DNA of 64,000 nt, from assembly GCF_900142825.1 (NCBI RefSeq), contig NZ_FRCH01000006.1:62001-126000 (forward strand), read 5' to 3'. Source of the DNA: Rhodanobacter sp. OK091. Lineage in GTDB: Bacteria; Pseudomonadota; Gammaproteobacteria; Xanthomonadales; Rhodanobacteraceae. The notes beneath the pieces were generated by a model. That model was not told the origin of the DNA, searched no databases, and was given only the letters and a program-made list of their open reading frames with translations. The position numbers and the translations under genes are program-made. Shown in pieces: positions 1 to 64,000 of the stretch (its first letter is position 1; each line of letters begins with the position of its first letter).

Positions 1-1244
1 TGGCGGCAGAGCATCACAGCATCCAGTCCCGCGCCTTCTCGTGCCAGCCAAGTAGAGAGAGTGGGTGCCCAGGGCTTGCACAGGACATGAATACCCTTGC
101 TACCTAGCAATTCGATCTCGTCTTCGGTGGCGCGTCGATTATCGGCCATGAAACTGATTCGCCATCCCTGCTCGCGCAGCAGCCGCATGATGTTGATTAG
201 CCGTAGCGAGCCAGAGTCGCGCGAAGGATCAGGCGTCAAGGCATCAACGATCAATATGTGGCGCGCGCCACCATGGTGAATGGCCTGTTCCACCGGTGTA
301 CGTGGCTTGGGTTGATTAAGCAGCGCACCTTGCCACTTTTCGGCTAGCTTAGCCTGGTTGATTATCTGATACTGCTTGACACCCTCGAAGGGATCAAGCC
401 CCGAACTGATGCCTTCGCAGTGAACCACCAGACTGGCCGGTTGATAGACAACGCGTCGTCCTGCAGCGCGCACGGCGAACGCAAGGTCCACGTCTTCACA
501 GTACGCCGGTGCGTAGCGCGTATCGAATCCTCCAATTTTACGGAACAAGGCTATGTCGATCATCAACGCCGCGCCAGAAACGTAATCGACATCGCGTCGG
601 TACAGGAATCGGGGATCATTGCGTTTCTCGAAGCGGCCATAATTCCACGCTTTCCCATCGGCATATACGATGCCACCGGCTTCCTGGAGCCGTCCGTCCG
701 GATACACCAGACGACTACCGGCGATGCCGCAACCATCTTCCTCGGTAAAGCAATCCAGCAACCGGTCGAGCCAGCCCGGAGTGACCTGGGTATCGTTGTT
801 GAGGAACAGCACAAATGCACCGCGGGCAATCGCGGCACCTGCATTGCAGCTGCCGATGAAGCCGAGGTTCTCGGTGTTGCGGAGCAGGCGTAGACCAACA
901 GTTTGCGCCAGTGTGGTGGCGCTTTCGTCGGGAGACACATCGTCGACCACGATAACTTCGAAAGATGCATCAGCGCCGTAACGCGCGATCGAGCGCAGGC
1001 AGGCGAGTGTATAGCGGAGTTTTCCGTGAACTGGGATGACTATTGAAACGCGTGGAGACTCGCTGTACGGCAAGCTAATTGGAATAAACGGAACGTCCAA
1101 TGGTTCAAGCGTCCAATTGGAGTCTGTTGCGCGAGGACGCAACTCTTCAGCAACACGGGAGAATGTACCGCGAAGGCCTCGCTGGGCCATGCTGCCGCCA
1201 ACCCGCTTCAGTAGATAATGCAGTCGTCGTAGCTGCCATTGCAT
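1..1244 (-). CDS. Two-domain glycosyltransferase (GT2 plus second GT domain), 3' end beyond window
   Basis: An uninterrupted minus-strand frame enters at about 1244 (ATG, followed by QWQLRRLHYLL) and is still open at base 1, so the gene is partial. A GT2 (GT-A) nucleotide-sugar fold begins near residue 67 (SIVIPVHGKLRYTLACLRSI). It contains a VIVVDD strand, LGFIGSCNAG, FLNNDTQVTPGW (the DxD-like region) and a CEDVDLAFAVR motif. After about residue 310 a new segment starts (ARHILIVDALTPDPSRDSGS, then NIMRLLREQGW), typical of a second, GT4-like glycosyltransferase domain. Such proteins build surface polysaccharide or O-antigen. The start is uncertain: the frame is open further upstream towards the ETF-QO stop, and a second ATG lies about 20 codons downstream. 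Confidence 0.75.
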   Translation of the reverse strand, partial: MQWQLRRLHYLLKRVGGSMAQRGLRGTFSRVAEELRPRATDSNWTLEPLDVPFIPISLPYSESPRVSIVIPVHGKLRYTLACLRSIARYGADASFEVIVVDDVSPDESATTLAQTVGLRLLRNTENLGFIGSCNAGAAIARGAFVLFLNNDTQVTPGWLDRLLDCFTEEDGCGIAGSRLVYPDGRLQEAGGIVYADGKAWNYGRFEKRNDPRFLYRRDVDYVSGAALMIDIALFRKIGGFDTRYAPAYCEDVDLAFAVRAAGRRVVYQPASLVVHCEGISSGLDPFEGVKQYQIINQAKLAEKWQGALLNQPKPRTPVEQAIHHGGARHILIVDALTPDPSRDSGSLRLINIMRLLREQGWRISFMADNRRATEDEIELLGSKGIHVLCKPWAPTLSTWLAREGAGLDAVMLCR

Positions 1245-1324
1245 CGTGCTGGTCAGAATGAAATCCTCAATGAGTCTTGCGAGGGTCTTGGGTGGGCTCG
1301 GCGGTGGGTTGAGGCCCGTTTCGC

Positions 1325-2941
1325 TCAGAGATTCTGATAATTCGGCCCCGAGCCACCTTCCGGCGTGAGCCAGGTGATGATCTCGTACGGGTCTTTGATG
1401 TCGCAGGTCTTGCAGTGCACGCAGTTCGCCGCGTTGATCTGCAGGCGGCGGCCCTTGCTTCCATCGGCGTGAACGTCCTCGACGATCTCGTAGACATTGG
1501 CGGGGCAGAAGCGGGTGCACGGGTTGCCGTATTCGGTGGTGCACTGGTCGATGCAGATGCGGGTGTCGGCGACGTGAAGGTGGATGGGTTGATCCTCGTC
1601 GTGCTCGGTGGCGGCGAAGTAGACGCCGGCGAGGCGGTCGCGCGGAGCCAGCGTGCGCTGCACGTAGTCGCGCTTCGGCTCTTCCTGCGCGCCCAGCTTG
1701 TGCAGCGACGACCAGTCGGCCTTGTTCTTCAGGGTCCACGGCGAGATGCCGCCGGTGACGGTTTCCCATGCCGCATTCAACATGCCGAACCACAAGCCCT
1801 TCTTGAACGCGGGTTTGATGTTGCGGACTTTCCTCAGCTCGGCCATCACGTCGGAGCCGCGCAGCTTCGCGTCGAAACCGGCGGAATCGAGACCATGGGC
1901 GACCAGGTGTTCGGCGGCGAGCATGCCGCTCTTGATCGCCTGGTGCGTGCCCTTCACCTTGGGCACGTTGAGCAGGCCGGCGGTGTCGCCGATCAGCAAG
2001 GCGCCGGGCATTTCGGTTTTCGGCAATGACTGGTAGCCGCCGGTGACGATCGCTCGGGCGCCGGCCGAGAGGATCGTGCCGCCATCCAGCAACGGTTTCA
2101 CCGTGGGGTGGTTCTTCCATTGCTGGAACGCTTCCCACGGCTGATAGTTCGGATCGCTATAGTCGAGCCCGCTGACGTAGCCGAGCGCCACCCGATCCTG
2201 GTCCAGGTGATACAGGAAGCTGCCGCCATAAGTATGTGTGTCGGCCGGCCAGCCGAAGCTGTGCACGATCTTGCCGGGTGTCACGCGTCCGGGCGGCAGC
2301 TGCCACAGTTCCTTGATGCCGATCGAGTAACCCTGCGGATCGCTGTCCGCGTCGAGCTTGAAGCGCTTGATCAACTGCTTGGTGAGGCTGCCGCGCGCAC
2401 CTTCGGCGAGCACCGTGACCTTGGCCTTGATGTCGATGCCTTCGGTGTAGCCGGGCTTGTGTGTGCCGTCCTTCGCCACGCCCATGTCGCCGATGCGCAC
2501 GCCGGCGACCGAGCCGTCCTCGTTATAGATGGTGTCGGCGGCGGCGAAGCCTGGGAATACGTCCACGCCCAGCGCCTCGGCCTGCGGCGCCAACCAGGCG
2601 CACATCGCGCCCAGCGAGACGATGAAGTTGCCGTGGTTGTGCATGCCCGGCGGTACCGGCAGCTTGCGGCCGCTGGTCTTGCTGAGCAGCCAGAACTCGT
2701 CCTCGCCGGCCGGCACACAGATCGGCGGTGGGTTGTCGCGCCAGCCCGGCAGCAGCGCATCCAGCGGTTGCGGCTCGATCACCGCGCCGGACAGGATCTG
2801 CGCGCCGATGGTCGAGGCTTTCTCGATCACGCACACGCTCACCTCAGGCTTGAGCTGCTTGAGGCGGATCGCGAACGACAGGCCGGCTGGGCCGGCGCCG
2901 ACGACGACAACGTCGTATTCCATGGTTTCGCGGTCGCTCAT
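1325..2941 (-). CDS. etfD: Electron transfer flavoprotein-ubiquinone oxidoreductase (ETF-QO)
   Basis: A 538-aa membrane-associated flavoprotein that passes electrons from reduced ETF to ubiquinone, linking acyl-CoA and amino-acid dehydrogenases to the respiratory chain. The N-terminus carries the FAD dinucleotide motif GAGPAG at residues 15-20. The C-terminus carries the ferredoxin-like [4Fe-4S] cysteines (CTTEYGNPCTRFCP, then CVHCKTCDIKDP). Length and motif order match bacterial ETF-QO. It is divergent from the amidase gene. The downstream glycosyltransferase starts about 80 bases after its stop, and the two are not obviously related. A fadE gene elsewhere in the window (31046-33493) would feed the same electron route. 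Confidence 0.95.
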   Translation of the reverse strand: MSDRETMEYDVVVVGAGPAGLSFAIRLKQLKPEVSVCVIEKASTIGAQILSGAVIEPQPLDALLPGWRDNPPPICVPAGEDEFWLLSKTSGRKLPVPPGMHNHGNFIVSLGAMCAWLAPQAEALGVDVFPGFAAADTIYNEDGSVAGVRIGDMGVAKDGTHKPGYTEGIDIKAKVTVLAEGARGSLTKQLIKRFKLDADSDPQGYSIGIKELWQLPPGRVTPGKIVHSFGWPADTHTYGGSFLYHLDQDRVALGYVSGLDYSDPNYQPWEAFQQWKNHPTVKPLLDGGTILSAGARAIVTGGYQSLPKTEMPGALLIGDTAGLLNVPKVKGTHQAIKSGMLAAEHLVAHGLDSAGFDAKLRGSDVMAELRKVRNIKPAFKKGLWFGMLNAAWETVTGGISPWTLKNKADWSSLHKLGAQEEPKRDYVQRTLAPRDRLAGVYFAATEHDEDQPIHLHVADTRICIDQCTTEYGNPCTRFCPANVYEIVEDVHADGSKGRRLQINAANCVHCKTCDIKDPYEIITWLTPEGGSGPNYQNL

Positions 2942-3110
2942 GGCGGACTCCGTGGTGCTGCGGGCAGTGCAGGCGGTGGCCGTGCGTGGTGGTATGGATC
3001 AGACCGCCATTGTCCGGTTTCGCGCGCCAAGCAGCAACGCGTGTTGCGCTACCGCTTGCAATCGTTTCATCGGACATGGCGATAATCGGGACATATTTGA
3101 AGGAGTCTCC

Positions 3111-4508
3111 ATGAATTCGATGCCGCCGATCGCCGATCTCGACCTGCGCCGCGCCTCGCTGTGCCAGCTGCTGCACTGGCTGGCGGTGGGCCGCGTGCAG
3201 CCGCAGGCGCTGGCCGATGCCTATCAGCACGCGATCGAACGGCTCAACCCCGAACTCAATGCTTACGTCGACGAGCGCTCGGGATTGCTGCAGGAGCAGG
3301 CGCATATGGCCGATCGGCGCCGTCGCGACGGCGTGATCGGACGGCTCGACGGCATCCCGATCGCGTTGAAGGACAATTTCGACATGGCCGGCTGGCCGAC
3401 CCGGGCGGGTCTGCCGGGCCGCGAAAAGCCGGTGCAGGACGATGCGCATGTGGTAGCGCGGTTGCGTGCGTCCGGCGCGGTGCTGGTGGGCAAGACCAAT
3501 ATGGACGAGGGCGCGCTGGGTGCGGTAACCGACAATCCGCATTTCGGCGCCACCCATAATCCGCATCGGCACGGCTACAGCGCCGGCGGTTCCTCAGGCG
3601 GTGCGGCGGCGGCGGTGGCCGCCGGTCTGGCGGTGGCGGCGGTCGGTTCGGACAGTCTGGGCTCGATCCGCATTCCCGCCAGCTATTGCGGCGTATACGC
3701 GTTGAAGCCCACGCACGGCGAAATTTCCGCCCGCGGCCTGGTGCCGGCGGCGCGCCGGCTCGATGCGGTCGGCCTGCTGGCGCGCAGCGTCGACGATCTC
3801 ACGGTGCTGCTGCAGGTACTGGCCGGGTACGACGCCGACGATGCGCGTTCGCGCCGTCGCCGTGTCGCCTTCGCGCTGCCGGACTGGGAGCCGGGCAATC
3901 TGCGCGCGGGTCTGTTGCCGGATCTGGCTGCTGTGGGCGTGCAGCCGGAAGTCATCGAGGTGTTCGAGGCGGCGCTGGCGAAGCTGCCGCATGCGCTGGG
4001 CGACCGGCGCACGGTCGATTTCGACGACTGGAATTTCAGCCGTACCCGTCGCGCCGGCCTGCTGCTGATGGAAGCGGAGATGCTCGGTACCTTCGCCGCC
4101 GATCTGGCCAATACCGAGCATCCGGTGTCGGCACGTTTCCGCAACATGCTCGGTTATGCGGCTGGCAAGAGCGCGGCCGACTACGCGGTGGCCGATCGCG
4201 TGCTCGACGCGGCCACCTTGAAGATGCGCCGGTTGTTCGCCCAGGTCGATGTACTGGTGCTGCCGACCACGCCGCAAGGGGCGTTTCCGCTGGGCGGCCC
4301 GGTGCCGGATTCGCAAGCCGATCTCACCAGCTTCGCCAGCCTGGCCGGCTGTCCCGCCGTGAGCCTGCCGATGGGCAGCTTGCCGAATGGCATGCCGATC
4401 GGGCTGCAATTGGTCGGTGCGCGCGGTTCGGACCTGCGCCTGCTGGAGCTGGCGGCGGCATGCGCCGCGACGCTGGACGCCGAGCCGACGTATCCAGTGA
4501 TCGCCTGA
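3111..4508 (+). CDS. Amidase-signature family hydrolase
   Basis: A 465-aa amidase-signature enzyme. The catalytic Ser-cisSer-Lys triad is placed at Lys87 (IALKDNF), Ser161 (GGSSGG) and Ser185 (GSDSLGSIRIPAS). The start at 3111 is supported by a strong GAAGGAG about 6 bases upstream; the longer open frame upstream reads through antisense etfD sequence. One oddity is that the usual GSD(T/S)GGS loop reads GSDSLGS, with Leu for the first Gly. The substrate is not predictable. GatA is less likely because the protein is short and no gatB or gatC is adjacent. It is monocistronic; cysD follows after about 80 bases. Confidence 0.85.
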   Translation: MNSMPPIADLDLRRASLCQLLHWLAVGRVQPQALADAYQHAIERLNPELNAYVDERSGLLQEQAHMADRRRRDGVIGRLDGIPIALKDNFDMAGWPTRAGLPGREKPVQDDAHVVARLRASGAVLVGKTNMDEGALGAVTDNPHFGATHNPHRHGYSAGGSSGGAAAAVAAGLAVAAVGSDSLGSIRIPASYCGVYALKPTHGEISARGLVPAARRLDAVGLLARSVDDLTVLLQVLAGYDADDARSRRRRVAFALPDWEPGNLRAGLLPDLAAVGVQPEVIEVFEAALAKLPHALGDRRTVDFDDWNFSRTRRAGLLLMEAEMLGTFAADLANTEHPVSARFRNMLGYAAGKSAADYAVADRVLDAATLKMRRLFAQVDVLVLPTTPQGAFPLGGPVPDSQADLTSFASLAGCPAVSLPMGSLPNGMPIGLQLVGARGSDLRLLELAAACAATLDAEPTYPVIA

Positions 4509-4591
4509 GGATCGCGTAAGATGGCGGGCGGTATGCGATGCCGACGGCACCGTTGATACACCGCCGCGGTAAACATTCGGGCTCTTCCGGC

Positions 4592-5509
4592 ATGACGACA
4601 GCTTCCCTGCAATCCCGTTCCCATCTCGATGACCTCGAGGCCGAGAGCATCCACATTTTTCGCGAGGTGCTGGCGGGTTTCCAGCGCCCGGTGATGCTGT
4701 ACTCGATCGGCAAGGATTCCTCGGTGCTTTTGCACCTGCTGCGCAAGGCGTTTTATCCGGCACGGCCGCCGATGCCGCTGCTGCACGTCGATACCACCTG
4801 GAAGTTCCGCGAGATGATCGCGTTCCGCGATCAGGTGGCGGCCGCCGGCGACGTAGAGGTGCTGGTGCACATCAATGAGGATGGCGTGCGCCAGGGTATT
4901 TCGCCGTTGACCCACGGTGCCACAGTGCATACCGACGTGATGAAGACGGTGGCGCTGAAGCAGGCACTGGATCAGTACGGTTTCGACGCGGCGATCGGCG
5001 GGGCACGCCGCGATGAGGAAAAGTCGCGGGCGAAGGAGCGCATCTTCTCGTTCCGCAACGCACAGCATCGCTGGGATCCGCGGAATCAGCGGCCCGAGTT
5101 CTGGCACACCTACAACACGCACATCCGCAAGGGCGAGAGCGTGCGGGTGTTTCCGCTGTCCAACTGGACCGAGATGGATGTGTGGCTGTACATCCAGCGC
5201 GAGAACATTCCGGTGGTGCCGCTGTATTTTGCCAAACCGCGCCCGGTGGTCGAACGCGATGGCGCACTGATCATGGTCGACGACGACCGCTTCGTACTTC
5301 GCGACGGCGAAACCGCGCAAATGCGCGAAGTGCGTTTCCGTACGCTGGGCTGCTACCCGCTGACCGGCGCGGTGGAGTCCTCGGCCGACACGCTGGCGAA
5401 GATCATCGACGAGATGGCCAGCTCGCGAACTTCCGAGCGGCAGGGCCGGGTGATCGACCAGGATCCGACTGCATCAATGGAGCGCAAGAAGCAGGAAGGT
5501 TATTTCTGA
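4592..5509 (+). CDS. cysD: Sulfate adenylyltransferase subunit 2
   Basis: The ATP-pyrophosphatase-type subunit of ATP sulfurylase, which forms adenosine 5'-phosphosulfate from sulfate and ATP in assimilatory sulfate reduction. Starting at MTTASLQSR (4592) the protein is 305 aa, close to the 302 aa of E. coli CysD. It shows the PP-loop segment [13 protein letters not shown] and the family blocks [15 protein letters not shown] and [16 protein letters not shown]. Its stop overlaps the cysNC start by one base (TGATG), so the two subunits are translationally coupled. The ribosome-binding site is weak, and an in-frame ATG exists at 4538. Confidence 0.95.
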
Positions 5510-7398
5510 TGGGTGCGACGACTGAAAAGGGTGCCGTGCTGCCCGCACAGAGCCTGCTGCGTTTCATCACCTGCGGCAGCGTGGACGACGGCAAGAGCAG
5601 CCTGCTGGGCCGGCTGCTGTATGACGCCGGCATGCTGTCGGACGATCAGCTGGCCGCGCTGGCCCGCGACAGCCGGCGGCAGCATGCCGACGCCGGCGAC
5701 GTGCTCGATTTCTCGCTGCTCACCGACGGTCTGGATGCGGAGCGCCAGCAAGGCATCACCATCGATGTGGCGTACCGCTACTTTCATACCGCGCAGCGCA
5801 GTTTCATCGTGGCCGACTGTCCGGGGCACGAGCAGTACACCCGCAACATGGCCACCGGCGCGTCCAACGCCGAGCTCGCGGTGGTGCTGGTCGACGCGCG
5901 CAAGGGCCTGTTGCCGCAGACGCGCCGGCATACCTATATCTGTGGGTTGCTGGGCATCCGGCAGGTGGTGCTGGCCGTCAACAAGATGGATCTGGTCGAC
6001 TACGACCCGGCGGTCTATGCCGCGATTGCGGCGCAGTACCGCGAGCTGGCACAGGAGATGGGTATCGTCGAGGTGCATTGCCTGCCCGTGGTGGCGTTGA
6101 CCGGCGACAACGTGGGCGCGCGTTCGTCGCGGATGCCCTGGTACCAGGGTGCGAGCCTGCTCGAACTGCTGGAGTCGGTCGAGGTCACGCCGTTCCGCGC
6201 CGCCGATTTCCGCATGCCGGTGCAATGGGTGAATCGCCCAGACCATGCGTTCCGGGGCTACGCCGGTACGATCTGCGGCGGCCGGGTGAGTCGCGGCGAC
6301 GAAATCATCGTGCAACCGGGCGGACAACGTGCACGCGTTGAACGCATCGTCAGCGCCGACGGCGACCTGGCTGATGCGGCGGACGGGCAGGCGGTGACGC
6401 TGTGCCTGGACCACGAGATCGACGTCAGTCGCGGCGACGTGATTGCCGATGCGTTGCGTCCGGCGCCGGTGGCCGATCAGTTCACCTGCCACCTGTTGTG
6501 GCTGGGCGACGCCGCGTTGCTGCCCAACCGTACTTACTGGCTGAAGATCGGCACGCGCACGGTCAATGCGCGGGTGATGTCGATCAAGTACAAGGTCGAC
6601 GTCAACAGCCAGGCTCGGCTTGCGGCACGCCACCTCGGTCTCAATGAGGTGGGTTACTGCACGCTGGGGCTGGACGACGAGATCGCCTTCGAGGCCTACG
6701 CCAGCAACCGCACGCTGGGCGGTTTCATCCTGATCGATCGCCTGAGCAATGCCACGGTGGCATGCGGCATGCTGGACTTCGCACTGGGACGATCGGCCAA
6801 CGTGCACTGGCAACACGTCGATATCGACCGCACGGTACGCGCCGCCAGCAAGGGACAGCATCCGCTGTGCCTCTGGTTCACCGGCCTTTCCGGTGCCGGC
6901 AAGTCCACCATCGCCAACCTGGTCGAGCGGCGGCTGCATGCGCTCGGTTATCACACTTATCTGCTCGACGGCGACAACGTGCGCCACGGCATCAACAAGG
7001 ACTTGGGCTTCACGCCGGAAGATCGCGTCGAGAATATCCGGCGTATCGCCGAGGTGGCGCATCTGATGGTGGACGCAGGACTGATCGTGCTGGTCAGCGC
7101 AATTTCGCCATACCGCAGCGAGCGGCGCTCGGCGCGCGAGTTGTTCGGGGCGGCGGAATTCATGGAGGTGTTCGTGGATGCGCCGCTGGAGGAATGCGAG
7201 CGGCGCGATCCCAAGGGCCTGTACCGCAAGGCCCGTGCAGGTACGATCCGCAACTTCACCGGCATCGACGCCCCGTACGAAAGGCCCGAGGCGCCGGACA
7301 TCCATCTGTTGAGCAGCGGACAACGCGCCGAGCAATTGGCCGAGCAGGTCACTGCAGAGTTGCTGTCCAAGCTGGACAACAGCGGCACTCACCCGTGA
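5509..7398 (+). CDS. cysNC: Bifunctional sulfate adenylyltransferase subunit 1 / adenylylsulfate kinase
   Basis: A 629-aa fusion. The N-terminal CysN GTPase (about residues 15-440) has the P-loop [10 protein letters not shown], switch [13 protein letters not shown] and NKMD. The C-terminal CysC APS kinase (about residues 445-629) has the P-loop GLSGAGKST and the DGDN segment. Together with CysD it converts sulfate to APS, and the kinase domain then makes PAPS. The fused arrangement is common in xanthomonads, where E. coli has separate cysN and cysC. The start at 5509 overlaps the cysD stop. A 7-bp hairpin without a T-run (7417-7438) follows the gene. Confidence 0.96.
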
Positions 7399-7416
7399 CG
7401 CGACGGTGCCATCGGT

Positions 7417-7438
7417 GGGGCAAGGCTTGGATTGCCCC
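7417..7438 (+). terminator. Hairpin after cysNC
   Basis: GGGGCAA at 7417-7423 pairs perfectly with TTGCCCC at 7432-7438 around an 8-base loop, just after the cysNC stop. No T-run follows, so it may only protect the mRNA end or attenuate transcription into gcvT. Confidence 0.35.
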
Positions 7439-7485
7439 GGGCCGGCGGCGATAATACGGGACTTCCCCTGCAAGGCGCCGCCGCG

Positions 7486-8586
7486 ATGACCGAGAAGACC
7501 GTACTCAACGCCACCCACCGTGCGCTCGGCGCGCGCATGGTCGACTTCGGCGGCTGGGACATGCCGATCAGCTACGGCTCGCAGATCGAAGAACACCATG
7601 CGGTGCGCCGCGATGCCGGCATGTTCGACGTCTCGCACATGACGGTGATCGACCTGCACGGTGCGCGCACACGCGAGTTCCTTCGCCATCTGCTGGCCAA
7701 CAGCATCGACAAGCTGAAGGTGGTCGGCAAGGCTCTTTACTCGTGCATGTTGAACGAGCAGGGCGGCGTGATCGACGACCTGATCGTGTATTACCTCGGC
7801 GAGGAGTATTTCCGGCTGGTCGTCAACGCCGGTACCCGCGCCAAGGACCTGGCATGGATCGAACAGCAGGCCGCCGCGTTCGATGTACAGGTAAAGGAGC
7901 GTCCGGAATTCGCGATGATCGCGGTGCAGGGTCCGAACGCCCGCGCCAAGGTGCTTGGCCTGTTGCATGAGGTGGATCGCCCGCGCATCGAGAAGCTAGG
8001 CAAGTTCGCTGCCGCTGCTGCGCAAGGCCCGCACGGGATACCGCTGTTCGTGGCGCGCACCGGCTATACCGGCGAAGACGGTTTCGAGATCATCGTGCCG
8101 GCCGAGCACGCCGTCGCATTGTGGGAAGCGCTGGCTGCCGCCGGCGTGGCTCCGGCCGGCCTGGGCGCACGCGACACGCTGCGGCTGGAAGCCGGCATGA
8201 ATCTTTACGGGCAGGATATGGACGAGAGCGTCCTGCCATGGGAAGCGAACCTGGGCTGGACCATCGCGCTGGACGAGGGCCGCGAGTTCATCGGCCGCTC
8301 CGCGCTGGAGCGGCAGAAAGCCGCCGGCGTGCCGCGCGTGATGGTCGGACTGGTACTGGACGAGAAGGGCGTGCTGCGCCACGGCCAGAAAGTTCTGACC
8401 GCGAACGGCGCCGGCGAAATTCTCTCCGGCAGTTTCGCGCCGACCCTCAACAAGGCAGTGGCATTCGCGCGCATTCCGGCCGGCGAGCCGGGCGACGTGC
8501 GGGTGGACATCCGCGGTCGCGAAGTGCCGGTGCGGCTGGTGAAGTATCCGTTCGTGCGCGACGGCAAGCCGTGCGCGGGCATCTGA
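7486..8586 (+). CDS. gcvT: Glycine cleavage system aminomethyltransferase (T protein)
   Basis: A 366-aa folate-dependent T protein. It takes the aminomethyl group from lipoylated H protein, releases ammonia and forms methylene-tetrahydrofolate. The start at [20 protein letters not shown] matches the family; an upstream ATG at 7432 would add 18 unconserved residues. Family segments include [21 protein letters not shown], and [10 protein letters not shown] followed by [15 protein letters not shown]. gcvH follows after 86 bases. The P-protein gene (gcvP) is not in the window, and no glycine-riboswitch-like structure is evident in the 87-base upstream gap. Confidence 0.95.
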
Positions 8587-8672
8587 TCCACCGCTGCACA
8601 ACTCACCCACGGCGGTTGTGGCTAGAATCACCGCCTGTACCCTGACTCACACCAAACGACTGGACCCCGATC

Positions 8673-9068
8673 ATGAGCGAGATTCCTGGCGATCTGAAAT
8701 TCCTCAAGTCCCACGAGTGGGCCCGCGCCGAAGACGACGGCCTGGTCCGCGTGGGTATCTCCGACCATGCGCAGGACCAGCTAGGCGATCTGGTCTACGT
8801 CGAGCTGCCGGAAGTCGGCTCGGCCGTGAAAGCGGGCGTCGGCGCCGCCGTGGTCGAGTCGGTGAAGGCCGCCTCGGACATCTACTCGCCGGTTTCCGGC
8901 GAAGTCGTCGAGGTCAACGAGCTGCTCAACGACAAGCCCGAGATCATCAATGAAGACGCCTTCGGCGAAGGCTGGATCTTCCTGGTGCGTCCCAGCGACC
9001 GTGCGGAGCTGGATGAGCTGCTCGACGCGAACGACTACGAAGAGCTGGTCGAGAACGAAGACCACTGA
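8673..9068 (+). CDS. gcvH: Glycine cleavage system H protein
   Basis: A 131-aa lipoyl carrier that shuttles the methylamine group between the P, T and L proteins. The lipoyl-accepting lysine is Lys65 in [14 protein letters not shown], and the N-terminal block [14 protein letters not shown] is typical. It lies 86 bases after gcvT on the same strand and is probably co-transcribed. A strong hairpin at 9089-9117 sits 20 bases after the stop and probably ends the transcript. Confidence 0.96.
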
Positions 9069-9088
9069 GTCTTGCGCCATAGCGTGAT

Positions 9089-9122
9089 GTTGCCGGCCGC
9101 CAAGTGCGGCCGGCAACGTTTT
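9089..9122 (+). terminator. Probable intrinsic terminator of gcvTH
   Basis: A perfect 11-bp stem GTTGCCGGCCG / CGGCCGGCAAC (9089-9099 with 9107-9117), a 7-base loop and a short GTTTT tract. It lies just past the gcvH stop. Confidence 0.65.
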
Positions 9123-9261
9123 GGGCGTAGCGATCGGGGGAGACGTCGAGCCGTCCGTCCGATCCGATGATGATCGATAAGACGATCCGTCAGGGCGGCA
9201 TGCATCGCGTCGTCACGCCTTGCATGCAGCGCACGCATTCGCTGCATCGTCCATCGATCTG

Positions 9262-9324
9262 CATCGACAGCGTCGACACGATCCTTGCTCTGCTTTTTTT
9301 GACGAGATCGTGTCGACGTCGATG
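9262..9324. repeat. Large bulged inverted repeat (19 bp paired)
   Basis: CATCGA (9262-9267), a 3-base bulge and CGTCGACACGATC (9271-9283) pair with GATCGTGTCGACG (9306-9318) and TCGATG (9319-9324). The loop is 22 bases and contains seven consecutive T. It lies in non-coding DNA between gcvH and metJ-H1. It could be a regulatory RNA hairpin, a bidirectional terminator or a mobile-element scar. Confidence 0.6.
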
Positions 9325-9656
9325 CCGAGTTTGCGTGTCGTCGCCGACGTCATCGCGCCGGAAAATGTCATCGCTCCCATGCTCTTCGGCGACGAGCGCC
9401 GGGGTGCCCGTCATCTTGGTCGAAGTCCGTGCGAGCCGGGGTGACGGACTTTTTTTGCCCGGTTCGGCGGGTCGGCCAAAATAATTTCAGTCGCGTCCCG
9501 TTCATCTGACGGAGGCAATGAAGCGGTCCGAATGCGGCCTTGCTGCGAGCGGTATTTTGCGCGAGATATTTTTTCTTCGCGACGGAGTCGATTGTTGGAA
9601 ACCGTTGTGCAGCAACGGTTTCGAAGGATATATACGTTTTCAACCGAAAAATATAT

Positions 9657-9672
9657 GGACGTATAGACGTCC
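9657..9672 (+). promoter_or_regulatory. Candidate tandem met boxes (MetJ operator)
   Basis: GGACGTAT followed directly by AGACGTCC forms two adjacent 8-bp units. Each keeps the ACGT core of the MetJ consensus AGACGTCT; the second matches it at 7 of 8 positions. MetJ dimers bind cooperatively to at least two tandem met boxes. The site lies 157 bases upstream of metJ-H1, which suggests autoregulation; it is too far upstream to overlap the promoter-like pair at 9772-9800. Confidence 0.5.
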
Positions 9673-9771
9673 AATTGGCAATGGTCTCAAATGGCCTTGA
9701 GGCCTTGCCGTAACCGGTTTTCGGTCGGTATGGGGAGGGGTGCAGTGGTTTGATTTCATGACTAAAATCAA

Positions 9772-9800
9772 TTGACAGGTGAAATCTTCAGGGATAGCTT
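9772..9800 (+). promoter_or_regulatory. Possible sigma-70 promoter of metJ-H1
   Basis: TTGACA at 9772-9777 is a perfect -35 hexamer. A 17-base spacer follows, then TAGCTT (9795-9800) as a weak -10. Transcription would begin about 20 bases before the ATG at 9829. Confidence 0.35.
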
Positions 9801-9828
9801 TCGCAACAGATCACGGGGAATGTGCTTT

Positions 9829-10365
9829 ATGGCGACAGCAAAATTCATCAAGCCTTATGTCGAGCACGGTGAAAAGGCCAACGCAGTACGCAAGATCACT
9901 GTCTCGATTCCGCTGCATGTTCTGCGGCGGCTCTCCGATTTGCGCACTCACCGCCAAGTGAACAATCTTCGGCACGCCACCAACAGCGACTTGTTGGTTG
10001 AGGCGTTCCTGCACGCTTTTACTGGGCAACCACTGCCAACTGATGAGGAGCTTAGACGAACCATGGCCACTGCCAAGAAATCCGCTGCAAAGAAACCGGC
10101 TGCCAAGAAATCGGCCGCCAAGAAATCCACCGTGAAGAAGGTCGCCGCCAAGAAGCCGGCTGCCAAGAAAGCTGCCGTGAAGAAGGTCGCGAAGAAGGCT
10201 GCGCCGAAGAAGGCCGCCGCCAAGAAAGCTGCGCCGGCCAAGAAGGCCGCCGTGAAGAAGGTTGCGAAGAAGGCTGCGCCGAAGAAGGCCGCCGCCAAGA
10301 AAGCTGCACCGGCCAAGGTGGTGAAAGCCACCAAGACCGCAAAAGCCTCCAAGGCCAAGAAGTAA
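9829..10365 (+). CDS. metJ: MetJ-type methionine repressor fused to a histone-H1-like Lys/Ala tail
   Basis: A 178-aa protein. Residues 1-78 are a clear MetJ ribbon-helix-helix repressor: [20 protein letters not shown] gives the DNA-reading beta strand, with Lys22 and Thr24 equivalent to E. coli Lys23 and Thr25. [20 protein letters not shown] and [21 protein letters not shown] then give helices A and B, which form the S-adenosylmethionine pocket. The last 25 or so MetJ residues are replaced by about 100 residues of KKAA/KKPAA repeats resembling bacterial histone H1-like proteins. The DNA of the tail holds two near-identical 75-bp units (10174-10248 and 10249-10323). ATG 9829 is chosen because it restores the MetJ N-terminus and has GGGGA upstream. 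The protein probably represses methionine genes, and the tail probably adds sequence-independent DNA affinity (inference). Confidence 0.88.
10174..10323 (+). repeat. Two tandem 75-bp coding repeats in the H1-like tail
   Basis: Units start at GCCGTGAAGAAGGT (10174 and 10249) and differ at only a few bases. Each encodes 25 residues of the pattern [24 protein letters not shown]. Such repeats expand and contract by slippage, so tail length may vary between strains. Confidence 0.8.
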
Positions 10366-10414
10366 GCTACACGCGACAAGCAACACCTCCAATAAGACAA
10401 GTCACCCGATACTT

Positions 10415-10485
10415 CCCTCCCCGCGGTGCCCAGCGCGGGGAGGGCATTTCGAGAAGCTTTCGTCCCGGCCTGGCCGGGACGCTTC
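10415..10485 (+). terminator. Two consecutive hairpins after metJ-H1
   Basis: The first is an 11-bp stem, CCCTCCCCGCG / CGCGGGGAGGG (10415-10425 with 10434-10444). The second is CGTCCCGG / CCGGGACG (10461-10468 with 10474-10481), extended by GAAGC / GCTTC (10453-10457 with 10481-10485), with GTTTG after it. They lie 50-120 bases past the stop and probably end the transcript, although the T-tract is short. Confidence 0.5.
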
Positions 10486-10769
10486 GTTTGTGGGGTCGGG
10501 AAAGATTCACCACGGCAGCAGAGGGCCGCCCGCGCCCATCCCGTGAGGGGCGCCGAGACCCCCGGCCGATTGATCGCCAGGCGGATGTCCGGCCTCCGGC
10601 CCTTGGAACAAAATCACTTTCCGCACCGTGCGTTCATGCACGATTTGCCGTGCTGGCTCATTGGAGTTACCTTTCCCCTATCCGCGCTGCGGTGAATCCG
10701 GGGGATTCGCCGCTCCTGGATCGACAGGGGGAAAAAGCGCGGGTATCTGTCGACACTCAGCGAGAGACC
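10486..10769. other. Intergenic stretch before the TonB-like gene
   Basis: With the hairpins before it, this completes a 404-base gap. An open frame extends upstream of the TonB-like gene into it, but its residues look like random GC-rich translation and no ribosome-binding site supports an earlier start. No regulatory motif was recognised. Confidence 0.4.
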
Positions 10770-11816
10770 ATGGATACCCGAGACGTATTTGATACACGCC
10801 GGCATGAGCGTGGGGCCATCAGGCCCGTAGTCATCGCCATCATCGCCGTTTTCGCCCTGCTGGCCGTAGGGGCATGGTTCCTGATCATCAAGCCGCATCA
10901 GGAGCTGGTCATGGCCGACGCGGGCGGCCATCCGTCCACGCCGGTATCCACGGCTACCCGGGCACTGCCGCCACCGCCCGCCAACGTGGCGGCGATGGAC
11001 GTCAACCAGTTGCTGGCCGAAGCGCGTACCGCAATGAACGAACAGCGCTATCTGGCGCCGACCGGCAATAACGCCTTCGAGTTCTATCTGCGTGTATTGG
11101 AGAAGGATCCGGGCAACAAGGTCGCATCCGATGCGTTGCGCGAGACGTTCCCGTTCGCCGCCACGTCGGCCGAGCAGTCGATCAACTCGCGAGACTTCAA
11201 TGAAGCGCAGCGTCAGATCGACCTGCTGGCCAAGGCCGATCCGACCAACTTCACGTTGACCATCCTGCGTTCCAAGCTGGATGCGCAGCGCAAGACGCTG
11301 GACAAGCAGCAGCAAGATGCCGCCGATCAGCAGAAGGCACAGCAGCTGGCGGCACAGAAGGCGGCGGCCGACAAGGCGGCAGCGGATCAGCTGGCCGCAC
11401 AACAGAAGGCCCAATTGGCGGCCGAGCAACAGAAAGCGCAGTCGGCCCGCACGGCGCAACAGCCGAGTCAGCAGCCGTCGACGACCCCGTCGACAGAAGC
11501 CGGCAACCCGGCGGCCGCCGGTGCGGACAGCGGCAACGCTGCTGGCCAGACCAGCGATGCGGTGCTGCTGAGGGCCGTCGGCGCACGCTACCCCACGGCG
11601 GCGATGCGCGCGCGGCAGGAAGGCTGGGTGCTGGTGTCGTTCACGATCGATCCCGCTGGGCGGACGGGCGACATCAAGGTGGTCGACGCACAGCCGCGCC
11701 GTGTTTTCGATCGCGCCGCGATAGATGCGGTGCAGCGCTACCAGTTCACGCCGGCGAAGAAGGACGGCGTGGCCGTCGCCAGCGTCAAGCAGCAGCGGAT
11801 CGAGTTCAAGCTCTGA
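10770..11816 (+). CDS. TonB-like energy transducer with coiled-coil midsection
   Basis: A 348-aa inner-membrane protein. A short cytoplasmic N-terminus is followed by one membrane segment (residues 19-40). A periplasmic region comes next, with a Gln/Ala/Lys-rich coiled coil (about residues 170-235: QQKAQQLAAQKAAADKAAA). The TonB C-terminal fold lies at about residues 260-348 (RYPTAAMRARQEGWVLVSF, then DIKVVDAQPRRVFDRAAIDAV and YQFTPAKKDG). It should couple the proton-motive force to an outer-membrane receptor or act in a Tol/Pal-like role. No exbB or exbD is adjacent. The coiled coil replaces the usual Pro-rich spacer, recalling TolA. Start 10770 has GAGAG upstream. Confidence 0.8.
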   Translation: MDTRDVFDTRRHERGAIRPVVIAIIAVFALLAVGAWFLIIKPHQELVMADAGGHPSTPVSTATRALPPPPANVAAMDVNQLLAEARTAMNEQRYLAPTGNNAFEFYLRVLEKDPGNKVASDALRETFPFAATSAEQSINSRDFNEAQRQIDLLAKADPTNFTLTILRSKLDAQRKTLDKQQQDAADQQKAQQLAAQKAAADKAAADQLAAQQKAQLAAEQQKAQSARTAQQPSQQPSTTPSTEAGNPAAAGADSGNAAGQTSDAVLLRAVGARYPTAAMRARQEGWVLVSFTIDPAGRTGDIKVVDAQPRRVFDRAAIDAVQRYQFTPAKKDGVAVASVKQQRIEFKL

Positions 11817-11896
11817 TCGTCATGCACTGATGTGAGAGCAGCAACCGGACGGCGCATGTTTCCCATGCGCCGTCTTTCGTTTCGGGAGGCAGCGAT

Positions 11897-13189
11897 TCAG
11901 AAGCGGTATCCGCGACGGTGCCTAGGCAGCTTTTTCCGTTGTGGTGCCGCTGCCGGCGCCTTGGCGTTGCCTTCGATCTCGGCCCAGTCCACGTGCGGCA
12001 GGTTCAGCAGATCGTCGAACACCATCGGCATCAAGCCGCTGGGAATCGGGCCGGTAGAGTTCCACAAGGTGACCACGCCGGCGTGGTACTTCGGGAAGAA
12101 GCCGATCATGGTGCGATAGCCGGCCACGGCTCCCGCGTGAAAGATCAGGGTTTCGCCGCCGTACTCGTACACCCGCCAACCCAGCGCATAGTGCGCGTTG
12201 GTCAATCGTGCCCGGCGCCATGGCGTGGCATTCAGTTCGCTGGGCGTGACCACGCCCGGCGCATGCAGCACTTCCAGCAACGAGCTGGGCAGCACATCCT
12301 GGCGATCGCCCATCTGCGCGATCAGCCATTTTTCCATGTCACGCAAACTGGCGTTGACGCCCGCCGCCGGTGCGACCCGATAGTAGGTTTCGCTCGGTTC
12401 GAACGGTATCCAGCCGTGGCTGCTCGCGCGGTGCGGGCGAGCCCAGCTCTTGTTGGATTCCAGTGCCTCGCGGCCGTAGCTGGCGGTGGTCATGCCGAGC
12501 GGGTAGAAGATGCGCTTGTCGACCTGGCGGTAAAAGAAGTCGCCGGTGCGTGCGAGCACCACATCGCCGATCATGCCGAACGCGACGTTCTGGTAGCCGT
12601 AACACTGGCCGACACCGCAGACCAGGTTGACTTCGTCCAGCTTGCGCACCAGCTCCTCGTAGGACATGTCGCCTTCGAGCATGTTGTCATAGGTGTTGCG
12701 CGGCAGACCCAGCCGTTGTCCCAGGATGTCGGCCACGGTGGCCTGTGAGGCTGCCTGCATGTCCTTGAGCTTGAAGTACGGCAGCACATCGACCAGCTTG
12801 GTATCCCAGCTCAACTTGCCATCGTCCACCAGCAGGCCGGTGATGGCAGTGGCAAATGCCTTCGACAGCGAGGCAAGCCGGAACACGGTCTCCGGCGTCA
12901 CCGGTTGTTTGGTAACGGCATCGGTGTAGCCGACCGTGCCTTCGAAGACCACCTTGTCGTCGATCACCAGCGCCGTGACCAGGCCGGCGACGGCATGTCG
13001 CTCGGCTATGCGGTTCAGCCAGCGCTGGTAGTCGTCGATGGTCTGCTTGATGCGTGCCGGCGGCAGACTTTCGGCGGTGCCGTGAACACTGACCGTCGGC
13101 AACGTTGTCGCGGTAGTAGCGGCGCGGACCGGCGCGCAAGCCGCTCCGAACACGCCCGCGATCAACAGGAAGATCTTCTGAAACTGCAT
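11897..13189 (-). CDS. Exported serine hydrolase, class C beta-lactamase/esterase family
   Basis: A 430-aa protein starting at MQFQKIFLLIAGVFGAACAP, a signal peptide with a possible lipobox-like GAAC. The beta-lactamase (PF00144-type) fold carries the SxxK motif Ser107-Leu-Ser-Lys110 (FRLASLSKAFA), a YQN that fits YxN, and a C-terminal HAG in place of KTG. These features suit a penicillin-binding-type esterase or D-aminopeptidase more than a true beta-lactamase. It is divergent from lemA: the two starts are 55 bases apart. Confidence 0.85.
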   Translation of the reverse strand: MQFQKIFLLIAGVFGAACAPVRAATTATTLPTVSVHGTAESLPPARIKQTIDDYQRWLNRIAERHAVAGLVTALVIDDKVVFEGTVGYTDAVTKQPVTPETVFRLASLSKAFATAITGLLVDDGKLSWDTKLVDVLPYFKLKDMQAASQATVADILGQRLGLPRNTYDNMLEGDMSYEELVRKLDEVNLVCGVGQCYGYQNVAFGMIGDVVLARTGDFFYRQVDKRIFYPLGMTTASYGREALESNKSWARPHRASSHGWIPFEPSETYYRVAPAAGVNASLRDMEKWLIAQMGDRQDVLPSSLLEVLHAPGVVTPSELNATPWRRARLTNAHYALGWRVYEYGGETLIFHAGAVAGYRTMIGFFPKYHAGVVTLWNSTGPIPSGLMPMVFDDLLNLPHVDWAEIEGNAKAPAAAPQRKKLPRHRRGYRF

Positions 13190-13244
13190 GATATTCTGGT
13201 GTTGTTCCGGCGTGGGGAAGCGCCTCAGGGTGGAGAGTCGACCG

Positions 13245-13832
13245 ATGGGCCTGATCATTGTTCTGATTGTTGTCGTTCTGATTGTCTTGTACTTCGTGGC
13301 GATCTACAACGGACTGGTGACCTCTCGCAACAGCTACAAGAATGCCTTTGCGCAGATCGATGTGCAGCTGACCCGCCGGCATGACCTGATTCCGAATCTG
13401 GTGGAAACGGCCAAGGGTTATCTCGCGCATGAACGCGGCACCCTCGAGGCCGTGGTTCAGGCCCGCAACGCGGCGGTCAGCGGGCTGGCCGGCGCCAAGG
13501 CCAACCCCGGTGATCCGGCCGCAATGCAGCAGCTGGCCAGCAGCGAGAACGCTTTGACCCAGACGCTGGGTCATTTGTTCGCGCTGCAGGAAGCGTATCC
13601 CGACCTGAAGGCGAACCAAACCATGATGCAGCTCTCCGAAGAGCTGACTTCGACCGAGAACCGGGTCGCGTTCGCACGGCAGGCCTATAACGATTCGGTG
13701 CTGACCTACAACAACAAGCGCGAAGTCTTTCCGTCGTCGTTCGTGGCCAACAGCTTCGCCTTCGTCGCGGCCGAGCCGCTGAAGATCGAGGACCCGGCTG
13801 TGCGTGACGCGCCGAAGGTTTCCTTTACCTGA
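13245..13832 (+). CDS. lemA: LemA family protein
   Basis: A 195-aa protein with an N-terminal membrane segment (GLIIVLIVVVLIVLYFVAIYN) and the LemA helical bundle (SYKNAFAQIDVQLTRRHDLIPNL is the family signature region). The start is at MGLIIV after GGAGAG. LemA proteins are thought to present a helical periplasmic domain and often sit next to membrane M48 proteases, as here; the protease gene follows after 56 bases. The function in this species is unknown. Confidence 0.93.
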   Translation: MGLIIVLIVVVLIVLYFVAIYNGLVTSRNSYKNAFAQIDVQLTRRHDLIPNLVETAKGYLAHERGTLEAVVQARNAAVSGLAGAKANPGDPAAMQQLASSENALTQTLGHLFALQEAYPDLKANQTMMQLSEELTSTENRVAFARQAYNDSVLTYNNKREVFPSSFVANSFAFVAAEPLKIEDPAVRDAPKVSFT

Positions 13833-13888
13833 TCGCCGCTGCATCGCGACTGTCGTCGCGATGCACACGTTCAGCCGCCGGAGCCTCC

Positions 13889-15805
13889 ATGGATTTTTTT
13901 GCGCAACAGGCGCGCGTACGCAGCAGCAGCCGACGACTGGTTGCGCTGTTTGTGTTGGCGGTGATCGCGATCGTGGCGGCGATCGACGCGGTGGTGTGGT
14001 TCGCCATGGGCCACCACCCGATGGAGGGCGAGCCGGCGCGATCGAATCTGTCGCTGCTGTTGGCCAGCAGCGCCGCGGTGCTGGCCGGGATCGGCCTCAG
14101 TTCGTTGTTCCGCATCATGAGCCTGTCCGGTGGCGGCAAGACGGTGGCCGAGAGTGTCGGCGCGGTGCCGGTGCCACCGGATACGCGCGACCCGCAGCTG
14201 CGCCAATTGCGCAATGTGATCGAGGAAGTGGCGATCGCGGCAGGCGTGCCGGTGCCGGACATCTATCTGATGGAAGAGGAGCCCGGTATCAATGCGTTCG
14301 CCGCCGGCTACTCGGCATCCGACGCGGCGGTGTGCGTGACCCGTGGTTGCCTCGACAACCTGAGTCGCGACGAGTTGCAAGGTGTGATCGCGCACGAGTT
14401 CAGTCATGTGCTGAACGGCGATATGCGGCTCAACATCCGCCTGATGGGTCTGCTGTTCGGCATCCTGGTGCTGACGATCGTCGGGCGCAAGGTGATCTGG
14501 TTCGGCGGCGGCCGCAGCAGCCGGCGCGACGGTGGCGGTGGCCAGGTGTGGATGATCGGACTGGCGCTGATCGTGGTCGGCTATATCGGGTACTTCTTCG
14601 CGCGGCTGATCCAGGCCGCGGTGGCCCGTTCGCGCGAATCGCTGGCCGACGCGTCGGCGGTGCAATTCACCCGCCAGACCGATGGCATCGCCGGCGCACT
14701 GAAGAAGATCGCAATCCTCAGCGAAGGCTCCGAACTGCAGGTGGCGAACAAGCAGGAAGTGGCGCACATGTTGTTTGGCGAGGCCGGCGCGTTCAACGCG
14801 TTGTTCGCCACCCATCCACCGCTGCTGCAACGCATCCGTGCCCTGGAGCCCGGTTTTCGCGAAGAGGATCTGGCCCGATTGGCGGCGTCGATGCAGCAGA
14901 CTGCTCAGGCGCAATCGACGGCAGCTTTCGCCGATAAATCAGCGAACCCGCCGCCGGCGCCCACCGTGGCCACGCCGCCGCCATTGCCGGCCGTGCTGGG
15001 CGCCGTGGTGTTGGCGCAAGGTGTCGGCAGCACTACGGGTTCGACGCGCTTCCAGCGCGCCGCAGCCGTGCAGCAGGCCATGCCGGCCACGTTGACGGCA
15101 GCCGTGCAGCAACCGGAGTCGGCACTGACCGTTGTGCTGGCCTTGGCCACATCGTCGGAGAAAGAACTGCAGGAGGCGCAGCGCAGGATCATCGCCGATG
15201 CCTTTGGCGATGATCTGGAGCAGGCCGTGCAGGCGACGGCGCTCGAAGTGGCGACGCTGTCGCCGGAGTCCCGGTTGCCGCTGGCGGCGCTGGCGTTCCC
15301 CGCGCTGAAACAGCTGTCGGAAGGACGCCAGCAGACCTTGCTGGCTTCGCTCGATGCGCTGGTGCGGGCGGATGGCCGGGTCGATCTCGACGAGTACTGC
15401 CTGGTCCGGTTGCTGCGCCTGCAATTGATCGAGGCGCAACAGCCGCGGCGCTCACCGGTGGACGGGCTGAAAAAACTGCCGGCGTGCCGTGGCAGCGTGA
15501 TGCTGGTTTGCGCAGTCGTTGCCGTGAACGGGAATGCCGACGAAGCCGCCGCGCGTCGCGCCTGGTTGCTGGCGATGCAGCAGGCTTTCCCCGGCGAAGC
15601 GCTGGATTGGTCGGCACCGCCGGCGGCGTGGCAGACGCCGTTCGAGCGCGCGCTGGATGATCTCGACGGATTGGTGCCGCCGGCCAAGGAGCTGGTGATC
15701 CAGAGCCTGGCCAGCGCGATCCATGCCGATGGCGTCGTCAGCGTGGAGGAGGCCGAGTTGCTGCGGGTGATCTGCGCCAGCCTGCATTGCCCGCTGCCGG
15801 TGTAG
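13889..15805 (+). CDS. M48-family membrane zinc metalloprotease with C-terminal TerB-like extension
   Basis: A 638-aa protein. Two N-terminal membrane segments (about residues 19-40 and 52-73) precede the M48 peptidase domain. The zinc motif HEFSH is at residues 169-173, and the third ligand is in RSRESLADASA. Two further hydrophobic segments follow (LLFGILVLTIVG and GLALIVVGYIGYFF). The protease part resembles HtpX/YcaL-type quality-control enzymes. A linker rich in Pro/Ala then leads to about 250 extra residues, including LLASLDALVRADGRVDLDEY and a similar acidic repeat near the end, which resemble TerB-like helical domains. It is probably co-transcribed with lemA. Confidence 0.88.
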   Translation: MDFFAQQARVRSSSRRLVALFVLAVIAIVAAIDAVVWFAMGHHPMEGEPARSNLSLLLASSAAVLAGIGLSSLFRIMSLSGGGKTVAESVGAVPVPPDTRDPQLRQLRNVIEEVAIAAGVPVPDIYLMEEEPGINAFAAGYSASDAAVCVTRGCLDNLSRDELQGVIAHEFSHVLNGDMRLNIRLMGLLFGILVLTIVGRKVIWFGGGRSSRRDGGGGQVWMIGLALIVVGYIGYFFARLIQAAVARSRESLADASAVQFTRQTDGIAGALKKIAILSEGSELQVANKQEVAHMLFGEAGAFNALFATHPPLLQRIRALEPGFREEDLARLAASMQQTAQAQSTAAFADKSANPPPAPTVATPPPLPAVLGAVVLAQGVGSTTGSTRFQRAAAVQQAMPATLTAAVQQPESALTVVLALATSSEKELQEAQRRIIADAFGDDLEQAVQATALEVATLSPESRLPLAALAFPALKQLSEGRQQTLLASLDALVRADGRVDLDEYCLVRLLRLQLIEAQQPRRSPVDGLKKLPACRGSVMLVCAVVAVNGNADEAAARRAWLLAMQQAFPGEALDWSAPPAAWQTPFERALDDLDGLVPPAKELVIQSLASAIHADGVVSVEEAELLRVICASLHCPLPV

Positions 15806-15849
15806 CAGCACGCCGCTAGGCAGTAGGTTTGCGCTTCACGCGATGATGT

Positions 15850-17445
15850 CTAGATCTCGCCGCGGATCAGCGCACTGGCCCGCTCGGCCAGCATGATCGT
15901 CGGCGCGTTGGTATTCCCGGTGGGCAGGCTGGGCATCACCGAGGCATCGACGACGCGCAGACCTTCCACGCCACGTACGCGAAGCTCGCTGTCGACCACG
16001 GCACGGTCGTCGTTGCCCATACGGCAGGTGCCGACCGGGTGGTAGATGGTTTCCGCCTTGCGCCGGATGAAATCGGTGTACTCGGCATCGGTGCTGATTC
16101 GCCGCTCGGGGAATACCGGTTCGCCGCGATACGCATCGAACGCGCTCTGGTCGAACAGGTCGCGCGACAGCCGCGCCGCCTCGATCATCCGCTTCAGATC
16201 GTGGCCTTCCGGATCGCCAAGATAATTGGCGTGGATCGCGATCGGCTGTGCCGGATCGGCCGAGTGCAGGCGCAGACGGCCGCGGCTGCGCGGATGCAGA
16301 TAGCAAGCGTGCAAGGTGTAGCCGTAGCCGGGCAGGCGATGGCGGCCGTGATCGTCGAGCAGGGCGGGCACAAAGTGGAACTGCAGGTCGCAGCGCTCAT
16401 CGTCGGCAAGCCGGCTGCGCACGAAACCGCCGGCCTCGGCCACATTGGAACTGCCCGGTCCGTCGCGGTGGCGCCACCAGCGCAGGCCGGTGGTCAGCTC
16501 ATTGAGATGGTCGTAGGTGATCTTCTGCTTGCTGCCGTCCAGCGTGCAGATATCCAGATGATCTTGCAGGTTGCCGCCGATGTCGGGCAGGTCGGCGAGC
16601 ACCTCGATGCCGTGTTCGCGCAGATGATCGGCCGGGCCCAATCCGGACAGCATCAGCAGTTGCGGCGTGTTGATCGCGCCGGCGGCGAGGATCACCTCGC
16701 CTGCTTCGATCCGTTCGCAAGCGTGCCGGCCGCGGCGCAGCTGCACGCCCACCGCGCGGCCATGCTCGAGCAGCACGCGTTCGACCAGTGCATGCGTGCG
16801 CACGTGCAGGTTTGCGCGCTGGCGTACCGGCTTCAGGAAGGCTGTTGCAGTGGAGCAACGCGCACCGTCACGCTGCGTCACCTGGTACAACCCGAAGCCG
16901 GCTTGTTGCTCGCCGTTGAAATCGTCGTTGCGCGGGTAGCGGGCGCTTGCAGCCGCATCGATCAAAGTCGCCGACAGCACGTTGTGGTGGCGCAGATCGG
17001 CCACGCCGAGTGGGCCACCGACGCCATGCCACGCGCTGGCGCCGCGCGTATTGTCCTCGCTGCGCAGGAACCACGGCAGCACCTGTTGCCATGACCAGCG
17101 CGGATCGCCGCACGCCCGCGCCCAGCCGTCGTAGTCGGCCGCCACGCCGCGGATGTAGCACATCGCATTGATCGAACTGGAGCCGCCCAGCGTCTTGCCG
17201 CGCGGCCACCAGAGGCGACGCTGGTTGAGTGCGGGCTCCGGTTCGGTGCGGTAATTCCAGTTGAGCCGACGGTTGTTGGCCAGCCGGGCGATGCCGGCAG
17301 GCATGTGGATCAGCGGATTCCAGTCCGACGCGCCCGCTTCCAGCAACAACACGCGTTTGCCTGGGGCGGCGCTGAGCCGGTTGGCCAGCACGCAACCGGC
17401 CGAACCGGCGCCGACGATGACGTAATCGTAGTCGTAGTTGTTCAA
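15850..17445 (-). CDS. GMC-family FAD-dependent oxidoreductase (choline/alcohol dehydrogenase type)
   Basis: A 531-aa flavoprotein. GAGSAG at residues 12-17 binds the FAD ADP moiety. GKTLGGSSSINAM is GMC signature 1, and GAINTPQLLMLSGLGP is signature 2. The C-terminal active-site region reads IYHPVGTCRMG, followed by PTGNTNAPTIMLAERAS. Substrates of this branch are usually primary alcohols or choline, but no betaine genes are nearby. The best start appears to be a TTG (17443-17445, giving MNNYDYDYVIV), as no ATG fits before the FAD motif. It is divergent from the transporter gene. Confidence 0.9.
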   Translation of the reverse strand: MNNYDYDYVIVGAGSAGCVLANRLSAAPGKRVLLLEAGASDWNPLIHMPAGIARLANNRRLNWNYRTEPEPALNQRRLWWPRGKTLGGSSSINAMCYIRGVAADYDGWARACGDPRWSWQQVLPWFLRSEDNTRGASAWHGVGGPLGVADLRHHNVLSATLIDAAASARYPRNDDFNGEQQAGFGLYQVTQRDGARCSTATAFLKPVRQRANLHVRTHALVERVLLEHGRAVGVQLRRGRHACERIEAGEVILAAGAINTPQLLMLSGLGPADHLREHGIEVLADLPDIGGNLQDHLDICTLDGSKQKITYDHLNELTTGLRWWRHRDGPGSSNVAEAGGFVRSRLADDERCDLQFHFVPALLDDHGRHRLPGYGYTLHACYLHPRSRGRLRLHSADPAQPIAIHANYLGDPEGHDLKRMIEAARLSRDLFDQSAFDAYRGEPVFPERRISTDAEYTDFIRRKAETIYHPVGTCRMGNDDRAVVDSELRVRGVEGLRVVDASVMPSLPTGNTNAPTIMLAERASALIRGEI

Positions 17446-17511
17446 GGGCTCTATCGCTCCTCACTGGAGGGACGTGGACGGGATAGACGAGGGCTGGATG
17501 GACATGGGTGC

Positions 17512-18855
17512 ATGCTAGTCTTGCCGCGCCCCACGCTGGATGTGCCTGTGAGTTTGCCCCGCCAAACCGTTGTGGAACAAGCTGCCGCGCCGACGCTGTC
17601 CGCGCTGGCGTTTTTCTTCGTAATGACTTCGTACTACATCATCCGGCCGGTCAGGGATCAGTTGAGCGGCGCGGTGGGTTCGCAGTCGCTGCCGCTGTTC
17701 TACGGCGCGGTGTTCGTGGTGATGCTGCTGCTGACGCCGGTGTTCGGCATGCTGGCGGCGCGCTTCCGGCGCAGGGAATTGCTTGGCTGGAGCTACAGCT
17801 TCTTCATTCTGTGTCTGCTCGCGTTCGTACCCGCCTTCATGGCGCAGGATCGCATCGGGGCGCGCGAGCTGGGCGTGGTGTTTTTCGTCTGGGTCAGCGT
17901 GTTCAACCTGTTCGTGGTGTCGCTGTTCTGGAGTTTCATGGCCGACATCTTCTCCAGCGGCCAGGCTAGGCGGGTGTTTTCGCTGATCGCACTCGGCGGC
18001 ATGGCTGGCGCGATCTTCGGCCCGCTGGTGACCAAGCTTCTGGTGCAGTTGATCGGCGTAGCGCCGCTGTTGCTGGTCTCGGCGCTGGCATTGAGCTTCT
18101 CGATGATGCTGTTGCTGCAGCTTTCGGCGCAGCACGATCGACAAGCGGGTAGCCGTGCTGATGAGGCGATTGGCGGCTCGCTGTGGGCCGGCATCAGGGA
18201 GCTGTGGTCGCGTCCGTTCCTGCGTTACATGGCTTTGCTGATGTTGTTCGGCGACGGCATCGGCACGCTGGCCTACGCGCTGGTGGCCGACTACGCCAAG
18301 GCGCATTTCACCAGCACGGTCGCGCGTACGTCGTTCTACAACGATCTCGATCTGGCCACCAACCTGCTCGGCGCAGCGTTGCAGCTGAGCGTGACGCCGT
18401 GGTTGCTGGTGCGTCGCGGCGCCGGCTGGGGGCTGGTCTTGCCAGCGGTGGTGAATGTGGCTTTGTTGGCGGGGGTAGCGCTGATCGGTGTCGGCAGCTT
18501 TTGGTTCTTCAGCTACAACGTGTCGCTGCTGGCGGTGATGCTGGTGATCACACGCGGCTTCGCCTATGGCATGACCAAGCCGGCGGTGGACGCGCTGTAC
18601 ACGCGGGTGCCGCGTGAGACGCGCTACAAGGGCAAGAATTTCGTCGAGACCGCGGTATGGCGCTTTGGCGACGTGGTGGTAACCAGCGCCGTGAGCGGTT
18701 TGCGCATGCTGGGTTGGGGCGTCGGCGGACTGGCCTTGCTGGGTGCCGGCGTCGCCACCCTGGCGGCGATGGTGGCCCGCCGGGCCGGCTGGTCGCCCGA
18801 CCTGGCGCCGGACGAGCATGCTCAGAACAGCGGCGCCGATGCACCGTCGATCTGA
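17512..18855 (+). CDS. NTT/MFS-like membrane transporter
   Basis: A 447-aa multi-spanning inner-membrane protein with about 11-12 hydrophobic segments. The opening SALAFFFVMTSYYIIRPVRDQL and the later ITRGFAYGMTKPAVDALYTRVPRE recall the ATP/ADP-translocase-like (NTT) branch of the MFS, often annotated simply as MFS transporter in xanthomonads. In free-living bacteria the substrate is unknown. ATG 17512 is the first plausible start. It stands alone, divergent from the GMC oxidoreductase and convergent with the CBS protein gene. Confidence 0.75.
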   Translation: MLVLPRPTLDVPVSLPRQTVVEQAAAPTLSALAFFFVMTSYYIIRPVRDQLSGAVGSQSLPLFYGAVFVVMLLLTPVFGMLAARFRRRELLGWSYSFFILCLLAFVPAFMAQDRIGARELGVVFFVWVSVFNLFVVSLFWSFMADIFSSGQARRVFSLIALGGMAGAIFGPLVTKLLVQLIGVAPLLLVSALALSFSMMLLLQLSAQHDRQAGSRADEAIGGSLWAGIRELWSRPFLRYMALLMLFGDGIGTLAYALVADYAKAHFTSTVARTSFYNDLDLATNLLGAALQLSVTPWLLVRRGAGWGLVLPAVVNVALLAGVALIGVGSFWFFSYNVSLLAVMLVITRGFAYGMTKPAVDALYTRVPRETRYKGKNFVETAVWRFGDVVVTSAVSGLRMLGWGVGGLALLGAGVATLAAMVARRAGWSPDLAPDEHAQNSGADAPSI

Positions 18856-18903
18856 AGAAACCCGTGCGGCGCTCAGCTGGCGCCAGCCTTGGCTGGTGCC
18901 GCC

Positions 18904-19332
18904 TTAGCTGGTGATGTACCGCTGCAGATGCTCGATTTCTTCGGCCTGTTCGTCGATCACCGCCTTGACCAGGTCGCCGATCGAGATCACGCCGACGACC
19001 CGCTTGCCTTCCACCACCGGCAGATGCCGAATGCGGCTGTCGGTGCACAGGCGCATGCAGTCGAATACGTCGGTATCCGGACCGACGGTCAGCGGCTCGC
19101 TGCTCATGATGTCGGACACGGCCGTTTGCGACGAAGAGCGGCCCTGCAGGATCACCTTGCGCGCGTAGTCGCGTTCGGACATCACGCCGACCAGCTGGTC
19201 GCCGCGCATCACCAGCAACGCGCCTACGCGGTGTTCGGCCATGTGCTTGATCGCGTCGAGCACCGGCGCATCCGGTGTGATGCTGAAGACCGTACTGCCC
19301 TTGCGTTCCAGCAGATGCTTGACCTGAATCAT
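18904..19332 (-). CDS. Tandem CBS-domain protein
   Basis: A 142-aa soluble protein made of two CBS motifs (AEHRVGALLVMRGDQLVGVM, and RIRHLPVVEGKRVVGVISIG with DLVKAVI). It forms one Bateman module that binds adenine nucleotides. No catalytic domain is attached, so it probably acts as a small nucleotide-sensing regulator. It is convergent with the transporter gene. Confidence 0.9.
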   Translation of the reverse strand: MIQVKHLLERKGSTVFSITPDAPVLDAIKHMAEHRVGALLVMRGDQLVGVMSERDYARKVILQGRSSSQTAVSDIMSSEPLTVGPDTDVFDCMRLCTDSRIRHLPVVEGKRVVGVISIGDLVKAVIDEQAEEIEHLQRYITS

Positions 19333-19485
19333 GCCTGGCCTCCCACCGACCCGGATAGGTCGTTTGTCGCGAGTCTAACTCCGGTGCCGGCCTCACGTGT
19401 AGCGAAGTTGTGAAGCCCTGCGGATCGGCGCGGCAGGGGGCGTTGCGCGCTGAAAAAGGGCGGCTGCAGATGCCTGCGACCCGAC

Positions 19486-20226
19486 TCAATGCCCCGGTCG
19501 CGGCGCCGCGCGACCTTCGATGTAGGCGGGGCCGCCGAGGTGGTTCATCTGTTGCTGGATCCAGTTGGCGCGACCTTGCACGTACACGCTGGGCCGATCC
19601 GCGTGCAGGCGGATCGGGTTCGGCAGCACGGCGGCCAGGCGTGCTGCCTGCGCTGGCCCGAGCTGCGCCGGCGAGGCATGGAAATACGCCTCGCTCGCCG
19701 CGCCGACGCCATAGATGCCGTTGCCCAGCTCGGCAATGTTCACGTACACCTCGAGGATGCGCTGTTTCGGCCAGGTCAGCTCGATCAGTACGGTGAAATA
19801 GGCTTCCAGTCCCTTGCGTACGAAGCTGCGGCCGTTCCACAGGAACAGGTTCTTGGCCGTCTGCTGGCTGATCGTGCTGGCGCCGCGCAGGCGCCTGCCG
19901 TCGTCGGCCGCATCCATCGCATCCTGGATGGAATCGAAATCGAAACCATGATGGTAGGGAAATTTCTGGTCCTCGCCGGCCACCATCGCCAGCGGTACCC
20001 AGGGTGACACCTGTTTCCACGGTACCCAGTGCTGACGCAGCTGGAAATCCTTCTCGCCATGGATCCACGCGCCGAGCTGGCGTTCCATCATCATCGCCGA
20101 CGTCCATGGCGGCACGAAGCGCAGCAGTAGCACGACAAGCCAGGTCAGCGCCAGCCACGCCAGCACGAGAATCGCCAGTGAGCGCAGCAGACGGATCAGC
20201 AGAGGGCGGCGAAACTCAGAGCGCAT
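19486..20226 (-). CDS. mtgA: Monofunctional biosynthetic peptidoglycan transglycosylase
   Basis: A 246-aa GT51 enzyme that polymerises lipid II. There is one N-terminal membrane anchor (about residues 15-35). Motif 1 is GEDQKFPYHHGFD with the catalytic Glu, and motif 2 is GASTISQQTAKNLFLW. It also has the KQRILEVYVNIAELGNGIYG block. Start ATG 20226 (MRSEFRRPLL) gives the usual MtgA length of about 240 aa. It is divergent from hslO, with 97 bases between starts. Confidence 0.95.
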   Translation of the reverse strand: MRSEFRRPLLIRLLRSLAILVLAWLALTWLVVLLLRFVPPWTSAMMMERQLGAWIHGEKDFQLRQHWVPWKQVSPWVPLAMVAGEDQKFPYHHGFDFDSIQDAMDAADDGRRLRGASTISQQTAKNLFLWNGRSFVRKGLEAYFTVLIELTWPKQRILEVYVNIAELGNGIYGVGAASEAYFHASPAQLGPAQAARLAAVLPNPIRLHADRPSVYVQGRANWIQQQMNHLGGPAYIEGRAAPRPGH

Positions 20227-20323
20227 GGCGGTACGTGCAGGAAGATGTAGCAGTATAAGGGGCGTTGTCCCGCCGCCGCCGCGCCCCCATCTGAGGCGCT
20301 TGACCTCATCCGGAACGCTTATT

Positions 20324-21223
20324 GTGGAAACCTTGCCTGTCGACGATGTACTGCATCGCTTTCTGCTGGAGCGTGCCGGCGTGCGCGGCACGCTGGTACG
20401 GCTCGGGCCGGCCTGGCGCGAAGTGGCCGGCCGCGCCGACTATCCGCCGGCGCTGCATGCGCTGCTGGGCGAGTCGTTGGCCGCCAGTGCATTGCTGACC
20501 GGCAACATCAAGCTGGATGGCGCATTGTCGATTGAACTGAAGAGTTCCGGCGCGTTGCGTCTGTTGTTTGCCGAATGCAACGACCAGGGCCGCCTGCGCG
20601 GGCTGGCACGCTGGAATGAGCCGTTGCCCGATCCGCTGGCGCTGGACGCGCTGCCCGACGCGATCATGGCGATCACCATCGGCAATGTGGACCGCGACCA
20701 GCGCTATCAGGGATTGATCGACCTGCAGCATGCTGGGCTCGCTGGCTCGCTGGAAAACTACTTCGTCAAGTCCGAGCAATTGCCGGCGCGGATCCTGCTG
20801 GCCGCCGACGATGGGTACGCCGTGGGCCTGATGCTGCAGAAGATGCCGGACGAGGGCGGGCGCGACGCCGCGCTCGATGACGATGCGTGGAACCGCATCG
20901 TGCACCTGACCGCCACGCTGGGCGCCGACGAGTTGCTGAATACCGCGCCGGAGCAGTTGCTGTACCGGCTCTACCACGAAGAGTCCGCGCGCCTGTTCGA
21001 GCCGCACGCGCTGGCATTCGGCTGCAACTGCAGCCGCGAGCGTGTGACGGCGATGCTGCGTTCGCTCGGCCGCGATGAAGTCGAGGCGGCTTTGGTGGCG
21101 CGAGGCGACCAGATCGAGGTGATCTGCGAGTTCTGCGCGCAGCGTTATCACTACGACCGGATCGACGCCGAGCATCTGCTCAGCGTCAGTGCGGCGCCCG
21201 CAGCGCCGGAAACACCTCAGTGA
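20324..21223 (+). CDS. hslO: Redox-regulated chaperone Hsp33
   Basis: A cytoplasmic holdase activated by oxidation when its zinc-binding cysteines form disulfides. The C-terminal CxC (CNCSRERV) and CxxC (CEFCAQRY) are both present. The N-terminal fold shows LLTGNIKLDGALSIELKSSG. A GTG at 20324 (VETLPVDDVLHRFLLE) gives 299 aa, close to the 292 aa of E. coli Hsp33; the upstream open frame would add about 33 unlike residues. Confidence 0.93.
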   Translation: METLPVDDVLHRFLLERAGVRGTLVRLGPAWREVAGRADYPPALHALLGESLAASALLTGNIKLDGALSIELKSSGALRLLFAECNDQGRLRGLARWNEPLPDPLALDALPDAIMAITIGNVDRDQRYQGLIDLQHAGLAGSLENYFVKSEQLPARILLAADDGYAVGLMLQKMPDEGGRDAALDDDAWNRIVHLTATLGADELLNTAPEQLLYRLYHEESARLFEPHALAFGCNCSRERVTAMLRSLGRDEVEAALVARGDQIEVICEFCAQRYHYDRIDAEHLLSVSAAPAAPETPQ

Positions 21224-21290
21224 AGAATCCTGCGCAACAAGCCCCGGCGCAATGAATCGTGGTGCAACGGAACGGCGGGTCCGCCGCGGA

Positions 21291-24191
21291 TCAGGCCAGC
21301 AACAGCGGGTTGTCCGCGTTCTGCCAAGTGGAAGCAGGCTGCGGCGTGGCGAACAGGAAGCCCTGGCCATAGCGGCAGCCGACCCGCAACAGGGCTTGCC
21401 GCTGGGACTCGTCCTCGATGCCTTCGGCGATCACCTTCATCTGCAGCGAATCGGCCAGCACCTGGATCGCGCGCACTAGCGCCAGGCCCTGGGTTTCCGT
21501 GTCGTCGGGAGGCAGTTCGGTAATGAAGGACCGATCGATCTTCAACGTCTCGAACGGGTATTGGTGCAGGTAGCTCAGCGAGGAGTAGCCGGTGCCGAAA
21601 TCGTCGAGCGCGATGCCAACGCCGTGGCTGCGCAGGTTCTGCAGCATCTGCTTGACCTGGGTCGGGTTCTCCAGCAGCGCGTGCTCGGTGACCTCGATGC
21701 GGATGCAGCGCGTCGGCACGGCGTATTGCTCGAACAGGGCGAGCAGTCGTTGATCGAGGTCGGCGGAGCGGAAATGCCGGCCCGAGACGTTGATGCTGAT
21801 GAAACCCTCATTGCCGATCAACCGCACGGCCTGGGTGCAGACCTGCTCGAAGATCTGCCAGTCGATCGCCTCGGCGCAGCCGCATTCTTCGGCGATCAGC
21901 AGGAAATCATGTGGCGGCAGCAGGCCGCGTTCGGGATGATGCCAGCGCAGCAGCGCCTCGTAGCCGGTAACGCGGCCATCGGCGAGTTCGACGATCGGCT
22001 GGTAGAACGGTTCGAACTCGTTGCGGCTGAGCGCATGGCGCAGGTCGCTCTCCATGTCCAGCAGCGACAATGCTTCGCGGCGCAGGCGGTCGTCGAACAT
22101 CGCCGCGCGATGGCGGCCACCATCTTTCGCGTTGTACATCGCTGCATCGGCGTCGCGCAGCAGCTCTTCCGGCTGACGATAATGCGGGCTGGCCAACGCG
22201 ATGCCGATCGAGGCGGACGTGAAAATTTCTTTGGTGCCGAGCCGGAACGGAGTCTGCAGTTCGCTGATGATGCGTTCGGCGATCAGCGATGCCTTGCCGG
22301 TTTCGACGATGCCTTCCAGCAACACGGCGAATTCGTCACCACCCAGACGGGCGACCACGTCGCGGGTCTTCAGGCAGGCGCGGATGCGACCGCCGACCTG
22401 GAACAGCAAATCGTCGCCGACCAGATGACCGACCGAGTCGTTGATCACCTTGAAGCGGTCCAGATCGATGAACAGCACGGCGAACTGCTCGTTGGGATTC
22501 GCAACGTAGCGCTGCATCGCCTGTTCCAGCCGCTGCAGCAGCAAGGTGCGGTTGGGTAGGCCGGTCAGCGAGTCGTGCAGCGTTTCGTATTTCAGCCGGC
22601 GTTCGACCCGTTCGCGTTCCGCGATCTGTTCGCGCAGGTCGCGGTTGGCCAGCGCCAGCGCCCGGGTGCGCTCGGTGACGCGGCGTTCCAGTCCGGCGTA
22701 GGCATGCTTCAGCGAGGACGCCGCCTGCTTGCGCTGCAGTGCGTTGGCGATGTGGTAGCTGACGAAGGTCAGCAGCTCCTGGTCGCGTTCGTTGTAGGTG
22801 TGTTCGGGCGAATAGCTTTGCAGTGCCAGCACACCCATGGCCTTGCCGCCCCAGATCAGTGGCACGCCGAGCCAGCATACCGAGCGCGAGCCGAAGTGGC
22901 TGATCTCGCCGGTTTCAATGAGGTGGTCGACGGCTTTCATGTCGGCCAGCAGGGGTTTGGCGTGGCGCAGCACATATTCGGTCACGCCGCGACCATGCGC
23001 GCGCGGCGGCCGCACGCTGTCGACATCATCCACCGAATAGGGAAAGGTCAGGTAGCCGTTATCTTCGTCGACCAGCGCGATGTAGAAATTGCGCGCGTAA
23101 AGCAGGCCGCTGATCACCTGATGCATGGCCGCGTAGAATTTTTCCAGGCTCTCCGAAGTATTCGCCAGCTCGGCGATGCGGAACAACGCCGCCTGCAGGC
23201 GTTCGCCGCGTTGCCGTTGCAGCACTTGCTGGCGCAGCACGCGGTTGGCTTCGCGCAGCGCCGCGGTACGGTCGGCCACCCGGCGGCCCAGTTCGATATG
23301 CGCCTCGCGCCGCTCCAGTGTGGTCTGCACATGCTGGGCCACGTAGCTCAGCAGCTCCAGATCATGCCGCGAGTAATGGGTGTCGTCGCGGTAGCTCTGC
23401 ATGACGATGCCGCCGACCACGCGGCCGTCGCGCAACATCGGAACGCCCAGCCAGTGCTCGCAGCTGGGTCCGACCAGTACGAAGCGATCGCCGAATTGTT
23501 GCCGCATTTCCTCGATCGACCCCATCAGCGGGCGACCTTCCTGCAACAGGTTCCAGGTCAGGCTGTGCAGCATGTCGTGCAACGGTACGGTCTGGTCCGG
23601 CGACGGCGGATCGGCATCGGCGATGTCGACGTAATAGGGGAAGCGGACGGTATCGGTGGCGGCGTCGTACAGCACGATGTAGAAATTTTCCGCATACATC
23701 AGGCTGCTGACGATGGCATGCAGCGAGCGCATCATCTCGGGCATGTCGTGCTCGGCGCTGGCCTGTTCGGCGATCGCATACAGCGCGCGTTGCAACCGCT
23801 CGGCGAGGGCAAGGCGGGAAATCGCCTCGTACAGCCGACTGGTTTCGGCCAACTGGCGCAGACGGGTCCCGGCCAGCCTGCCCAGCCAATCCAGCCGGTC
23901 GCGTACCACGTCGGTCAGCGGCAAGTCGGCCCATTCGAGGGTCATCGTGCGCGGACCCTGGGGATCCTCGGCCAGATCGAGCTGTCCGGCCAGGTAGGCG
24001 GGTTGTTCGTCCATGCGGCGCCAGCGCAGCCGGCCCTGGACGCCGAAATTGACCAGCATCACCTCGCAGATATCCATCACGCTGGCGGCATCAGGAGCTT
24101 CGAACAGGCGTTCGACTGCACCGTGCAAGGCCGCAAGATCCCGTGCCGCCGAAAGTGGCGGAGATGAACGGATCGTCGGCTTGGCGCTCAT
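21291..24191 (-). CDS. GAF-GAF-GGDEF-EAL cyclic-di-GMP turnover protein
   Basis: A 966-aa cytoplasmic protein, with an alternative start 45 bases upstream. Two GAF sensor domains lie at about residues 110-280 and 335-490, each followed by a helical linker. The GGDEF domain has an intact LGGDEF motif at about residue 618. The EAL domain (about 720-960) has YEALLRWHH and the loop-6 catalytic block ALDDFGTGYSSL. Both catalytic sites look intact, so it could make or degrade c-di-GMP. It has no membrane segments, so the signal is probably intracellular. Confidence 0.92.
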   Translation of the reverse strand: MSAKPTIRSSPPLSAARDLAALHGAVERLFEAPDAASVMDICEVMLVNFGVQGRLRWRRMDEQPAYLAGQLDLAEDPQGPRTMTLEWADLPLTDVVRDRLDWLGRLAGTRLRQLAETSRLYEAISRLALAERLQRALYAIAEQASAEHDMPEMMRSLHAIVSSLMYAENFYIVLYDAATDTVRFPYYVDIADADPPSPDQTVPLHDMLHSLTWNLLQEGRPLMGSIEEMRQQFGDRFVLVGPSCEHWLGVPMLRDGRVVGGIVMQSYRDDTHYSRHDLELLSYVAQHVQTTLERREAHIELGRRVADRTAALREANRVLRQQVLQRQRGERLQAALFRIAELANTSESLEKFYAAMHQVISGLLYARNFYIALVDEDNGYLTFPYSVDDVDSVRPPRAHGRGVTEYVLRHAKPLLADMKAVDHLIETGEISHFGSRSVCWLGVPLIWGGKAMGVLALQSYSPEHTYNERDQELLTFVSYHIANALQRKQAASSLKHAYAGLERRVTERTRALALANRDLREQIAERERVERRLKYETLHDSLTGLPNRTLLLQRLEQAMQRYVANPNEQFAVLFIDLDRFKVINDSVGHLVGDDLLFQVGGRIRACLKTRDVVARLGGDEFAVLLEGIVETGKASLIAERIISELQTPFRLGTKEIFTSASIGIALASPHYRQPEELLRDADAAMYNAKDGGRHRAAMFDDRLRREALSLLDMESDLRHALSRNEFEPFYQPIVELADGRVTGYEALLRWHHPERGLLPPHDFLLIAEECGCAEAIDWQIFEQVCTQAVRLIGNEGFISINVSGRHFRSADLDQRLLALFEQYAVPTRCIRIEVTEHALLENPTQVKQMLQNLRSHGVGIALDDFGTGYSSLSYLHQYPFETLKIDRSFITELPPDDTETQGLALVRAIQVLADSLQMKVIAEGIEDESQRQALLRVGCRYGQGFLFATPQPASTWQNADNPLLLA

Positions 24192-24385
24192 TAGGACTGT
24201 GGTCGGTTCCGGAACGATCTGGCGGATCGGCGTCAAACGCCTTTATAGCGTGTAAGTTGGCCCGGTCGCCAGCGCTCCGACAGCGGGAACTGCAGGTATC
24301 CCGACCGGTCGAAGCTTGACACAAACCCATGCCGTTCTGTGATTGGGTGGGGGTTTTCGGGGTGTTAGTAAAACGTAAAACCGGG

Positions 24386-24391
24386 TATACT
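24386..24391 (+). promoter_or_regulatory. Possible -10 element of the 24439 gene
   Basis: TATACT lies 48 bases before the ATG in a locally AT-rich stretch (GTTAGTAAAACGTAAAACC). A -35 match is poor. Confidence 0.3.
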
Positions 24392-24438
24392 CGCGTCCAG
24401 GTCTCCCCATCATCGAAAGAGTCATCGGTACAACGCTC

Positions 24439-25350
24439 ATGCGACGCCTGTCCGCCCTGCTATTGATCTCCCTGCTGCCGCTCACCGCGGCCGGGCAGTC
24501 TGCGGGCAATGACAACGCCACAGCGCAGCGTTTGCTGGCGCAGGCGCCGGATCAGATGACCGAAGTCGAGCCTGGTGTGGTGGTGCCGCTGTGGCGTGGC
24601 GCCGATGGTCGTCTGTTGGCGCTCAAGGCGGATCAGAGCACCGGTGCCGATGCATTGCGCAAGAACGCCCCGCTGGCACTGCATCCGGTCGATGCCGCCA
24701 GCGTGATGACGACTGGCCTGCAATATGGTCTGGGGCCGCGGCTGCAGGCACATGCCGAGGTCAGCGAACACTCGTGGGCGAACCAGAATTTGCGGGTGCT
24801 CGGTAGCGAAGTGGGTGCCACCTACGACGCCGGTCGCTACAGCCTCGACTTGAGTGTCGGCACCGTCAGTACATCGAACCACAACGCCGTATTGCCGCGC
24901 GTGCTTCCAGGCGCGGCGCCGGGGGTCGACGGCTTGTCGGGTTTCGACAGCAGCTCCCAGCTAAACGCGCGTGGCCGACTCGCGCTGGGCAGCAAGAGCG
25001 GCATCGATCTGGGTGCCAGTGTCGGCCGCATTCGCCTGTTGCCCGGCAACCTGCTCGGCGTCAACGCGCTGGATCAGAAAGCGCTGAGTTTCGGTATCGA
25101 TCATGGCCCGTTGAGCGGTGTCCTGACCGGTCGCACCATGCAGCCGGAAGCCGGTATCCCCGGTAGCCTCAATGCAGATAGGCGCTGGAACAGTATCGAT
25201 CTCGGCGTGACCTGGCGTTTGCCGTGGCGCGGTGTGTTGAGCGTCGGCGCGCAGAACCTGTGGTCGTCCGGCACTCCGGCCAATACGCCGGTGGGCCCGG
25301 AGCCGGATCAGTCGCGTACGCCTTACGTGCAGTACCACCAGGATCTTTGA
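24439..25350 (+). CDS. Exported outer-membrane-type protein of unknown function
   Basis: A 303-aa protein with a signal peptide (MRRLSALLLISLLPLTAAGQS). The mature part alternates hydrophobic and polar residues in strand-like runs (YSLDLSVGTVS, GIDLGASVGRIRLLPG, IDLGVTWRLPWRGVLSVGAQNLW), suggesting a beta barrel. I do not recognise the family. A strong terminator follows, so it is a single-gene unit. Confidence 0.7.
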   Translation: MRRLSALLLISLLPLTAAGQSAGNDNATAQRLLAQAPDQMTEVEPGVVVPLWRGADGRLLALKADQSTGADALRKNAPLALHPVDAASVMTTGLQYGLGPRLQAHAEVSEHSWANQNLRVLGSEVGATYDAGRYSLDLSVGTVSTSNHNAVLPRVLPGAAPGVDGLSGFDSSSQLNARGRLALGSKSGIDLGASVGRIRLLPGNLLGVNALDQKALSFGIDHGPLSGVLTGRTMQPEAGIPGSLNADRRWNSIDLGVTWRLPWRGVLSVGAQNLWSSGTPANTPVGPEPDQSRTPYVQYHQDL

Positions 25351-25382
25351 TTCGCCGGGCTGTATCTACACCGGCTGAGTTG

Positions 25383-25415
25383 AAAACGCCGTCGCAAGTG
25401 CGACGGCGTTTTTCG
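25383..25415 (+). terminator. Intrinsic terminator
   Basis: A 14-bp perfect stem, AAAACGCCGTCGCA / TGCGACGGCGTTTT (25383-25396 with 25399-25412), has a 2-base gap at the tip and runs into T-rich sequence. It ends the 24439 gene, and its symmetric A/T tracts also suit the opposing DUF4097 operon. Confidence 0.85.
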
Positions 25416-25440
25416 TTTGAGAGTGCGTATCTGCCCGTCA

Positions 25441-26346
25441 TCAGTTCTGCTTGCGAACGCGCAGGTCGCCGCTGAAGGTCTCGACATTGATCTTGCCGCG
25501 GCCGTCGCCGAGGCGGACGTCCAGCGAACTGCCGGGGCCATGCTCGGGTTCCTTGGGCGTACCGAAATCGCTGCGCAGGTTGCCGCTGAAACTGCTGGCA
25601 TGCAGGTTGCCGGAGGTGCCCGCCGGCAGTTGCAACTGTACGTCGCCGCTCATGCTGTCGATGCCGAGGGTGCCGTCGGCGGCCAGCCCGCCGGTCAGTT
25701 GCACGTCGCCGGATACCGTACTCAGCGTCAATTTCTGCCACGGTCCGCCAGAGGCCTGGATGCGACCGGAAATGGTCTGCAGCTTGACGTTGCTGCCGAG
25801 TGCGGGGGCCAGGATTTCGCCGCTGACTGTCTGCAGGTCGGCCTGTTCGGCATGTCCGGCCAGCTCGATGCCGCCGCTGACGCTTTCGACTTTCAGCGAT
25901 CGGGCGCGTGCGTTGATGCGTGCCTTGCCGCTGACCGTATTGACCTCGATGTTGCCGCCATCCATGCCGTCGATCACCAGCGGTGCGCTGACCACGCCGA
26001 TGTCCAGCGAGGCCCCCTTGGGCACATGCAGTTCGAGCGTGGTCGACGCCATGTTGTTGTCGCCTTTCCAGTTGAACCAGCCGGAGCCGCCGCCCTGCGG
26101 CTCGACCTTGATCGCCATGTCGGTATTGCTGCCGGTGATGGCCAGCGGCTTGGCCCCATTGCCGAGCTGGCCGCGGACCTGCACTTCGTTGCGATCCCAG
26201 GCGATCACATTCACTGTGCCGGCGATATTGCTGATACTGACATGAGCGGTCGGACTGGCGTCATGGCGCAGCTGAATCGGTGTGTCGGCAAGAGCCTGAC
26301 CGATGCACAGGCACAAAAGCAGCGGAAGATAGCGGGTGATTTTCAT
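25441..26346 (-). CDS. Exported DUF4097-type repeat protein
   Basis: A 301-aa protein with a signal peptide (MKITRYLPLLLCLCIGQALA). It then has regular strand repeats built on VSG (VNTVSGKARI, VESVSGGIEL, LQTVSGEILA, LQTISGRIQA, LSTVSGDVQL), the hallmark of DUF4097 right-handed beta-helix proteins. It closes an operon with an ECF sigma factor and an anti-sigma-like protein, which suggests an envelope-stress output. The start at 26346 follows the anti-sigma-like stop by 17 bases. Confidence 0.85.
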   Translation of the reverse strand: MKITRYLPLLLCLCIGQALADTPIQLRHDASPTAHVSISNIAGTVNVIAWDRNEVQVRGQLGNGAKPLAITGSNTDMAIKVEPQGGGSGWFNWKGDNNMASTTLELHVPKGASLDIGVVSAPLVIDGMDGGNIEVNTVSGKARINARARSLKVESVSGGIELAGHAEQADLQTVSGEILAPALGSNVKLQTISGRIQASGGPWQKLTLSTVSGDVQLTGGLAADGTLGIDSMSGDVQLQLPAGTSGNLHASSFSGNLRSDFGTPKEPEHGPGSSLDVRLGDGRGKINVETFSGDLRVRKQN

Positions 26347-26363
26347 GATCGGTCCTGTGGGTA

Positions 26364-26822
26364 TCAGCCGGCCTGATCGGCCAGTTGGCGCAATTGCGTC
26401 TGTTGCAGTTCGGTACGGTCGAGCAGGCGCTGCAGCGCCGGCGAATGAGGTGCTTGCCGGATCGCCAGTTGCAGCTCCATGCGGGCGGCATCCAGTTCGA
26501 TCGCTGCGCCAGCCAACCGTGGGTCGGCAGGTTTCCAGCTTGCCGGGGCTCTGTCGGCGCGGACAATCTGTGTATCCGTGGGCGCCTGCAGCCGATGCCA
26601 GCCGATGCCGGCCACCAGCAGCATCGACGCGGCGAGGCTGGCGCCGACCAGCCAACGCCGCCGGTGCCTTGGCGAATGCATCGATGATGTCTGCTGGATC
26701 TCGGGTGCGTCCATCCGTTCGACGTCGTCCAGTGCCGCGTCGAGCGAGGCCCATAGATCGCGTCGCGGCGTCAGCGGCTGGCGCAGGTCGCGCAGTTGGC
26801 GGCGCCATTCGAATTCGTTCAT
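26364..26822 (-). CDS. Anti-sigma-factor-like single-pass membrane protein
   Basis: A 152-aa protein with a soluble N-terminus (MNEFEWRRQLRDLRQPLTP), one membrane segment (about residues 57-73, WLVGASLAASMLLVAGIGW) and an exported C-terminal helix region. Its start overlaps the sigma-factor stop by four bases (ATGA), the usual arrangement for an ECF sigma and its anti-sigma factor. No HxxxCxxC zinc motif is visible, so it is not a classical ZAS-type anti-sigma. Confidence 0.65.
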   Translation of the reverse strand: MNEFEWRRQLRDLRQPLTPRRDLWASLDAALDDVERMDAPEIQQTSSMHSPRHRRRWLVGASLAASMLLVAGIGWHRLQAPTDTQIVRADRAPASWKPADPRLAGAAIELDAARMELQLAIRQAPHSPALQRLLDRTELQQTQLRQLADQAG

Positions 26823-27364
26823 GAGCTTTCTCCCAATACCTTGCGCAGCAGGCCGCGGGCGCGATGCAGTTGCGCTTTCGATGTGCCGATCGCCATGCCC
26901 AATTCGTTGCCGATTTCTTCGTGTCGCCAGCCTTCGATGTCATGCAGCACCAGCACGGCCCGGGCACGTGGCGGCAGCAGGCCGATCGCGCGCTCCAGTT
27001 CTTCGCGTTCGGCGGCGCAGAACGGGGTCTCGCCGGTGTCCGGCAGGTGATCGTCGTCCAGCATGCTGACCGGGTCGGCGCCGCGGGCACGGATATCCAT
27101 CAGCGCCACGTTCACGGCGAGCCGGTACAGCCAGGTGCCGAACGCACTCTCGTGGCGAAAACCGGGCAGTTTCTGCCAGGCGCGGATGAACGCGTCCTGG
27201 GTCAGATCCTCGGCGCGGGCGTGGTCGTAGCCGGCGAGCCGGTACACCGCGCCGTGCACGCGGCCCACATGCAACTGATACAGCCGCTGGAATGCGTGGC
27301 GGTCACCGGCGGCTGCGGCGCGCACGTCATCGGTGTCGTGGGCTCCCGCTGAGGCAGGCGACAT
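26819..27364 (-). CDS. ECF-type RNA polymerase sigma factor
   Basis: A 181-aa sigma-70 family protein. Region 2 includes DLTQDAFIRAWQKLPGF followed by FGTWLYRLAVNVALMD. Region 4 includes LLPPRARAVLVLHDIEGW and IGNELGMAIGTSKAQLHRAR. The start at MSPASAG (27364) has GGAAG just upstream; an alternative lies 33 bases earlier. It heads the sigma/anti-sigma-like/DUF4097 operon. Confidence 0.92.
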   Translation of the reverse strand: MSPASAGAHDTDDVRAAAAGDRHAFQRLYQLHVGRVHGAVYRLAGYDHARAEDLTQDAFIRAWQKLPGFRHESAFGTWLYRLAVNVALMDIRARGADPVSMLDDDHLPDTGETPFCAAEREELERAIGLLPPRARAVLVLHDIEGWRHEEIGNELGMAIGTSKAQLHRARGLLRKVLGESS

Positions 27365-27459
27365 GGAACTTCCAATGGCAGGGCAGGCAGCGATCATCTT
27401 GCCAGCTTGGATGCGCCGTCATGCGAAAGGGTTTGAACCGCCGCCGCCGTGTCGGCGCC

Positions 27460-27505
27460 CATCATGCGCCAGGGCGGGCGTGATAGCCCGCCCTGGCGCA
27501 TGATG
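27460..27505. terminator. Perfect 20-bp palindromic hairpin after pckG
   Basis: The arms 27460-27479 and 27486-27505 pair at all 20 positions around a 6-base loop, two bases beyond the pckG stop. It is likely a bidirectional transcript end between the pckG and sigma-factor genes. No T-run follows on the minus strand. Confidence 0.6.
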
Positions 27506-27507
27506 GT

Positions 27508-29292
27508 TCAATGCGAGGCTGCCTCGCGGCGCGGCTGGGCGTCGGCATCGTCCAGCGCCTTGGCCACACGCTGCTGTTCCCGGTGCAACTGTTCTGGCAG
27601 GCGCGGAGTGAAGGTTTGCAGATACTCGCCGATCGCGGCCAGCTCGGTCTGCCAGCCGGCGTTGTCGACATCGAGCAGCTCATCGAGCTGGGCAGGGTGG
27701 AGCTTGAGGCCGTCCAGCCTGAGTTCGCCGTCGGCCGGCAGAATGCCGATCGGGGTTTCGGTGCCATCGACGCGCTTCTCGACGCGATCGATCATCCACT
27801 CCAGCACGCGCAAGTTGTCGCCGAAGCCCGGCCACAGGAACTTGCCGTCCTTGCCCTTGCGGAACCAGTTGACGTGGAACACCTTCGGCAACCGGGCGCC
27901 GGGCTGATCGAGGGACAGCCAGTGTGCGAAGTAGTCGCCGTAGTGGTAGCCGCAGAACGGCTTCATCGCCATCGAGTCGCGGCGCAGCACACCGACCGCG
28001 CCGGTAGCGGCAGCGGTGGTTTCCGACCCCATCGCGGCACCCATCAGCACGCCGTGGCTCCAGTCTTGTGCCTCCATCACCAGCGGCAGCAGCGACGGCC
28101 GGCGACCGCCGAACACGATGGCGCTGATCGGCACGCCTTGCGCTTCTTCAGCCTTGTCCGACCAGGTCGGGCATTGCTTTGCACTGACCGTGAAGCGCGA
28201 GTTCGGATGGGCAGCGGGGCCATTGGCCGCGTCGTACGGGCGGCCCTGCCAGTCGGTGACCGGCGTGCCGTGCAGGCCTTCCCACCACGGCTGATTGTCG
28301 GCGGTGAGGGCGACGTTGGTGAAGATGGTGTCGTGCGAGATGCTCCTCAGCGCGTTCGGATTGGTGGCGTCGCTGGTACCCGGTGCCACGCCGAAGAAGC
28401 CGGCTTCCGGATTGATCGCGTACAGCCGGCCATCGGCGCCGGGGCGCATCCAGCAGATATCGTCGCCCACCGTCCACACCTTCCAGCCATCCTGGAGGTA
28501 GCTTGCCGGCGGAATCAGCATCGACAGATTGGTCTTGCCGCAGGCGGACGGGAACGCGGCGGCGATGTAATGCGTTTCGCCACGCGGGTTTTCTATGCCG
28601 ACGATCAACATGTGCTCGGCCAGCCAGCCCTCCGCACGAGCCTGGTTGCTGGCGATGCGCAGCGCGTGGCACTTCTTGCCCAGCAACGCATTACCGCCAT
28701 AACCGGAGCCGTAGGACTTGATCGACAGCTCGGCCGGGAAGTGCATGATCCAGCGGCGCGCAGGGTCGAGTTCGCCCGTCGAATGCAGGCCTTTGACGAA
28801 CGTGCCCTCGCGCTCGATCCGCGCCTGCGCGGCCGTGCCCATACGGGTCATGATCTTCATGTTGGCGACCACGTAGGGACTGTCGGTGATCTCCACGCCA
28901 CAGCGCGCCAGCGGCGAATCGATCGGCCCCATGCAGTAGGGGATCACGTACATCGTGCGGCCTTCCATGCAGCCATCGAACAGCGCATCGATCTTCGCGT
29001 GTGCTTCGGCCGGGGCCATCCAGTGATTGTTCGGGCCGGCATCCTGCTCGTCAGGGTGGCAGACGAAGGTCAGGTGCTCGACACGGGCCACGTCGGAAGG
29101 ATGGGAGCGGTGCAGATAGCAGCCCGGGTGAGTCTGCTGGTTCAATTCGATCAAAGTGCCGGTCTGCAGCATCTGCTGTACCAGCGTCTGGTATTCGGCG
29201 TCCGAGCCGTCACACCAGTGAATCCGGGCCGGACGCGTCAGCGCCGCCACGTCGTTTACCCAATGCTGTAGCGCTTCCAGGCTGCTAGCCAT
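27508..29292 (-). CDS. pckG: Phosphoenolpyruvate carboxykinase (GTP)
   Basis: A 594-aa gluconeogenic enzyme converting oxaloacetate and GTP to phosphoenolpyruvate, CO2 and GDP. It has the GTP-type kinase-1a loop with the reactive cysteine (FPSACGKTNLSMLIPP), the substrate segment SYGSGYGGNALLGKKCHALR and VNWFRKGKDGKFLWPGFG. Length is normal for the GTP family. An inverted repeat, TTGCAAG/CTTGCAA, lies upstream at 29351-29368. Confidence 0.97.
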   Translation of the reverse strand: MASSLEALQHWVNDVAALTRPARIHWCDGSDAEYQTLVQQMLQTGTLIELNQQTHPGCYLHRSHPSDVARVEHLTFVCHPDEQDAGPNNHWMAPAEAHAKIDALFDGCMEGRTMYVIPYCMGPIDSPLARCGVEITDSPYVVANMKIMTRMGTAAQARIEREGTFVKGLHSTGELDPARRWIMHFPAELSIKSYGSGYGGNALLGKKCHALRIASNQARAEGWLAEHMLIVGIENPRGETHYIAAAFPSACGKTNLSMLIPPASYLQDGWKVWTVGDDICWMRPGADGRLYAINPEAGFFGVAPGTSDATNPNALRSISHDTIFTNVALTADNQPWWEGLHGTPVTDWQGRPYDAANGPAAHPNSRFTVSAKQCPTWSDKAEEAQGVPISAIVFGGRRPSLLPLVMEAQDWSHGVLMGAAMGSETTAAATGAVGVLRRDSMAMKPFCGYHYGDYFAHWLSLDQPGARLPKVFHVNWFRKGKDGKFLWPGFGDNLRVLEWMIDRVEKRVDGTETPIGILPADGELRLDGLKLHPAQLDELLDVDNAGWQTELAAIGEYLQTFTPRLPEQLHREQQRVAKALDDADAQPRREAASH

Positions 29293-29350
29293 CGTGCCCT
29301 CTAGGTCTTCAGAAAAATTGAACCGGAACGGTAGTTTGCGTGCACTGGTA

Positions 29351-29368
29351 TTGCAAGGTTTCTTGCAA
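29351..29368. promoter_or_regulatory. Inverted repeat upstream of pckG
   Basis: TTGCAAG-GTTT-CTTGCAA (7-bp arms, 4-base spacer) lies 60-76 bases upstream of the pckG start, in its likely promoter region. It looks like a dimeric repressor or activator site; the regulator is unknown. Confidence 0.35.
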
Positions 29369-29373
29369 CAAAA

Positions 29374-29393
29374 ACGGCGCCAGTTGGCGCCGT
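29374..29393 (-). terminator. Intrinsic terminator of the TetR gene
   Basis: ACGGCGCC-AGTT-GGCGCCGT forms a perfect 8-bp stem. Read on the minus strand it is followed by TTTTTGTTGC, about 22 bases after the TetR gene stop. Confidence 0.75.
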
Positions 29394-29415
29394 GCGGGGA
29401 TATTTCCGTTGTAGA

Positions 29416-29994
29416 TCAGGCCGGAATAAGTGTCGCGATCATGTGCTCCACGTAGGCGTCGAATTCCTCGTGATTGATACGCGGCAGGCCCAGAGTGAAA
29501 TTCAGCTGCAGGAATCCGACATAGGCGGCATAGGTCAGCCGCGCTCGATTCAATGCCTGCTGCGCCGGCAAACCGGCTTCGCGATACGCGGTGGTCAGAA
29601 ATTCCATTCGCCGCTGCGACACGCGCGCCATCACCGGCACCACCTGCGGATGATCCAACGCCTTCAGCAGCGCGGCGTAGACGCGATGCGGCTGCAGTTC
29701 GTGCGCAACGCGACGGAACAACTCGGGCAGGCGTTTGCGTGGATCGGTGATCTGCTCGATCTGGCCCAGCACTTCACGTTCGCCGTACTGCTCCCAGCGT
29801 TCCAGCGCGGCATTCAGCAAAGCTTCGCGGGTACGGAAATGCCAGTAGAAGCTGCCCTTGGTCACACCCAGCTGGCGGGCCAGCGCCTCCACGGCCAGGG
29901 CGCCGACGCCTTGTTCGGCGATCAGGTGCAGGGCGGCGAGTTCCCAATCCTCGGCTGACAGGCGGGTGCGTTCTGGCTTGGTGCTGACATTCAT
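29416..29994 (-). CDS. TetR-family transcriptional regulator
   Basis: A 192-aa repressor. The N-terminal helix-turn-helix reads AALHLIAEQGVGALAVEALA and RQLGVTKGSFYWHFRTREALL, a textbook TetR signature. The C-terminal ligand domain is not assignable. It is divergent from the hydrolase-fadE-thioesterase genes. Two 15-bp palindromes stand in the divergent region, so it probably controls that lipid operon and itself (FadR/PsrA-like role, inferred). The start at MNVSTKPERTRLS fits the family. Confidence 0.9.
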   Translation of the reverse strand: MNVSTKPERTRLSAEDWELAALHLIAEQGVGALAVEALARQLGVTKGSFYWHFRTREALLNAALERWEQYGEREVLGQIEQITDPRKRLPELFRRVAHELQPHRVYAALLKALDHPQVVPVMARVSQRRMEFLTTAYREAGLPAQQALNRARLTYAAYVGFLQLNFTLGLPRINHEEFDAYVEHMIATLIPA

Positions 29995-29998
29995 GTGC

Positions 29999-30042
29999 GT
30001 ATGGTAGCCATACCCCGTGTATTTGTAATGGGTACGACCCAT
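29999..30042. promoter_or_regulatory. Two palindromic operator candidates in the TetR divergon
   Basis: GTATGG-TAG-CCATAC (29999-30013) and ATGGGT-ACG-ACCCAT (30028-30042) each have perfect 6-bp arms and a 3-base spacer. Their centres are 29 bp apart. The first lies just before the TetR start codon. Size and placement fit TetR-family operators. Confidence 0.5.
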
Positions 30043-30133
30043 CCGGCTGATTGGGCTGGCTATTTTCAGGTCGCACGGGGTTCGCCGATGGGGCGGTTGA
30101 CGGCGCTCGCCGAGGCAATCCATACTCTTCCGT

Positions 30134-31033
30134 ATGGTTTCCGACATCCCATCTCTTCCTACCATCAACCGTTTTCCCGTTGCCGACCTGAGCTTGGCGG
30201 TGGAGACGCGCCATCCGGCCGGCCATCCGACGCTGCTGTTCGCGCACGGCTTCGGCCAGACCCGCGGCGCCTGGAGCGGTGCGGCTGCGGCGCTGGCCGA
30301 TGCGGGTTGCCGCTGCGTGACATTCGACACCCGCGGGCATGGTGAAAGCGATCGCGTGGTCAACGGTGATTACCACATGGACCAGTTCGCCGATGACTTG
30401 CTGCGGATGGCCGCAGCGCAGCCGCAGCCGCCGATCCTGGTCGGCGCATCGATGGGCGGCTTGCTCGGTATCGTGCTCGCCGGCGAAGTGCGGCCGACGC
30501 CGTTCCGTGCGCTGGTTCTGGTCGATATCACGCCGCGCTGGGAAACCGCCGGGGTGGAACGCATTCTTGCCTTCATGCAGGCCCATCCGGACGGCTTCGC
30601 GAACTACACCGAGGCGGCCGAACAGATCGCCGTGTACCTGCCGCAGCGGCGCGAGCGCAAGAGCGAGGAACAACTGCGCCCGCTGCTGCGCGAAGGTGCC
30701 GATGGTCGGCTGCGCTGGCACTGGGATCCGGCGTTGCTGGCCGGCGGCGTGGTGCAGGAGAGCGAGCGCTATCAGCCGCGCCTGCAGGCCGCCGCGGCGA
30801 AGATCGACGTGCCGGTCCTGCTGCTGTCCGGTGCGCGCAGCGACGTAGTCTCGCGCGCCACCGTCGATGAGTTTCTGCAACTGGTGCCGCATGCCCGGCA
30901 TGTGGAACTGCCGCACGCCACGCACATGGTGGCGGGCGACGCGAACGATGCGTTCACCCGCGAAGTCGCCCGCTTCGTGCAGAGTCTTGTTCCATCTGTC
31001 GACCGGCGGCACGCCGGCGCTGTCCAACCGTGA
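30134..31033 (+). CDS. Alpha/beta-hydrolase
   Basis: A 299-aa hydrolase. The oxyanion HGFGQTR region follows strand 3. The nucleophile is Ser106 in GASMGG, and the C-terminal catalytic His is in LPHATHMVAGD. The acid is probably the Asp in GARSDVVSR. It heads an operon with an acyl-CoA dehydrogenase and a thioesterase-fold protein, so an ester or thioester lipid substrate is plausible. Confidence 0.88.
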   Translation: MVSDIPSLPTINRFPVADLSLAVETRHPAGHPTLLFAHGFGQTRGAWSGAAAALADAGCRCVTFDTRGHGESDRVVNGDYHMDQFADDLLRMAAAQPQPPILVGASMGGLLGIVLAGEVRPTPFRALVLVDITPRWETAGVERILAFMQAHPDGFANYTEAAEQIAVYLPQRRERKSEEQLRPLLREGADGRLRWHWDPALLAGGVVQESERYQPRLQAAAAKIDVPVLLLSGARSDVVSRATVDEFLQLVPHARHVELPHATHMVAGDANDAFTREVARFVQSLVPSVDRRHAGAVQP

Positions 31034-31045
31034 TGAGGTGCTGAG

Positions 31046-33493
31046 ATGCCCGTGATACTGACCTTGCTGGCGGCGCTGATTGCCACCGGCGCCTGTGCCT
31101 ACCACCGCAGCAGCCTCCGCACCTGGGCGATCGCCACGACTGTCACGACGCTGGTGGTGGGCTTGATCGCGCATACGCCGTGGACGACGATCCTCTTGCT
31201 GATCATCGAACTGGCCATCGCGGTGCCGCTGCTGCTGGTGGATTTCCGCCGCCGGCAGATCAGCGCGCCGCTGCTGAAACTGTTCGCCAGCGTCACCCCG
31301 AAACTGTCCGACACCGAGCAGACCGCACTGGAAGCGGGCACCGTCGGTTTCGAGGGCGAGCTGTTCTCCGGCAAGCCGGACTGGCATGAGCTGCTCAAGC
31401 AGCCGAAGCCCGAACTGAGCGTGGAAGAACAGGCGTTCCTCGACGGCCCGGTGGAAGAGCTGTGCGGCATGATCGACGACTGGCAGATCACTCACGAGCT
31501 GGCCGACCTGCCGCCGAACGTGTGGGAGTTCATCAAGAAGAACCGCTTCTTCGGCATGATCATCCCGAAGCAGTACGGCGGCCTGCAGTTCTCCGCGCTG
31601 GCGCATTCGGCGGTGCTGCAGAAGCTGGCCACGATGTCGGCCACGGTGGCCTCGACCGTCGCCGTGCCGAACTCGCTGGGGCCGGCCGAGCTGCTGCTGC
31701 ATTACGGCAGCGATGAACAGAAGAGCTACTACCTGCCGCGACTGGCCGTGGGCGACGAGATCCCGTGCTTCGCGCTGACTGGTCCGTATGCCGGTTCCGA
31801 CGCCACCTCGATTCCCGACTTCGGCATCGTCTGCAAGCAGACGGTCGATGGCGTCGACACGCTAGGCATCAAGCTGACGTTCGACAAGCGCTACATCACG
31901 CTGGCGCCGATCGCCACCGTGGTCGGACTGGCATTTCGCATGTACGACCCGGAGCATCTGCTCGGCGACAAAGACGATCTGGGCATCACGTTGGCATTGC
32001 TGCCGCGTTCCACGCCGGGCCTGCAGATCGGTCGCCGTCACTTCCCATTGAACGTGCCGTTCCAGAACGGCCCGGTCCACGGCAAGGACATGTTCGTGCC
32101 GCTGTCCACCCTGATCGGTGGCCCGCACATGGCCGGCCACGGCTGGCGCATGCTGGTCGAATGCCTGTCGGTGGGGCGTGCGATTTCGCTGCCGTCCAAC
32201 GCCACTGGCGCGCTGCGCGGTGCGGTGGCATCGGTCGGCGCGTATGCGCGCATGCGCAAGCAGTTCGGCCTGGCGATCGCCCGCTTCGAAGGCGTCGAGG
32301 AGGCGCTGGCGCGCATCGGTGGCCTGACCTACGCCACAGCAGCACTGTCGCGCGCCACCGCCGCCGCGGTCGACCGGGGCGAGAAGCCGGCCGTGCCGTC
32401 GGCCATCGCGAAATACCACGCCACCGAATGGGGCCGGCAAGTGGCCGGCGACGCGATGGATGTGCTCGGCGGCAAGGGCGTGCAGCTCGGTCCGAACAAC
32501 TACGCCGGCCGGGCATGGCAAGGCGTGCCGATCGCGATCACCGTGGAAGGCGCCAACATCATGACGCGCAGCCTGATGATCTTCGGTCAGGGCGCGATCC
32601 GCTGCCATCCGTACGTGCTGAAGGAAATGCAGGCGCTGTCGATCACCGATCGCGGCGAGCAGCTGAAGACGTTCGATCGCCTGCTGTTCGGCCATCTCGG
32701 TTTCGGTGTGTCCAACGCGGTGCGCAGCCTGGTGCTGGGCCTGACCGGTTCGCGCCTCGGCGAGAGTGCCGGCGATGCGTACACCCGCCGCTACTATCGC
32801 AAGCTCGACCGCTACTCCGCCGCGTTGGCGCTGTGTTCGGACGTGTTCATGGGTGTGCTCGGCGGCAAACTGAAGTTCAAGGAGAAGCTGTCCGCGCGCC
32901 TGGGCGACGTGCTGAGCTATCTGTACATCGCCAGCGCCATGTTGAAACGCTACGAAGACACCGGCCGGCCGGAAGCGGATCGCCCGCTGCTGGCATGGGC
33001 GTTCCACCAGTGCGTGTGGAACATGCAGATGGCGCTGGATGGCGCGATCCGCAATTTCCCGCTGAAGCCGGTGTCGTGGCTGTTGCGCGCGCTGGTGTTT
33101 CCGTTCGGTCGTCGCGAAGTGCCGCCTTCCGATCGTCTCGGTCGCCGCGTCGCCGCATTGATCACCGCACCCAGCGAGGCACGCGATCGCCTGCTCGAAT
33201 GGGTGTATCTGACTCCGACGGCGAACAACACGGTCGGCCGCATGAACGCCTTGTTGCCGGACGTGATCATGGCCGAACCGGTCGACCGCAAATTCGGCAA
33301 GGCGCAGAAGGGCGGCCAGTTCAAGTCACACGATTACATGGATCAGCTGGCGGAAGCGGAGCAGGCCGGCGTGCTGAATGCCAGTGAGGTCGCACTGCTC
33401 AGACGCGTGCGCGAAGGCGTGTTCGAGTTCATCTCGGTGGATGATTTCGAGCCGGACGAGCTGCGCGCATTCAAGACACGCGCGGACAAGTAG
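31046..33493 (+). CDS. fadE: Acyl-CoA dehydrogenase, FadE type
   Basis: An 815-aa membrane-anchored acyl-CoA dehydrogenase of the long FadE class (E. coli FadE is 814 aa). Two hydrophobic segments at the N-terminus (about residues 2-48) precede the dehydrogenase core (FFGMIIPKQYGGLQFSALAHS, then CFALTGPYAGSDA and VDRGEKPAVPSAIAKYHATE). A C-terminal DUF1974-like extension follows. It catalyses the first step of beta-oxidation; electrons would pass via ETF to the ETF-QO encoded at 1325. It lies 12 bases after the hydrolase gene. Confidence 0.95.
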   Translation: MPVILTLLAALIATGACAYHRSSLRTWAIATTVTTLVVGLIAHTPWTTILLLIIELAIAVPLLLVDFRRRQISAPLLKLFASVTPKLSDTEQTALEAGTVGFEGELFSGKPDWHELLKQPKPELSVEEQAFLDGPVEELCGMIDDWQITHELADLPPNVWEFIKKNRFFGMIIPKQYGGLQFSALAHSAVLQKLATMSATVASTVAVPNSLGPAELLLHYGSDEQKSYYLPRLAVGDEIPCFALTGPYAGSDATSIPDFGIVCKQTVDGVDTLGIKLTFDKRYITLAPIATVVGLAFRMYDPEHLLGDKDDLGITLALLPRSTPGLQIGRRHFPLNVPFQNGPVHGKDMFVPLSTLIGGPHMAGHGWRMLVECLSVGRAISLPSNATGALRGAVASVGAYARMRKQFGLAIARFEGVEEALARIGGLTYATAALSRATAAAVDRGEKPAVPSAIAKYHATEWGRQVAGDAMDVLGGKGVQLGPNNYAGRAWQGVPIAITVEGANIMTRSLMIFGQGAIRCHPYVLKEMQALSITDRGEQLKTFDRLLFGHLGFGVSNAVRSLVLGLTGSRLGESAGDAYTRRYYRKLDRYSAALALCSDVFMGVLGGKLKFKEKLSARLGDVLSYLYIASAMLKRYEDTGRPEADRPLLAWAFHQCVWNMQMALDGAIRNFPLKPVSWLLRALVFPFGRREVPPSDRLGRRVAALITAPSEARDRLLEWVYLTPTANNTVGRMNALLPDVIMAEPVDRKFGKAQKGGQFKSHDYMDQLAEAEQAGVLNASEVALLRRVREGVFEFISVDDFEPDELRAFKTRADK

Positions 33494-33582
33494 AACGCCG
33501 GCAAGCGTGCACGTCGTGGCCCGTGCCTGATGGGTTTCACACGCCATCAGCGTCGGGCCGGCTTTTTCCTGGAGAGTCGCCG

Positions 33583-34065
33583 ATGAGCGCACCCGTGCTT
33601 TCGCTGTATCGTCGCATCACACGTTGGCCCGCGGGTCACTGGCTCTTTTCGCGACTGATCTGTTTCAAGGCACCTTATTTCGCCACGATCGCGCCGCGAT
33701 TCGTGGCGCTGGAACCAGGGCGTTGCGAAGTGCGCATCCGCGACCGCCGGCGCGTGCACAACCACATCGGTACCGTGCACGCGATCGCACTGTGCAACCT
33801 GGCCGAACTCAGTGCCGGCGTGATGACCGACGCGACCATTCCGGCCAACATGCGCTGGATTCCTAAGGGCATGACGGTGGAGTACCTGGCCAAGGCCAAG
33901 GGCGCCATGCATGCCGAGGCCACTCCCGAGAATGCTGCGGTGGAGTCGCCCGGTGGCTACGCATGGCCGGTGAAGGTGAGCGTGCGCAACGATGCCGGCG
34001 AGGAAGTGTTCCGCGCCCGCATCGACATGTGGGTATCGCCGCGCACGCGGGCGGCGGCGACTTAG
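33583..34065 (+). CDS. Hotdog-fold thioesterase-like protein (DUF4442 type)
   Basis: A 160-aa protein starting at MSAPVLSLYRRITRWPAG after GGAGAG. The HNHIGTVHAIALCNLAELSAG segment matches the hotdog-fold central helix of PaaI/DUF4442 proteins. It probably hydrolyses or binds acyl-CoA. It is the third gene of the hydrolase-fadE unit and might recycle CoA during fatty-acid breakdown. Confidence 0.82.
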   Translation: MSAPVLSLYRRITRWPAGHWLFSRLICFKAPYFATIAPRFVALEPGRCEVRIRDRRRVHNHIGTVHAIALCNLAELSAGVMTDATIPANMRWIPKGMTVEYLAKAKGAMHAEATPENAAVESPGGYAWPVKVSVRNDAGEEVFRARIDMWVSPRTRAAAT

Positions 34066-34150
34066 CCGGTTGCGACCTGCACGCGCGAGGCCAAGCCCAG
34101 CGCCGCTATCCAGCCTCGCCTCGATAACGTGTTGTTTGTCGCGGATGGGC

Positions 34151-35152
34151 TCAGCTCGCCAGCACGCAGCGGTTCTTGCCGCCGCGCTTGGCTGTGTACA
34201 TGGCGCGGTCGGCGGCCTGGATCAGTTGCTCGTTGGCGTCGGGGCGATCGTCGGGAGCGTACGGCGCGATGCCGATGCTGGCGCTGACGCACACTTCGAC
34301 CAGACGGTCGTCGAAACGCAGCATGTAGGGCTCGCCCAGGGTTCGGCACAATTTCTGGCAGAGCTGCAGCGCCTGATGCGGATCTTCGACGTCTTCCAGG
34401 ATCAGCGCGAATTCGTCGCCGCCCAGTCGCGCCACCGTGTCATTGCTGCGCAGATGCGTGGACAGCCGCGCCGCGATTTCCTGCAACAGCGCATCGCCGG
34501 CCGGATGGCCGTGTTCGTCGTTGACGCCCTTGAAGCCATCGATGTCGATGAAGGCCAGCGCGAAGTGGCCATGGTGGCGGTGTGCATGCTGGATCGCCAC
34601 CTGAAGGCGATCGTTGAACAGCATGCGATTGGGCAGGCCGGTCAGTATGTCGTGGCTGGCCTGATGACGCACCATGGCCTCGACCAGTTCGCGCTCGGCG
34701 ATTTCGCGGGTGAGCTGCTGGTTGCGCTCGGCCAGCTCGGCCATGGTCTGCTGCAGTTCGGCGCGCACCGCATACAGCTCCAGGAATACGCGCACCTTCG
34801 ATTGCAGGATCACGTCGTTGATCGGCTTGGCGATGTAATCCACCGCGCCTGAGCGGTAGCCCTTGAGCCGGTTCAGGTCGTCGGCATAGGCCGCGGTGAC
34901 GAAGATGATCGGCGTCTCGCGCAGCTGCTCGGCCTCGGCCAGCAGCGCGGCCACCTCGAAACCGTCCATGTCGGGCATGTTGACGTCGAGCAGGATCAGC
35001 GCGAAGTGGTGATCCAGGCACAACGCCAGCGCCTCGTTGCCGCTGCGCGCCTCGATGATCTGTGCGCCGCTGCGGGCAAGCAGCCGCCGCATCGCGATCA
35101 GGTTGGCGGCGGTGTCGTCGACGACCAGGATTTTCGGCGGCATCGTGTTCAT
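34151..35152 (-). CDS. Response regulator with GGDEF output (diguanylate cyclase)
   Basis: A 333-aa protein. The receiver domain occupies residues 1-125 with phosphoacceptor Asp56 (LILLDVNMPDMDG) and the conserved Lys in AKPINDV. A coiled-coil linker (residues 128-155) joins it to a GGDEF domain (about 165-333) with intact ARLGGDEFALILED. It is the last gene of a signalling operon with a hybrid kinase and CheR, so c-di-GMP synthesis is the likely output of that pathway. Confidence 0.93.
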   Translation of the reverse strand: MNTMPPKILVVDDTAANLIAMRRLLARSGAQIIEARSGNEALALCLDHHFALILLDVNMPDMDGFEVAALLAEAEQLRETPIIFVTAAYADDLNRLKGYRSGAVDYIAKPINDVILQSKVRVFLELYAVRAELQQTMAELAERNQQLTREIAERELVEAMVRHQASHDILTGLPNRMLFNDRLQVAIQHAHRHHGHFALAFIDIDGFKGVNDEHGHPAGDALLQEIAARLSTHLRSNDTVARLGGDEFALILEDVEDPHQALQLCQKLCRTLGEPYMLRFDDRLVEVCVSASIGIAPYAPDDRPDANEQLIQAADRAMYTAKRGGKNRCVLAS

Positions 35153-35187
35153 GTCGGTGACCGGGCGGCTTGCCTCTTGGCTCCACC

Positions 35188-36090
35188 TTAACCGCTACCC
35201 CTGCCATCCTGCGTGAACGGGAGCACTGTCCCATCAAACTCGATCGAGGCCGGCCGGTGGCCGCGCCGGTACAGCCGCAGGGCGGCGTCGAGCACGCTGA
35301 AGTCGGCGGCCGCCGGCGAGAAGTCCAGGCTCTCGCGCAGCCCCAGACAGAGGTAGCCGCCACGCACCAGGCTGTCATGGAACAGCTCCAGCGTGCGGTT
35401 CTGCAACGGCGCGGAAAAATAGATCAGCACGTTGCGGCACACCACCAGGTTCGCCTCGCAGAACACCTTGTCGGCCACCAGGTTGTGGCTGGCAAAGGTG
35501 ATGTGGCGACGCAGCCGCTGGTCGAGCTTGATGAAGTTGTAGCGTGCGCTGTAGTAATCCGCCAGCGAGCGCTCGCCGCCCGCTTCCAGGTAGTTGCGCG
35601 ACCACAGCTGGGCGTCCCTGGCCGGATAAATGCCTTCGTGCGCGCGGCGCAAGGCGTCGGCATTGAAGTCGGTGGCGAAGATATGGCTGCGCTCGTACAG
35701 CCCGGCCTCGTCCAGCAGGATCGCCAGCGAATAGGCTTCCTGTCCGTAAGCGCAGCCGGCCTGCCAGATGGTGATCTGCGGGTACGACGCCAGCATCGGC
35801 AGCACCTGTTCGCGCAGCGCCCGGAACACCGGCGGGTCGCGAAACATTTCCGACACCGGGACCGACAGCCCCTGTATCACCACTGCCACGAAGTCCGGCT
35901 CGTGCAGCAGGCGCGTGGTCAGCTCGCTGATGTTGCCGCAGCGGTGATCGCGCGCCAGCTGGCGCACGCGCCGGATCAGCGAGGCCGGCGCATATTGGCT
36001 GAAGTCGTGGCCGTGACGCCGCTTCAGCGCCTGCACGAACAAATCCAGTTCGATCCGTTCCAGTTCGCTGGCCGCAGTCGACGCAGGCAT
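35188..36090 (-). CDS. CheR-type protein methyltransferase
   Basis: A 300-aa SAM-dependent glutamate methyltransferase. The N-terminal helical CheR domain is followed by the catalytic domain with FRDPPVFRALREQVLP, the SAM motif region WQAGCAYGQEAYSLAI and VCRNVLIYFS. The SAM motif departs from the usual GCSTGEE(P)YS, with Ala-Tyr for Ser-Thr and Gln for the first Glu. The start 36090 (MPASTAASELERIELD) follows the kinase stop by 5 bases. No CheB or chemoreceptor gene is adjacent, so the substrate is unknown. Confidence 0.88.
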   Translation of the reverse strand: MPASTAASELERIELDLFVQALKRRHGHDFSQYAPASLIRRVRQLARDHRCGNISELTTRLLHEPDFVAVVIQGLSVPVSEMFRDPPVFRALREQVLPMLASYPQITIWQAGCAYGQEAYSLAILLDEAGLYERSHIFATDFNADALRRAHEGIYPARDAQLWSRNYLEAGGERSLADYYSARYNFIKLDQRLRRHITFASHNLVADKVFCEANLVVCRNVLIYFSAPLQNRTLELFHDSLVRGGYLCLGLRESLDFSPAAADFSVLDAALRLYRRGHRPASIEFDGTVLPFTQDGRGSG

Positions 36091-36095
36091 TGCGC

Positions 36096-39000
36096 TCAGC
36101 GCTGCAGCCACACGCGCATCATCGACGCCAGCTTGTCGATGTCGATCGGTTTGGACAGATAATCGCTGGCGCCCATCTCCAGGCACTTCTCGCGATCGCC
36201 GAGCATCGCCTTGGCGGTCAGCGCGATGATGGGCAGGTCGGCGAAATGCGGTTGGGCGCGGATGGCGCGGATGGTTTCGTAGCCATCCATGCCCGGCATC
36301 ATGATGTCCATCAGCACCAGTTCCGGCACTTCGTCGTCGGCCAGCACCTTCAGCGCCTTGTAGCCGTCCTGCGCCATGTTCACCTGCAGCCCCCAGCCGC
36401 GCATCACCTTGGACAGCGCGAACAGGTTGCGCATGTCGTCATCCACCAGCAGCACGCGACGGCCGGCGAGTTCGCCCTTCGCCGCGGATCCGGCGGCGCT
36501 CCGGCGCGGCGCCTGCTGGATGCTGTGCAGGAACAGGCTGACCTCGTCGAGCAGACGTTCGGTGGAACGCGCGCCTTTGACCACGATGGCGTCGGTGTAC
36601 TGGCGCAACTTCAGGTTTTCCTCGCGGCTGAGGTCGCGGCCGGAATACACCACCACAGGCGGCACGCCACGGGCAGTCTCCGCCAGGCGCTCCAGCAATT
36701 CGAGTCCGGACATGCCGGGCAGGCCCAGGTCGAGCACGACGCAGTCGTAAGCCGTGCCGGTGATCTTCTCCAGCGCCTCCTCCGCCGAACCGGCTTCGTC
36801 GATCTGCACGTTGTCGCTGCGCAGCATGATGTGCACGGCGGTGCGCGAGTCGGCATCGTCGTCCACGATCAGCAGGTGGCGTTGCTGCCCGGCGGCGAAA
36901 TGCAGCAGGCGCTCCAGCGCGAGACCGATCGATTCGCGGCTGACCGGCTTGATCAGGAAGCCCACTGCGCCGCGCTCCAGCCCCCGCGTGCCGCCGTCGT
37001 CGACCGAGATGAAGTGGACCGGGATCGCGCGCGTGGCGTCGTCGGCCTTGAGCTGGTCGAGTACGCTCCAGCCGTCCATGACCGGCAGCGAGATATCCAG
37101 CAGGATGCCGGTGGGATGATGTTCACGCGCCAGTTGCAGCCCCGATTCGCCGTCGCCGGCGGCCAGCGCGCGATAGCCTTTGCGATGGATCATGTCGATC
37201 AGGATGCGCGCAAAGGCGGGGTCGTCCTCGATCACCAGAATCGTGGTCTGGCCCGGCAGCAGCGAGGTGCGATCATCATCGATCGGCTCCGGCAGCAGAT
37301 ACGGCGACACGGCCTGGCTGAGCCGGGTCTTGCTGGCGCGCGGCAGATCCTCGGCGAAGTCGGATGCCGCCGGCGCCTCCGGCGGCGTCTCCGGCAGCAG
37401 CAGCGTAAAGCAGCTGCCGCGGCCACTCTCGCTGCGCAGCACGATGTCGCCGCCGAGCAGTTGGGTCATCCGCCGCGAGATCGCCAGGCCTAGCCCGGTG
37501 CCGCCGAACTGGCGGCTGGTGCCGGCGTCCACCTGTTCGAACGCGTTGAAGACGCGCTGGAACTTGTCCGGCGGAATGCCGATGCCGGTATCGCTCACCG
37601 TGATGGCGATCAGCGGCTGGCCCAGCAGTATTTCCGGAATGTCGGTGTCGCTGTCGGGGCGGCCGATGCGAAGGCTCACCGCGCCCTTGGCGGTGAACTT
37701 GAACGCGTTGCTGATCAGGTTGTTGGCGACCTGTTCGAGCTTGCTGCCGTCGGTGCGCAGGACGGCCGGCAGGCCGGGGTCGATGTCCAGCGTGAAGCCC
37801 AGGCCCTTTTCCTCCGCCACATGCGCAAACGTGCGCCGCAGCCGCCGCAGCAGATCGGGCAGCGCCAGGTCGTCGATCACCAGCTCCATCTTGCCGGCCT
37901 CGACCTTGGACAGGTCGAGGATGTCGTTGATCAGGCGCAGCAGGCTGTTGCCGGCGTCGTGGATGATCCGCGCCGATTCGATCTGCTCGTCGTCGAGGTT
38001 GCCGGTCTCGTTGTCGGCCAGGTTGCGCGACAGGATCAGCAGGCTGTTCAGCGGTGTGCGCAGTTCATGCGACATGTTCGCCAGGAACTCGGACTTGTAC
38101 TGGCTGGCGCGTGCCAGTTCGGCCGCCTTGTCGGCGGTTTCCTGCTGCAGTTCCTCCAGCACATATTTCTGCCGGTTCAGGCTCTCTGTCTTCTCGCGCA
38201 ACTCCTGGTTGGACGCCTGCAGCTCTTCGGCCTGCACACGCAACTCCTCTTCGGAGGCGATCAGCCGTTCGGACTGCTCTTCCAGTTCGGCGGTTTTCGC
38301 CTGCAGCGCCTCGTTGTTGTCGCGCAGCACTTCCTTCTGCTGGCGCATCACCAGCTCGGATACGCGCAGGTCGTCGGCCTGTTCCTGCGTCTGCAGCAGC
38401 AAGTCGTGCGTGCTGACGGCGCGGTTGAGGTTTTCCAGGGTCAACGCCACGATCGGCAGCAGCTCATCCAGCAGCCGTTTCTGCAACGGACTGAGCGGCA
38501 CGAAACCGGCCAGTTCCAGCACGCCGATCAAGGTGTCGCGGTAGAGCACCGGCAGGATCGAGACGTTGCGTGGCAACGCCTCGCCGGTGCCCGAATCGAT
38601 GTGCAGGTAATTTTCCGGCACGTCGTCGAGCATGATGGCTTTGCGTTCGATCGCGCACTGGCCCACCAGTCCTTCGCCGGGCATGTACTGGTCCGCCGTG
38701 CGGTTGTTCAGGCGCAGGCCGTAGCTGCCCAGCAGGTCGAGGCGATGGCGCGTGTCGTCGAATGAATAAAACAGACCCACGCCGGCCCCGCACAGTGGCA
38801 CCAGTTCGCTGGCCAGCCATTGTGCGAATTCCTTGTGCGTGGTGGCTTGCAGCAGCACGTGCGAGACGTCCGACACGCGGGATCTGATCCAGGTCTGCGC
38901 CTCGGTATCCAGCGACATCTGTTTGAACACCTGCAGCGCGCGGGCAATTTCGCCGACCTCGTCACGGCGATCGAGCCGGCGGATCTCGAAATCGTGGTCG

Positions 39001-39743
39001 CGATTCGCCAGTCGCGTCATCAGGTCGGTAAGACGACGCAATGGCCGGCTGACCAGCTTCGAGGTCAGCCTGATCACCACGATGCCGAGCAGGATACCGA
39101 GCAGTATCGCAATCGTGTTGATCACCTTGGCGGTGAACAGGGCGCTATCGAGTTGCCGGTTGCGCACCGTCAGCAGCTGATTTTCCTCGGCGATCATCTG
39201 ATTGATGGCGGCGTGCAGGTCGTCGCTGCGCACCGTGCGGTGTTCCAGATAGTTCGACTGGATGCGCTGCAGTTCCAGCGCCATCGCTGCCGTATCGGCG
39301 ACCTTCCGTTGGGCGATTGGGTCGATCGCGTTGACCGTTATCTCCCGCTGCCACTGCGCCGCCATCTTTTCCAGCGAATCGATGCGTAACTGCTGCAGCG
39401 GGTTGTCAGTGGTCATCTGACGCAGATGGGCGATACGTTCATGCAGGTCGCTGATGCCGCTGTCGAACATGGCCCGCTGGTCGGCGCGCTGGGTCAGCAT
39501 GTAGCCGCGCGCACCGAGCTGACTGGTCTGCAGCGCATGCTGCACTTGGTCAAGTTCCAGCAGCACCTGATAGGTGTGCGTCGTCCACTGCCGATTGCCT
39601 TCCTGTTGACGCAGCGAGTTCAAGGTGACCAGGCTGGTCACCAGGAACAGACCCAGCAACAGGCCGATCGCCAGCATCATCTTGCGCTGCAGCGGCTGAT
39701 CGGCCAGCCATGAATTCTTTTTCGGGCGGGTAGATGGCTGCAT
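36096..39743 (-). CDS. Hybrid sensor histidine kinase with three receiver domains
   Basis: A 1215-aa inner-membrane kinase. A first membrane segment (about residues 22-45) and a second (about 188-212) flank a periplasmic four-helix sensor of CHASE3 type (TYQVLLELDQVQHALQTSQL). HAMP, GAF (about 290-440) and a long coiled coil (450-545) follow. HisKA has FLANMSHELRTPLN, and HATPase has NAFKFTAKGAV and GTGLGLAIS. Three receivers come next, with acceptors in GILLDISLPVMDG, CVVLDLGLPGMSG and LVLMDIMMPGMDG. The start is ATG 39743 or a GTG three codons upstream. It is coupled to CheR and a GGDEF regulator downstream. Confidence 0.93.
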   Translation of the reverse strand: MQPSTRPKKNSWLADQPLQRKMMLAIGLLLGLFLVTSLVTLNSLRQQEGNRQWTTHTYQVLLELDQVQHALQTSQLGARGYMLTQRADQRAMFDSGISDLHERIAHLRQMTTDNPLQQLRIDSLEKMAAQWQREITVNAIDPIAQRKVADTAAMALELQRIQSNYLEHRTVRSDDLHAAINQMIAEENQLLTVRNRQLDSALFTAKVINTIAILLGILLGIVVIRLTSKLVSRPLRRLTDLMTRLANRDHDFEIRRLDRRDEVGEIARALQVFKQMSLDTEAQTWIRSRVSDVSHVLLQATTHKEFAQWLASELVPLCGAGVGLFYSFDDTRHRLDLLGSYGLRLNNRTADQYMPGEGLVGQCAIERKAIMLDDVPENYLHIDSGTGEALPRNVSILPVLYRDTLIGVLELAGFVPLSPLQKRLLDELLPIVALTLENLNRAVSTHDLLLQTQEQADDLRVSELVMRQQKEVLRDNNEALQAKTAELEEQSERLIASEEELRVQAEELQASNQELREKTESLNRQKYVLEELQQETADKAAELARASQYKSEFLANMSHELRTPLNSLLILSRNLADNETGNLDDEQIESARIIHDAGNSLLRLINDILDLSKVEAGKMELVIDDLALPDLLRRLRRTFAHVAEEKGLGFTLDIDPGLPAVLRTDGSKLEQVANNLISNAFKFTAKGAVSLRIGRPDSDTDIPEILLGQPLIAITVSDTGIGIPPDKFQRVFNAFEQVDAGTSRQFGGTGLGLAISRRMTQLLGGDIVLRSESGRGSCFTLLLPETPPEAPAASDFAEDLPRASKTRLSQAVSPYLLPEPIDDDRTSLLPGQTTILVIEDDPAFARILIDMIHRKGYRALAAGDGESGLQLAREHHPTGILLDISLPVMDGWSVLDQLKADDATRAIPVHFISVDDGGTRGLERGAVGFLIKPVSRESIGLALERLLHFAAGQQRHLLIVDDDADSRTAVHIMLRSDNVQIDEAGSAEEALEKITGTAYDCVVLDLGLPGMSGLELLERLAETARGVPPVVVYSGRDLSREENLKLRQYTDAIVVKGARSTERLLDEVSLFLHSIQQAPRRSAAGSAAKGELAGRRVLLVDDDMRNLFALSKVMRGWGLQVNMAQDGYKALKVLADDEVPELVLMDIMMPGMDGYETIRAIRAQPHFADLPIIALTAKAMLGDREKCLEMGASDYLSKPIDIDKLASMMRVWLQR

Positions 39744-39857
39744 GGGGATCACGGCGGTTCGGTAGGCGTTCTGTTCTGCGATCAGCGGATCGGCGATCGG
39801 GCCTTTAACAGAGTAGCCGGTGCCGGCGCCGAACCATAGCCGGCCGCACGCCGCGGC

Positions 39858-40784
39858 TCAGCGGCGACCGAACCGTTGCAACCACTGCTGCCATGGCCGG
39901 CACGGGATGATAGAACCGCGCCGCAGCGCGACGGCCAGCAAGGCCAACGTGCACAGCAAGCACAGACCCAGCGCGATCACCGACGCCTCGGCGCCGAAGA
40001 TGCCACCGCTGAGCCAGTCCGGGCCGGTGCGGGTGGACACCAGCCAGCCGTCGGTTTTGAGCCCCGAGACGGGAATGCCGTAGATCGTGCCCTGGGCAAA
40101 GTTCCATGCCGCATGCACGCCCATGCAAATCGGCAGCGAGCGGGTCACGTGATACAGCATGCCAAACAGCAGGCCGGCCTCGATCGCAATGGCAGCCGAA
40201 CTCCACAACGTGGCACCGGGATTGGCGATGTGCACCGCACCGAAGAACAGTGCCGAAATCAGCAGTGCCCACCAGGTGCCCAAGCCTTCCTCGACGATGC
40301 GGAACAGCACGCCGCGGAAGAGGATTTCCTCTCCAATGCCGGCACCCAGTCCCACCATCAGCAGGGCCGGTACCCATGGCGCGTCCGGGTTGCTGCCGGT
40401 GACGTGATAACTGCCGAGCAAATACAGCATGCCGACCACCGTGCTGAATAGCAGCAGGCCAATGGCCGTGCCGGCGGCGCCGTCCGGTAGCAGCCGAAGA
40501 GGTGTCAGTTCGGTGACCGCGCGGCGTTCCACGAAACGCACCAGCAGCAGATAAGCGAGCAGCGACGGCACGGCGCGCATCAGGAACTGCACCAAGCCGA
40601 AGCTGACGGATGCGGCATCCTTGTTGTGCCAGCCCAGTAGGTGCAGCAAGGAACCAAACGTCAGGCCCAGCACCGTGGATAGCGCCACGAAGATTACGAT
40701 CCGCGCCAGTGGCGAGAACAGCAGCCAGCGCTGCCGGGCCGAGGCACCGCGCGGCGTGGTGAAGGCGATGGCCTGGTCGTGCAT
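39858..40784 (-). CDS. CPBP-family intramembrane glutamic protease
   Basis: A 308-aa multi-spanning membrane protein. The Abi/CPBP motifs are present: motif 1 is GIGEEILFRGVLF (EExxxR) and motif 2 has FGAVHIANP. A later helix carries MGVHAAWNF. These match Rce1-like intramembrane proteases, which in bacteria may process peptides or act in immunity. It lies between the kinase operon and prfC on the same strand, with gaps of about 50-110 bases. Confidence 0.9.
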   Translation of the reverse strand: MHDQAIAFTTPRGASARQRWLLFSPLARIVIFVALSTVLGLTFGSLLHLLGWHNKDAASVSFGLVQFLMRAVPSLLAYLLLVRFVERRAVTELTPLRLLPDGAAGTAIGLLLFSTVVGMLYLLGSYHVTGSNPDAPWVPALLMVGLGAGIGEEILFRGVLFRIVEEGLGTWWALLISALFFGAVHIANPGATLWSSAAIAIEAGLLFGMLYHVTRSLPICMGVHAAWNFAQGTIYGIPVSGLKTDGWLVSTRTGPDWLSGGIFGAEASVIALGLCLLCTLALLAVALRRGSIIPCRPWQQWLQRFGRR

Positions 40785-40835
40785 GTGTGATCCCCCGGTA
40801 AAGGTTCGCGCGTTAGCAGTGGTGTTGCGGTACTG

Positions 40836-42437
<1,602 letters not shown>

Positions 42438-42570
42438 GGATAGCGGTTCGACGGGAGCGCGAACCGGCAATTGTAGCGTGGATCGGGCGGTGAGCTCGGG
42501 GTGGGCTGGATGGGGTGTCGGCTATCGGCCAACAACGGCCGGTCGGCTATCTCATGTGCATGCCGCAAAG

Positions 42571-42588
42571 CGGCCATTCAAATGGCCG
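42571..42588 (-). terminator. Hairpin between cassette array and prfC
   Basis: CGGCCATT-CA-AATGGCCG is a perfect 8-bp stem just beyond the last attC. It may block read-through from the array into prfC. On the minus strand only a short CTTT follows. Confidence 0.4.
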
Positions 42589-42592
42589 GGAT

Positions 42593-42649
42593 GCATAACG
42601 CTGGAGTTAAGCGGCGGCGAAGCCGTCCGCCTTGAGCGAGTGGTTAGGG
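42593..42649 (-). repeat. attC site of cassette 12
   Basis: 57 bp; outer ends GCATAAC and GTTAGGG. It is the last attC of the array, next to prfC, and its R' side is diverged (GTTATGC on the minus strand). Confidence 0.88.
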
Positions 42650-42886
42650 TTCGCCGCGTTGTGAAGCAAGCCAGGTGACATTGAATGGTACTTCGCGGCG
42701 TGCCGTTTCCAAGCTGTCGTATAGCGATGGGTTGCCGCCAAGAGAGGCCCAGCCATCGATCTCCGCAAGCTCATTTTTGAAGTAATACTCTTCAACATAA
42801 CTGTAGGACCCATCGGGCTGGCGAACGATATTCACTCGTCGCTTGCGATCTTTTGAATAGAACGTTTCGACAACCTCAGTCCGCAT
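42644..42886 (-). CDS. Cassette 12: hypothetical 80-aa protein
   Basis: Starts MRTEVVETFYSKDRKRRVNI; the stop lies inside its attC. It is a small soluble protein with alternating strands (RVNIVRQPDGSYSYVEEYYF) that recalls small beta-sheet proteins found in other integron arrays. Function unknown. Confidence 0.7.
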   Translation of the reverse strand: MRTEVVETFYSKDRKRRVNIVRQPDGSYSYVEEYYFKNELAEIDGWASLGGNPSLYDSLETARREVPFNVTWLASQRGEP

Positions 42887-42891
42887 ATGCG

Positions 42892-42947
42892 CCCTAACGC
42901 CGGAATTAAGCGGCGGCGGCGCCGTCCGCTTGGATGACTGGTTAGGG
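42892..42947 (-). repeat. attC site of cassette 11
   Basis: 56 bp, CCCTAAC to GTTAGGG, with CGGCGGCGGC / GCCGTCCGC arms. The cassette 11 stop codon lies within its 5' end. Confidence 0.9.
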
Positions 42948-43202
42948 CTGCGCCACGTGCTCAACCCAAATGGACGAACCCGGATGATGCTCTTCGATGG
43001 TGTCGATTGCGTCAACCAAGCCCGGACCTCGCAAAGGGACTGCTCGGACGAAGTCGGTGACTTGGAGCCCTTGGGTGCGTAAATCGGCCATCTCAGAAGG
43101 CGAGAGGACGCCAGCGTTGACCCAAAGCGGAGACGGTAGGCGACCACCGCAAGCTTTGATGAGTTGATCGTAGCCTTGTCTTGTAAGAGCGAAATGCGGC
43201 AT
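42942..43202 (-). CDS. Cassette 11: hypothetical 86-aa protein
   Basis: Starts MPHFALTRQGYDQLIKACGG. Soluble, with no recognised motif; an LSPSEMADLRTQGLQVTDFV segment suggests a helix-strand domain. Its stop lies in the attC. Confidence 0.65.
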   Translation of the reverse strand: MPHFALTRQGYDQLIKACGGRLPSPLWVNAGVLSPSEMADLRTQGLQVTDFVRAVPLRGPGLVDAIDTIEEHHPGSSIWVEHVAQP

Positions 43203-43207
43203 TTGAG

Positions 43208-43302
43208 CCCTAACGCCTAAGCTAAGCGGCCGCGCGGGCCGCAATGTGTGATTTTCGCGAGGAGATTACTCCCGCACGGTCCGCTTGAGCGCATAGTTAG
43301 GC
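43208..43302 (-). repeat. attC site of cassette 10, long variant
   Basis: 95 bp instead of about 57. It keeps CCCTAAC and GTTAGGC ends and a CCGCTTGAGC arm, but has an extended terminal loop around GGCCGCGCGGGCC and TGTGTGATTTTCGCGAGG. Confidence 0.85.
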
Positions 43303-43575
43303 TGCTCTTGAAGGATGATTGGTCGGAACAATTGCCCTAGGCACTTCGGACATTGGACGAAGTGGCATTGCCAAAGCTCGATCGACTAGTTCCTCGTCTG
43401 TCATCGGATCGAGACACTCCACAACAAGTCGATATGCGCCTATTGGATCAGGGCAGCCAGCGCAGAAGTTGGACATAGTTGCCTCTACGGTTGCCTGAGT
43501 GAGCCCGTGCTGCCTTGGATGGCTCATTACAGTCAGCAGCTCTAACAAGGCCTCCTTGCTCAATTTCCGTCTCAC
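43297..43575 (-). CDS. Cassette 10: hypothetical 92-aa protein
   Basis: GTG start (RRKLSKEALLELLTVMSHPR) preceded by GAGGTGAAG. It contains NFCAGCPDPIGAYRLVVECL, with paired cysteines, and an acidic helix MTDEELVDRAL. Family not recognised; the fold looks helical. Its stop lies in the attC. Confidence 0.65.
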   Translation of the reverse strand: MRRKLSKEALLELLTVMSHPRQHGLTQATVEATMSNFCAGCPDPIGAYRLVVECLDPMTDEELVDRALAMPLRPMSEVPRAIVPTNHPSRAA

Positions 43576-43653
43576 TACTTCACCTCATCGACAAGCGCGA
43601 CCATCGCGGTAATTGAGAAACGAGAATGTGTGCCCGAAATGAAGCTGTGGAAA

Positions 43654-43700
43654 GCCTAACGCCTGAAATAAGCCGCGTCGGCTTGATTGAATTGTTAGGC
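43654..43700 (-). repeat. attC site of cassette 9, short variant
   Basis: 47 bp, GCCTAAC to GTTAGGC, with AAGCCG-CGT-CGGCTT arms. It is the most compact site and differs in its arms from the other sites, suggesting a different source. Confidence 0.9.
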
Positions 43701-43982
43701 ACGTGTTGCCCCCGATGCAGCGGTCTCTAGTGCTCGAATGAAAGGGCGAACGTTTGCGTGGGCTTGCACCCACTGAATACCCAAGAACTCAGACACCGAT
43801 GCAGCGCCAAGCAAGGGCACAAGTGAGCCAGTCTTAGCCGCTCGCAGCAATTCGTGTGAAGCGTACATTACTTGCTCTGTTACGGACGAGGCGGACTCAC
43901 CCATCTCGGCGTCCCACTCCTTTTGGATTGCGGAAGTGAGTTTGCCTGCCGCAAGTTCAAGTGATGTGCGCGATCGAGTCAC
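43695..43982 (-). CDS. Cassette 9: hypothetical 95-aa protein
   Basis: GTG start (TRSRTSLELAAGKLTSAIQK). A predominantly helical, soluble protein with no recognised motif. Its stop lies within attC. Confidence 0.6.
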   Translation of the reverse strand: MTRSRTSLELAAGKLTSAIQKEWDAEMGESASSVTEQVMYASHELLRAAKTGSLVPLLGAASVSEFLGIQWVQAHANVRPFIRALETAASGATRA

Positions 43983-43989
43983 GGATGGT

Positions 43990-44046
43990 GCCTAACGCTG
44001 GAATTGAGCGGCGGCGCAGCCGTCCGCCTCGAATGAGATGTTAGAC
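43990..44046 (-). repeat. attC site of cassette 8
   Basis: 57 bp, GCCTAAC to GTTAGAC; standard arms GCGGCGGC / GCCGTCCGC. Confidence 0.92.
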
Positions 44047-44262
44047 GCCATTTGCGCCAAAGTGATTGTAGAGGCCTATGGCAAGAAGCGCGATGACCAG
44101 CGCAATGGCGCCAATCGTCTCTACGTCGAATTTAGAACGGGAGAAGCGCTCTCGGAGAGGCTTGAATAGCAACAGCGGCAGAGTGACGACCAGCCCTGCA
44201 ACAAGACAGACAAGGCCGAATCCCAAACCAAACTTAGTCCAATCCCAGAATGCGTGAAGCAT
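44041..44262 (-). CDS. Cassette 8: small two-helix membrane protein
   Basis: 73 aa with two membrane segments (FGLGFGLVCLVAGLVVTLPLLLF and IGAIALVIALLAIGLYNHFG) separated by a basic loop (KPLRERFSRSK). Function unknown. Confidence 0.7.
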   Translation of the reverse strand: MLHAFWDWTKFGLGFGLVCLVAGLVVTLPLLLFKPLRERFSRSKFDVETIGAIALVIALLAIGLYNHFGANGV

Positions 44263-44270
44263 GTTTTGGC

Positions 44271-44330
44271 GCCTAACGCTGGAGTTAAGCGGCGCGCGGT
44301 ACGCGCGTCCGCTTGGACGAATAGTTAGGC
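44271..44330 (-). repeat. attC site of cassette 7
   Basis: 60 bp, GCCTAAC to GTTAGGC; the arm and loop vary (GCGCGCGGTACGCGCG). Confidence 0.92.
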
Positions 44331-44609
44331 ACTACCGTGAGGATTGAACTCTAGGAGTTCGTGCACTAACCGAGGAGACATTACAGCACCACAACTCGAA
44401 CAGATGCCATCAGGCGCTTCTGCGCCACAGCCGGGGCAAAAGAAGCTACCAAGCCTCAGTACGGTACGTGCTGCTGGTGACGAGACGCGGGCGGCGACTT
44501 GTTCAAGCTGCGCACGGATGGAGCGACTGAAGAGTGCGCCGCTTTGTGTGCATTGAAGCTCGCCAGCTCCTGATTCGGTGAGCGTGCTTGAACAGTATGG
44601 GCAGTGCAT
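44325..44609 (-). CDS. Cassette 7: zinc-ribbon protein
   Basis: 94 aa. It has three CxxC pairs: CPYC near the start, CPGC (FFCPGCGAEAP) and CSSC (GICSSCGAV); the last two form a double-ribbon-like pair. It probably binds zinc. The middle helix (RAQLEQVAARVSSPAARTVL) may mediate interaction. No known family assigned. Confidence 0.72.
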   Translation of the reverse strand: MHCPYCSSTLTESGAGELQCTQSGALFSRSIRAQLEQVAARVSSPAARTVLRLGSFFCPGCGAEAPDGICSSCGAVMSPRLVHELLEFNPHGSA

Positions 44610-44612
44610 AAG

Positions 44613-44669
44613 GCCTAACGCTGGAGTTGAGCGGCGGCGGAGCCGTCCGCCTTGAACGAGATGTTAGGC
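44613..44669 (-). repeat. attC site of cassette 6
   Basis: 57 bp, GCCTAAC to GTTAGGC, standard arms. The cassette 6 reading frame crosses the whole site before stopping. Confidence 0.93.
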
Positions 44670-45067
44670 ACCGCTGCCACAGCCCGTCTGCGGATGGGCA
44701 CGAGTACGAGGAGAATGGCGTTAAGCAGCAACGGAATGGGATGCTGGACTCCGCCAAGCCAGGCCATTATCAGGACGGCAATTGAGATACCAGCTGGCAC
44801 TGCGACGGGCCACCAGCGGATATCGTCTTTGAGCCAAACGCGATAGGCGCCAAGCGAATACAAGGCGCCGAGGATGAGGCCTAAGCCAGCATCCAAAGGT
44901 GACGTTGTTAGAAGGACGATGCCGCTGACAACATTTGCGAATGCCGAGTAAGCCATAAGCCCGAATACCGCCATCGTCAACTTGCGTTCACGGGACTCCA
45001 GCGTGCGGCGACGATTACGCATGGCGATGTCAGCGCGGCGGCTATTTGCTTCTTCCGTTTCACCCAT
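44615..45067 (-). CDS. Cassette 6: four-helix membrane protein reading through its attC
   Basis: 150 aa. After a basic N-terminus (RRADIAMRNRRRTLESRERK), about four membrane segments follow (LTMAVFGLMAYSAFANVVSG onwards). The last 17 or so residues (VPNISFKADGSAAAQLQR) are encoded by the attC itself, a common feature of integron cassette genes with no close stop. Function unknown. Confidence 0.75.
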   Translation of the reverse strand: MGETEEANSRRADIAMRNRRRTLESRERKLTMAVFGLMAYSAFANVVSGIVLLTTSPLDAGLGLILGALYSLGAYRVWLKDDIRWWPVAVPAGISIAVLIMAWLGGVQHPIPLLLNAILLVLVPIRRRAVAAVPNISFKADGSAAAQLQR

Positions 45068-45086
45068 AATGGATCTCCCCTGAGGC

Positions 45087-45143
45087 GTCTAACGCTGGAA
45101 TTAAGCGGCGGCGAAGCCGTCCGCCTTGAACGAATTGTTAGGC
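45087..45143 (-). repeat. attC site of cassette 5
   Basis: 57 bp, GTCTAAC to GTTAGGC; standard arms. Confidence 0.92.
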
Positions 45144-45156
45144 ACAAATACTGACA

Positions 45157-45612
45157 CTAATTGAGCGCCATAGTGGATGCTTCGACCTGCCGTTTGGTGG
45201 CGAGTGGCTGCATAGAGGGGTTTAGAGGATAGCGACTACCGTCAAAGCGCAGCAGCACATTGCCGCGCCCCTTGGAGTAGACGATTAGGGTTTTCCAACC
45301 GTGGGAAGCTTCTGGCGAAACCCGGATTGGGGTTTGTGCCACCGTACTGCGTGAGGTCAGCTCGAACTTGCCGTGAACTTGCCTAAAGACAAGCAAGGTG
45401 CAGCCGCCCGAACCACACCAATTTGGGCCCGACAGAAGAACTAGCGCGTCAGAGCTGCGGTCGCCGCTTAGATCGACGATGGAATGGCGGAAGGCTTGAT
45501 TCTCAGCGCCGCCAGTAAACGTGTGCACGGCCACAGTCAACGCTGAAGGTGTTGCCTGTCCGACCACGGCAAGTGGAAACAGAGTGCAGGCTATAGCGAC
45601 TATACGTTTCAT
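45157..45612 (-). CDS. Cassette 5: exported hypothetical protein
   Basis: 151 aa with a signal peptide (MKRIVAIACTLFPLAVVGQA) and a mature domain containing a CGSGGC cysteine pair and repeated strands (TLLVFRQVHGKFELTSRST). Probably periplasmic. Family not recognised. Confidence 0.72.
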   Translation of the reverse strand: MKRIVAIACTLFPLAVVGQATPSALTVAVHTFTGGAENQAFRHSIVDLSGDRSSDALVLLSGPNWCGSGGCTLLVFRQVHGKFELTSRSTVAQTPIRVSPEASHGWKTLIVYSKGRGNVLLRFDGSRYPLNPSMQPLATKRQVEASTMALN

Positions 45613-45632
45613 TTGAGGAGAGGCCTGCTTGC

Positions 45633-45689
45633 GCCTAACGCCGGAGTTGAGCGGCGGCAGGGCCGTCCGCCTCGAACGAGATGTTAGGC
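45633..45689 (-). repeat. attC site of cassette 4
   Basis: 57 bp, GCCTAAC to GTTAGGC; standard arms. Confidence 0.92.
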
Positions 45690-45690
45690 A

Positions 45691-45951
45691 TCAGTACTCG
45701 CCAAATTCGTTGCGAGTGATGTCGTCTTTAGCTTGATTGAAGAGCGTCTCGCTAATGTCTATGCCGGATTGGCTCTTTGCGTCGGAGACAACATCGGAGC
45801 CTGCCGAGAATGAGCGGCCAACACCATGGCCTTCTTTTGATACAAAGAGACGAAGCTCTCCTGTTTGAGTGATGCGAAAAAGACTGAGCTCATAGCTCGA
45901 CCCGTTTACAGAAAACTGCTCTTGCCGAACGGGCGTCATATCGGTCTGCAT
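45691..45951 (-). CDS. Cassette 4: hypothetical 86-aa protein
   Basis: Starts MQTDMTPVRQEQFSVNGSSY. ATG 45951 has GGAG seven bases upstream, which decides against a TTG four codons earlier. It has a compact beta-rich start and a helical end (SETLFNQAKDDITRNEFGEY). No recognised family. Confidence 0.68.
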   Translation of the reverse strand: MQTDMTPVRQEQFSVNGSSYELSLFRITQTGELRLFVSKEGHGVGRSFSAGSDVVSDAKSQSGIDISETLFNQAKDDITRNEFGEY

Positions 45952-45967
45952 AAAATTCTCCAATGAT

Positions 45968-46024
45968 GCCTAACGCTGGAATTGAGCGGCGGCAGAGCCG
46001 TCCGCCTCGAATGTGATGTTAGGC
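45968..46024 (-). repeat. attC site of cassette 3
   Basis: 57 bp, GCCTAAC to GTTAGGC; standard arms. Confidence 0.92.
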
Positions 46025-46029
46025 TGCCG

Positions 46030-46425
46030 TCACTTGACGATCGGAGCTTCCCAGCCATCGTAGTCGCCATGCTCGCGCAAGGCGATAGCGGTGAGATCGC
46101 GCCGAAGATTAGCGAGTGCGGCAGAGGTGGGTACGACCTTTTTGGTGGCCAGAGCAAGCCACTGCGAACCAGTTGCAGCGTGCTCGACTTTGACTGTGAA
46201 CCCCTGATGAGAAAGGACGCCCGCAATGCGCTCGGCAGACTCTTGGGTCGGCGCGTAGAGATAGAAGTCTATTGGATGCGGCTTCGAGAGGTTTGAGCCC
46301 GCAAGGCGCAACTGCTCGATGACAGCGTCATCGTTTGCCTGTGAAGAGGATGCCTGTTGACTAAAGGAACGGAAGGCCACTGTTCCAAGCAGCAGAGCAA
46401 GCACGATGACTGCAATAACTTTCAT
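46030..46425 (-). CDS. Cassette 3: RraB-family protein with an N-terminal membrane anchor
   Basis: 131 aa. Residues about 32-131 (NDDAVIEQLRLAGSNLSKPH, then IDFYLYAPTQESAERIAGVL, ending YDGWEAPIVK) match the RraB fold (regulator of ribonuclease activity B), which in E. coli binds and inhibits RNase E. RraB-like genes are known as integron cassettes. Unlike E. coli RraB, this one begins with a hydrophobic segment (VIAVIVLALLLGTVAFRSFS). It is therefore either anchored with the domain outside the membrane or exported, which does not fit a cytosolic RNase E partner. Confidence 0.75.
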   Translation of the reverse strand: MKVIAVIVLALLLGTVAFRSFSQQASSSQANDDAVIEQLRLAGSNLSKPHPIDFYLYAPTQESAERIAGVLSHQGFTVKVEHAATGSQWLALATKKVVPTSAALANLRRDLTAIALREHGDYDGWEAPIVK

Positions 46426-46431
46426 ATTTAA

Positions 46432-46488
46432 GCCTAACGCTGGAGTTAAGCGACGGCGTAGCCGTCCGCCTTGAACGAAATGTTAGAT
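46432..46488 (-). repeat. attC site of cassette 2
   Basis: 57 bp, GCCTAAC to GTTAGAT; arms CGACGGC / GCCGTCC. Confidence 0.9.
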
Positions 46489-46493
46489 ACAAA

Positions 46494-46892
46494 TCAAGAG
46501 CACTTGGCCCTGTCAAGTAGAACATCTGAGACAAGCTTTCCGGCATGATCTGTGTATTGCATATGGGTGATAATATTGTTTTCTAAGAATATTTTTGTAG
46601 CTGGGAGGGAGCAGAACTTAGAAATAATTGATGGTGCATTTGCCTCAATGACTTTCCTCGTGCCATGTGAATCGTCAAGGCCTACCAGCGTGAAATTGTA
46701 GGTCCATGTTAGTCCAGGGCCAACAGTGATTTTATCCAGGCGAGTGTTGTCCGACTCCATTTGAGGTAAAGACTTGTTCATTCTTGAGGCCACGCGTTGC
46801 AACATCGCTTCGTTTACAGGCTCACCAGCGATAACGGAACTGCCAGCGACAAGAAGTGTAGCTAAGAGCATTTTTTGTAGAGTTCGAGTCAT
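46494..46892 (-). CDS. Cassette 2: exported hypothetical protein
   Basis: 132 aa with a signal peptide (MTRTLQKMLLATLLVAGSSVIAG). The mature part (RMNKSLPQMESDNTRLDKIT, then YNFTLVGLDDSH) has two cysteines, one near the end. It resembles small periplasmic proteins found in many mobile cassettes. Function unknown. Lower GC than flanking chromosomal genes. Confidence 0.72.
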   Translation of the reverse strand: MTRTLQKMLLATLLVAGSSVIAGEPVNEAMLQRVASRMNKSLPQMESDNTRLDKITVGPGLTWTYNFTLVGLDDSHGTRKVIEANAPSIISKFCSLPATKIFLENNIITHMQYTDHAGKLVSDVLLDRAKCS

Positions 46893-46910
46893 GCTGGAAT
46901 TTCCGGTTGA

Positions 46911-46966
46911 ATCTAACGCTGGAATTAAGCGGCAGCGGAGCCGTCCGCTTGGATGAGTGGTTAGGC
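46911..46966 (-). repeat. attC site of cassette 1
   Basis: 56 bp, ATCTAAC to GTTAGGC; standard arms. Confidence 0.9.
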
Positions 46967-47299
46967 TTTCGTGACTGACACAATAAGCCCTGCAGCTAGA
47001 AGAACCATGAAAGCACAAAGGCCAATGTATAGAAGCCTGTTTGCATGATTGCGAGCCGCCAACGCGCGGCTAGAAAGCTTGCAACCATCGAATGCCGAAT
47101 CTTTCGTGCCACTGAGCACAAGGTGTGCAGCTTGGAGATTAGAGATGCGCATTGAACGCTTTTCGCGAGCTTGAGAAAGGGCTTGCGGATTGTCATGGGC
47201 GAGGATGCGTGAAAACTTGAACAGAGAAACGTAGTACCAAATGACGGCAGCGAAAACGATGGGCACCGAAGCAGCAAATATGATATCGATGATGTTCAT
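46961..47299 (-). CDS. Cassette 1: two-helix membrane protein
   Basis: 112 aa. It has an N-terminal membrane segment (IIFAASVPIVFAAVIWYYVSLF), a basic soluble middle and a second segment (LLYIGLCAFMVLLAAGLIVS). It is the first cassette after the half-site at 47310; its ATG is only 11 bases from that site. Function unknown. Confidence 0.72.
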   Translation of the reverse strand: MNIIDIIFAASVPIVFAAVIWYYVSLFKFSRILAHDNPQALSQAREKRSMRISNLQAAHLVLSGTKDSAFDGCKLSSRALAARNHANRLLYIGLCAFMVLLAAGLIVSVTKA

Positions 47300-47309
47300 G
47301 ACTTCCCAT

Positions 47310-47316
47310 GCCTAAC
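47310..47316 (-). other. Recombination half-site at the head of the array (attI-like or truncated attC)
   Basis: GCCTAAC followed by GCTTCAG on the plus strand reads CTGAAGC-GTTAGGC on the minus strand, which is the R' end of a cassette recombination site. No matching R'' (GTTAG on the plus strand) follows within 130 bases. It is therefore either the attI-cassette junction of a lost integron platform or a truncated attC. Confidence 0.5.
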
Positions 47317-47797
47317 GCTTCAGTAGTGCCTTGATTCGGCAATATGCACTGGATGTTCAGCTTCCACGTGTCCCCCTTCTTCCACCCTAATCCTACACGA
47401 GATCCCCTCGTTACCTGATGTGCCCGGAGTCGGCATCGACGCTTTGCTGCCATGCGAACCTTTTTATTCGAGGTGCTATGTTTTATCCATCACAACCCGA
47501 GGGGATATACGGGCCCTCCCGACTGCGCCTGTTACTCACCCATTCGACGAAATTCGCCGGCTGTCACGCGTCAAAATGACAGTTTGCGCTCCGAGCAGAT
47601 CGACATCGGATTGACGAATGGTTCATCTTGGGCCAAAGCCGACAGCCACGTGCGTGAGATGCATGTGGTGGCTGTCCGGAGGGACGCACCTCACGCATTG
47701 GACCCACTCGCATTTCCAGGTGCCCGCAGTCACTCCCGGAAAATAGGCTTCCGCAAAGCTGACGCTCCTGACCGGCAGCAACGGGTCGAAAGCGAAC
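47317..47797. other. Gene-free stretch beyond the cassette array
   Basis: About 480 bases without a convincing gene. Both strands were examined for integrase motifs (HALRHSFAT-like, tyrosine box) and none was seen. A plus-strand open frame from 47452 has no ribosome-binding site and unlikely composition. Confidence 0.5.
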
Positions 47798-48034
47798 CTA
47801 TTCTTGGTTGCCTCCCGCAATCTGGCGGAGCTCCAACTCGCTGAATTCAAACTCTGGCCCCAAGTCCATAGCTCCCAGCGCCACAAGAAGCTTGCTGACT
47901 TCGGGTTCTAAGTCGTTGTTGCTGACGTAAGCGCTATAGGCCCAGCTTGACACCTTCACATAGTCAACTGCTCCGGGCATTGCAGCCAGGAGCGCAGCGA
48001 GCTCGACCGATAGCTCCCGCTTTGTGTACGTCAT
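47798..48034 (-). CDS. Small acidic hypothetical protein
   Basis: 78 aa, MTYTKRELSVELAALLAAMP onwards, helical and acidic (SKLLVALGAMDLGPEFEFSELEL). A strong GGGGG ribosome-binding sequence lies 6 bases before the ATG, supporting a real gene. Family unknown. Confidence 0.65.
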   Translation of the reverse strand: MTYTKRELSVELAALLAAMPGAVDYVKVSSWAYSAYVSNNDLEPEVSKLLVALGAMDLGPEFEFSELELRQIAGGNQE

Positions 48035-48091
48035 CTAGCCCCCTTCATTGGCCTTCCGTGCTGTTCCGCAGCGTCCGCTATGGGTCTATTC

Positions 48092-48259
48092 TGTTGAAAA
48101 ACTCCGTCTTAACAAATAGACGTCCAAATTTTGGATCGCGACCACGACGATAAATCGATCCTGGACAAATTTGCACATTCAGGCCGACAGAAAGCGATCG
48201 TCGTGGCCGGATTTTCTCGCTTTGAACGAGCTCGAATTTTCGAAGCGAGTTTTTCAACA
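48092..48259. mobile_element. MITE-like palindromic element
   Basis: Terminal 13-bp inverted repeats TGTTGAAAAACTC (48092-48104) and GAGTTTTTCAACA (48247-48259) are perfect. An internal pair CCACGACGAT / ATCGTCGTGG (48142-48151 with 48197-48206) shares nearly the same centre, so the whole 168 bp can fold as one long hairpin. No coding capacity. No clear target duplication is visible. Confidence 0.55.
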
Positions 48260-48295
48260 CTGTCGGTCGAAAGCGGCCCCTTGCACTCAAATCGT

Positions 48296-48820
48296 TTAAC
48301 CGGCCTCAGCTGGCGGTTTACGAATCAGCCTTAGAAGGAATCCGCCCATCGCAGCGACGTAAACTGCATGGAAAGCAATGGTCAGCACGGTCGCGACAAA
48401 GCTATCTCGCGAAACTGCGAGTGCGATCGGCAGCGGCAGAAGTATCACCGCTGAACCCAAAACAACCCATCCGTATGAGATGCCCTTGCTAGCCTCATAG
48501 ATGTCCCGAGCCTGCGCCTCTCTGGCTCGGAGAAATCGAGTAGCGAAGGCCGAGATCGCAAGGTAAGCGATGACCACAACAACTGGGAAGGCTGGAATCG
48601 GGCCGAGTCGATAGGTCAGCAGCACCTTCATCGGTGGCAGCAGGACTAACGTCAGTCCTGCGATCACCCAAATGCCGTAGAACGCCAAGCCAAATCCAGC
48701 GTACGAAGATAAAACCGAAGGGCTGTTGCCTTCCCTTTGCATCCACGACCGATACGCCCAATAGTCGAAGAGAAATGGGCGCATGAATGCCTTGCCTGGC
48801 CCGGTTCCTGTCACATCCAT
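48296..48820 (-). CDS. Multi-spanning membrane protein of unknown function
   Basis: 174 aa with about four membrane segments (LAFYGIWVIAGLTLVLLPPM, IPAFPVVVVIAYLAISAFAT, GWVVLGSAVILLPLPIALAV, ATVLTIAFHAVYVAAMGGFL). The N-terminus contains FDYWAYRSWMQREGN. No family assigned. The neighbouring MITE-like element lies directly downstream. Confidence 0.7.
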   Translation of the reverse strand: MDVTGTGPGKAFMRPFLFDYWAYRSWMQREGNSPSVLSSYAGFGLAFYGIWVIAGLTLVLLPPMKVLLTYRLGPIPAFPVVVVIAYLAISAFATRFLRAREAQARDIYEASKGISYGWVVLGSAVILLPLPIALAVSRDSFVATVLTIAFHAVYVAAMGGFLLRLIRKPPAEAG

Positions 48821-48971
48821 AGCTATCGCCCCCTAGACCGCCACACTAGCCTGGCATATCGCGTTCGAAATGTCCGTTTTGGGTCGGTCTCTGCCTGTCG
48901 AGCTTGCCCTAGCATTCGCCGTCCGCGCTTCAGTCACTTGCGCGGCCCGTGCGCCTCAGCAGCGCTGATTG

Positions 48972-49712
48972 TCAGCGAACCCGCCTCATCTTGCTGGCGC
49001 TTTTGTCTTCATGAAACCTTCTGGTGCGATGCCCATGCGATACACATTGGCGCGATTGAGCGACGGGCGCAAATCGCCGGAAAATTTCCCCCGTCCCGGC
49101 TTCCTGCGACGCGCTGTCCGCAGACAAACGCGCTGGCCCGACATGGTATGTGGCCCGCTCTTCGGCCACGCCGGTTTGCGAACCGTGCGCTGGCCCGAGC
49201 CTCTGCGATTCCACCTGACGGATGATTTCGCGCACCGTCCTCGCGTCGTTGAAGATGGCATCGCCCAGCACCGACAGTGTGTGGTCGGCGAACTCGGCCT
49301 CACCACTGGCGATCACCACATCGCCATGGGCCACAATCATGTCGATCAGCCGGTTGAGCGTATCGATCTGCTCCATGGTCATGCCGAAGCGGTAGCGCCC
49401 ACCCGCGTCGTCGGGCATCTCCTCTGCAGGCTCCGCGCCGGCCTCGGCCGCAGCCTCGCTCTCGGACCGGTAGGCCGGCCACGACATCTCGTCCAGCACC
49501 AGCCCCACCTGCTCGGCCAACAATTCCAGGCAGATCGCCACTTCGCCCACGCGAATCTCGGGCATCCATTCCTGCTCCTCGTCCGCCGTGCGCGGCTGCG
49601 CGATATGCGACAGGAATTCGGCATACTCGCGCAGCTTCTTCAGCCGCAGCTGGCTGTCCTCCGGCAGGAAATAGCCCATCGTTTCCAGATCATTCGAATC
49701 GAACGTCGACAT
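48972..49712 (-). CDS. XAC0095-family-like protein with anomalous C-terminus
   Basis: 246 aa as read. The N-terminal block (MGYFLPEDSQLRLKKLREYA, EFLSHIAQPR) resembles the xanthomonad XAC0095 family. An acidic linker and a helical part (MTMEQIDTLNRLIDMIVAHG) continue to about residue 170. From there the translation turns basic and low in secondary structure (RFAPVAQSRQCVSHGHRTRR), as if a deletion removed the native end and the frame ran on. The start is decided by a perfect AGGAGG five bases upstream of ATG 49712. A C4-like RNA leader precedes it. Confidence 0.7.
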   Translation of the reverse strand: MSTFDSNDLETMGYFLPEDSQLRLKKLREYAEFLSHIAQPRTADEEQEWMPEIRVGEVAICLELLAEQVGLVLDEMSWPAYRSESEAAAEAGAEPAEEMPDDAGGRYRFGMTMEQIDTLNRLIDMIVAHGDVVIASGEAEFADHTLSVLGDAIFNDARTVREIIRQVESQRLGPAHGSQTGVAEERATYHVGPARLSADSASQEAGTGEIFRRFAPVAQSRQCVSHGHRTRRFHEDKSASKMRRVR

Positions 49713-49767
49713 GGTCGCCTCCTCATTCCATAGAAGTGCCCGCCCACGGCATGACGACGGACGGGGT

Positions 49768-49794
49768 GTCGGGAGGTTAGAAACCGCTCATAGC
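49768..49794 (-). promoter_or_regulatory. Candidate target segments a' and b' of the C4-like RNA
   Basis: Segment a' (49778-49794) has TAGAAAC and CTCATAGC, matching the 5' part of the RNA. Segment b' (49768-49776, GTCGGGAGG) is complementary to 49834-49842. On the minus strand a' overlaps a 5-codon frame (ATG 49791 to TAA 49777, MSGF). It lies about 55-80 bases upstream of the XAC0095-like start. Confidence 0.45.
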
Positions 49795-49829
49795 CGGCGG
49801 GCGTATTTCCCCGAAGGGTGTTGTATTAG

Positions 49830-49935
49830 CCGCCCTCCCGACGCAGGCTTCGCGTCGGCTTGCACCTGCGAACAGGTACAAAAAACCCACCGGTTTGACG
49901 GAGGTGGGCACCGCTATGAGAGGGAGTTTCTACGC
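49830..49935 (-). ncRNA. C4-antisense-RNA-like structured RNA
   Basis: On the minus strand the segment opens with a region (49913-49932: GCTATGAG and GTTTCTA on the plus strand) complementary to a downstream target. Three hairpins follow: CCCACC/GGTGGG (49886-49891 with 49903-49908), ACCTG-CGAA-CAGGT (49864-49876) and CCGACGC/GCGTCGG around 49838-49858. A second complementary segment lies at 49834-49842. Two separate antisense segments, with targets just downstream in the same transcript, are the architecture of the phage P1/P7 C4 RNA and its bacterial relatives. Assignment is by architecture only. Confidence 0.45.
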
Positions 49936-50002
49936 TCCTTGCAAACGAGTCTGCTACGGCAGTGGAGGGGAGTCAAGACAGGCGTGGATGAGCGAAGCTG
50001 AG

Positions 50003-50131
50003 TCAGTAGACCCAGGGGATCAGCCGCTTCGTGTGCCGGCAATATTCGCGATACGCGTCGCCCAGTCCCTCGGTCAGCGCAATCTCTTCCTCGCGGATGC
50101 GATGCAGATAGATCGCCGGCGCGACCAGCCA
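50003..50131 (-). pseudogene. C-terminal remnant of an isoprenylcysteine methyltransferase-like protein
   Basis: The frame ending at 50003 reads WLVAPAIYLHRIREEEIALT, EGLGDAYREYCRHTKRLIPW, VY, which is the characteristic C-terminus of ICMT/PEMT-type membrane methyltransferases (RIREEE, then EYRxYxRxTxRLIPxxx). Upstream of this nothing continues the family, and the sequence abuts the end of the next gene, so only about 42 codons survive. Confidence 0.55.
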
Positions 50132-50186
50132 GCAAAGCCGGCGAGCCACCGAACGGGATCGCCGGGCAGCGCACGGGGCCGAGATC

Positions 50187-50969
50187 TCAGCCCTTCGGTT
50201 TCCGGAACTTGAAGAGGAACTGATCGGTGTGGCCGCGTATCGCCTTGTCAAACACGGTGGCGGTGTGCGGGTCGGCGGGGTTGGCCAGCACTTTGCTCTC
50301 GCCCTCGAACTTGAAGCCTGCCGCCTCGACTTCGCGGCGCACCGTCGAAGGCTCGATGCGATGCAAGGTATCGGTCACGTCCGCGGGTGAGTTCTTCGCA
50401 GCGACATGGTCGAGCACGATGTAGACCCCGCCAGGCTTGAGCGCCGCATAGACCGCCTTGTTGAATGCAGCCGTGTCGACCGGACCCATGAAGCTGTCAT
50501 GCAAGTCGTGGTAGTTCTGGGAAATCCAGAACAGATCGAGCCGTTCGGGAAACCTTGCCGCGTCCAGCGCGGACGCGAAGGTCACCGTGACGTTTTGATG
50601 GGCGACAGCGTAGGTCTGGATATCGGCAATCCCCTTGACGATATTCGGGTATACGAACAAGGAGTTGGGCACGGTCGCGTAGACGTGGCCTTGAGGCCCG
50701 ACCACATCGGTGAACAAGCGGGTGAAATAGCCGGCGCCGGCGGCGTAGTCGGCGACTTTGTCGCCCGGTTTGATGCCGGCGAAAGCCAGGGTCAAAGCCG
50801 GCTTGCGGTCAGCATCCCGTTCGGTATCGGCGGCGGGCCGCGAGGCATCGGCGACCGCAGCGGCAACCGCATGGGGAACATTCGCCGGATCGGCCGCGTG
50901 TGCCTGGCCCATGGCCAGACCCGCCATGGCCAGCGCCGAAATCACGTAGGCAACAATAAGTTTGCGCAT
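50187..50969 (-). CDS. Exported class I SAM-dependent methyltransferase-like protein
   Basis: 260 aa with a signal peptide (MRKLIVAYVISALAMAGLAM, cleavage near AHA). The Rossmann motif is KPGDKVADYAAGAGYFTRLF, and the later LKPGGVYIVLDHVAAK strand is typical. Family members with signal peptides occur in proteobacteria; a periplasmic methyltransferase is unusual because SAM is cytosolic, so it may have another role. Likely single-gene unit. Confidence 0.82.
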   Translation of the reverse strand: MRKLIVAYVISALAMAGLAMGQAHAADPANVPHAVAAAVADASRPAADTERDADRKPALTLAFAGIKPGDKVADYAAGAGYFTRLFTDVVGPQGHVYATVPNSLFVYPNIVKGIADIQTYAVAHQNVTVTFASALDAARFPERLDLFWISQNYHDLHDSFMGPVDTAAFNKAVYAALKPGGVYIVLDHVAAKNSPADVTDTLHRIEPSTVRREVEAAGFKFEGESKVLANPADPHTATVFDKAIRGHTDQFLFKFRKPKG

Positions 50970-51132
50970 GTCGTACTGCCCTCAGTGGCCGTCCAGACGG
51001 CACGGTGTCAGATCGCTCGAAGGCCTCGCTCGTTGAGATGTTTTCCAAACGACGAAGGCGATTCGTGCACGGTTTTCGAACGCGATGCGATTATTCAGAT
51101 CGTCCGATCAGCGCCATGGTCCATGGTGCCGT

Positions 51133-51753
51133 TCAGTGCGCTCTGTCTTCTTCATCCCTGACCCGCGTGTCCGTCGCGATCCAGTTCACTTCCCACGTCC
51201 TGCCGCCATCGTTCGAGAACGACTGCTCGAAATGGGCGGAATTCGCGGTGATGTCCGAGATGACGAATCGGACAAGAATGGCCCGGCCATTAAGCAATTC
51301 CTGATCGTAGAACTCGCCGCGTCCGTTCTTGAACTCCCCGATCGTGGGCTGGGCCATGATGCCGTCGTTGCTGTTGGAAAAATTGAGGCGCCATTGATGG
51401 GATTGCGGATCATAGAGACGCAGGCTCAGCCCCTCGAAGTGGCCGGACGGGCTATCGGCCTCCAGCTGCAACAGATTGGCGCGGCCATTCCAGACCTTGC
51501 GGACGACAGACGTACCTTCCATTTCGACCCAGGTCGTGGAGCCGGTCAGTGGATGCAGGCGACGCTTTAGGTGTGTTTTCCAGGTGCCGATCTCGAAATC
51601 GAAATCGTGTTGCCCGTCGCGCGTCGCGGTGGTGTCCTGCGGCGCGGCTGTCGCGGCGCTTTTTTCCGACTGCGCCAGGCTCAAAGCGGGCTGCATGAGA
51701 ACGACAAGCGCGATCACGAGAAAGCCGGTTCGGGCATGTTTGGGGGTTTTCAT
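51133..51753 (-). CDS. Exported DUF1579-like protein
   Basis: 206 aa with a signal peptide (MKTPKHARTGFLVIALVVLM, ending near SLAQS). The mature domain (HDFDFEIGTWKTHLKRRLHP, then WVEMEGTSVVRKVWNGRANL) resembles lipocalin-like DUF1579 proteins. GGAG sits 8 bases before the second ATG (51753), which is preferred over the ATG two codons earlier. Confidence 0.75.
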   Translation of the reverse strand: MKTPKHARTGFLVIALVVLMQPALSLAQSEKSAATAAPQDTTATRDGQHDFDFEIGTWKTHLKRRLHPLTGSTTWVEMEGTSVVRKVWNGRANLLQLEADSPSGHFEGLSLRLYDPQSHQWRLNFSNSNDGIMAQPTIGEFKNGRGEFYDQELLNGRAILVRFVISDITANSAHFEQSFSNDGGRTWEVNWIATDTRVRDEEDRAH

Positions 51754-51975
51754 ATGCATGTCTCCGGATGACTCGCGGGTGGCACAGAGCGGATGGTTTT
51801 CTCGGCCGGTCTATGAGACATCAGCTGCCACCGGCCTATCTATAGCTGGACGTCGAGTTCGTCCCCGGCACCGACGAGTCCGTCCCAACAGAGGCGACGA
51901 ACTCGATATCGGCGCACAGCATTGCGATAAGCTGACGCCAGTCGAAAGGGCCGCGGGAGGCATGCGCCGTATTCC

Positions 51976-53160
51976 ATGAACAACCGTGCTCTCGTGACCG
52001 AAACCGCAGCATCGTTCGCCTACGCACCGGAGCAGCGGGCAGCGCGGCTTGCGCCCATGCCTCTGCGCGAACTGTTTTTGATCACGACGCTGTTCTGGCT
52101 TTATGTAACGCTGTCGAACGTGCTCTATGCGCACAGTCTGCAAGCCGACGTCGCCAAGGTCAGCGACGTGGTCGTGTTCGGGCCGTGGGGCCAGCGTGTT
52201 CTGCAGCACGTGTTGCTCTTCCCGGTACTGCTGGTTTGCTATTGGAGCTCGTTGCGTATCGGCTGGACTACTGTCTGGCGTGCGCTGGCGCAGGTCGTGC
52301 TCGGTGTCGCGTTCGCGTCGCTGTCATTCTGGGCGATGGTGTTGGCTATCCTGTTGCCTGACAACTTGCAGATGCCGCCGGCGGCCGCCGGCCAGCCGGC
52401 GGAATCGATGGGGGCGCTCTGGCTCGCGAGCTTCATCAATTTCTTTCTGAGCTATGGCTTCGGGCTCGCGCTGGTGACCGGATTCGCCCTGTACCAACGC
52501 TTCCGCGACTCCGAATTGCAGGTCGCAGCCCTGGAGCGCGAATGGAGTACGGCCCGTTTGGCGGCACTGCGGATGCAACTGTCGCCGCATACGCTGTTCA
52601 ATCTTCTGCACACCATTCGCGGCCAGATCGACTGGAATCCGCAGGTCGCGCAGTCGATGATGGTGCAACTGGCCGATCTGCTGCGGCGGCTGCTGAACGC
52701 CGGCGAGCGGGATTTTTCACTTCTTGCCGATGAGCTGCGATTCGTGCAGCTGTATCTCGAACTGCAGGAACGCCGCTTCGCTGATCGCCTGACGGTCGTG
52801 CTGCCCGATATTGAAGCGCAGCCTGCGGTCTGGGTTCCCAGCCTCATCCTGCAGCCGCTCGTCGAAAACGCGGTCGTCCACGGCCTGGCGGGCCACGGTG
52901 GAGCGATCACCGTCCGCATCGAGGCGTTCCTGTCCTCGGAAACGCTGATCCTGCGCGTGATCAATTCGATCGCGCCGAATCACGCAGTTCGGCGTGACGG
53001 CATCGGCCTCAGCAATGTGCGCGAGCGGCTTGCGGTACAGTTCGGCCCGAACGCCACCGTGGACATAGGACCGACCGATGCCACCACGTGGGTTGCGCAG
53101 CTCGCGATCCCGGTGTTGCGCGAGCTCACGCAACAGCGTTCGGCCCGGGAGATATCCTGA
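51976..53160 (+). CDS. LytS-type sensor histidine kinase
   Basis: 394 aa. About four membrane segments in residues 30-175 (ELFLITTLFWLYVTLSNVLY and others) are followed by the His_kinase domain. Its phosphoacceptor region is RMQLSPHTLFNLLHTI; Thr replaces the usual Phe after PH. An HATPase domain follows, with LILQPLVENAVVHG and GIGLSNVRERL. Its stop overlaps the regulator start by one base, a classic two-component pair. Confidence 0.9.
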   Translation: MNNRALVTETAASFAYAPEQRAARLAPMPLRELFLITTLFWLYVTLSNVLYAHSLQADVAKVSDVVVFGPWGQRVLQHVLLFPVLLVCYWSSLRIGWTTVWRALAQVVLGVAFASLSFWAMVLAILLPDNLQMPPAAAGQPAESMGALWLASFINFFLSYGFGLALVTGFALYQRFRDSELQVAALEREWSTARLAALRMQLSPHTLFNLLHTIRGQIDWNPQVAQSMMVQLADLLRRLLNAGERDFSLLADELRFVQLYLELQERRFADRLTVVLPDIEAQPAVWVPSLILQPLVENAVVHGLAGHGGAITVRIEAFLSSETLILRVINSIAPNHAVRRDGIGLSNVRERLAVQFGPNATVDIGPTDATTWVAQLAIPVLRELTQQRSAREIS

Positions 53161-53945
53161 TGGATGTCATGATTGTCGACGACGAAGCGGCCGCGCGCCG
53201 AATTCTTCGGGACTGCTGCGCCACAGAGCCGGACCTCGATGTCGTCGGGGAATTCGCCGACGCGCAGGAGGCCCTGGCAGCGATCCGCCGTCACCCGCCG
53301 CACCTGTTATTTCTCGACATCCAGATGAATACGATGTCGGGCATGCAGCTCGCACAGTCGCTGGATCCCGAGGCGCTGCCGCTGATCGTGTTCGTGACGG
53401 CCTACGACCACTATGCGCTGGAGGCGTTCGAGGTCAGTGCCATCGACTATCTGCTCAAACCCTTTGACGACGGGCGGTTCCGCGCGATGCTCGCCCGCGT
53501 CCGGCATCGCCATCTCGCACAGACCGCCGTGGATCGGCAGTCGGCGCTCGCAACATTGATCGGCCAACTGGATCGGGCAGTTCACACAGCCGGGCAGTCG
53601 CGCCCCCGGCTGCTGGCCGACGCGGGCGGTCGAATGCAGATGGTCGACGTCGCGCAAGTCGAAATGGTCGAGGCCGACCGCAACTACGTAATGCTGCGTG
53701 TAGGCAAAGACACGCTGCACGCCCGCAGCACCTTGCAGCAGGCCGAAGGCGCGATGCGCTCGCAACCCATGCTGCGCATCAGCCGCTCCTGCCTCGTCAA
53801 CGTCAATCACGTGCGGGAGGTCAGCCGCACGCCGCGCGGCGATTTCATCCTGGTCCTCGCGGGTGGCGCCACCGTATCGAGCAGCGAAGGCTACCGCGAC
53901 AAAGTCCGCGTTCACCTCGAGCGGCTGATGGTCGGGGCGAGCTGA
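53160..53945 (+). CDS. LytTR-family response regulator
   Basis: 261 aa. Receiver domain with acceptor Asp53 (LLFLDIQMNTMSG), acidic pair DDE at residues 7-9 and Lys in YLLKPFDD. The LytTR DNA-binding domain (about 160-260) includes VEMVEADRNYVMLRV and LRISRSCLVNVNHVREVSRT. It is coupled to the LytS-type kinase by a TGATG overlap. Possible targets are the neighbouring GH3 and TonB-receptor genes, but no LytTR direct repeats were identified. Confidence 0.94.
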   Translation: MDVMIVDDEAAARRILRDCCATEPDLDVVGEFADAQEALAAIRRHPPHLLFLDIQMNTMSGMQLAQSLDPEALPLIVFVTAYDHYALEAFEVSAIDYLLKPFDDGRFRAMLARVRHRHLAQTAVDRQSALATLIGQLDRAVHTAGQSRPRLLADAGGRMQMVDVAQVEMVEADRNYVMLRVGKDTLHARSTLQQAEGAMRSQPMLRISRSCLVNVNHVREVSRTPRGDFILVLAGGATVSSSEGYRDKVRVHLERLMVGAS

Positions 53946-54061
53946 GGGGCAGCCAGTTGGCGCCGGTAAGTGGAGGCCGTTGGGACGAGACGGGCTTGAA
54001 CAATCGGATATCGCCCGTCTAACGTCCGGGTGCACGGCAGCCGCGCATCGGCCTGATACCG

Positions 54062-56269
54062 CTACGGCACCTTCGCCGGAAGCTTCACCTGCACTGCCGC
54101 CGAAAGATCGGTGGCCGAGCGTCCGGCGTAGATGGCGTAGCTGCCACCGCGGATGATCCAACGCCGTTTGGCCACGTCGAACTCCGACAGCAGGCGTGGT
54201 TCGAGCGGCACTTCGACGGTGCGTGCCTGTCCCGGTGCGAGCGTCACTTTCGCGAAGCCGGCCAGCCGTCGGATGGGATTGCCCGGTAGCTGCGCATAAA
54301 TCTGCACCACGTCGGCGCCGGCGCGCGAACCGGTGTTGCGCACTTCCACGCTGACCCGGGGCAGGCCGTCGCGCACCGTCACTTGGGGCGCGGTTTGCGC
54401 GAAGCTGGTGTAGGAAAGGCCGAAGCCGAACGGGAACAGCGGCTGCAGCTGCTTGCGCTGGAACCAGCGATAACCCACGTCGGCACCTTCGATGCCGTAG
54501 TCGACCGTGGCCGGTGGCGGGGTTCCCGGCGCGGCGACGGCTCCCGGCAGTTGCGGCCGCGGCAACTGGGACAGATCGCGCGGCCAGGTGACCGGCAAGC
54601 GTCCCGACGGGTTCACCCGGCCGAACAGCAGGTTGGCGATGGCCTGGCCGCCGGCGTTGCCGGGGTACCACGCCTCGAGCACCGCGCCGACCTGGTCCAG
54701 CCACGGCATCGCTACCGGGCTGTTGGTCTCCAGCACGACCACGGTGTGCGGGTTGGCCTTGGCCACCGCCGCGACCAGCGCGTCCTGCTTGTTCGGCAGC
54801 GTGAGGTCGGCCGCATCGAACGACTCGGCCGTCCACTGCTGCACGAACACCACGGCCACCTGCGCCTGCCGCGCCAGCGCGGCTGCCGCGACGGGATCGT
54901 CACCCGACGCGAACTCGACCTTGGCATGGCCGGCCGCCGCACGAATCGCCTGCAGCGGCGAAGACGGATCGTAGGTCACCGGCCCCGGCCAGGTGGCCGG
55001 TTCCAGGCCGGTCACCGCGTTGCCGCCGCGCGGTATCACCATCGACGAACCGCCACCCGCCAGTACGCCCTTGTCCGCATGCGCGCCGATCACGGCGATC
55101 GAATGCAGGTCGGACGCCAGCGGCAGCAGCGTGCGTTCATTGCGCAGCAGCACCGCGCCGGCTTCCAGCGTGCGCTGCGCCACGGCGAGGTTGGCGTCGG
55201 CGTCGATCGGGCCCTTTTGCGGTGGATGGTCGAACAACCCCACGGCGAACATGCTGCGCAGGATGCGCGTGACCATGTCGTCCAGCCGGGCGTGGCTGAC
55301 CTCACCATATGCGAGCGCCTGCTTCAGCGGCGCGTCGAAGTAGACCTCCTTGTCGAACACTTCGGCGGCCGACTCCTGATCCAGTCCGGCATTGGCCGCC
55401 TTGGCGGCGCTATGCGTGGCGCCCCAGTCCGACATCACAAAGCCCGGATAGCGCCAGTCCTTCTTGAGCACCTGGTTGAGCAGGAAGTCGTTCTCGCAGG
55501 CCCAGTCGCCATTGACCTTGTTGTACGAGCACATCACCGATCCGGGGCGGCCGCGCGCGATCGCCAATTCGAAGGCGAGCAGATCGGACTCGCGCATGGC
55601 GCGTTCCCCGATGCGCACGTCGATGGTGGTGCGCGCGGTCTCCTGGTCATTTAGCGCGTAGTGCTTGACCGTGGACAGCACGTGCTGGCTCTGGATGCCG
55701 CGTATGGTCTCGCCGACGAGTGTGCCGGCCAGCAGGGGGTCCTCGCCGGCGTACTCGAAGTTGCGGCCATTGCGCGGATCGCGCTGCAGGTCGACGCCGC
55801 CGGCCAGCATCACATTGAAGCCCTTGTGCCAGGCCTCGCCGCCGATCATCGCGCCACCGGCGAACGCGATCTGCGGGTCCCAGCTGGACGCGGTCGCGAG
55901 GCCCGAGGGCAGCGCCGTGGCGACATCGCCGGTCCGCACGTTGACCGGGTTGGCCACGCCCAGGCCGGCGTCGCTCTGCTGCTGCCCCGGGATATCCAGC
56001 CGCGGGATTCCCGGCACGTAGCCGGCCGAGCCGATCGCGCCGGCCGGCATCGGCCAGTTGTGGGCTTGATCGGGCTGGGCGAATACGCCGTGGATCAACT
56101 GGAATTTTTCCGCCTCGGTCAGCTGCCCGACCAGCGCGCGCGCACGCGCGTCGGGCGACTGACCGGCATCGCTCCAGGGTCGTGCGGGCGCGGCCAGGGC
56201 GCAGGCGCAGGCCGCGATACCCGATGCGAAGATGGCGCGGCGTAGCGCCGACCTGTTTTTGTGTTTCAT
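54062..56269 (-). CDS. Exported glycoside hydrolase family 3 beta-glucosidase
   Basis: 735 aa with a signal peptide (MKHKNRSALRRAIFASGIAA). The GH3 N-terminal barrel has STVKHYALNDQETARTTIDV (KH motif) and the nucleophile Asp in GFVMSDWGATHS. The C-terminal alpha/beta sandwich and a fibronectin-III-like end (VSVEVRNTGSRAGADVVQIY) complete the usual order. It probably releases glucose or another sugar from oligosaccharides in the periplasm. It is convergent with the LytTR gene. The start at 56269 has AGGATG upstream. Confidence 0.94.
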   Translation of the reverse strand: MKHKNRSALRRAIFASGIAACACALAAPARPWSDAGQSPDARARALVGQLTEAEKFQLIHGVFAQPDQAHNWPMPAGAIGSAGYVPGIPRLDIPGQQQSDAGLGVANPVNVRTGDVATALPSGLATASSWDPQIAFAGGAMIGGEAWHKGFNVMLAGGVDLQRDPRNGRNFEYAGEDPLLAGTLVGETIRGIQSQHVLSTVKHYALNDQETARTTIDVRIGERAMRESDLLAFELAIARGRPGSVMCSYNKVNGDWACENDFLLNQVLKKDWRYPGFVMSDWGATHSAAKAANAGLDQESAAEVFDKEVYFDAPLKQALAYGEVSHARLDDMVTRILRSMFAVGLFDHPPQKGPIDADANLAVAQRTLEAGAVLLRNERTLLPLASDLHSIAVIGAHADKGVLAGGGSSMVIPRGGNAVTGLEPATWPGPVTYDPSSPLQAIRAAAGHAKVEFASGDDPVAAAALARQAQVAVVFVQQWTAESFDAADLTLPNKQDALVAAVAKANPHTVVVLETNSPVAMPWLDQVGAVLEAWYPGNAGGQAIANLLFGRVNPSGRLPVTWPRDLSQLPRPQLPGAVAAPGTPPPATVDYGIEGADVGYRWFQRKQLQPLFPFGFGLSYTSFAQTAPQVTVRDGLPRVSVEVRNTGSRAGADVVQIYAQLPGNPIRRLAGFAKVTLAPGQARTVEVPLEPRLLSEFDVAKRRWIIRGGSYAIYAGRSATDLSAAVQVKLPAKVP

Positions 56270-56467
56270 GGAAGCATCCTCAATGGCGCCCTGATCGATT
56301 GACCTTATCGCAAGTCTTGGGGGGTTGAGTCCAGGCATCCTGCCTCATTTCGCGAGCCATGCCGCTCATTGCTGTCAGATGCTGTCAGCAATGGCGGTCT
56401 GCATGGTGGGTTTCATGCGGGTCTGCGGGCATCATGGGTGGACTGTTCTTCCGCCGTGGCTGCACTC

Positions 56468-57349
56468 ATGTCATCACGCTCTACCGTTGCCCCGGTCGCG
56501 CTCGCGGTCGGCATGCTGCTGATCAGCATGGTCTCGTACCAATGCGGCGCGTCGCTGGCCAAGCACTTGTTCCCGCAGGTCGGCGCGCAGGGCGCCACCG
56601 CTTATCGGCTGGGGCTCAGCGCGCTGATCCTGCTGCTGTGGCGGCGGCCGTGGCGTCGCTGGGGCAGTCGGCGCGACCGGCGCGCGCTATGGGGCTACGG
56701 CCTCTCGATGGGTGCGATGAACCTGGTGTTCTACATGTCGCTGCGCACGATACCGCTGGGCATCGCGGTGGCATTGGAATTCACCGGGCCGCTGGCGCTG
56801 GCGCTGTTCGGCTCGCGCCGCTTGCTCGACTTCGTCTGGATCGCGCTGGTGGTGGCCGGGCTGGCCTTGTTGCTGCCGCTGCGCGGGCAAATGCAGGCGC
56901 TGGATCCGGTCGGCGTGCTGTACGCGCTGGCCGCCGGCGGTGGCTGGGCGTTGTACATCGTGCTGGGGCGGAAGGCGGGGGCGGCCTACGGTGCGGATGC
57001 GGTGACTCTGGGCACCTCGATCGGCGCGTTGCTGGCGATCCCGTTCGGTGTCGCGCATGCCGGTGCGGCACTGCTGTCGCCGACGCTGCTGCCGTATGCG
57101 CTGGGCGTGGCGGTGCTGAGTTCGGCGCTGCCGTATTCGCTGGAGATGGTCGCGCTGACGCGGCTGCCGGCGCGCACGTTCAGCACCTTGTTGAGCCTGG
57201 AGCCGGCCGTCGCTGCGGTGGCCGGCGTGGCGTTGCTGGGCGAGCAGCTCAGCGTGCTGCAATGGCTGGCCATTGTGGCGATCATCGTGGCCGCGGCCGG
57301 CACCGCGTTGAGCGTTCAGCCCGCGCTGGCCGAGCCGCTGGCGAACTGA
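56468..57349 (+). CDS. EamA-family exporter, RhtA-like
   Basis: 293 aa with ten membrane segments in two EamA halves. ALEFTGPLALALFGSRRLLD at the end of half one and MVALTRLPARTFSTLLSLEP in half two match the RhtA (threonine/homoserine exporter) branch, and the length equals RhtA (295 aa). Start ATG 56468 (MSSRSTVAPVALAVGML) is chosen over an upstream ATG because the residues before it look non-coding. Substrate inferred only from family. Confidence 0.82.
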   Translation: MSSRSTVAPVALAVGMLLISMVSYQCGASLAKHLFPQVGAQGATAYRLGLSALILLLWRRPWRRWGSRRDRRALWGYGLSMGAMNLVFYMSLRTIPLGIAVALEFTGPLALALFGSRRLLDFVWIALVVAGLALLLPLRGQMQALDPVGVLYALAAGGGWALYIVLGRKAGAAYGADAVTLGTSIGALLAIPFGVAHAGAALLSPTLLPYALGVAVLSSALPYSLEMVALTRLPARTFSTLLSLEPAVAAVAGVALLGEQLSVLQWLAIVAIIVAAAGTALSVQPALAEPLAN

Positions 57350-57375
57350 GCGTCGGCAAGGATGCCCTGATTTTG

Positions 57376-57492
57376 CCCGTCATCCCGGAATCGCGAAGCG
57401 ATATCCGGGATCCCGTGGTGCACGCGTTACGGGAAAGACGGTGGATTTCCGCTTGACCAGCCATGCGGCTGTTGAAAACCGCGGGAATGACG
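57376..57492. repeat. REP-like dispersed palindromic repeat
   Basis: CGTCATCCCG (57378-57387) and CGGGAATGACG (57482-57492) are inverted, with an inner hairpin CCCGGAATCGC / GCGATATCCGGG near 57384-57410. The CGTCATTCCCGCG-type motif is a common dispersed repeat in xanthomonads. It lies between two converging genes. Confidence 0.5.
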
Positions 57493-57568
57493 AGCCGGCC
57501 CTTTGCATGCTCGATGCGCGAGCGATCCCTCCGTGGATCGCATCGGCAGGTTGTTTTTCAACCATCCG

Positions 57569-60496
57569 CTACAGCTTGTAATTCACTCCCAGCATCACCG
57601 TGCGTCCCCAGGTGTCGTATTCCAGCGGCCTGGCGACCTTGACGTTGTTGGGCAGGCCCGCAACCTGCGCCGTCGCATCGGGAGTATTGGTGAGGTTGCT
57701 GACTTGCAGCAGGATCGACAAGCCGCTCCAGCGGCCTTCGGGGAAGGCGTAGCCGAGCTGGAGGTCGGTCTGCTTGTTGGCCAGTATCGTGGTGTAGCCG
57801 AGCTGGTCGAACAGCGCTACAGCCTCGCCGGTAAAGGACGAGCGGTAGCGTTCGGCTATGCGTGCCGACCAGCCGTACTTCTCGTAGTACAGCGCGAGGT
57901 TGGCGACCTTGCGCGACAGGCCGGGCAAGGTCTTCGGGCCACCGGGAATCGAGGAGATCGAGCTGACCGGAATGCTGCTGTTGGTCAGCGAGAAGTTGGC
58001 CTGCACGCCGAAACCGTCCAGCGCCTGCGTCAGCATTCCGCCTTCCAGCGCACCCGACAATTCCAGGCCCTCCATCCTGCCGCCGGTGCCGTTCGCTGGG
58101 CGGGTGAAGGAGCCGATGTTGCTGGTAGGCGTGAGCGTGGGGTTGTCGTTGATGTAGTGGGAGAAGTCGTAGTCGAGCGTGGTCTGGTTGTAGATGTAGT
58201 TGAGCAGGTTCTTGTTGAACACCGCTGCGGCGACATAGCTGGACTTGCCGAAATAGAACTCGTACGACAGATCGGTGCCGACCGCCACGTAAGGCCTCAG
58301 CTTCGGGTTGCCGCCGCTGCCGGACCACAGCACCTGGCCGGCGGCGGGGCCGTTCTGCTGCTTCGACACGCTGGCGGAGGTCGCGACCTTCTCGTCGTCG
58401 ATGCGGCCGCGGGCCATCGTCTTGGCCAGGCCGAAACGCAGGTATTGCTTGTCGGTGAGCTGCGCCACCAGGTTCAGGCTGGGCAGCACGTTGTTGTACT
58501 TGGCACCGTCGGTGATGCGGCCGACCAGGGCATCGCCATTGGTCTGCAGCGCATCGGAGGATTGATCGGTGCGCACGAACTGCACGCCCACGTTGCCGCG
58601 CAGCGGAATGCTGCCCAGCGTCGTCTCGATGTTGAACTTGGCGTAGGCGACGGGGACTTTCTCCTCGATCGTGTAGTTGCGGCTCCAGTCCGACTGGCCA
58701 TTGCGCTGGGTCAGGTAGAACTGGTTCTGCAGCGCGGCCAGCACGTTGTAGTTGAGGATGCCCGGGATGCCGCCGTAGCTGAGCGAGGTGGGGCCATACA
58801 GGAAAGCCGGATTGATCGGCGTGCTGAAGTGGTTGTCGTAGGTGCCCGACGTGGAGCCGTTGCCGTTCAACCAGGCAAAGCCCACGTCGGCCTGCTTGGT
58901 CTTGGTGCGGTCCGAGTAGTCCATACCCAGGTTGAAGCTGCTGAAGATCCATCCCAGGGGATGGGTCACTTCCAGCCGGACCGCCTTGATCGTGTCTTTC
59001 TGATGGTCGAATTCCTGGCGGCCGTTGTAGCCGTAGCCATCCGGGTCGGTGAAGACCACCGTGGCGGGATCGGCGAGGTTCACGCCTGGCGTGAAGTACG
59101 GGTACCCGTTGCCCAGCGGCGTGGAGAACTGCGCACTGGTGAAGGCGCCGCCGGACAGGCCGCTGAACAGGTAAGCGTCGTGCAGTTTCTTCTTTGCGCT
59201 GGAATACGACAGATCCGCCGTCGCCGCCCAGCCGTTGCCGAAGTCGTACTGGTTGTTCCAGCCCGCCGAGAACAGCTTGTCGTGTTCCTTGGTGTATTCG
59301 TTCTGCAGGATCGGTGCGAGGCCGTTGATCGTGCCTGAGGTGACGACGGGATAGGGCTGGCTGGGTGTCACGCCCACGTTCGCATAGGAAATGCCATCCC
59401 AGGGACTGCTGGACCACTGCGCGCCGTTGGTGAACTTCTTCTCGCTGAAGGTGGAGTAGTACATGTCCAGCGTGGAGTGATAGTTATCGTTCGGTGCCCA
59501 CTCGAGCACGGTCATCAAGCCGTTGCGCAGCTGGTTTTCCGATTGCGCGCGCAGCTGCATGCCTTCCTGCGAGATCACGTTGTCGGGCATGCCCGGCGTA
59601 TGCGGGCCGCCCCAGTTCTGGTCGATGCCGGCCGAACCGTTGTCGACGCTCCACCACCACGCCTGGTACTGCTTCTCCTGGATCGGCGAATCGAGCTGGG
59701 CGAAGCCCACGGCGAGGCCGAGGGTATGGTCGAAGAACTGGTCGATGTACGAGATGCTGGCTCTATGCCCGTTGTCGCCGACTCCGGTGCCGGGATTGAG
59801 CTTGCCGTTGCTGGTGTGTTCGCCGCGCAGGTTGATCGCGATGGCGCGGTTGGGCAGGTCCAATGGCTTGATCGTATGCAGGTCGACGGTGCCGGACAGG
59901 CCTTGCCCGATCAGGCTGGCGTCGGGCGTCTTGTATACCGCCGCACCACTGATCAGCTCTGACGGATACTGGTCGTATTCGACGCCGCGGTTCTCGCCAA
60001 TGGTGGCCTGCTCGCGCCCGTTGAGCGTGGTGCCGGCGAAGTCCGGTGACAGGCCGCGGATCGAGATGACGTTCGCGCGGCCATCCAGGCGCTGGGTTGC
60101 CAGGCCGGGCAGGCGCGAGAGGCTCTCGGCGATGCTGGCGTCCGGCAGCTTGCCGATGTCCTCGGCCGAGATCGCCTCGATGATGTCATCCGAGTTCTGC
60201 TTGGCCTTCAATGAGTTCTCGATGCTGGCGGCGATGCCGGTCACCACGATGGCGTCGAGGTTGCTCACCGTGTTTTCGGATTTTCGACCGGTCTTGTCGG
60301 TCTTGCTGGCGGTCTTGGCTGGCGTTGTTTTCGCTTTTGTATCCGCGGGCGGAGTCTGCGTCTGCTCCGGAGCGGTCTGGGCAGCTGCCGGGCCGGCAGC
60401 CATGAAGGCGATCAGGGCGGCGGCGCAAGCAGCGTCCAGCAGCTTCTTGCGCGAACGAACGGAACGTGCGGTGCGCGACATGCAATGACAATCCAT
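57569..60496 (-). CDS. TonB-dependent receptor, carbohydrate-type (Caulobacter-like large class)
   Basis: 975 aa. After a signal peptide (LLDAACAAALIAFMAAGPAA) comes a Lys/Thr-rich stretch (KAKTTPAKTASKTDKTGRKS). Then follow LDAIVVTGIAASIENSL (TonB-box region) and the plug (IIEAISAEDIGKLPDASIAE, SLSRLPGLATQRLDGRANVI, SIRGLSPDFAGTTLNGREQA). The beta barrel ends LEYDTWGRTVMLGVNYKL with a terminal aromatic-rich strand. The class imports oligosaccharides or other large substrates; the nearby GH3 enzyme supports this. ATG 60496 has GGGAGAGG upstream; a second ATG is 15 bases downstream. Confidence 0.93.
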   Translation of the reverse strand: MDCHCMSRTARSVRSRKKLLDAACAAALIAFMAAGPAAAQTAPEQTQTPPADTKAKTTPAKTASKTDKTGRKSENTVSNLDAIVVTGIAASIENSLKAKQNSDDIIEAISAEDIGKLPDASIAESLSRLPGLATQRLDGRANVISIRGLSPDFAGTTLNGREQATIGENRGVEYDQYPSELISGAAVYKTPDASLIGQGLSGTVDLHTIKPLDLPNRAIAINLRGEHTSNGKLNPGTGVGDNGHRASISYIDQFFDHTLGLAVGFAQLDSPIQEKQYQAWWWSVDNGSAGIDQNWGGPHTPGMPDNVISQEGMQLRAQSENQLRNGLMTVLEWAPNDNYHSTLDMYYSTFSEKKFTNGAQWSSSPWDGISYANVGVTPSQPYPVVTSGTINGLAPILQNEYTKEHDKLFSAGWNNQYDFGNGWAATADLSYSSAKKKLHDAYLFSGLSGGAFTSAQFSTPLGNGYPYFTPGVNLADPATVVFTDPDGYGYNGRQEFDHQKDTIKAVRLEVTHPLGWIFSSFNLGMDYSDRTKTKQADVGFAWLNGNGSTSGTYDNHFSTPINPAFLYGPTSLSYGGIPGILNYNVLAALQNQFYLTQRNGQSDWSRNYTIEEKVPVAYAKFNIETTLGSIPLRGNVGVQFVRTDQSSDALQTNGDALVGRITDGAKYNNVLPSLNLVAQLTDKQYLRFGLAKTMARGRIDDEKVATSASVSKQQNGPAAGQVLWSGSGGNPKLRPYVAVGTDLSYEFYFGKSSYVAAAVFNKNLLNYIYNQTTLDYDFSHYINDNPTLTPTSNIGSFTRPANGTGGRMEGLELSGALEGGMLTQALDGFGVQANFSLTNSSIPVSSISSIPGGPKTLPGLSRKVANLALYYEKYGWSARIAERYRSSFTGEAVALFDQLGYTTILANKQTDLQLGYAFPEGRWSGLSILLQVSNLTNTPDATAQVAGLPNNVKVARPLEYDTWGRTVMLGVNYKL

Positions 60497-60845
60497 CAAC
60501 CTCTCCCGTTGAGAAAGGGCGCCCCCTATAGCGCCCGGGTGTGCGCATGACGCGATGCGTCGTGCGAAACCCGGTGCAGCATGATCAGCGGATTTGCTGC
60601 TGTCATCGTGCGTCGCAGCATCCAGGCTGCGAAAAAATCTTCATGTCATGCGCGTCGGCGACTGGCGCGAATGCTTCGCGGGTCAGCGAGTTTTCCCAAG
60701 CTCATGCGATCGATGCGCGCCTATCCATGAGCAGTAACCGGCGACCTTGCTGATCGCCGGCTTGCATGCCGCCCGGAGCCGATCGCCGGGCTTTTTTCCA
60801 CACGGCGCCGACGCCGAAGCGCGCGGCGCCGGCGGGAAGCAAGAC
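60497..60845. other. Intergenic stretch between the TonB receptor and EF-G genes
   Basis: About 350 bases, no gene seen. It should hold the receptor promoter and the end of the EF-G transcript. Three stems are visible: CCGGCGA/TCGCCGG (60738-60760), GCCCGG/CCGGGC (60771-60791, with TTTTTT after it on the plus strand) and CGGCGCCG/CGGCGCCG (60803-60831). A bidirectional terminator after the EF-G gene is likely. Confidence 0.5.
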
Positions 60846-62975
60846 TTACTTCGTTTCCTTCTCCATCAACTTGTCGACCATGCTTGCCGGCACGTCTTCG
60901 TAGTGGTCGAACTCCATCGTGAAGGTGCCGCGGCCGCGGGTCGCAGAGCGCAGGAAGTTGATGTAACCGAACATTTCCGCCAGCGGCACGAAGCCCTGCA
61001 CGAACGCCGAGGTGCCCTTGTGGCCCTGGTCGCTGACCGTGCCGCGACGGCGGTTGATGTCGCCGATGACGTCGCCCAGATAATCCGCTTCCATCACCAC
61101 TTCCAGCCGCATGATCGGCTCCAGCAGCTTGGGCTTGCTCAGCTTCTGCGCTTCGCGGAAGCACTGGCGGGTGGCGATCTCGAAGGCCAGCGCGGACGAG
61201 TCGACGTCATGGTATTTGCCGTCGATCAGGCGAGCCTTGAAGTCGACCACTTCGTAGCCGGCGATCTGGCCCTGGTTCGACTCGACCTTGACCGCATGCT
61301 CGATCGCCGGGATGTATTCGCGCGGCACGCGGCCGCCGACGATCTCGTCGGAGAACTGCACGCCGGTGCCGGCCGCGGTCGGCTCGAAGATCATCTTCAC
61401 CTCGGCGAACTGGCCCGAGCCGCCGGACTGTTTCTTGTGCGTATAGGTGTGCTCGACGACGTGGCCGAACGCCTCGCGGAAGCTGACCTTGGGCTTGCCC
61501 ATGTTCGCTTCCACGCCCAGCTCGGTACGCATGCGATCGATCGTCACTTCCAGATGCAGCTCGCCCATGCCCTTGAGCACGGTCTGGCCGGTTTCCTTGT
61601 CCACTTCGAGCTTGAGCGACGGGTCGGCCTTGACCATCTTGTAGAGCGCGGTGGACATCTTGTCGATGTCGTTGCGGGTCTTCGGCTCGACCGACACGCT
61701 GATCACCGGATCCGGGAAGCGCATGCGTTCCAGCAGCGCCGGATGCGCCGGATCGGACAGCGAATCGCCGGTCTCGGTGTCCTTCATCGAAACGAAGGCG
61801 CAGATGTCGCCGGCGCGCACTTCATCGATTTCCTTGGCCGCGTTGGCCTGAATCTCGACGATGCGGCCCACGCGCTCCTTCTTGCCGCGGGTGACGTTCT
61901 GCAAGGTGTCGCCCTTCTTGATCACGCCGGAGTAGACGCGGCAGAAGGTCAGCGTGCCGAACTGGTCGTTGATCACCTTGAACGCGAGCGCGCGCGCGGG
62001 AGCGTCGTCGGACACGACCTGTTCGCCGATGACGTTGCCATCCTCGTCGACCATCGCGATGCCGCCGTTTTCGCCCGGGTAGGGCAGGTAGTCGATCACC
62101 GCGTCCAGCAGCTGCTGCACGCCCTTGTTCTTGTACGACGAGCCGCACAGCACCGGCACCAGCTTGCCGGTGACGCAGCCCTTGCGGATGCACTGCTTGA
62201 GCAGCGCAGGATCGTGTTCGCCGGTGTTGAGCAGGCGTTCGAAAGCGTCGTCGTCCAGCGCCAGTGCGTGCTCCAGCATTTCCTCGCGCAGCTTGGGCAG
62301 GTTGGCGATCCATTCGTTGTCGGCAGTGGAGCCGAACTTCAGGCGATCCTTCAATTGCTCCAGCGGCACGGTTTCCCAGGCGCTGTCCTTGTCGTCGGAA
62401 GCCCAGATGTAGCCCACGCCGGCGACCAGGTCGGCCATGCCCACGAACTCGTCGCTGCTGCCCAGCGGGATCTGGCACAGCAGCGCGTTGGCGCCCAGGC
62501 GTTCGCGGATGCCCTTGACGCAGTGACCGAAGCTGGCGCCGATGCGGTCCATCTTGTTGACGTAGCAGATACGCGGCACGTTGTACTGGTCGGCCAGGCG
62601 CCAGTTGGTCTCGGTCTGCGGTTCCACACCGGCCACGCCGTCGAACACCACCACGGCGCCGTCGAGCACGCGCAGCGAGCGGTTTACCTCGATGGTGAAG
62701 TCGACGTGTCCCGGGGTATCGATGATATTGACCTGATGGCCCTTCCACTCGGTGGAGACGGCGGCCGACTGGATCGTGATGCCGCGCTTGCGCTCCTGCT
62801 CCAGATAGTCGGTGGTGGTGGAGCCCTTGCCGTCTTTGGTGTCGTGCACGTCGACGATCTGGTGTTTCTTGCCGGTGTAATACAGCACGCGCTCGGTGGT
62901 GGTGGTCTTGCCTGCATCGATATGCGCAATGATGCCGATGTTGCGGTAGAGCGAGAGAGGTTTCTGTCGGGCCAC
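60846..62975 (-). CDS. fusA2: Elongation factor G, second-type paralogue
   Basis: 709 aa from a GTG at 62975 ([20 protein letters not shown]). The GTPase has the P-loop [13 protein letters not shown], switch [22 protein letters not shown] and NKMD. Domains II-V are complete, ending [18 protein letters not shown]. It is not in a str operon (no rpsL, rpsG or tuf nearby) and the switch I region ([20 protein letters not shown]) differs from the canonical VHDGAATMDWMEQE. This suggests the EF-G2 paralogue rather than the main fusA. An ATG 30 bases upstream is possible. Confidence 0.85.
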
Positions 62976-63187
62976 GGTAGAGATTCCAGAAAGTGTGTCG
63001 AGCAAGCGGACAGCGGGCAGACCAGATGCTGTCCGGCAGGCGCTTTTTCAATGGGACTGCAGGTCAGCAGGGTCGCAGGATGTGCGGGCCTGTGCAGGCA
63101 GGCTGCGCGTACGTGTCGGTTGCATGATAACCGGTACGCGGCGAGGCAGCGTCGATCGGTCAACTCTGGGGTTGCCGCGCATGCGGA

Positions 63188-63850
63188 TCAGCGCGTCAGC
63201 AGATCCTCGTAGAACGCGCCGAATGGCTCGGTGGGATGCGCGATCTGGATCTCCAGTATCCACAACCCGCCGGATGGCGATGCTTCCAGGTCACCCAGGT
63301 CACCGCCTTTGTGCACCGAATGCGGAAAGTCGCTGACCCGGTGCCCCTTGATCGCATGGTTGATCCGCCATCCCATCGCCCCGGCCCGTTCGCCGGCGAA
63401 TGCATACAGCGCCTGGCCGCTCAGTCCCTGCGTGCGCCACGCGTCGGCTACTTCGCCGAACAGGGTACGAGCCGCATCCGCGCAAGCCTGCCGCTCCGGC
63501 GCCTGGCCGACCACGAAGGTATCGCCCACGTCGCCCTCATGCCCGTCGAACACCAGCCCGAGGTCGATGAAGTAACTGTCGTTCTCGCCCAGCCGCACGT
63601 TCGGATCGGAAGCCTGCCGATAGGTCCTGGTGGTGTTTGCGCCGATACGGATGATCACCGGATGCCACAGCCGCTCGAAGTCCAGTTCGCGAAACACTTC
63701 GGCGGCTTCGAGCTTCGCCTCGTCCTCGCTGATGCCGGGACACATGCGCTGGCGGATGCCGTGCAACGCAGCCCAGGTCTTTTCGCGGGCGCGCTGCATC
63801 GAGGTGGGGTCGAAGCGTGGTCCGACAGCTTCGCGGGAGGGAGTCGTCAT
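63188..63850 (-). CDS. M24-family metallopeptidase (aminopeptidase P-like fold)
   Basis: 220 aa from MTTPSREAVGPRFDPTSMQR. The pita-bread fold is recognisable from metal-ligand segments: YFIDLGLVFDGHEGDVGDTF (two Asp), NHAIKGHRVSDFPHS (His) and LWILEIQIAHP (Glu). It lacks the N-terminal creatinase domain, so it is a short M24 protein. Substrate unknown. It lies between the EF-G gene and a membrane protein gene on the same strand. Confidence 0.8.
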   Translation of the reverse strand: MTTPSREAVGPRFDPTSMQRAREKTWAALHGIRQRMCPGISEDEAKLEAAEVFRELDFERLWHPVIIRIGANTTRTYRQASDPNVRLGENDSYFIDLGLVFDGHEGDVGDTFVVGQAPERQACADAARTLFGEVADAWRTQGLSGQALYAFAGERAGAMGWRINHAIKGHRVSDFPHSVHKGGDLGDLEASPSGGLWILEIQIAHPTEPFGAFYEDLLTR

Positions 63851-63864
63851 GAGCGTCTGCTTAA

Positions 63865-64000
63865 TCAGGCCAGGTGGACGAGTACCAGTCCGATCGCCGC
63901 GGGCAGCGCCTGTATCCACAGAATCTTCCGGCTCGCGGTGAGCCCGCCGAAGATGCCGGCGATCAGCACGCAGGCGAGAAAGAACACTTTCACGTCAAAG
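63865..64000 (-). CDS. C-terminal end of a membrane protein, start beyond window
   Basis: The minus-strand frame from the right edge reads FDVKVFFLACVLIAGIFGGL, TASRKILWIQALPAAIGLVL, VHLA, then TGA at 63865. Two hydrophobic stretches indicate a membrane protein. The stop is 14 bases before the M24 gene start, suggesting co-transcription. Family not identifiable from 44 residues. Confidence 0.6.
   Translation of the reverse strand, partial: FDVKVFFLACVLIAGIFGGLTASRKILWIQALPAAIGLVLVHLA

What the first reader, a model, noticed from the sequence alone, without database searches (positions are those of the whole stretch)
9829..10365. Methionine repressor MetJ carrying a histone-H1-like tail
Seen: residues 1-78 follow MetJ closely (RKITVSIPL strand, [27 protein letters not shown]). 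At residue 79 the protein switches to about 100 residues of KKAA repeats instead of the MetJ C-terminal helix. Established: MetJ is a SAM-dependent ribbon-helix-helix repressor of about 105 aa; H1-like Lys/Ala tails bind DNA non-specifically. Inference: a sequence-specific repressor has gained a nucleoid-binding arm, which could raise local DNA affinity, bridge sites or link methionine status to chromosome compaction. I cannot tell from here whether this fusion is already described in the order.
Basis: partly seen in the sequence, partly recalled or inferred. Interest (0 to 1): 0.85.

Follow-up and report, generated by a model that had tools for sequence, protein, structure and literature searches.

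The report
MetJ repressor with nested histone-like protein
A family of soil bacteria carries its methionine-gene repressor fused to a positively charged, histone-H1-like tail, and a nearly unchanging stretch of DNA at the join suggests that the same gene also makes the tail as a separate protein.

Summary
Window 9829-10365 (+) is one intact 178-codon gene: a MetJ core (residues 1-78), then 100 residues of Lys/Ala repeats. It is not a local oddity. MetJ was found in 146 of 147 genomes of the family (26 of 26 genera), and the 123 distinct tailed sequences I read join core to tail at the same point, within one codon. Two other families of the order have tail-less MetJ. The core still looks like a MetJ: paired MET boxes lie at a fixed place upstream of the gene across the family, and before metE in 8 of 8 metE loci of the genus.

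Codons 63-74 are almost frozen at synonymous sites (1.8 versus 17.4 third-position changes per codon). A 33-base element there occurs in 224 of 233 family genomes and in 0 of 166 outside. It ends in a Shine-Dalgarno sequence before an ATG at residue 79, kept in 122 of 123 sequences. The best reading is a second start that makes a free H1-like protein, plus a cis element of unknown kind. SAM dependence is open, because helix C and two SAM-contact residues are missing. Nothing was tested at the bench.

The parts
9829..10365 (+). metJ-H1 fusion gene, 178 aa plus stop
   Evidence: PF01340 120.6 bits, NF003622 125.6 bits
9829..10062 (+). MetJ core, residues 1-78 (MetJ ribbon-helix-helix part; lacks MetJ helix C)
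   Evidence: family alignments
10063..10362 (+). H1-like Lys/Ala tail, residues 79-178; also a 100-codon ORF of its own from ATG 10063
10015..10050 (+). Element frozen at synonymous sites (codons 63-74), ending in the Shine-Dalgarno sequence; the 37-mer 10015-10051 is identical in 125 of 158 loci (loci not all independent)
10045..10050 (+). Shine-Dalgarno-like GAGGAG, 12 nt before ATG79; GAGGAG in 122 of 123 distinct tailed sequences
10063..10065 (+). ATG of residue 79, proposed internal start; Met in 122 of 123 distinct sequences, GTG in the other
9657..9672 (+). Two tandem MET boxes, about 157-172 bp before the start codon; position conserved across the family
9772..9800 (+). Possible promoter: TTGACA, 17 nt, TAGCTT; strongly conserved block before the gene
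   Evidence: conservation; the consensus scan found no site here, so this is inference
8673..9068 (+). gcvH, upstream neighbour; a GcvH-type motif lies upstream in 80 of 80 named loci
10461..10481 (+). Terminator-like hairpin after the gene
   Evidence: 2 found, 2.0 expected in shuffles: weak

Best explanation
The gene has two roles. (1) Its full product is a MetJ-type repressor that binds tandem MET boxes before its own gene and metE, probably a TonB receptor, possibly cysG and cysJ; its C-terminal helix has been replaced by a flexible Lys/Ala tail that should add non-specific DNA affinity. (2) Codons 63-79 double as an initiation region: a sequence element fixed across the family, ending in GAGGAG, lets ribosomes start at ATG79 and make the 100-residue tail as a free H1-like DNA-binding protein. 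Shown: the fusion, its spread, conserved operators before metJ and metE, and nucleotide-level constraint. Inferred: DNA binding by core and tail, internal initiation, and regulation through the element.
For: Fusion: 146 of 147 genomes, 26 of 26 genera; one join, within a codon, in 123 distinct sequences. Own operator: a MET-box pair scoring at least 11 of 16 in 106 of 128 distinct upstream regions, all 106 between -190 and -140, against 7 of 128 shuffled. metE: a pair scoring 12-14 of 16 about 400-470 bp before metE in 8 of 8 Rhodanobacter metE loci (shuffle fraction 0 to 0.03 each), and 9 of 16 in the f2 locus L206, whose genome G047 had no MetJ. Window genome: 116 pair matches against 61 for the reversed pattern. 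Constraint: third-position changes 1.8 per codon in codons 63-74 against 17.4 in the 50 codons from residue 9; no 8-codon run as low in 20,000 codon-order shuffles; at codon 68 bases 1 and 2 changed 5 times and base 3 once. Element: 224 of 233 family genomes (189 of 192 good-quality ones), 0 in the reversed control, 0 of 166 outside the family. Start: GAGGAG and Met79 each in 122 of 123; Met kept in 4 sequences with a codon deleted; the exception, L158, lost element, GAGGAG and ATG together but has GTG. The mRNA is least structured at -10 to +10 around ATG79 of the 34 positions scanned in 57 sequences. Tail-less MetJs of f9 and f12 lack the element.
Against: No direct evidence of the short product. 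SD-ATG spacing of 12 nt is longer than usual (recalled). Predicted pairing of the SD is no better than in synonymous controls (46% of controls pair at least as much) and the structure has no compensatory changes. A start site alone does not explain constraint 35-50 nt upstream of ATG79, nor the strong local folding there. Operators: 22 of 128 upstream regions miss the score of 11; six of the eight metE scores only equal the best of 200 shuffles or less; of 22 best sites in the genome 14 lie inside predicted genes and five of the eight others have no clear methionine link; metF has none in 11 Rhodanobacter loci. Two SAM contacts are replaced in the window's lineage. PF07382 and NF038053 score the tail below cut-off.
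Confidence: 0.55

Rival explanations
1. A fused repressor only. The tail is a DNA-binding arm, M79 is an ordinary linker residue, and the frozen block serves something else at the nucleotide level, such as a protein site on DNA, a small-RNA target or a promoter.
For: Constraint extends about 50 nt upstream of ATG79, more than a start site needs. The element is unique in the genome at up to 3 mismatches, as a site-specific signal could be.
Against: The frozen block ends exactly at GAGGAG; the next codon's third base is free again (14 changes) while ATG79 stays fixed through codon deletions. No sigma-70-like promoter was found in 9600-10500, no Rfam match on the element and no tRNA.
Confidence: 0.28
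2. One reading: the tail ties a SAM-sensing repressor to the nucleoid and couples methionine status to chromosome compaction.
For: Core and operators are MetJ-like; tail composition is H1-like. MetJ in R. thiooxydans FW510-R12 rose with nitrate while four methionine enzymes fell (passages of PMC12146267; a correlation).
Against: Positions equivalent to the E. coli SAM contacts Glu39 and Arg42 are Leu and His here, and helix C is missing. Nothing computed here bears on compaction.
Confidence: 0.12
3. The tail is a neutral low-complexity repeat expansion.
For: Tail length varies from 34 to 309 residues and repeats are degenerate.
Against: Present in the sequences read from all 26 genera; 40% Lys+Arg, 4 acidic and 0 aromatic of 12,797 residues; a fixed join with a frozen element.
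Confidence: 0.04
4. Sequencing or assembly artefact joining two genes.
For: Some draft contigs end inside or just before the repeats (L024, L057, L058).
Against: Intact in many independent assemblies, several of them single-contig.
Confidence: 0.01

Closest known systems
E. coli MetJ (PF01340; PDB 1cma, 1mj2)
   Same: MetJ core by profile and PDB match, MET-box operators. btuB is named as a MetJ target in PMC4239095 (passages); metE and autoregulation in E. coli are recalled.
   Different: Helix C replaced by an H1-like tail; Leu38/His41 in place of the SAM contacts Glu39/Arg42 in the window's lineage; possible cysG/cysJ sites; nested element and start
AlgP and PhaF of Pseudomonas (PMC9239181, PMC3574117: titles and abstract openings seen only)
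   Same: Bacterial proteins with an H1-like part (tail arrangement recalled)
   Different: Their N-terminal parts are not MetJ and, as I recall, not sequence-specific repressors
Chlamydial Hc2 and Burkholderia H1-like proteins (PF07382, NF038053)
   Same: Lys/Ala-rich composition; the proposed short product would resemble them
   Different: Scores below their cut-offs (28.1 of 40; 29 of 80 bits); here part of a repressor gene
SpaO/SpaO-short of Salmonella (PMC13059759: abstract opening seen only)
   Same: One gene giving a full-length protein and a C-terminal variant of about 100 residues
   Different: Unrelated protein; I did not look for a comparable frozen element there

Membership tests
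MetJ (PF01340 / NF003622) | Profile score over the curated cut-off | tested here: met
   120.6 of 25 bits; 125.6 of 110 bits
MetJ (PF01340 / NF003622) | Beta-strand Lys and Thr that read the MET box (E. coli K23, T25; role recalled) | tested here: met
   K22 and T24 in 123 of 123 sequences
MetJ (PF01340 / NF003622) | Tandem MET-box operators, including its own gene | tested here: met
   106 of 128 upstream regions at one position; shuffled 7 of 128. Binding itself not tested.
SAM-responsive classical MetJ | SAM contacts Glu39 and Arg42 (simulation paper PMC2775130, passages) | tested here: not met
   L38 and H41 in the window; Glu/Arg in 55, Leu with His/Tyr/Glu/Ser in 67, Glu/His in 1 of 123
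SAM-responsive classical MetJ | C-terminal helix C | tested here: not met
   Replaced by the tail in the tailed sequences read
SAM-responsive classical MetJ | DNA binding that depends on SAM | not testable with these tools
   needs a binding assay
MetJ ribbon-helix-helix fold | Predicted structure matches MetJ | tested here: inconclusive
   AlphaFold2 mean pLDDT 50.3, pTM 0.15; not searched
Histone H1-like HC2 / NF038053 | Profile score over cut-off | tested here: not met
   28.1 of 40 bits; 29 of 80 bits
Histone H1-like HC2 / NF038053 | Lys/Ala-rich, nearly free of acidic and aromatic residues | tested here: met
Gene with internal in-frame start | Conserved SD and start codon | tested here: met
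   122 of 123 for each
Gene with internal in-frame start | Short product made in the cell | not testable with these tools
   no start-site or N-terminal data
SD-hiding RNA hairpin or thermometer | Covarying pairs and SD opening with temperature | tested here: not met
   no compensatory change in 16 distinct 37-mers; mean SD unpaired 0.34 at 10 C, 0.39 at 50 C over 15 sequences

The most novel reading that the evidence does not exclude
A repressor gene holds a second gene: codons 63-79 form a family-wide cis-acting RNA (or DNA) element, matching no Rfam family here, that controls initiation at codon 79, so one locus makes a MetJ-H1 repressor and a free H1-like chromosomal protein in a regulated ratio.
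Probability: 0.45. Interest if true: 0.85.

Novelty: new variant of a known kind. Interest (0 to 1): 0.7.

Why it matters
A sequence-specific repressor joined to an H1-like tail in every genus sampled of a family would show how a local regulator can become part of chromosome packaging. A coding stretch whose synonymous sites are frozen across 25 genera is unusual (my judgement) and can be tested directly: recoding it without changing the protein should show what it does. It also narrows the statement that MetJ is absent from Xanthomonadales, which rested on four genomes (PMC4239095, passages).

Tried and rejected
Frameshift or assembly error: rejected. MetJ repurposed without operators: rejected. 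SD-hiding hairpin: the 37-mer folds at -7.3 kcal/mol with SD pairing, but synonymous controls pair the SD as well (46%), its MFE is reached by 17% of controls, pairs do not covary and temperature has little effect. Hammerhead- or k-turn-like resemblance of CTGATGAG was considered and dropped, because GAC variants break it and Rfam gives nothing on the element. Overlapping ORFs in other frames were considered by eye only and dropped: the forward ones lose starts or stops between lineages, and an antisense ORF would not confine the constraint to 12 codons. Sigma-70 promoter: none found. tRNA: none. metF as a target: no pair above shuffled level in 11 Rhodanobacter loci. AlphaFold2: uninformative, not searched. 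Class-wide MetJ scan: 3 of 274 genomes, the window's own and two with open frames of 112 and 118. Rows dropped before counts: the synonymous-site tests used f1 loci only (f9 and f12 left out), one row per distinct sequence; one search used 158 of 161 loci, leaving out 3 too short; L130 was missed by the first motif and recovered. Of about 100 listed MET-box places, 22 with at most 1 mismatch were all read, and 20 stretches with 2 mismatches were chosen by eye, not at random.

Full report
WHAT IS THERE. The gene at 9829-10365 (+) is a single open frame of 178 codons. Residues 5-89 match MetJ (PF01340, 120.6 bits, cut-off 25; NF003622, 125.6 bits, cut-off 110; E. coli MetJ in the PDB, E 8.6e-31). 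The last 100 residues hold 39 Lys and 38 Ala and no acidic residue.

HOW WIDE. The window lies in a genome of a family the tool calls f1. The 80 loci kept of 189 matches in named genomes are mostly Rhodanobacter, Dyella, Frateuria and Luteibacter plus MAGs, genera that NCBI places in Rhodanobacteraceae, so I take f1 to be that family (inference). MetJ is found in 146 of 147 f1 genomes and 26 of 26 genera. In 142 of the 146 the open frame around the best match is 125-399 codons; in the other four (G112, G161, G165, G171) the match starts within 6 bases of a contig end, and the one genome without a match, G189, is a draft in 530 contigs. In a sample of 200 genomes of the order, 53 have MetJ: 34 of f1, 13 of f9 and 6 of f12. 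Three f9 proteins measured are 90-96 residues with another C-terminus; five f12 proteins measured are 79-81 residues, without helix C and without a tail. So a MetJ ending near residue 80 exists naturally, and I saw the tail only in f1. In a class-wide sample 3 of 274 genomes had MetJ, the two others with open frames of 112 and 118. A GcvH-type motif lies upstream in 80 of 80 named loci.

IT STILL LOOKS LIKE A MetJ. Two tandem MET boxes lie at 9657-9672. Across 128 distinct upstream regions, 106 hold a pair scoring at least 11 of 16, every one between -190 and -140; shuffled sequences give 7 of 128. In the window's genome the pair pattern has 116 matches at up to 2 mismatches against 61 for the reversed control (both strands, so near-palindromic sites count twice): about half is noise. 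Of 22 sites with at most 1 mismatch, 14 lie in predicted genes. Of the 8 outside, one precedes metJ, one metE (L172) and one a TonB-dependent receptor (L170, three boxes; its best NCBIfam hit is the B12 receptor model at 71 bits, far below cut-off, gene cut by the locus end); the other five (L165, L167, L178, L181, L182) have no clear methionine link. Among 20 two-mismatch stretches chosen by eye, two precede cysG (609 bits, over cut-off, with a divergent CysB-like gene; L228) and cysJ (582 of 668 bits, gene cut by the locus end; L232); most of the others lie in genes or without a link. The cys sites are therefore tentative. The metE site recurs about 400-470 bp upstream in 8 of 8 Rhodanobacter metE loci (scores 14, 14, 12, 12, 12, 12, 13, 12; shuffled maxima 12-13; shuffle fraction 0 to 0.03 each) and is missing (score 9) in the one metE locus from family f2, whose genome had no MetJ; 8 of the 19 genomes of the genus searched have metE. 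metF shows none. Residues equivalent to E. coli Lys23, Thr25, Glu59, His63, Phe65 and Leu70 are kept in 123 of 123.

WHAT IS MISSING FROM A CLASSICAL MetJ. PMC2775130 (a simulation study; passages read) names Glu39 and Arg42 as key SAM contacts and links helix C to the SAM response. In the 123 tailed sequences the two positions change together: Glu/Arg in 55, Leu with His, Tyr, Glu or Ser in 67, Glu/His in 1. The window has Leu38/His41, and helix C is gone.

THE HIDDEN ELEMENT. Codons 63-74 barely vary at synonymous sites. Among 127 distinct sequences, parsimony gives 17.4 third-position changes per codon for the 50 codons starting at residue 9 and 1.8 for codons 63-74; no run of eight codons was as low in 20,000 shuffles of codon order. 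At codon 68, bases 1 and 2 changed 5 times and base 3 once, so the nucleotide is kept more than the amino acid. The 37-mer 10015-10051 is identical in 125 of 158 loci, some of which are the same species fetched twice. A 33-nt version (up to 2 mismatches) occurs in 224 of 233 f1 genomes, 189 of 192 good-quality ones, 25 of 26 genera, with no match for the reversed control; in the order sample (up to 3 mismatches) it occurs in 34 of 200, all f1, hence 0 of 166 outside. It is unique in the window's genome. Such constraint means an overlapping function at the DNA or RNA level.

WHY AN INTERNAL START IS THE BEST READING. The frozen block stops exactly at GAGGAG, a Shine-Dalgarno sequence, 12 nt before the ATG of residue 79; the next codon's third base is free (14 changes). 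GAGGAG is present in 122 of 123 distinct tailed sequences and Met79 in 122 of 123, including four with one linker codon deleted. The only exception, L158 (genus g25), has lost the element and GAGGAG and has GTG in place of ATG. The tail-less relatives shown do not have the element. In 57 sequences the 40-nt windows centred at -10, 0 and +10 of ATG79 are the least structured of 34 positions scanned. The product would begin Met-Ala-Thr and run 100 residues, like free bacterial H1-like proteins. What this does not explain is constraint 35-50 nt upstream of the ATG, or the strong local folding centred 50-70 nt upstream. I tested an SD-hiding hairpin and a thermometer and found no support, and found no promoter, Rfam match on the element or tRNA. 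A sequence-specific RNA- or DNA-binding factor, or a small RNA, remains possible.

EXPRESSION. In R. thiooxydans FW510-R12, MetJ was measured in the proteome and rose with nitrate (r = 0.53) while four methionine enzymes fell; the authors call it a putative repressor, and the text does not contain the word histone (PMC12146267, passages). A named R. thiooxydans strain (LCS2, L060) carries the tail; I did not look at FW510-R12's own sequence.

PRIOR ART. PMC4239095 (passages) found MetJ in six gammaproteobacterial groups and in none of four Xanthomonadales; PMC6230763 (passage) says metJ is missing from X. campestris 8004. My searches, in a library of open-licence papers only and reading listings of the best 6-20 papers each, showed no paper on a MetJ-H1 fusion or on this element; most subscription journals are not in it. 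NCBI's own model already recognises the core as MetJ, so the gene itself is not new; the tail as a family trait, the operators and the element appear undescribed in what I could search.

MECHANISM AND CONFIDENCE. Fusion and spread: near certain. MET-box repressor: about 0.9. Nucleotide-level function in codons 63-74: about 0.95. Internal start making a free H1-like protein: about 0.6. Tail binding DNA: about 0.85, from composition and known analogues. Coupling of methionine status to compaction: about 0.12.

Noticed in passing
window 9770-9806: The leader before the gene (ATTGACAG..GAAATcTTcaGGaATAGCTTTCGC) is conserved across 81 aligned upstream regions, spacer included, more than a plain promoter would need.
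   Followed up: partly
L141-L146: Family f12 of the same order has MetJ proteins ending at about 79-81 residues, with neither helix C nor tail: a natural minimal MetJ.
   Followed up: partly
L225 1483-2181; L227: The genome has two further H1-like sequences: a free Lys/Ala-rich protein of about 233 aa (49.3 of 80 bits to NF038053) and a long ORF, by its look topoisomerase I (not tested), with a Lys/Ala tail.
   Followed up: partly
   Followed up: no
L024, L057, L058; G112, G161, G165, G171: Draft contigs end in or near the gene or its tail repeats, so some assemblies will show a falsely short or missing MetJ.
   Followed up: partly
L228, L232: MET-box-like pairs (2 mismatches) before cysG/cysB and cysJ hint that this MetJ may also control sulfate assimilation.
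   Followed up: partly
window residues 38 and 41: Two SAM-contact positions switch together from Glu/Arg to Leu with His, Tyr or Glu in part of the family, which may mark a change of corepressor.
   Followed up: partly
L090: A contig labelled Candidatus Eremiobacteraeota carries a typical Dyella-like fusion gene, probably a mislabelled or misbinned contig.
   Followed up: no
window 10418-10489: Weak Rfam match to anti-hemB (25.1 of 49.5 bits, E 0.0021) over the terminator-like hairpin, probably chance.
   Followed up: no
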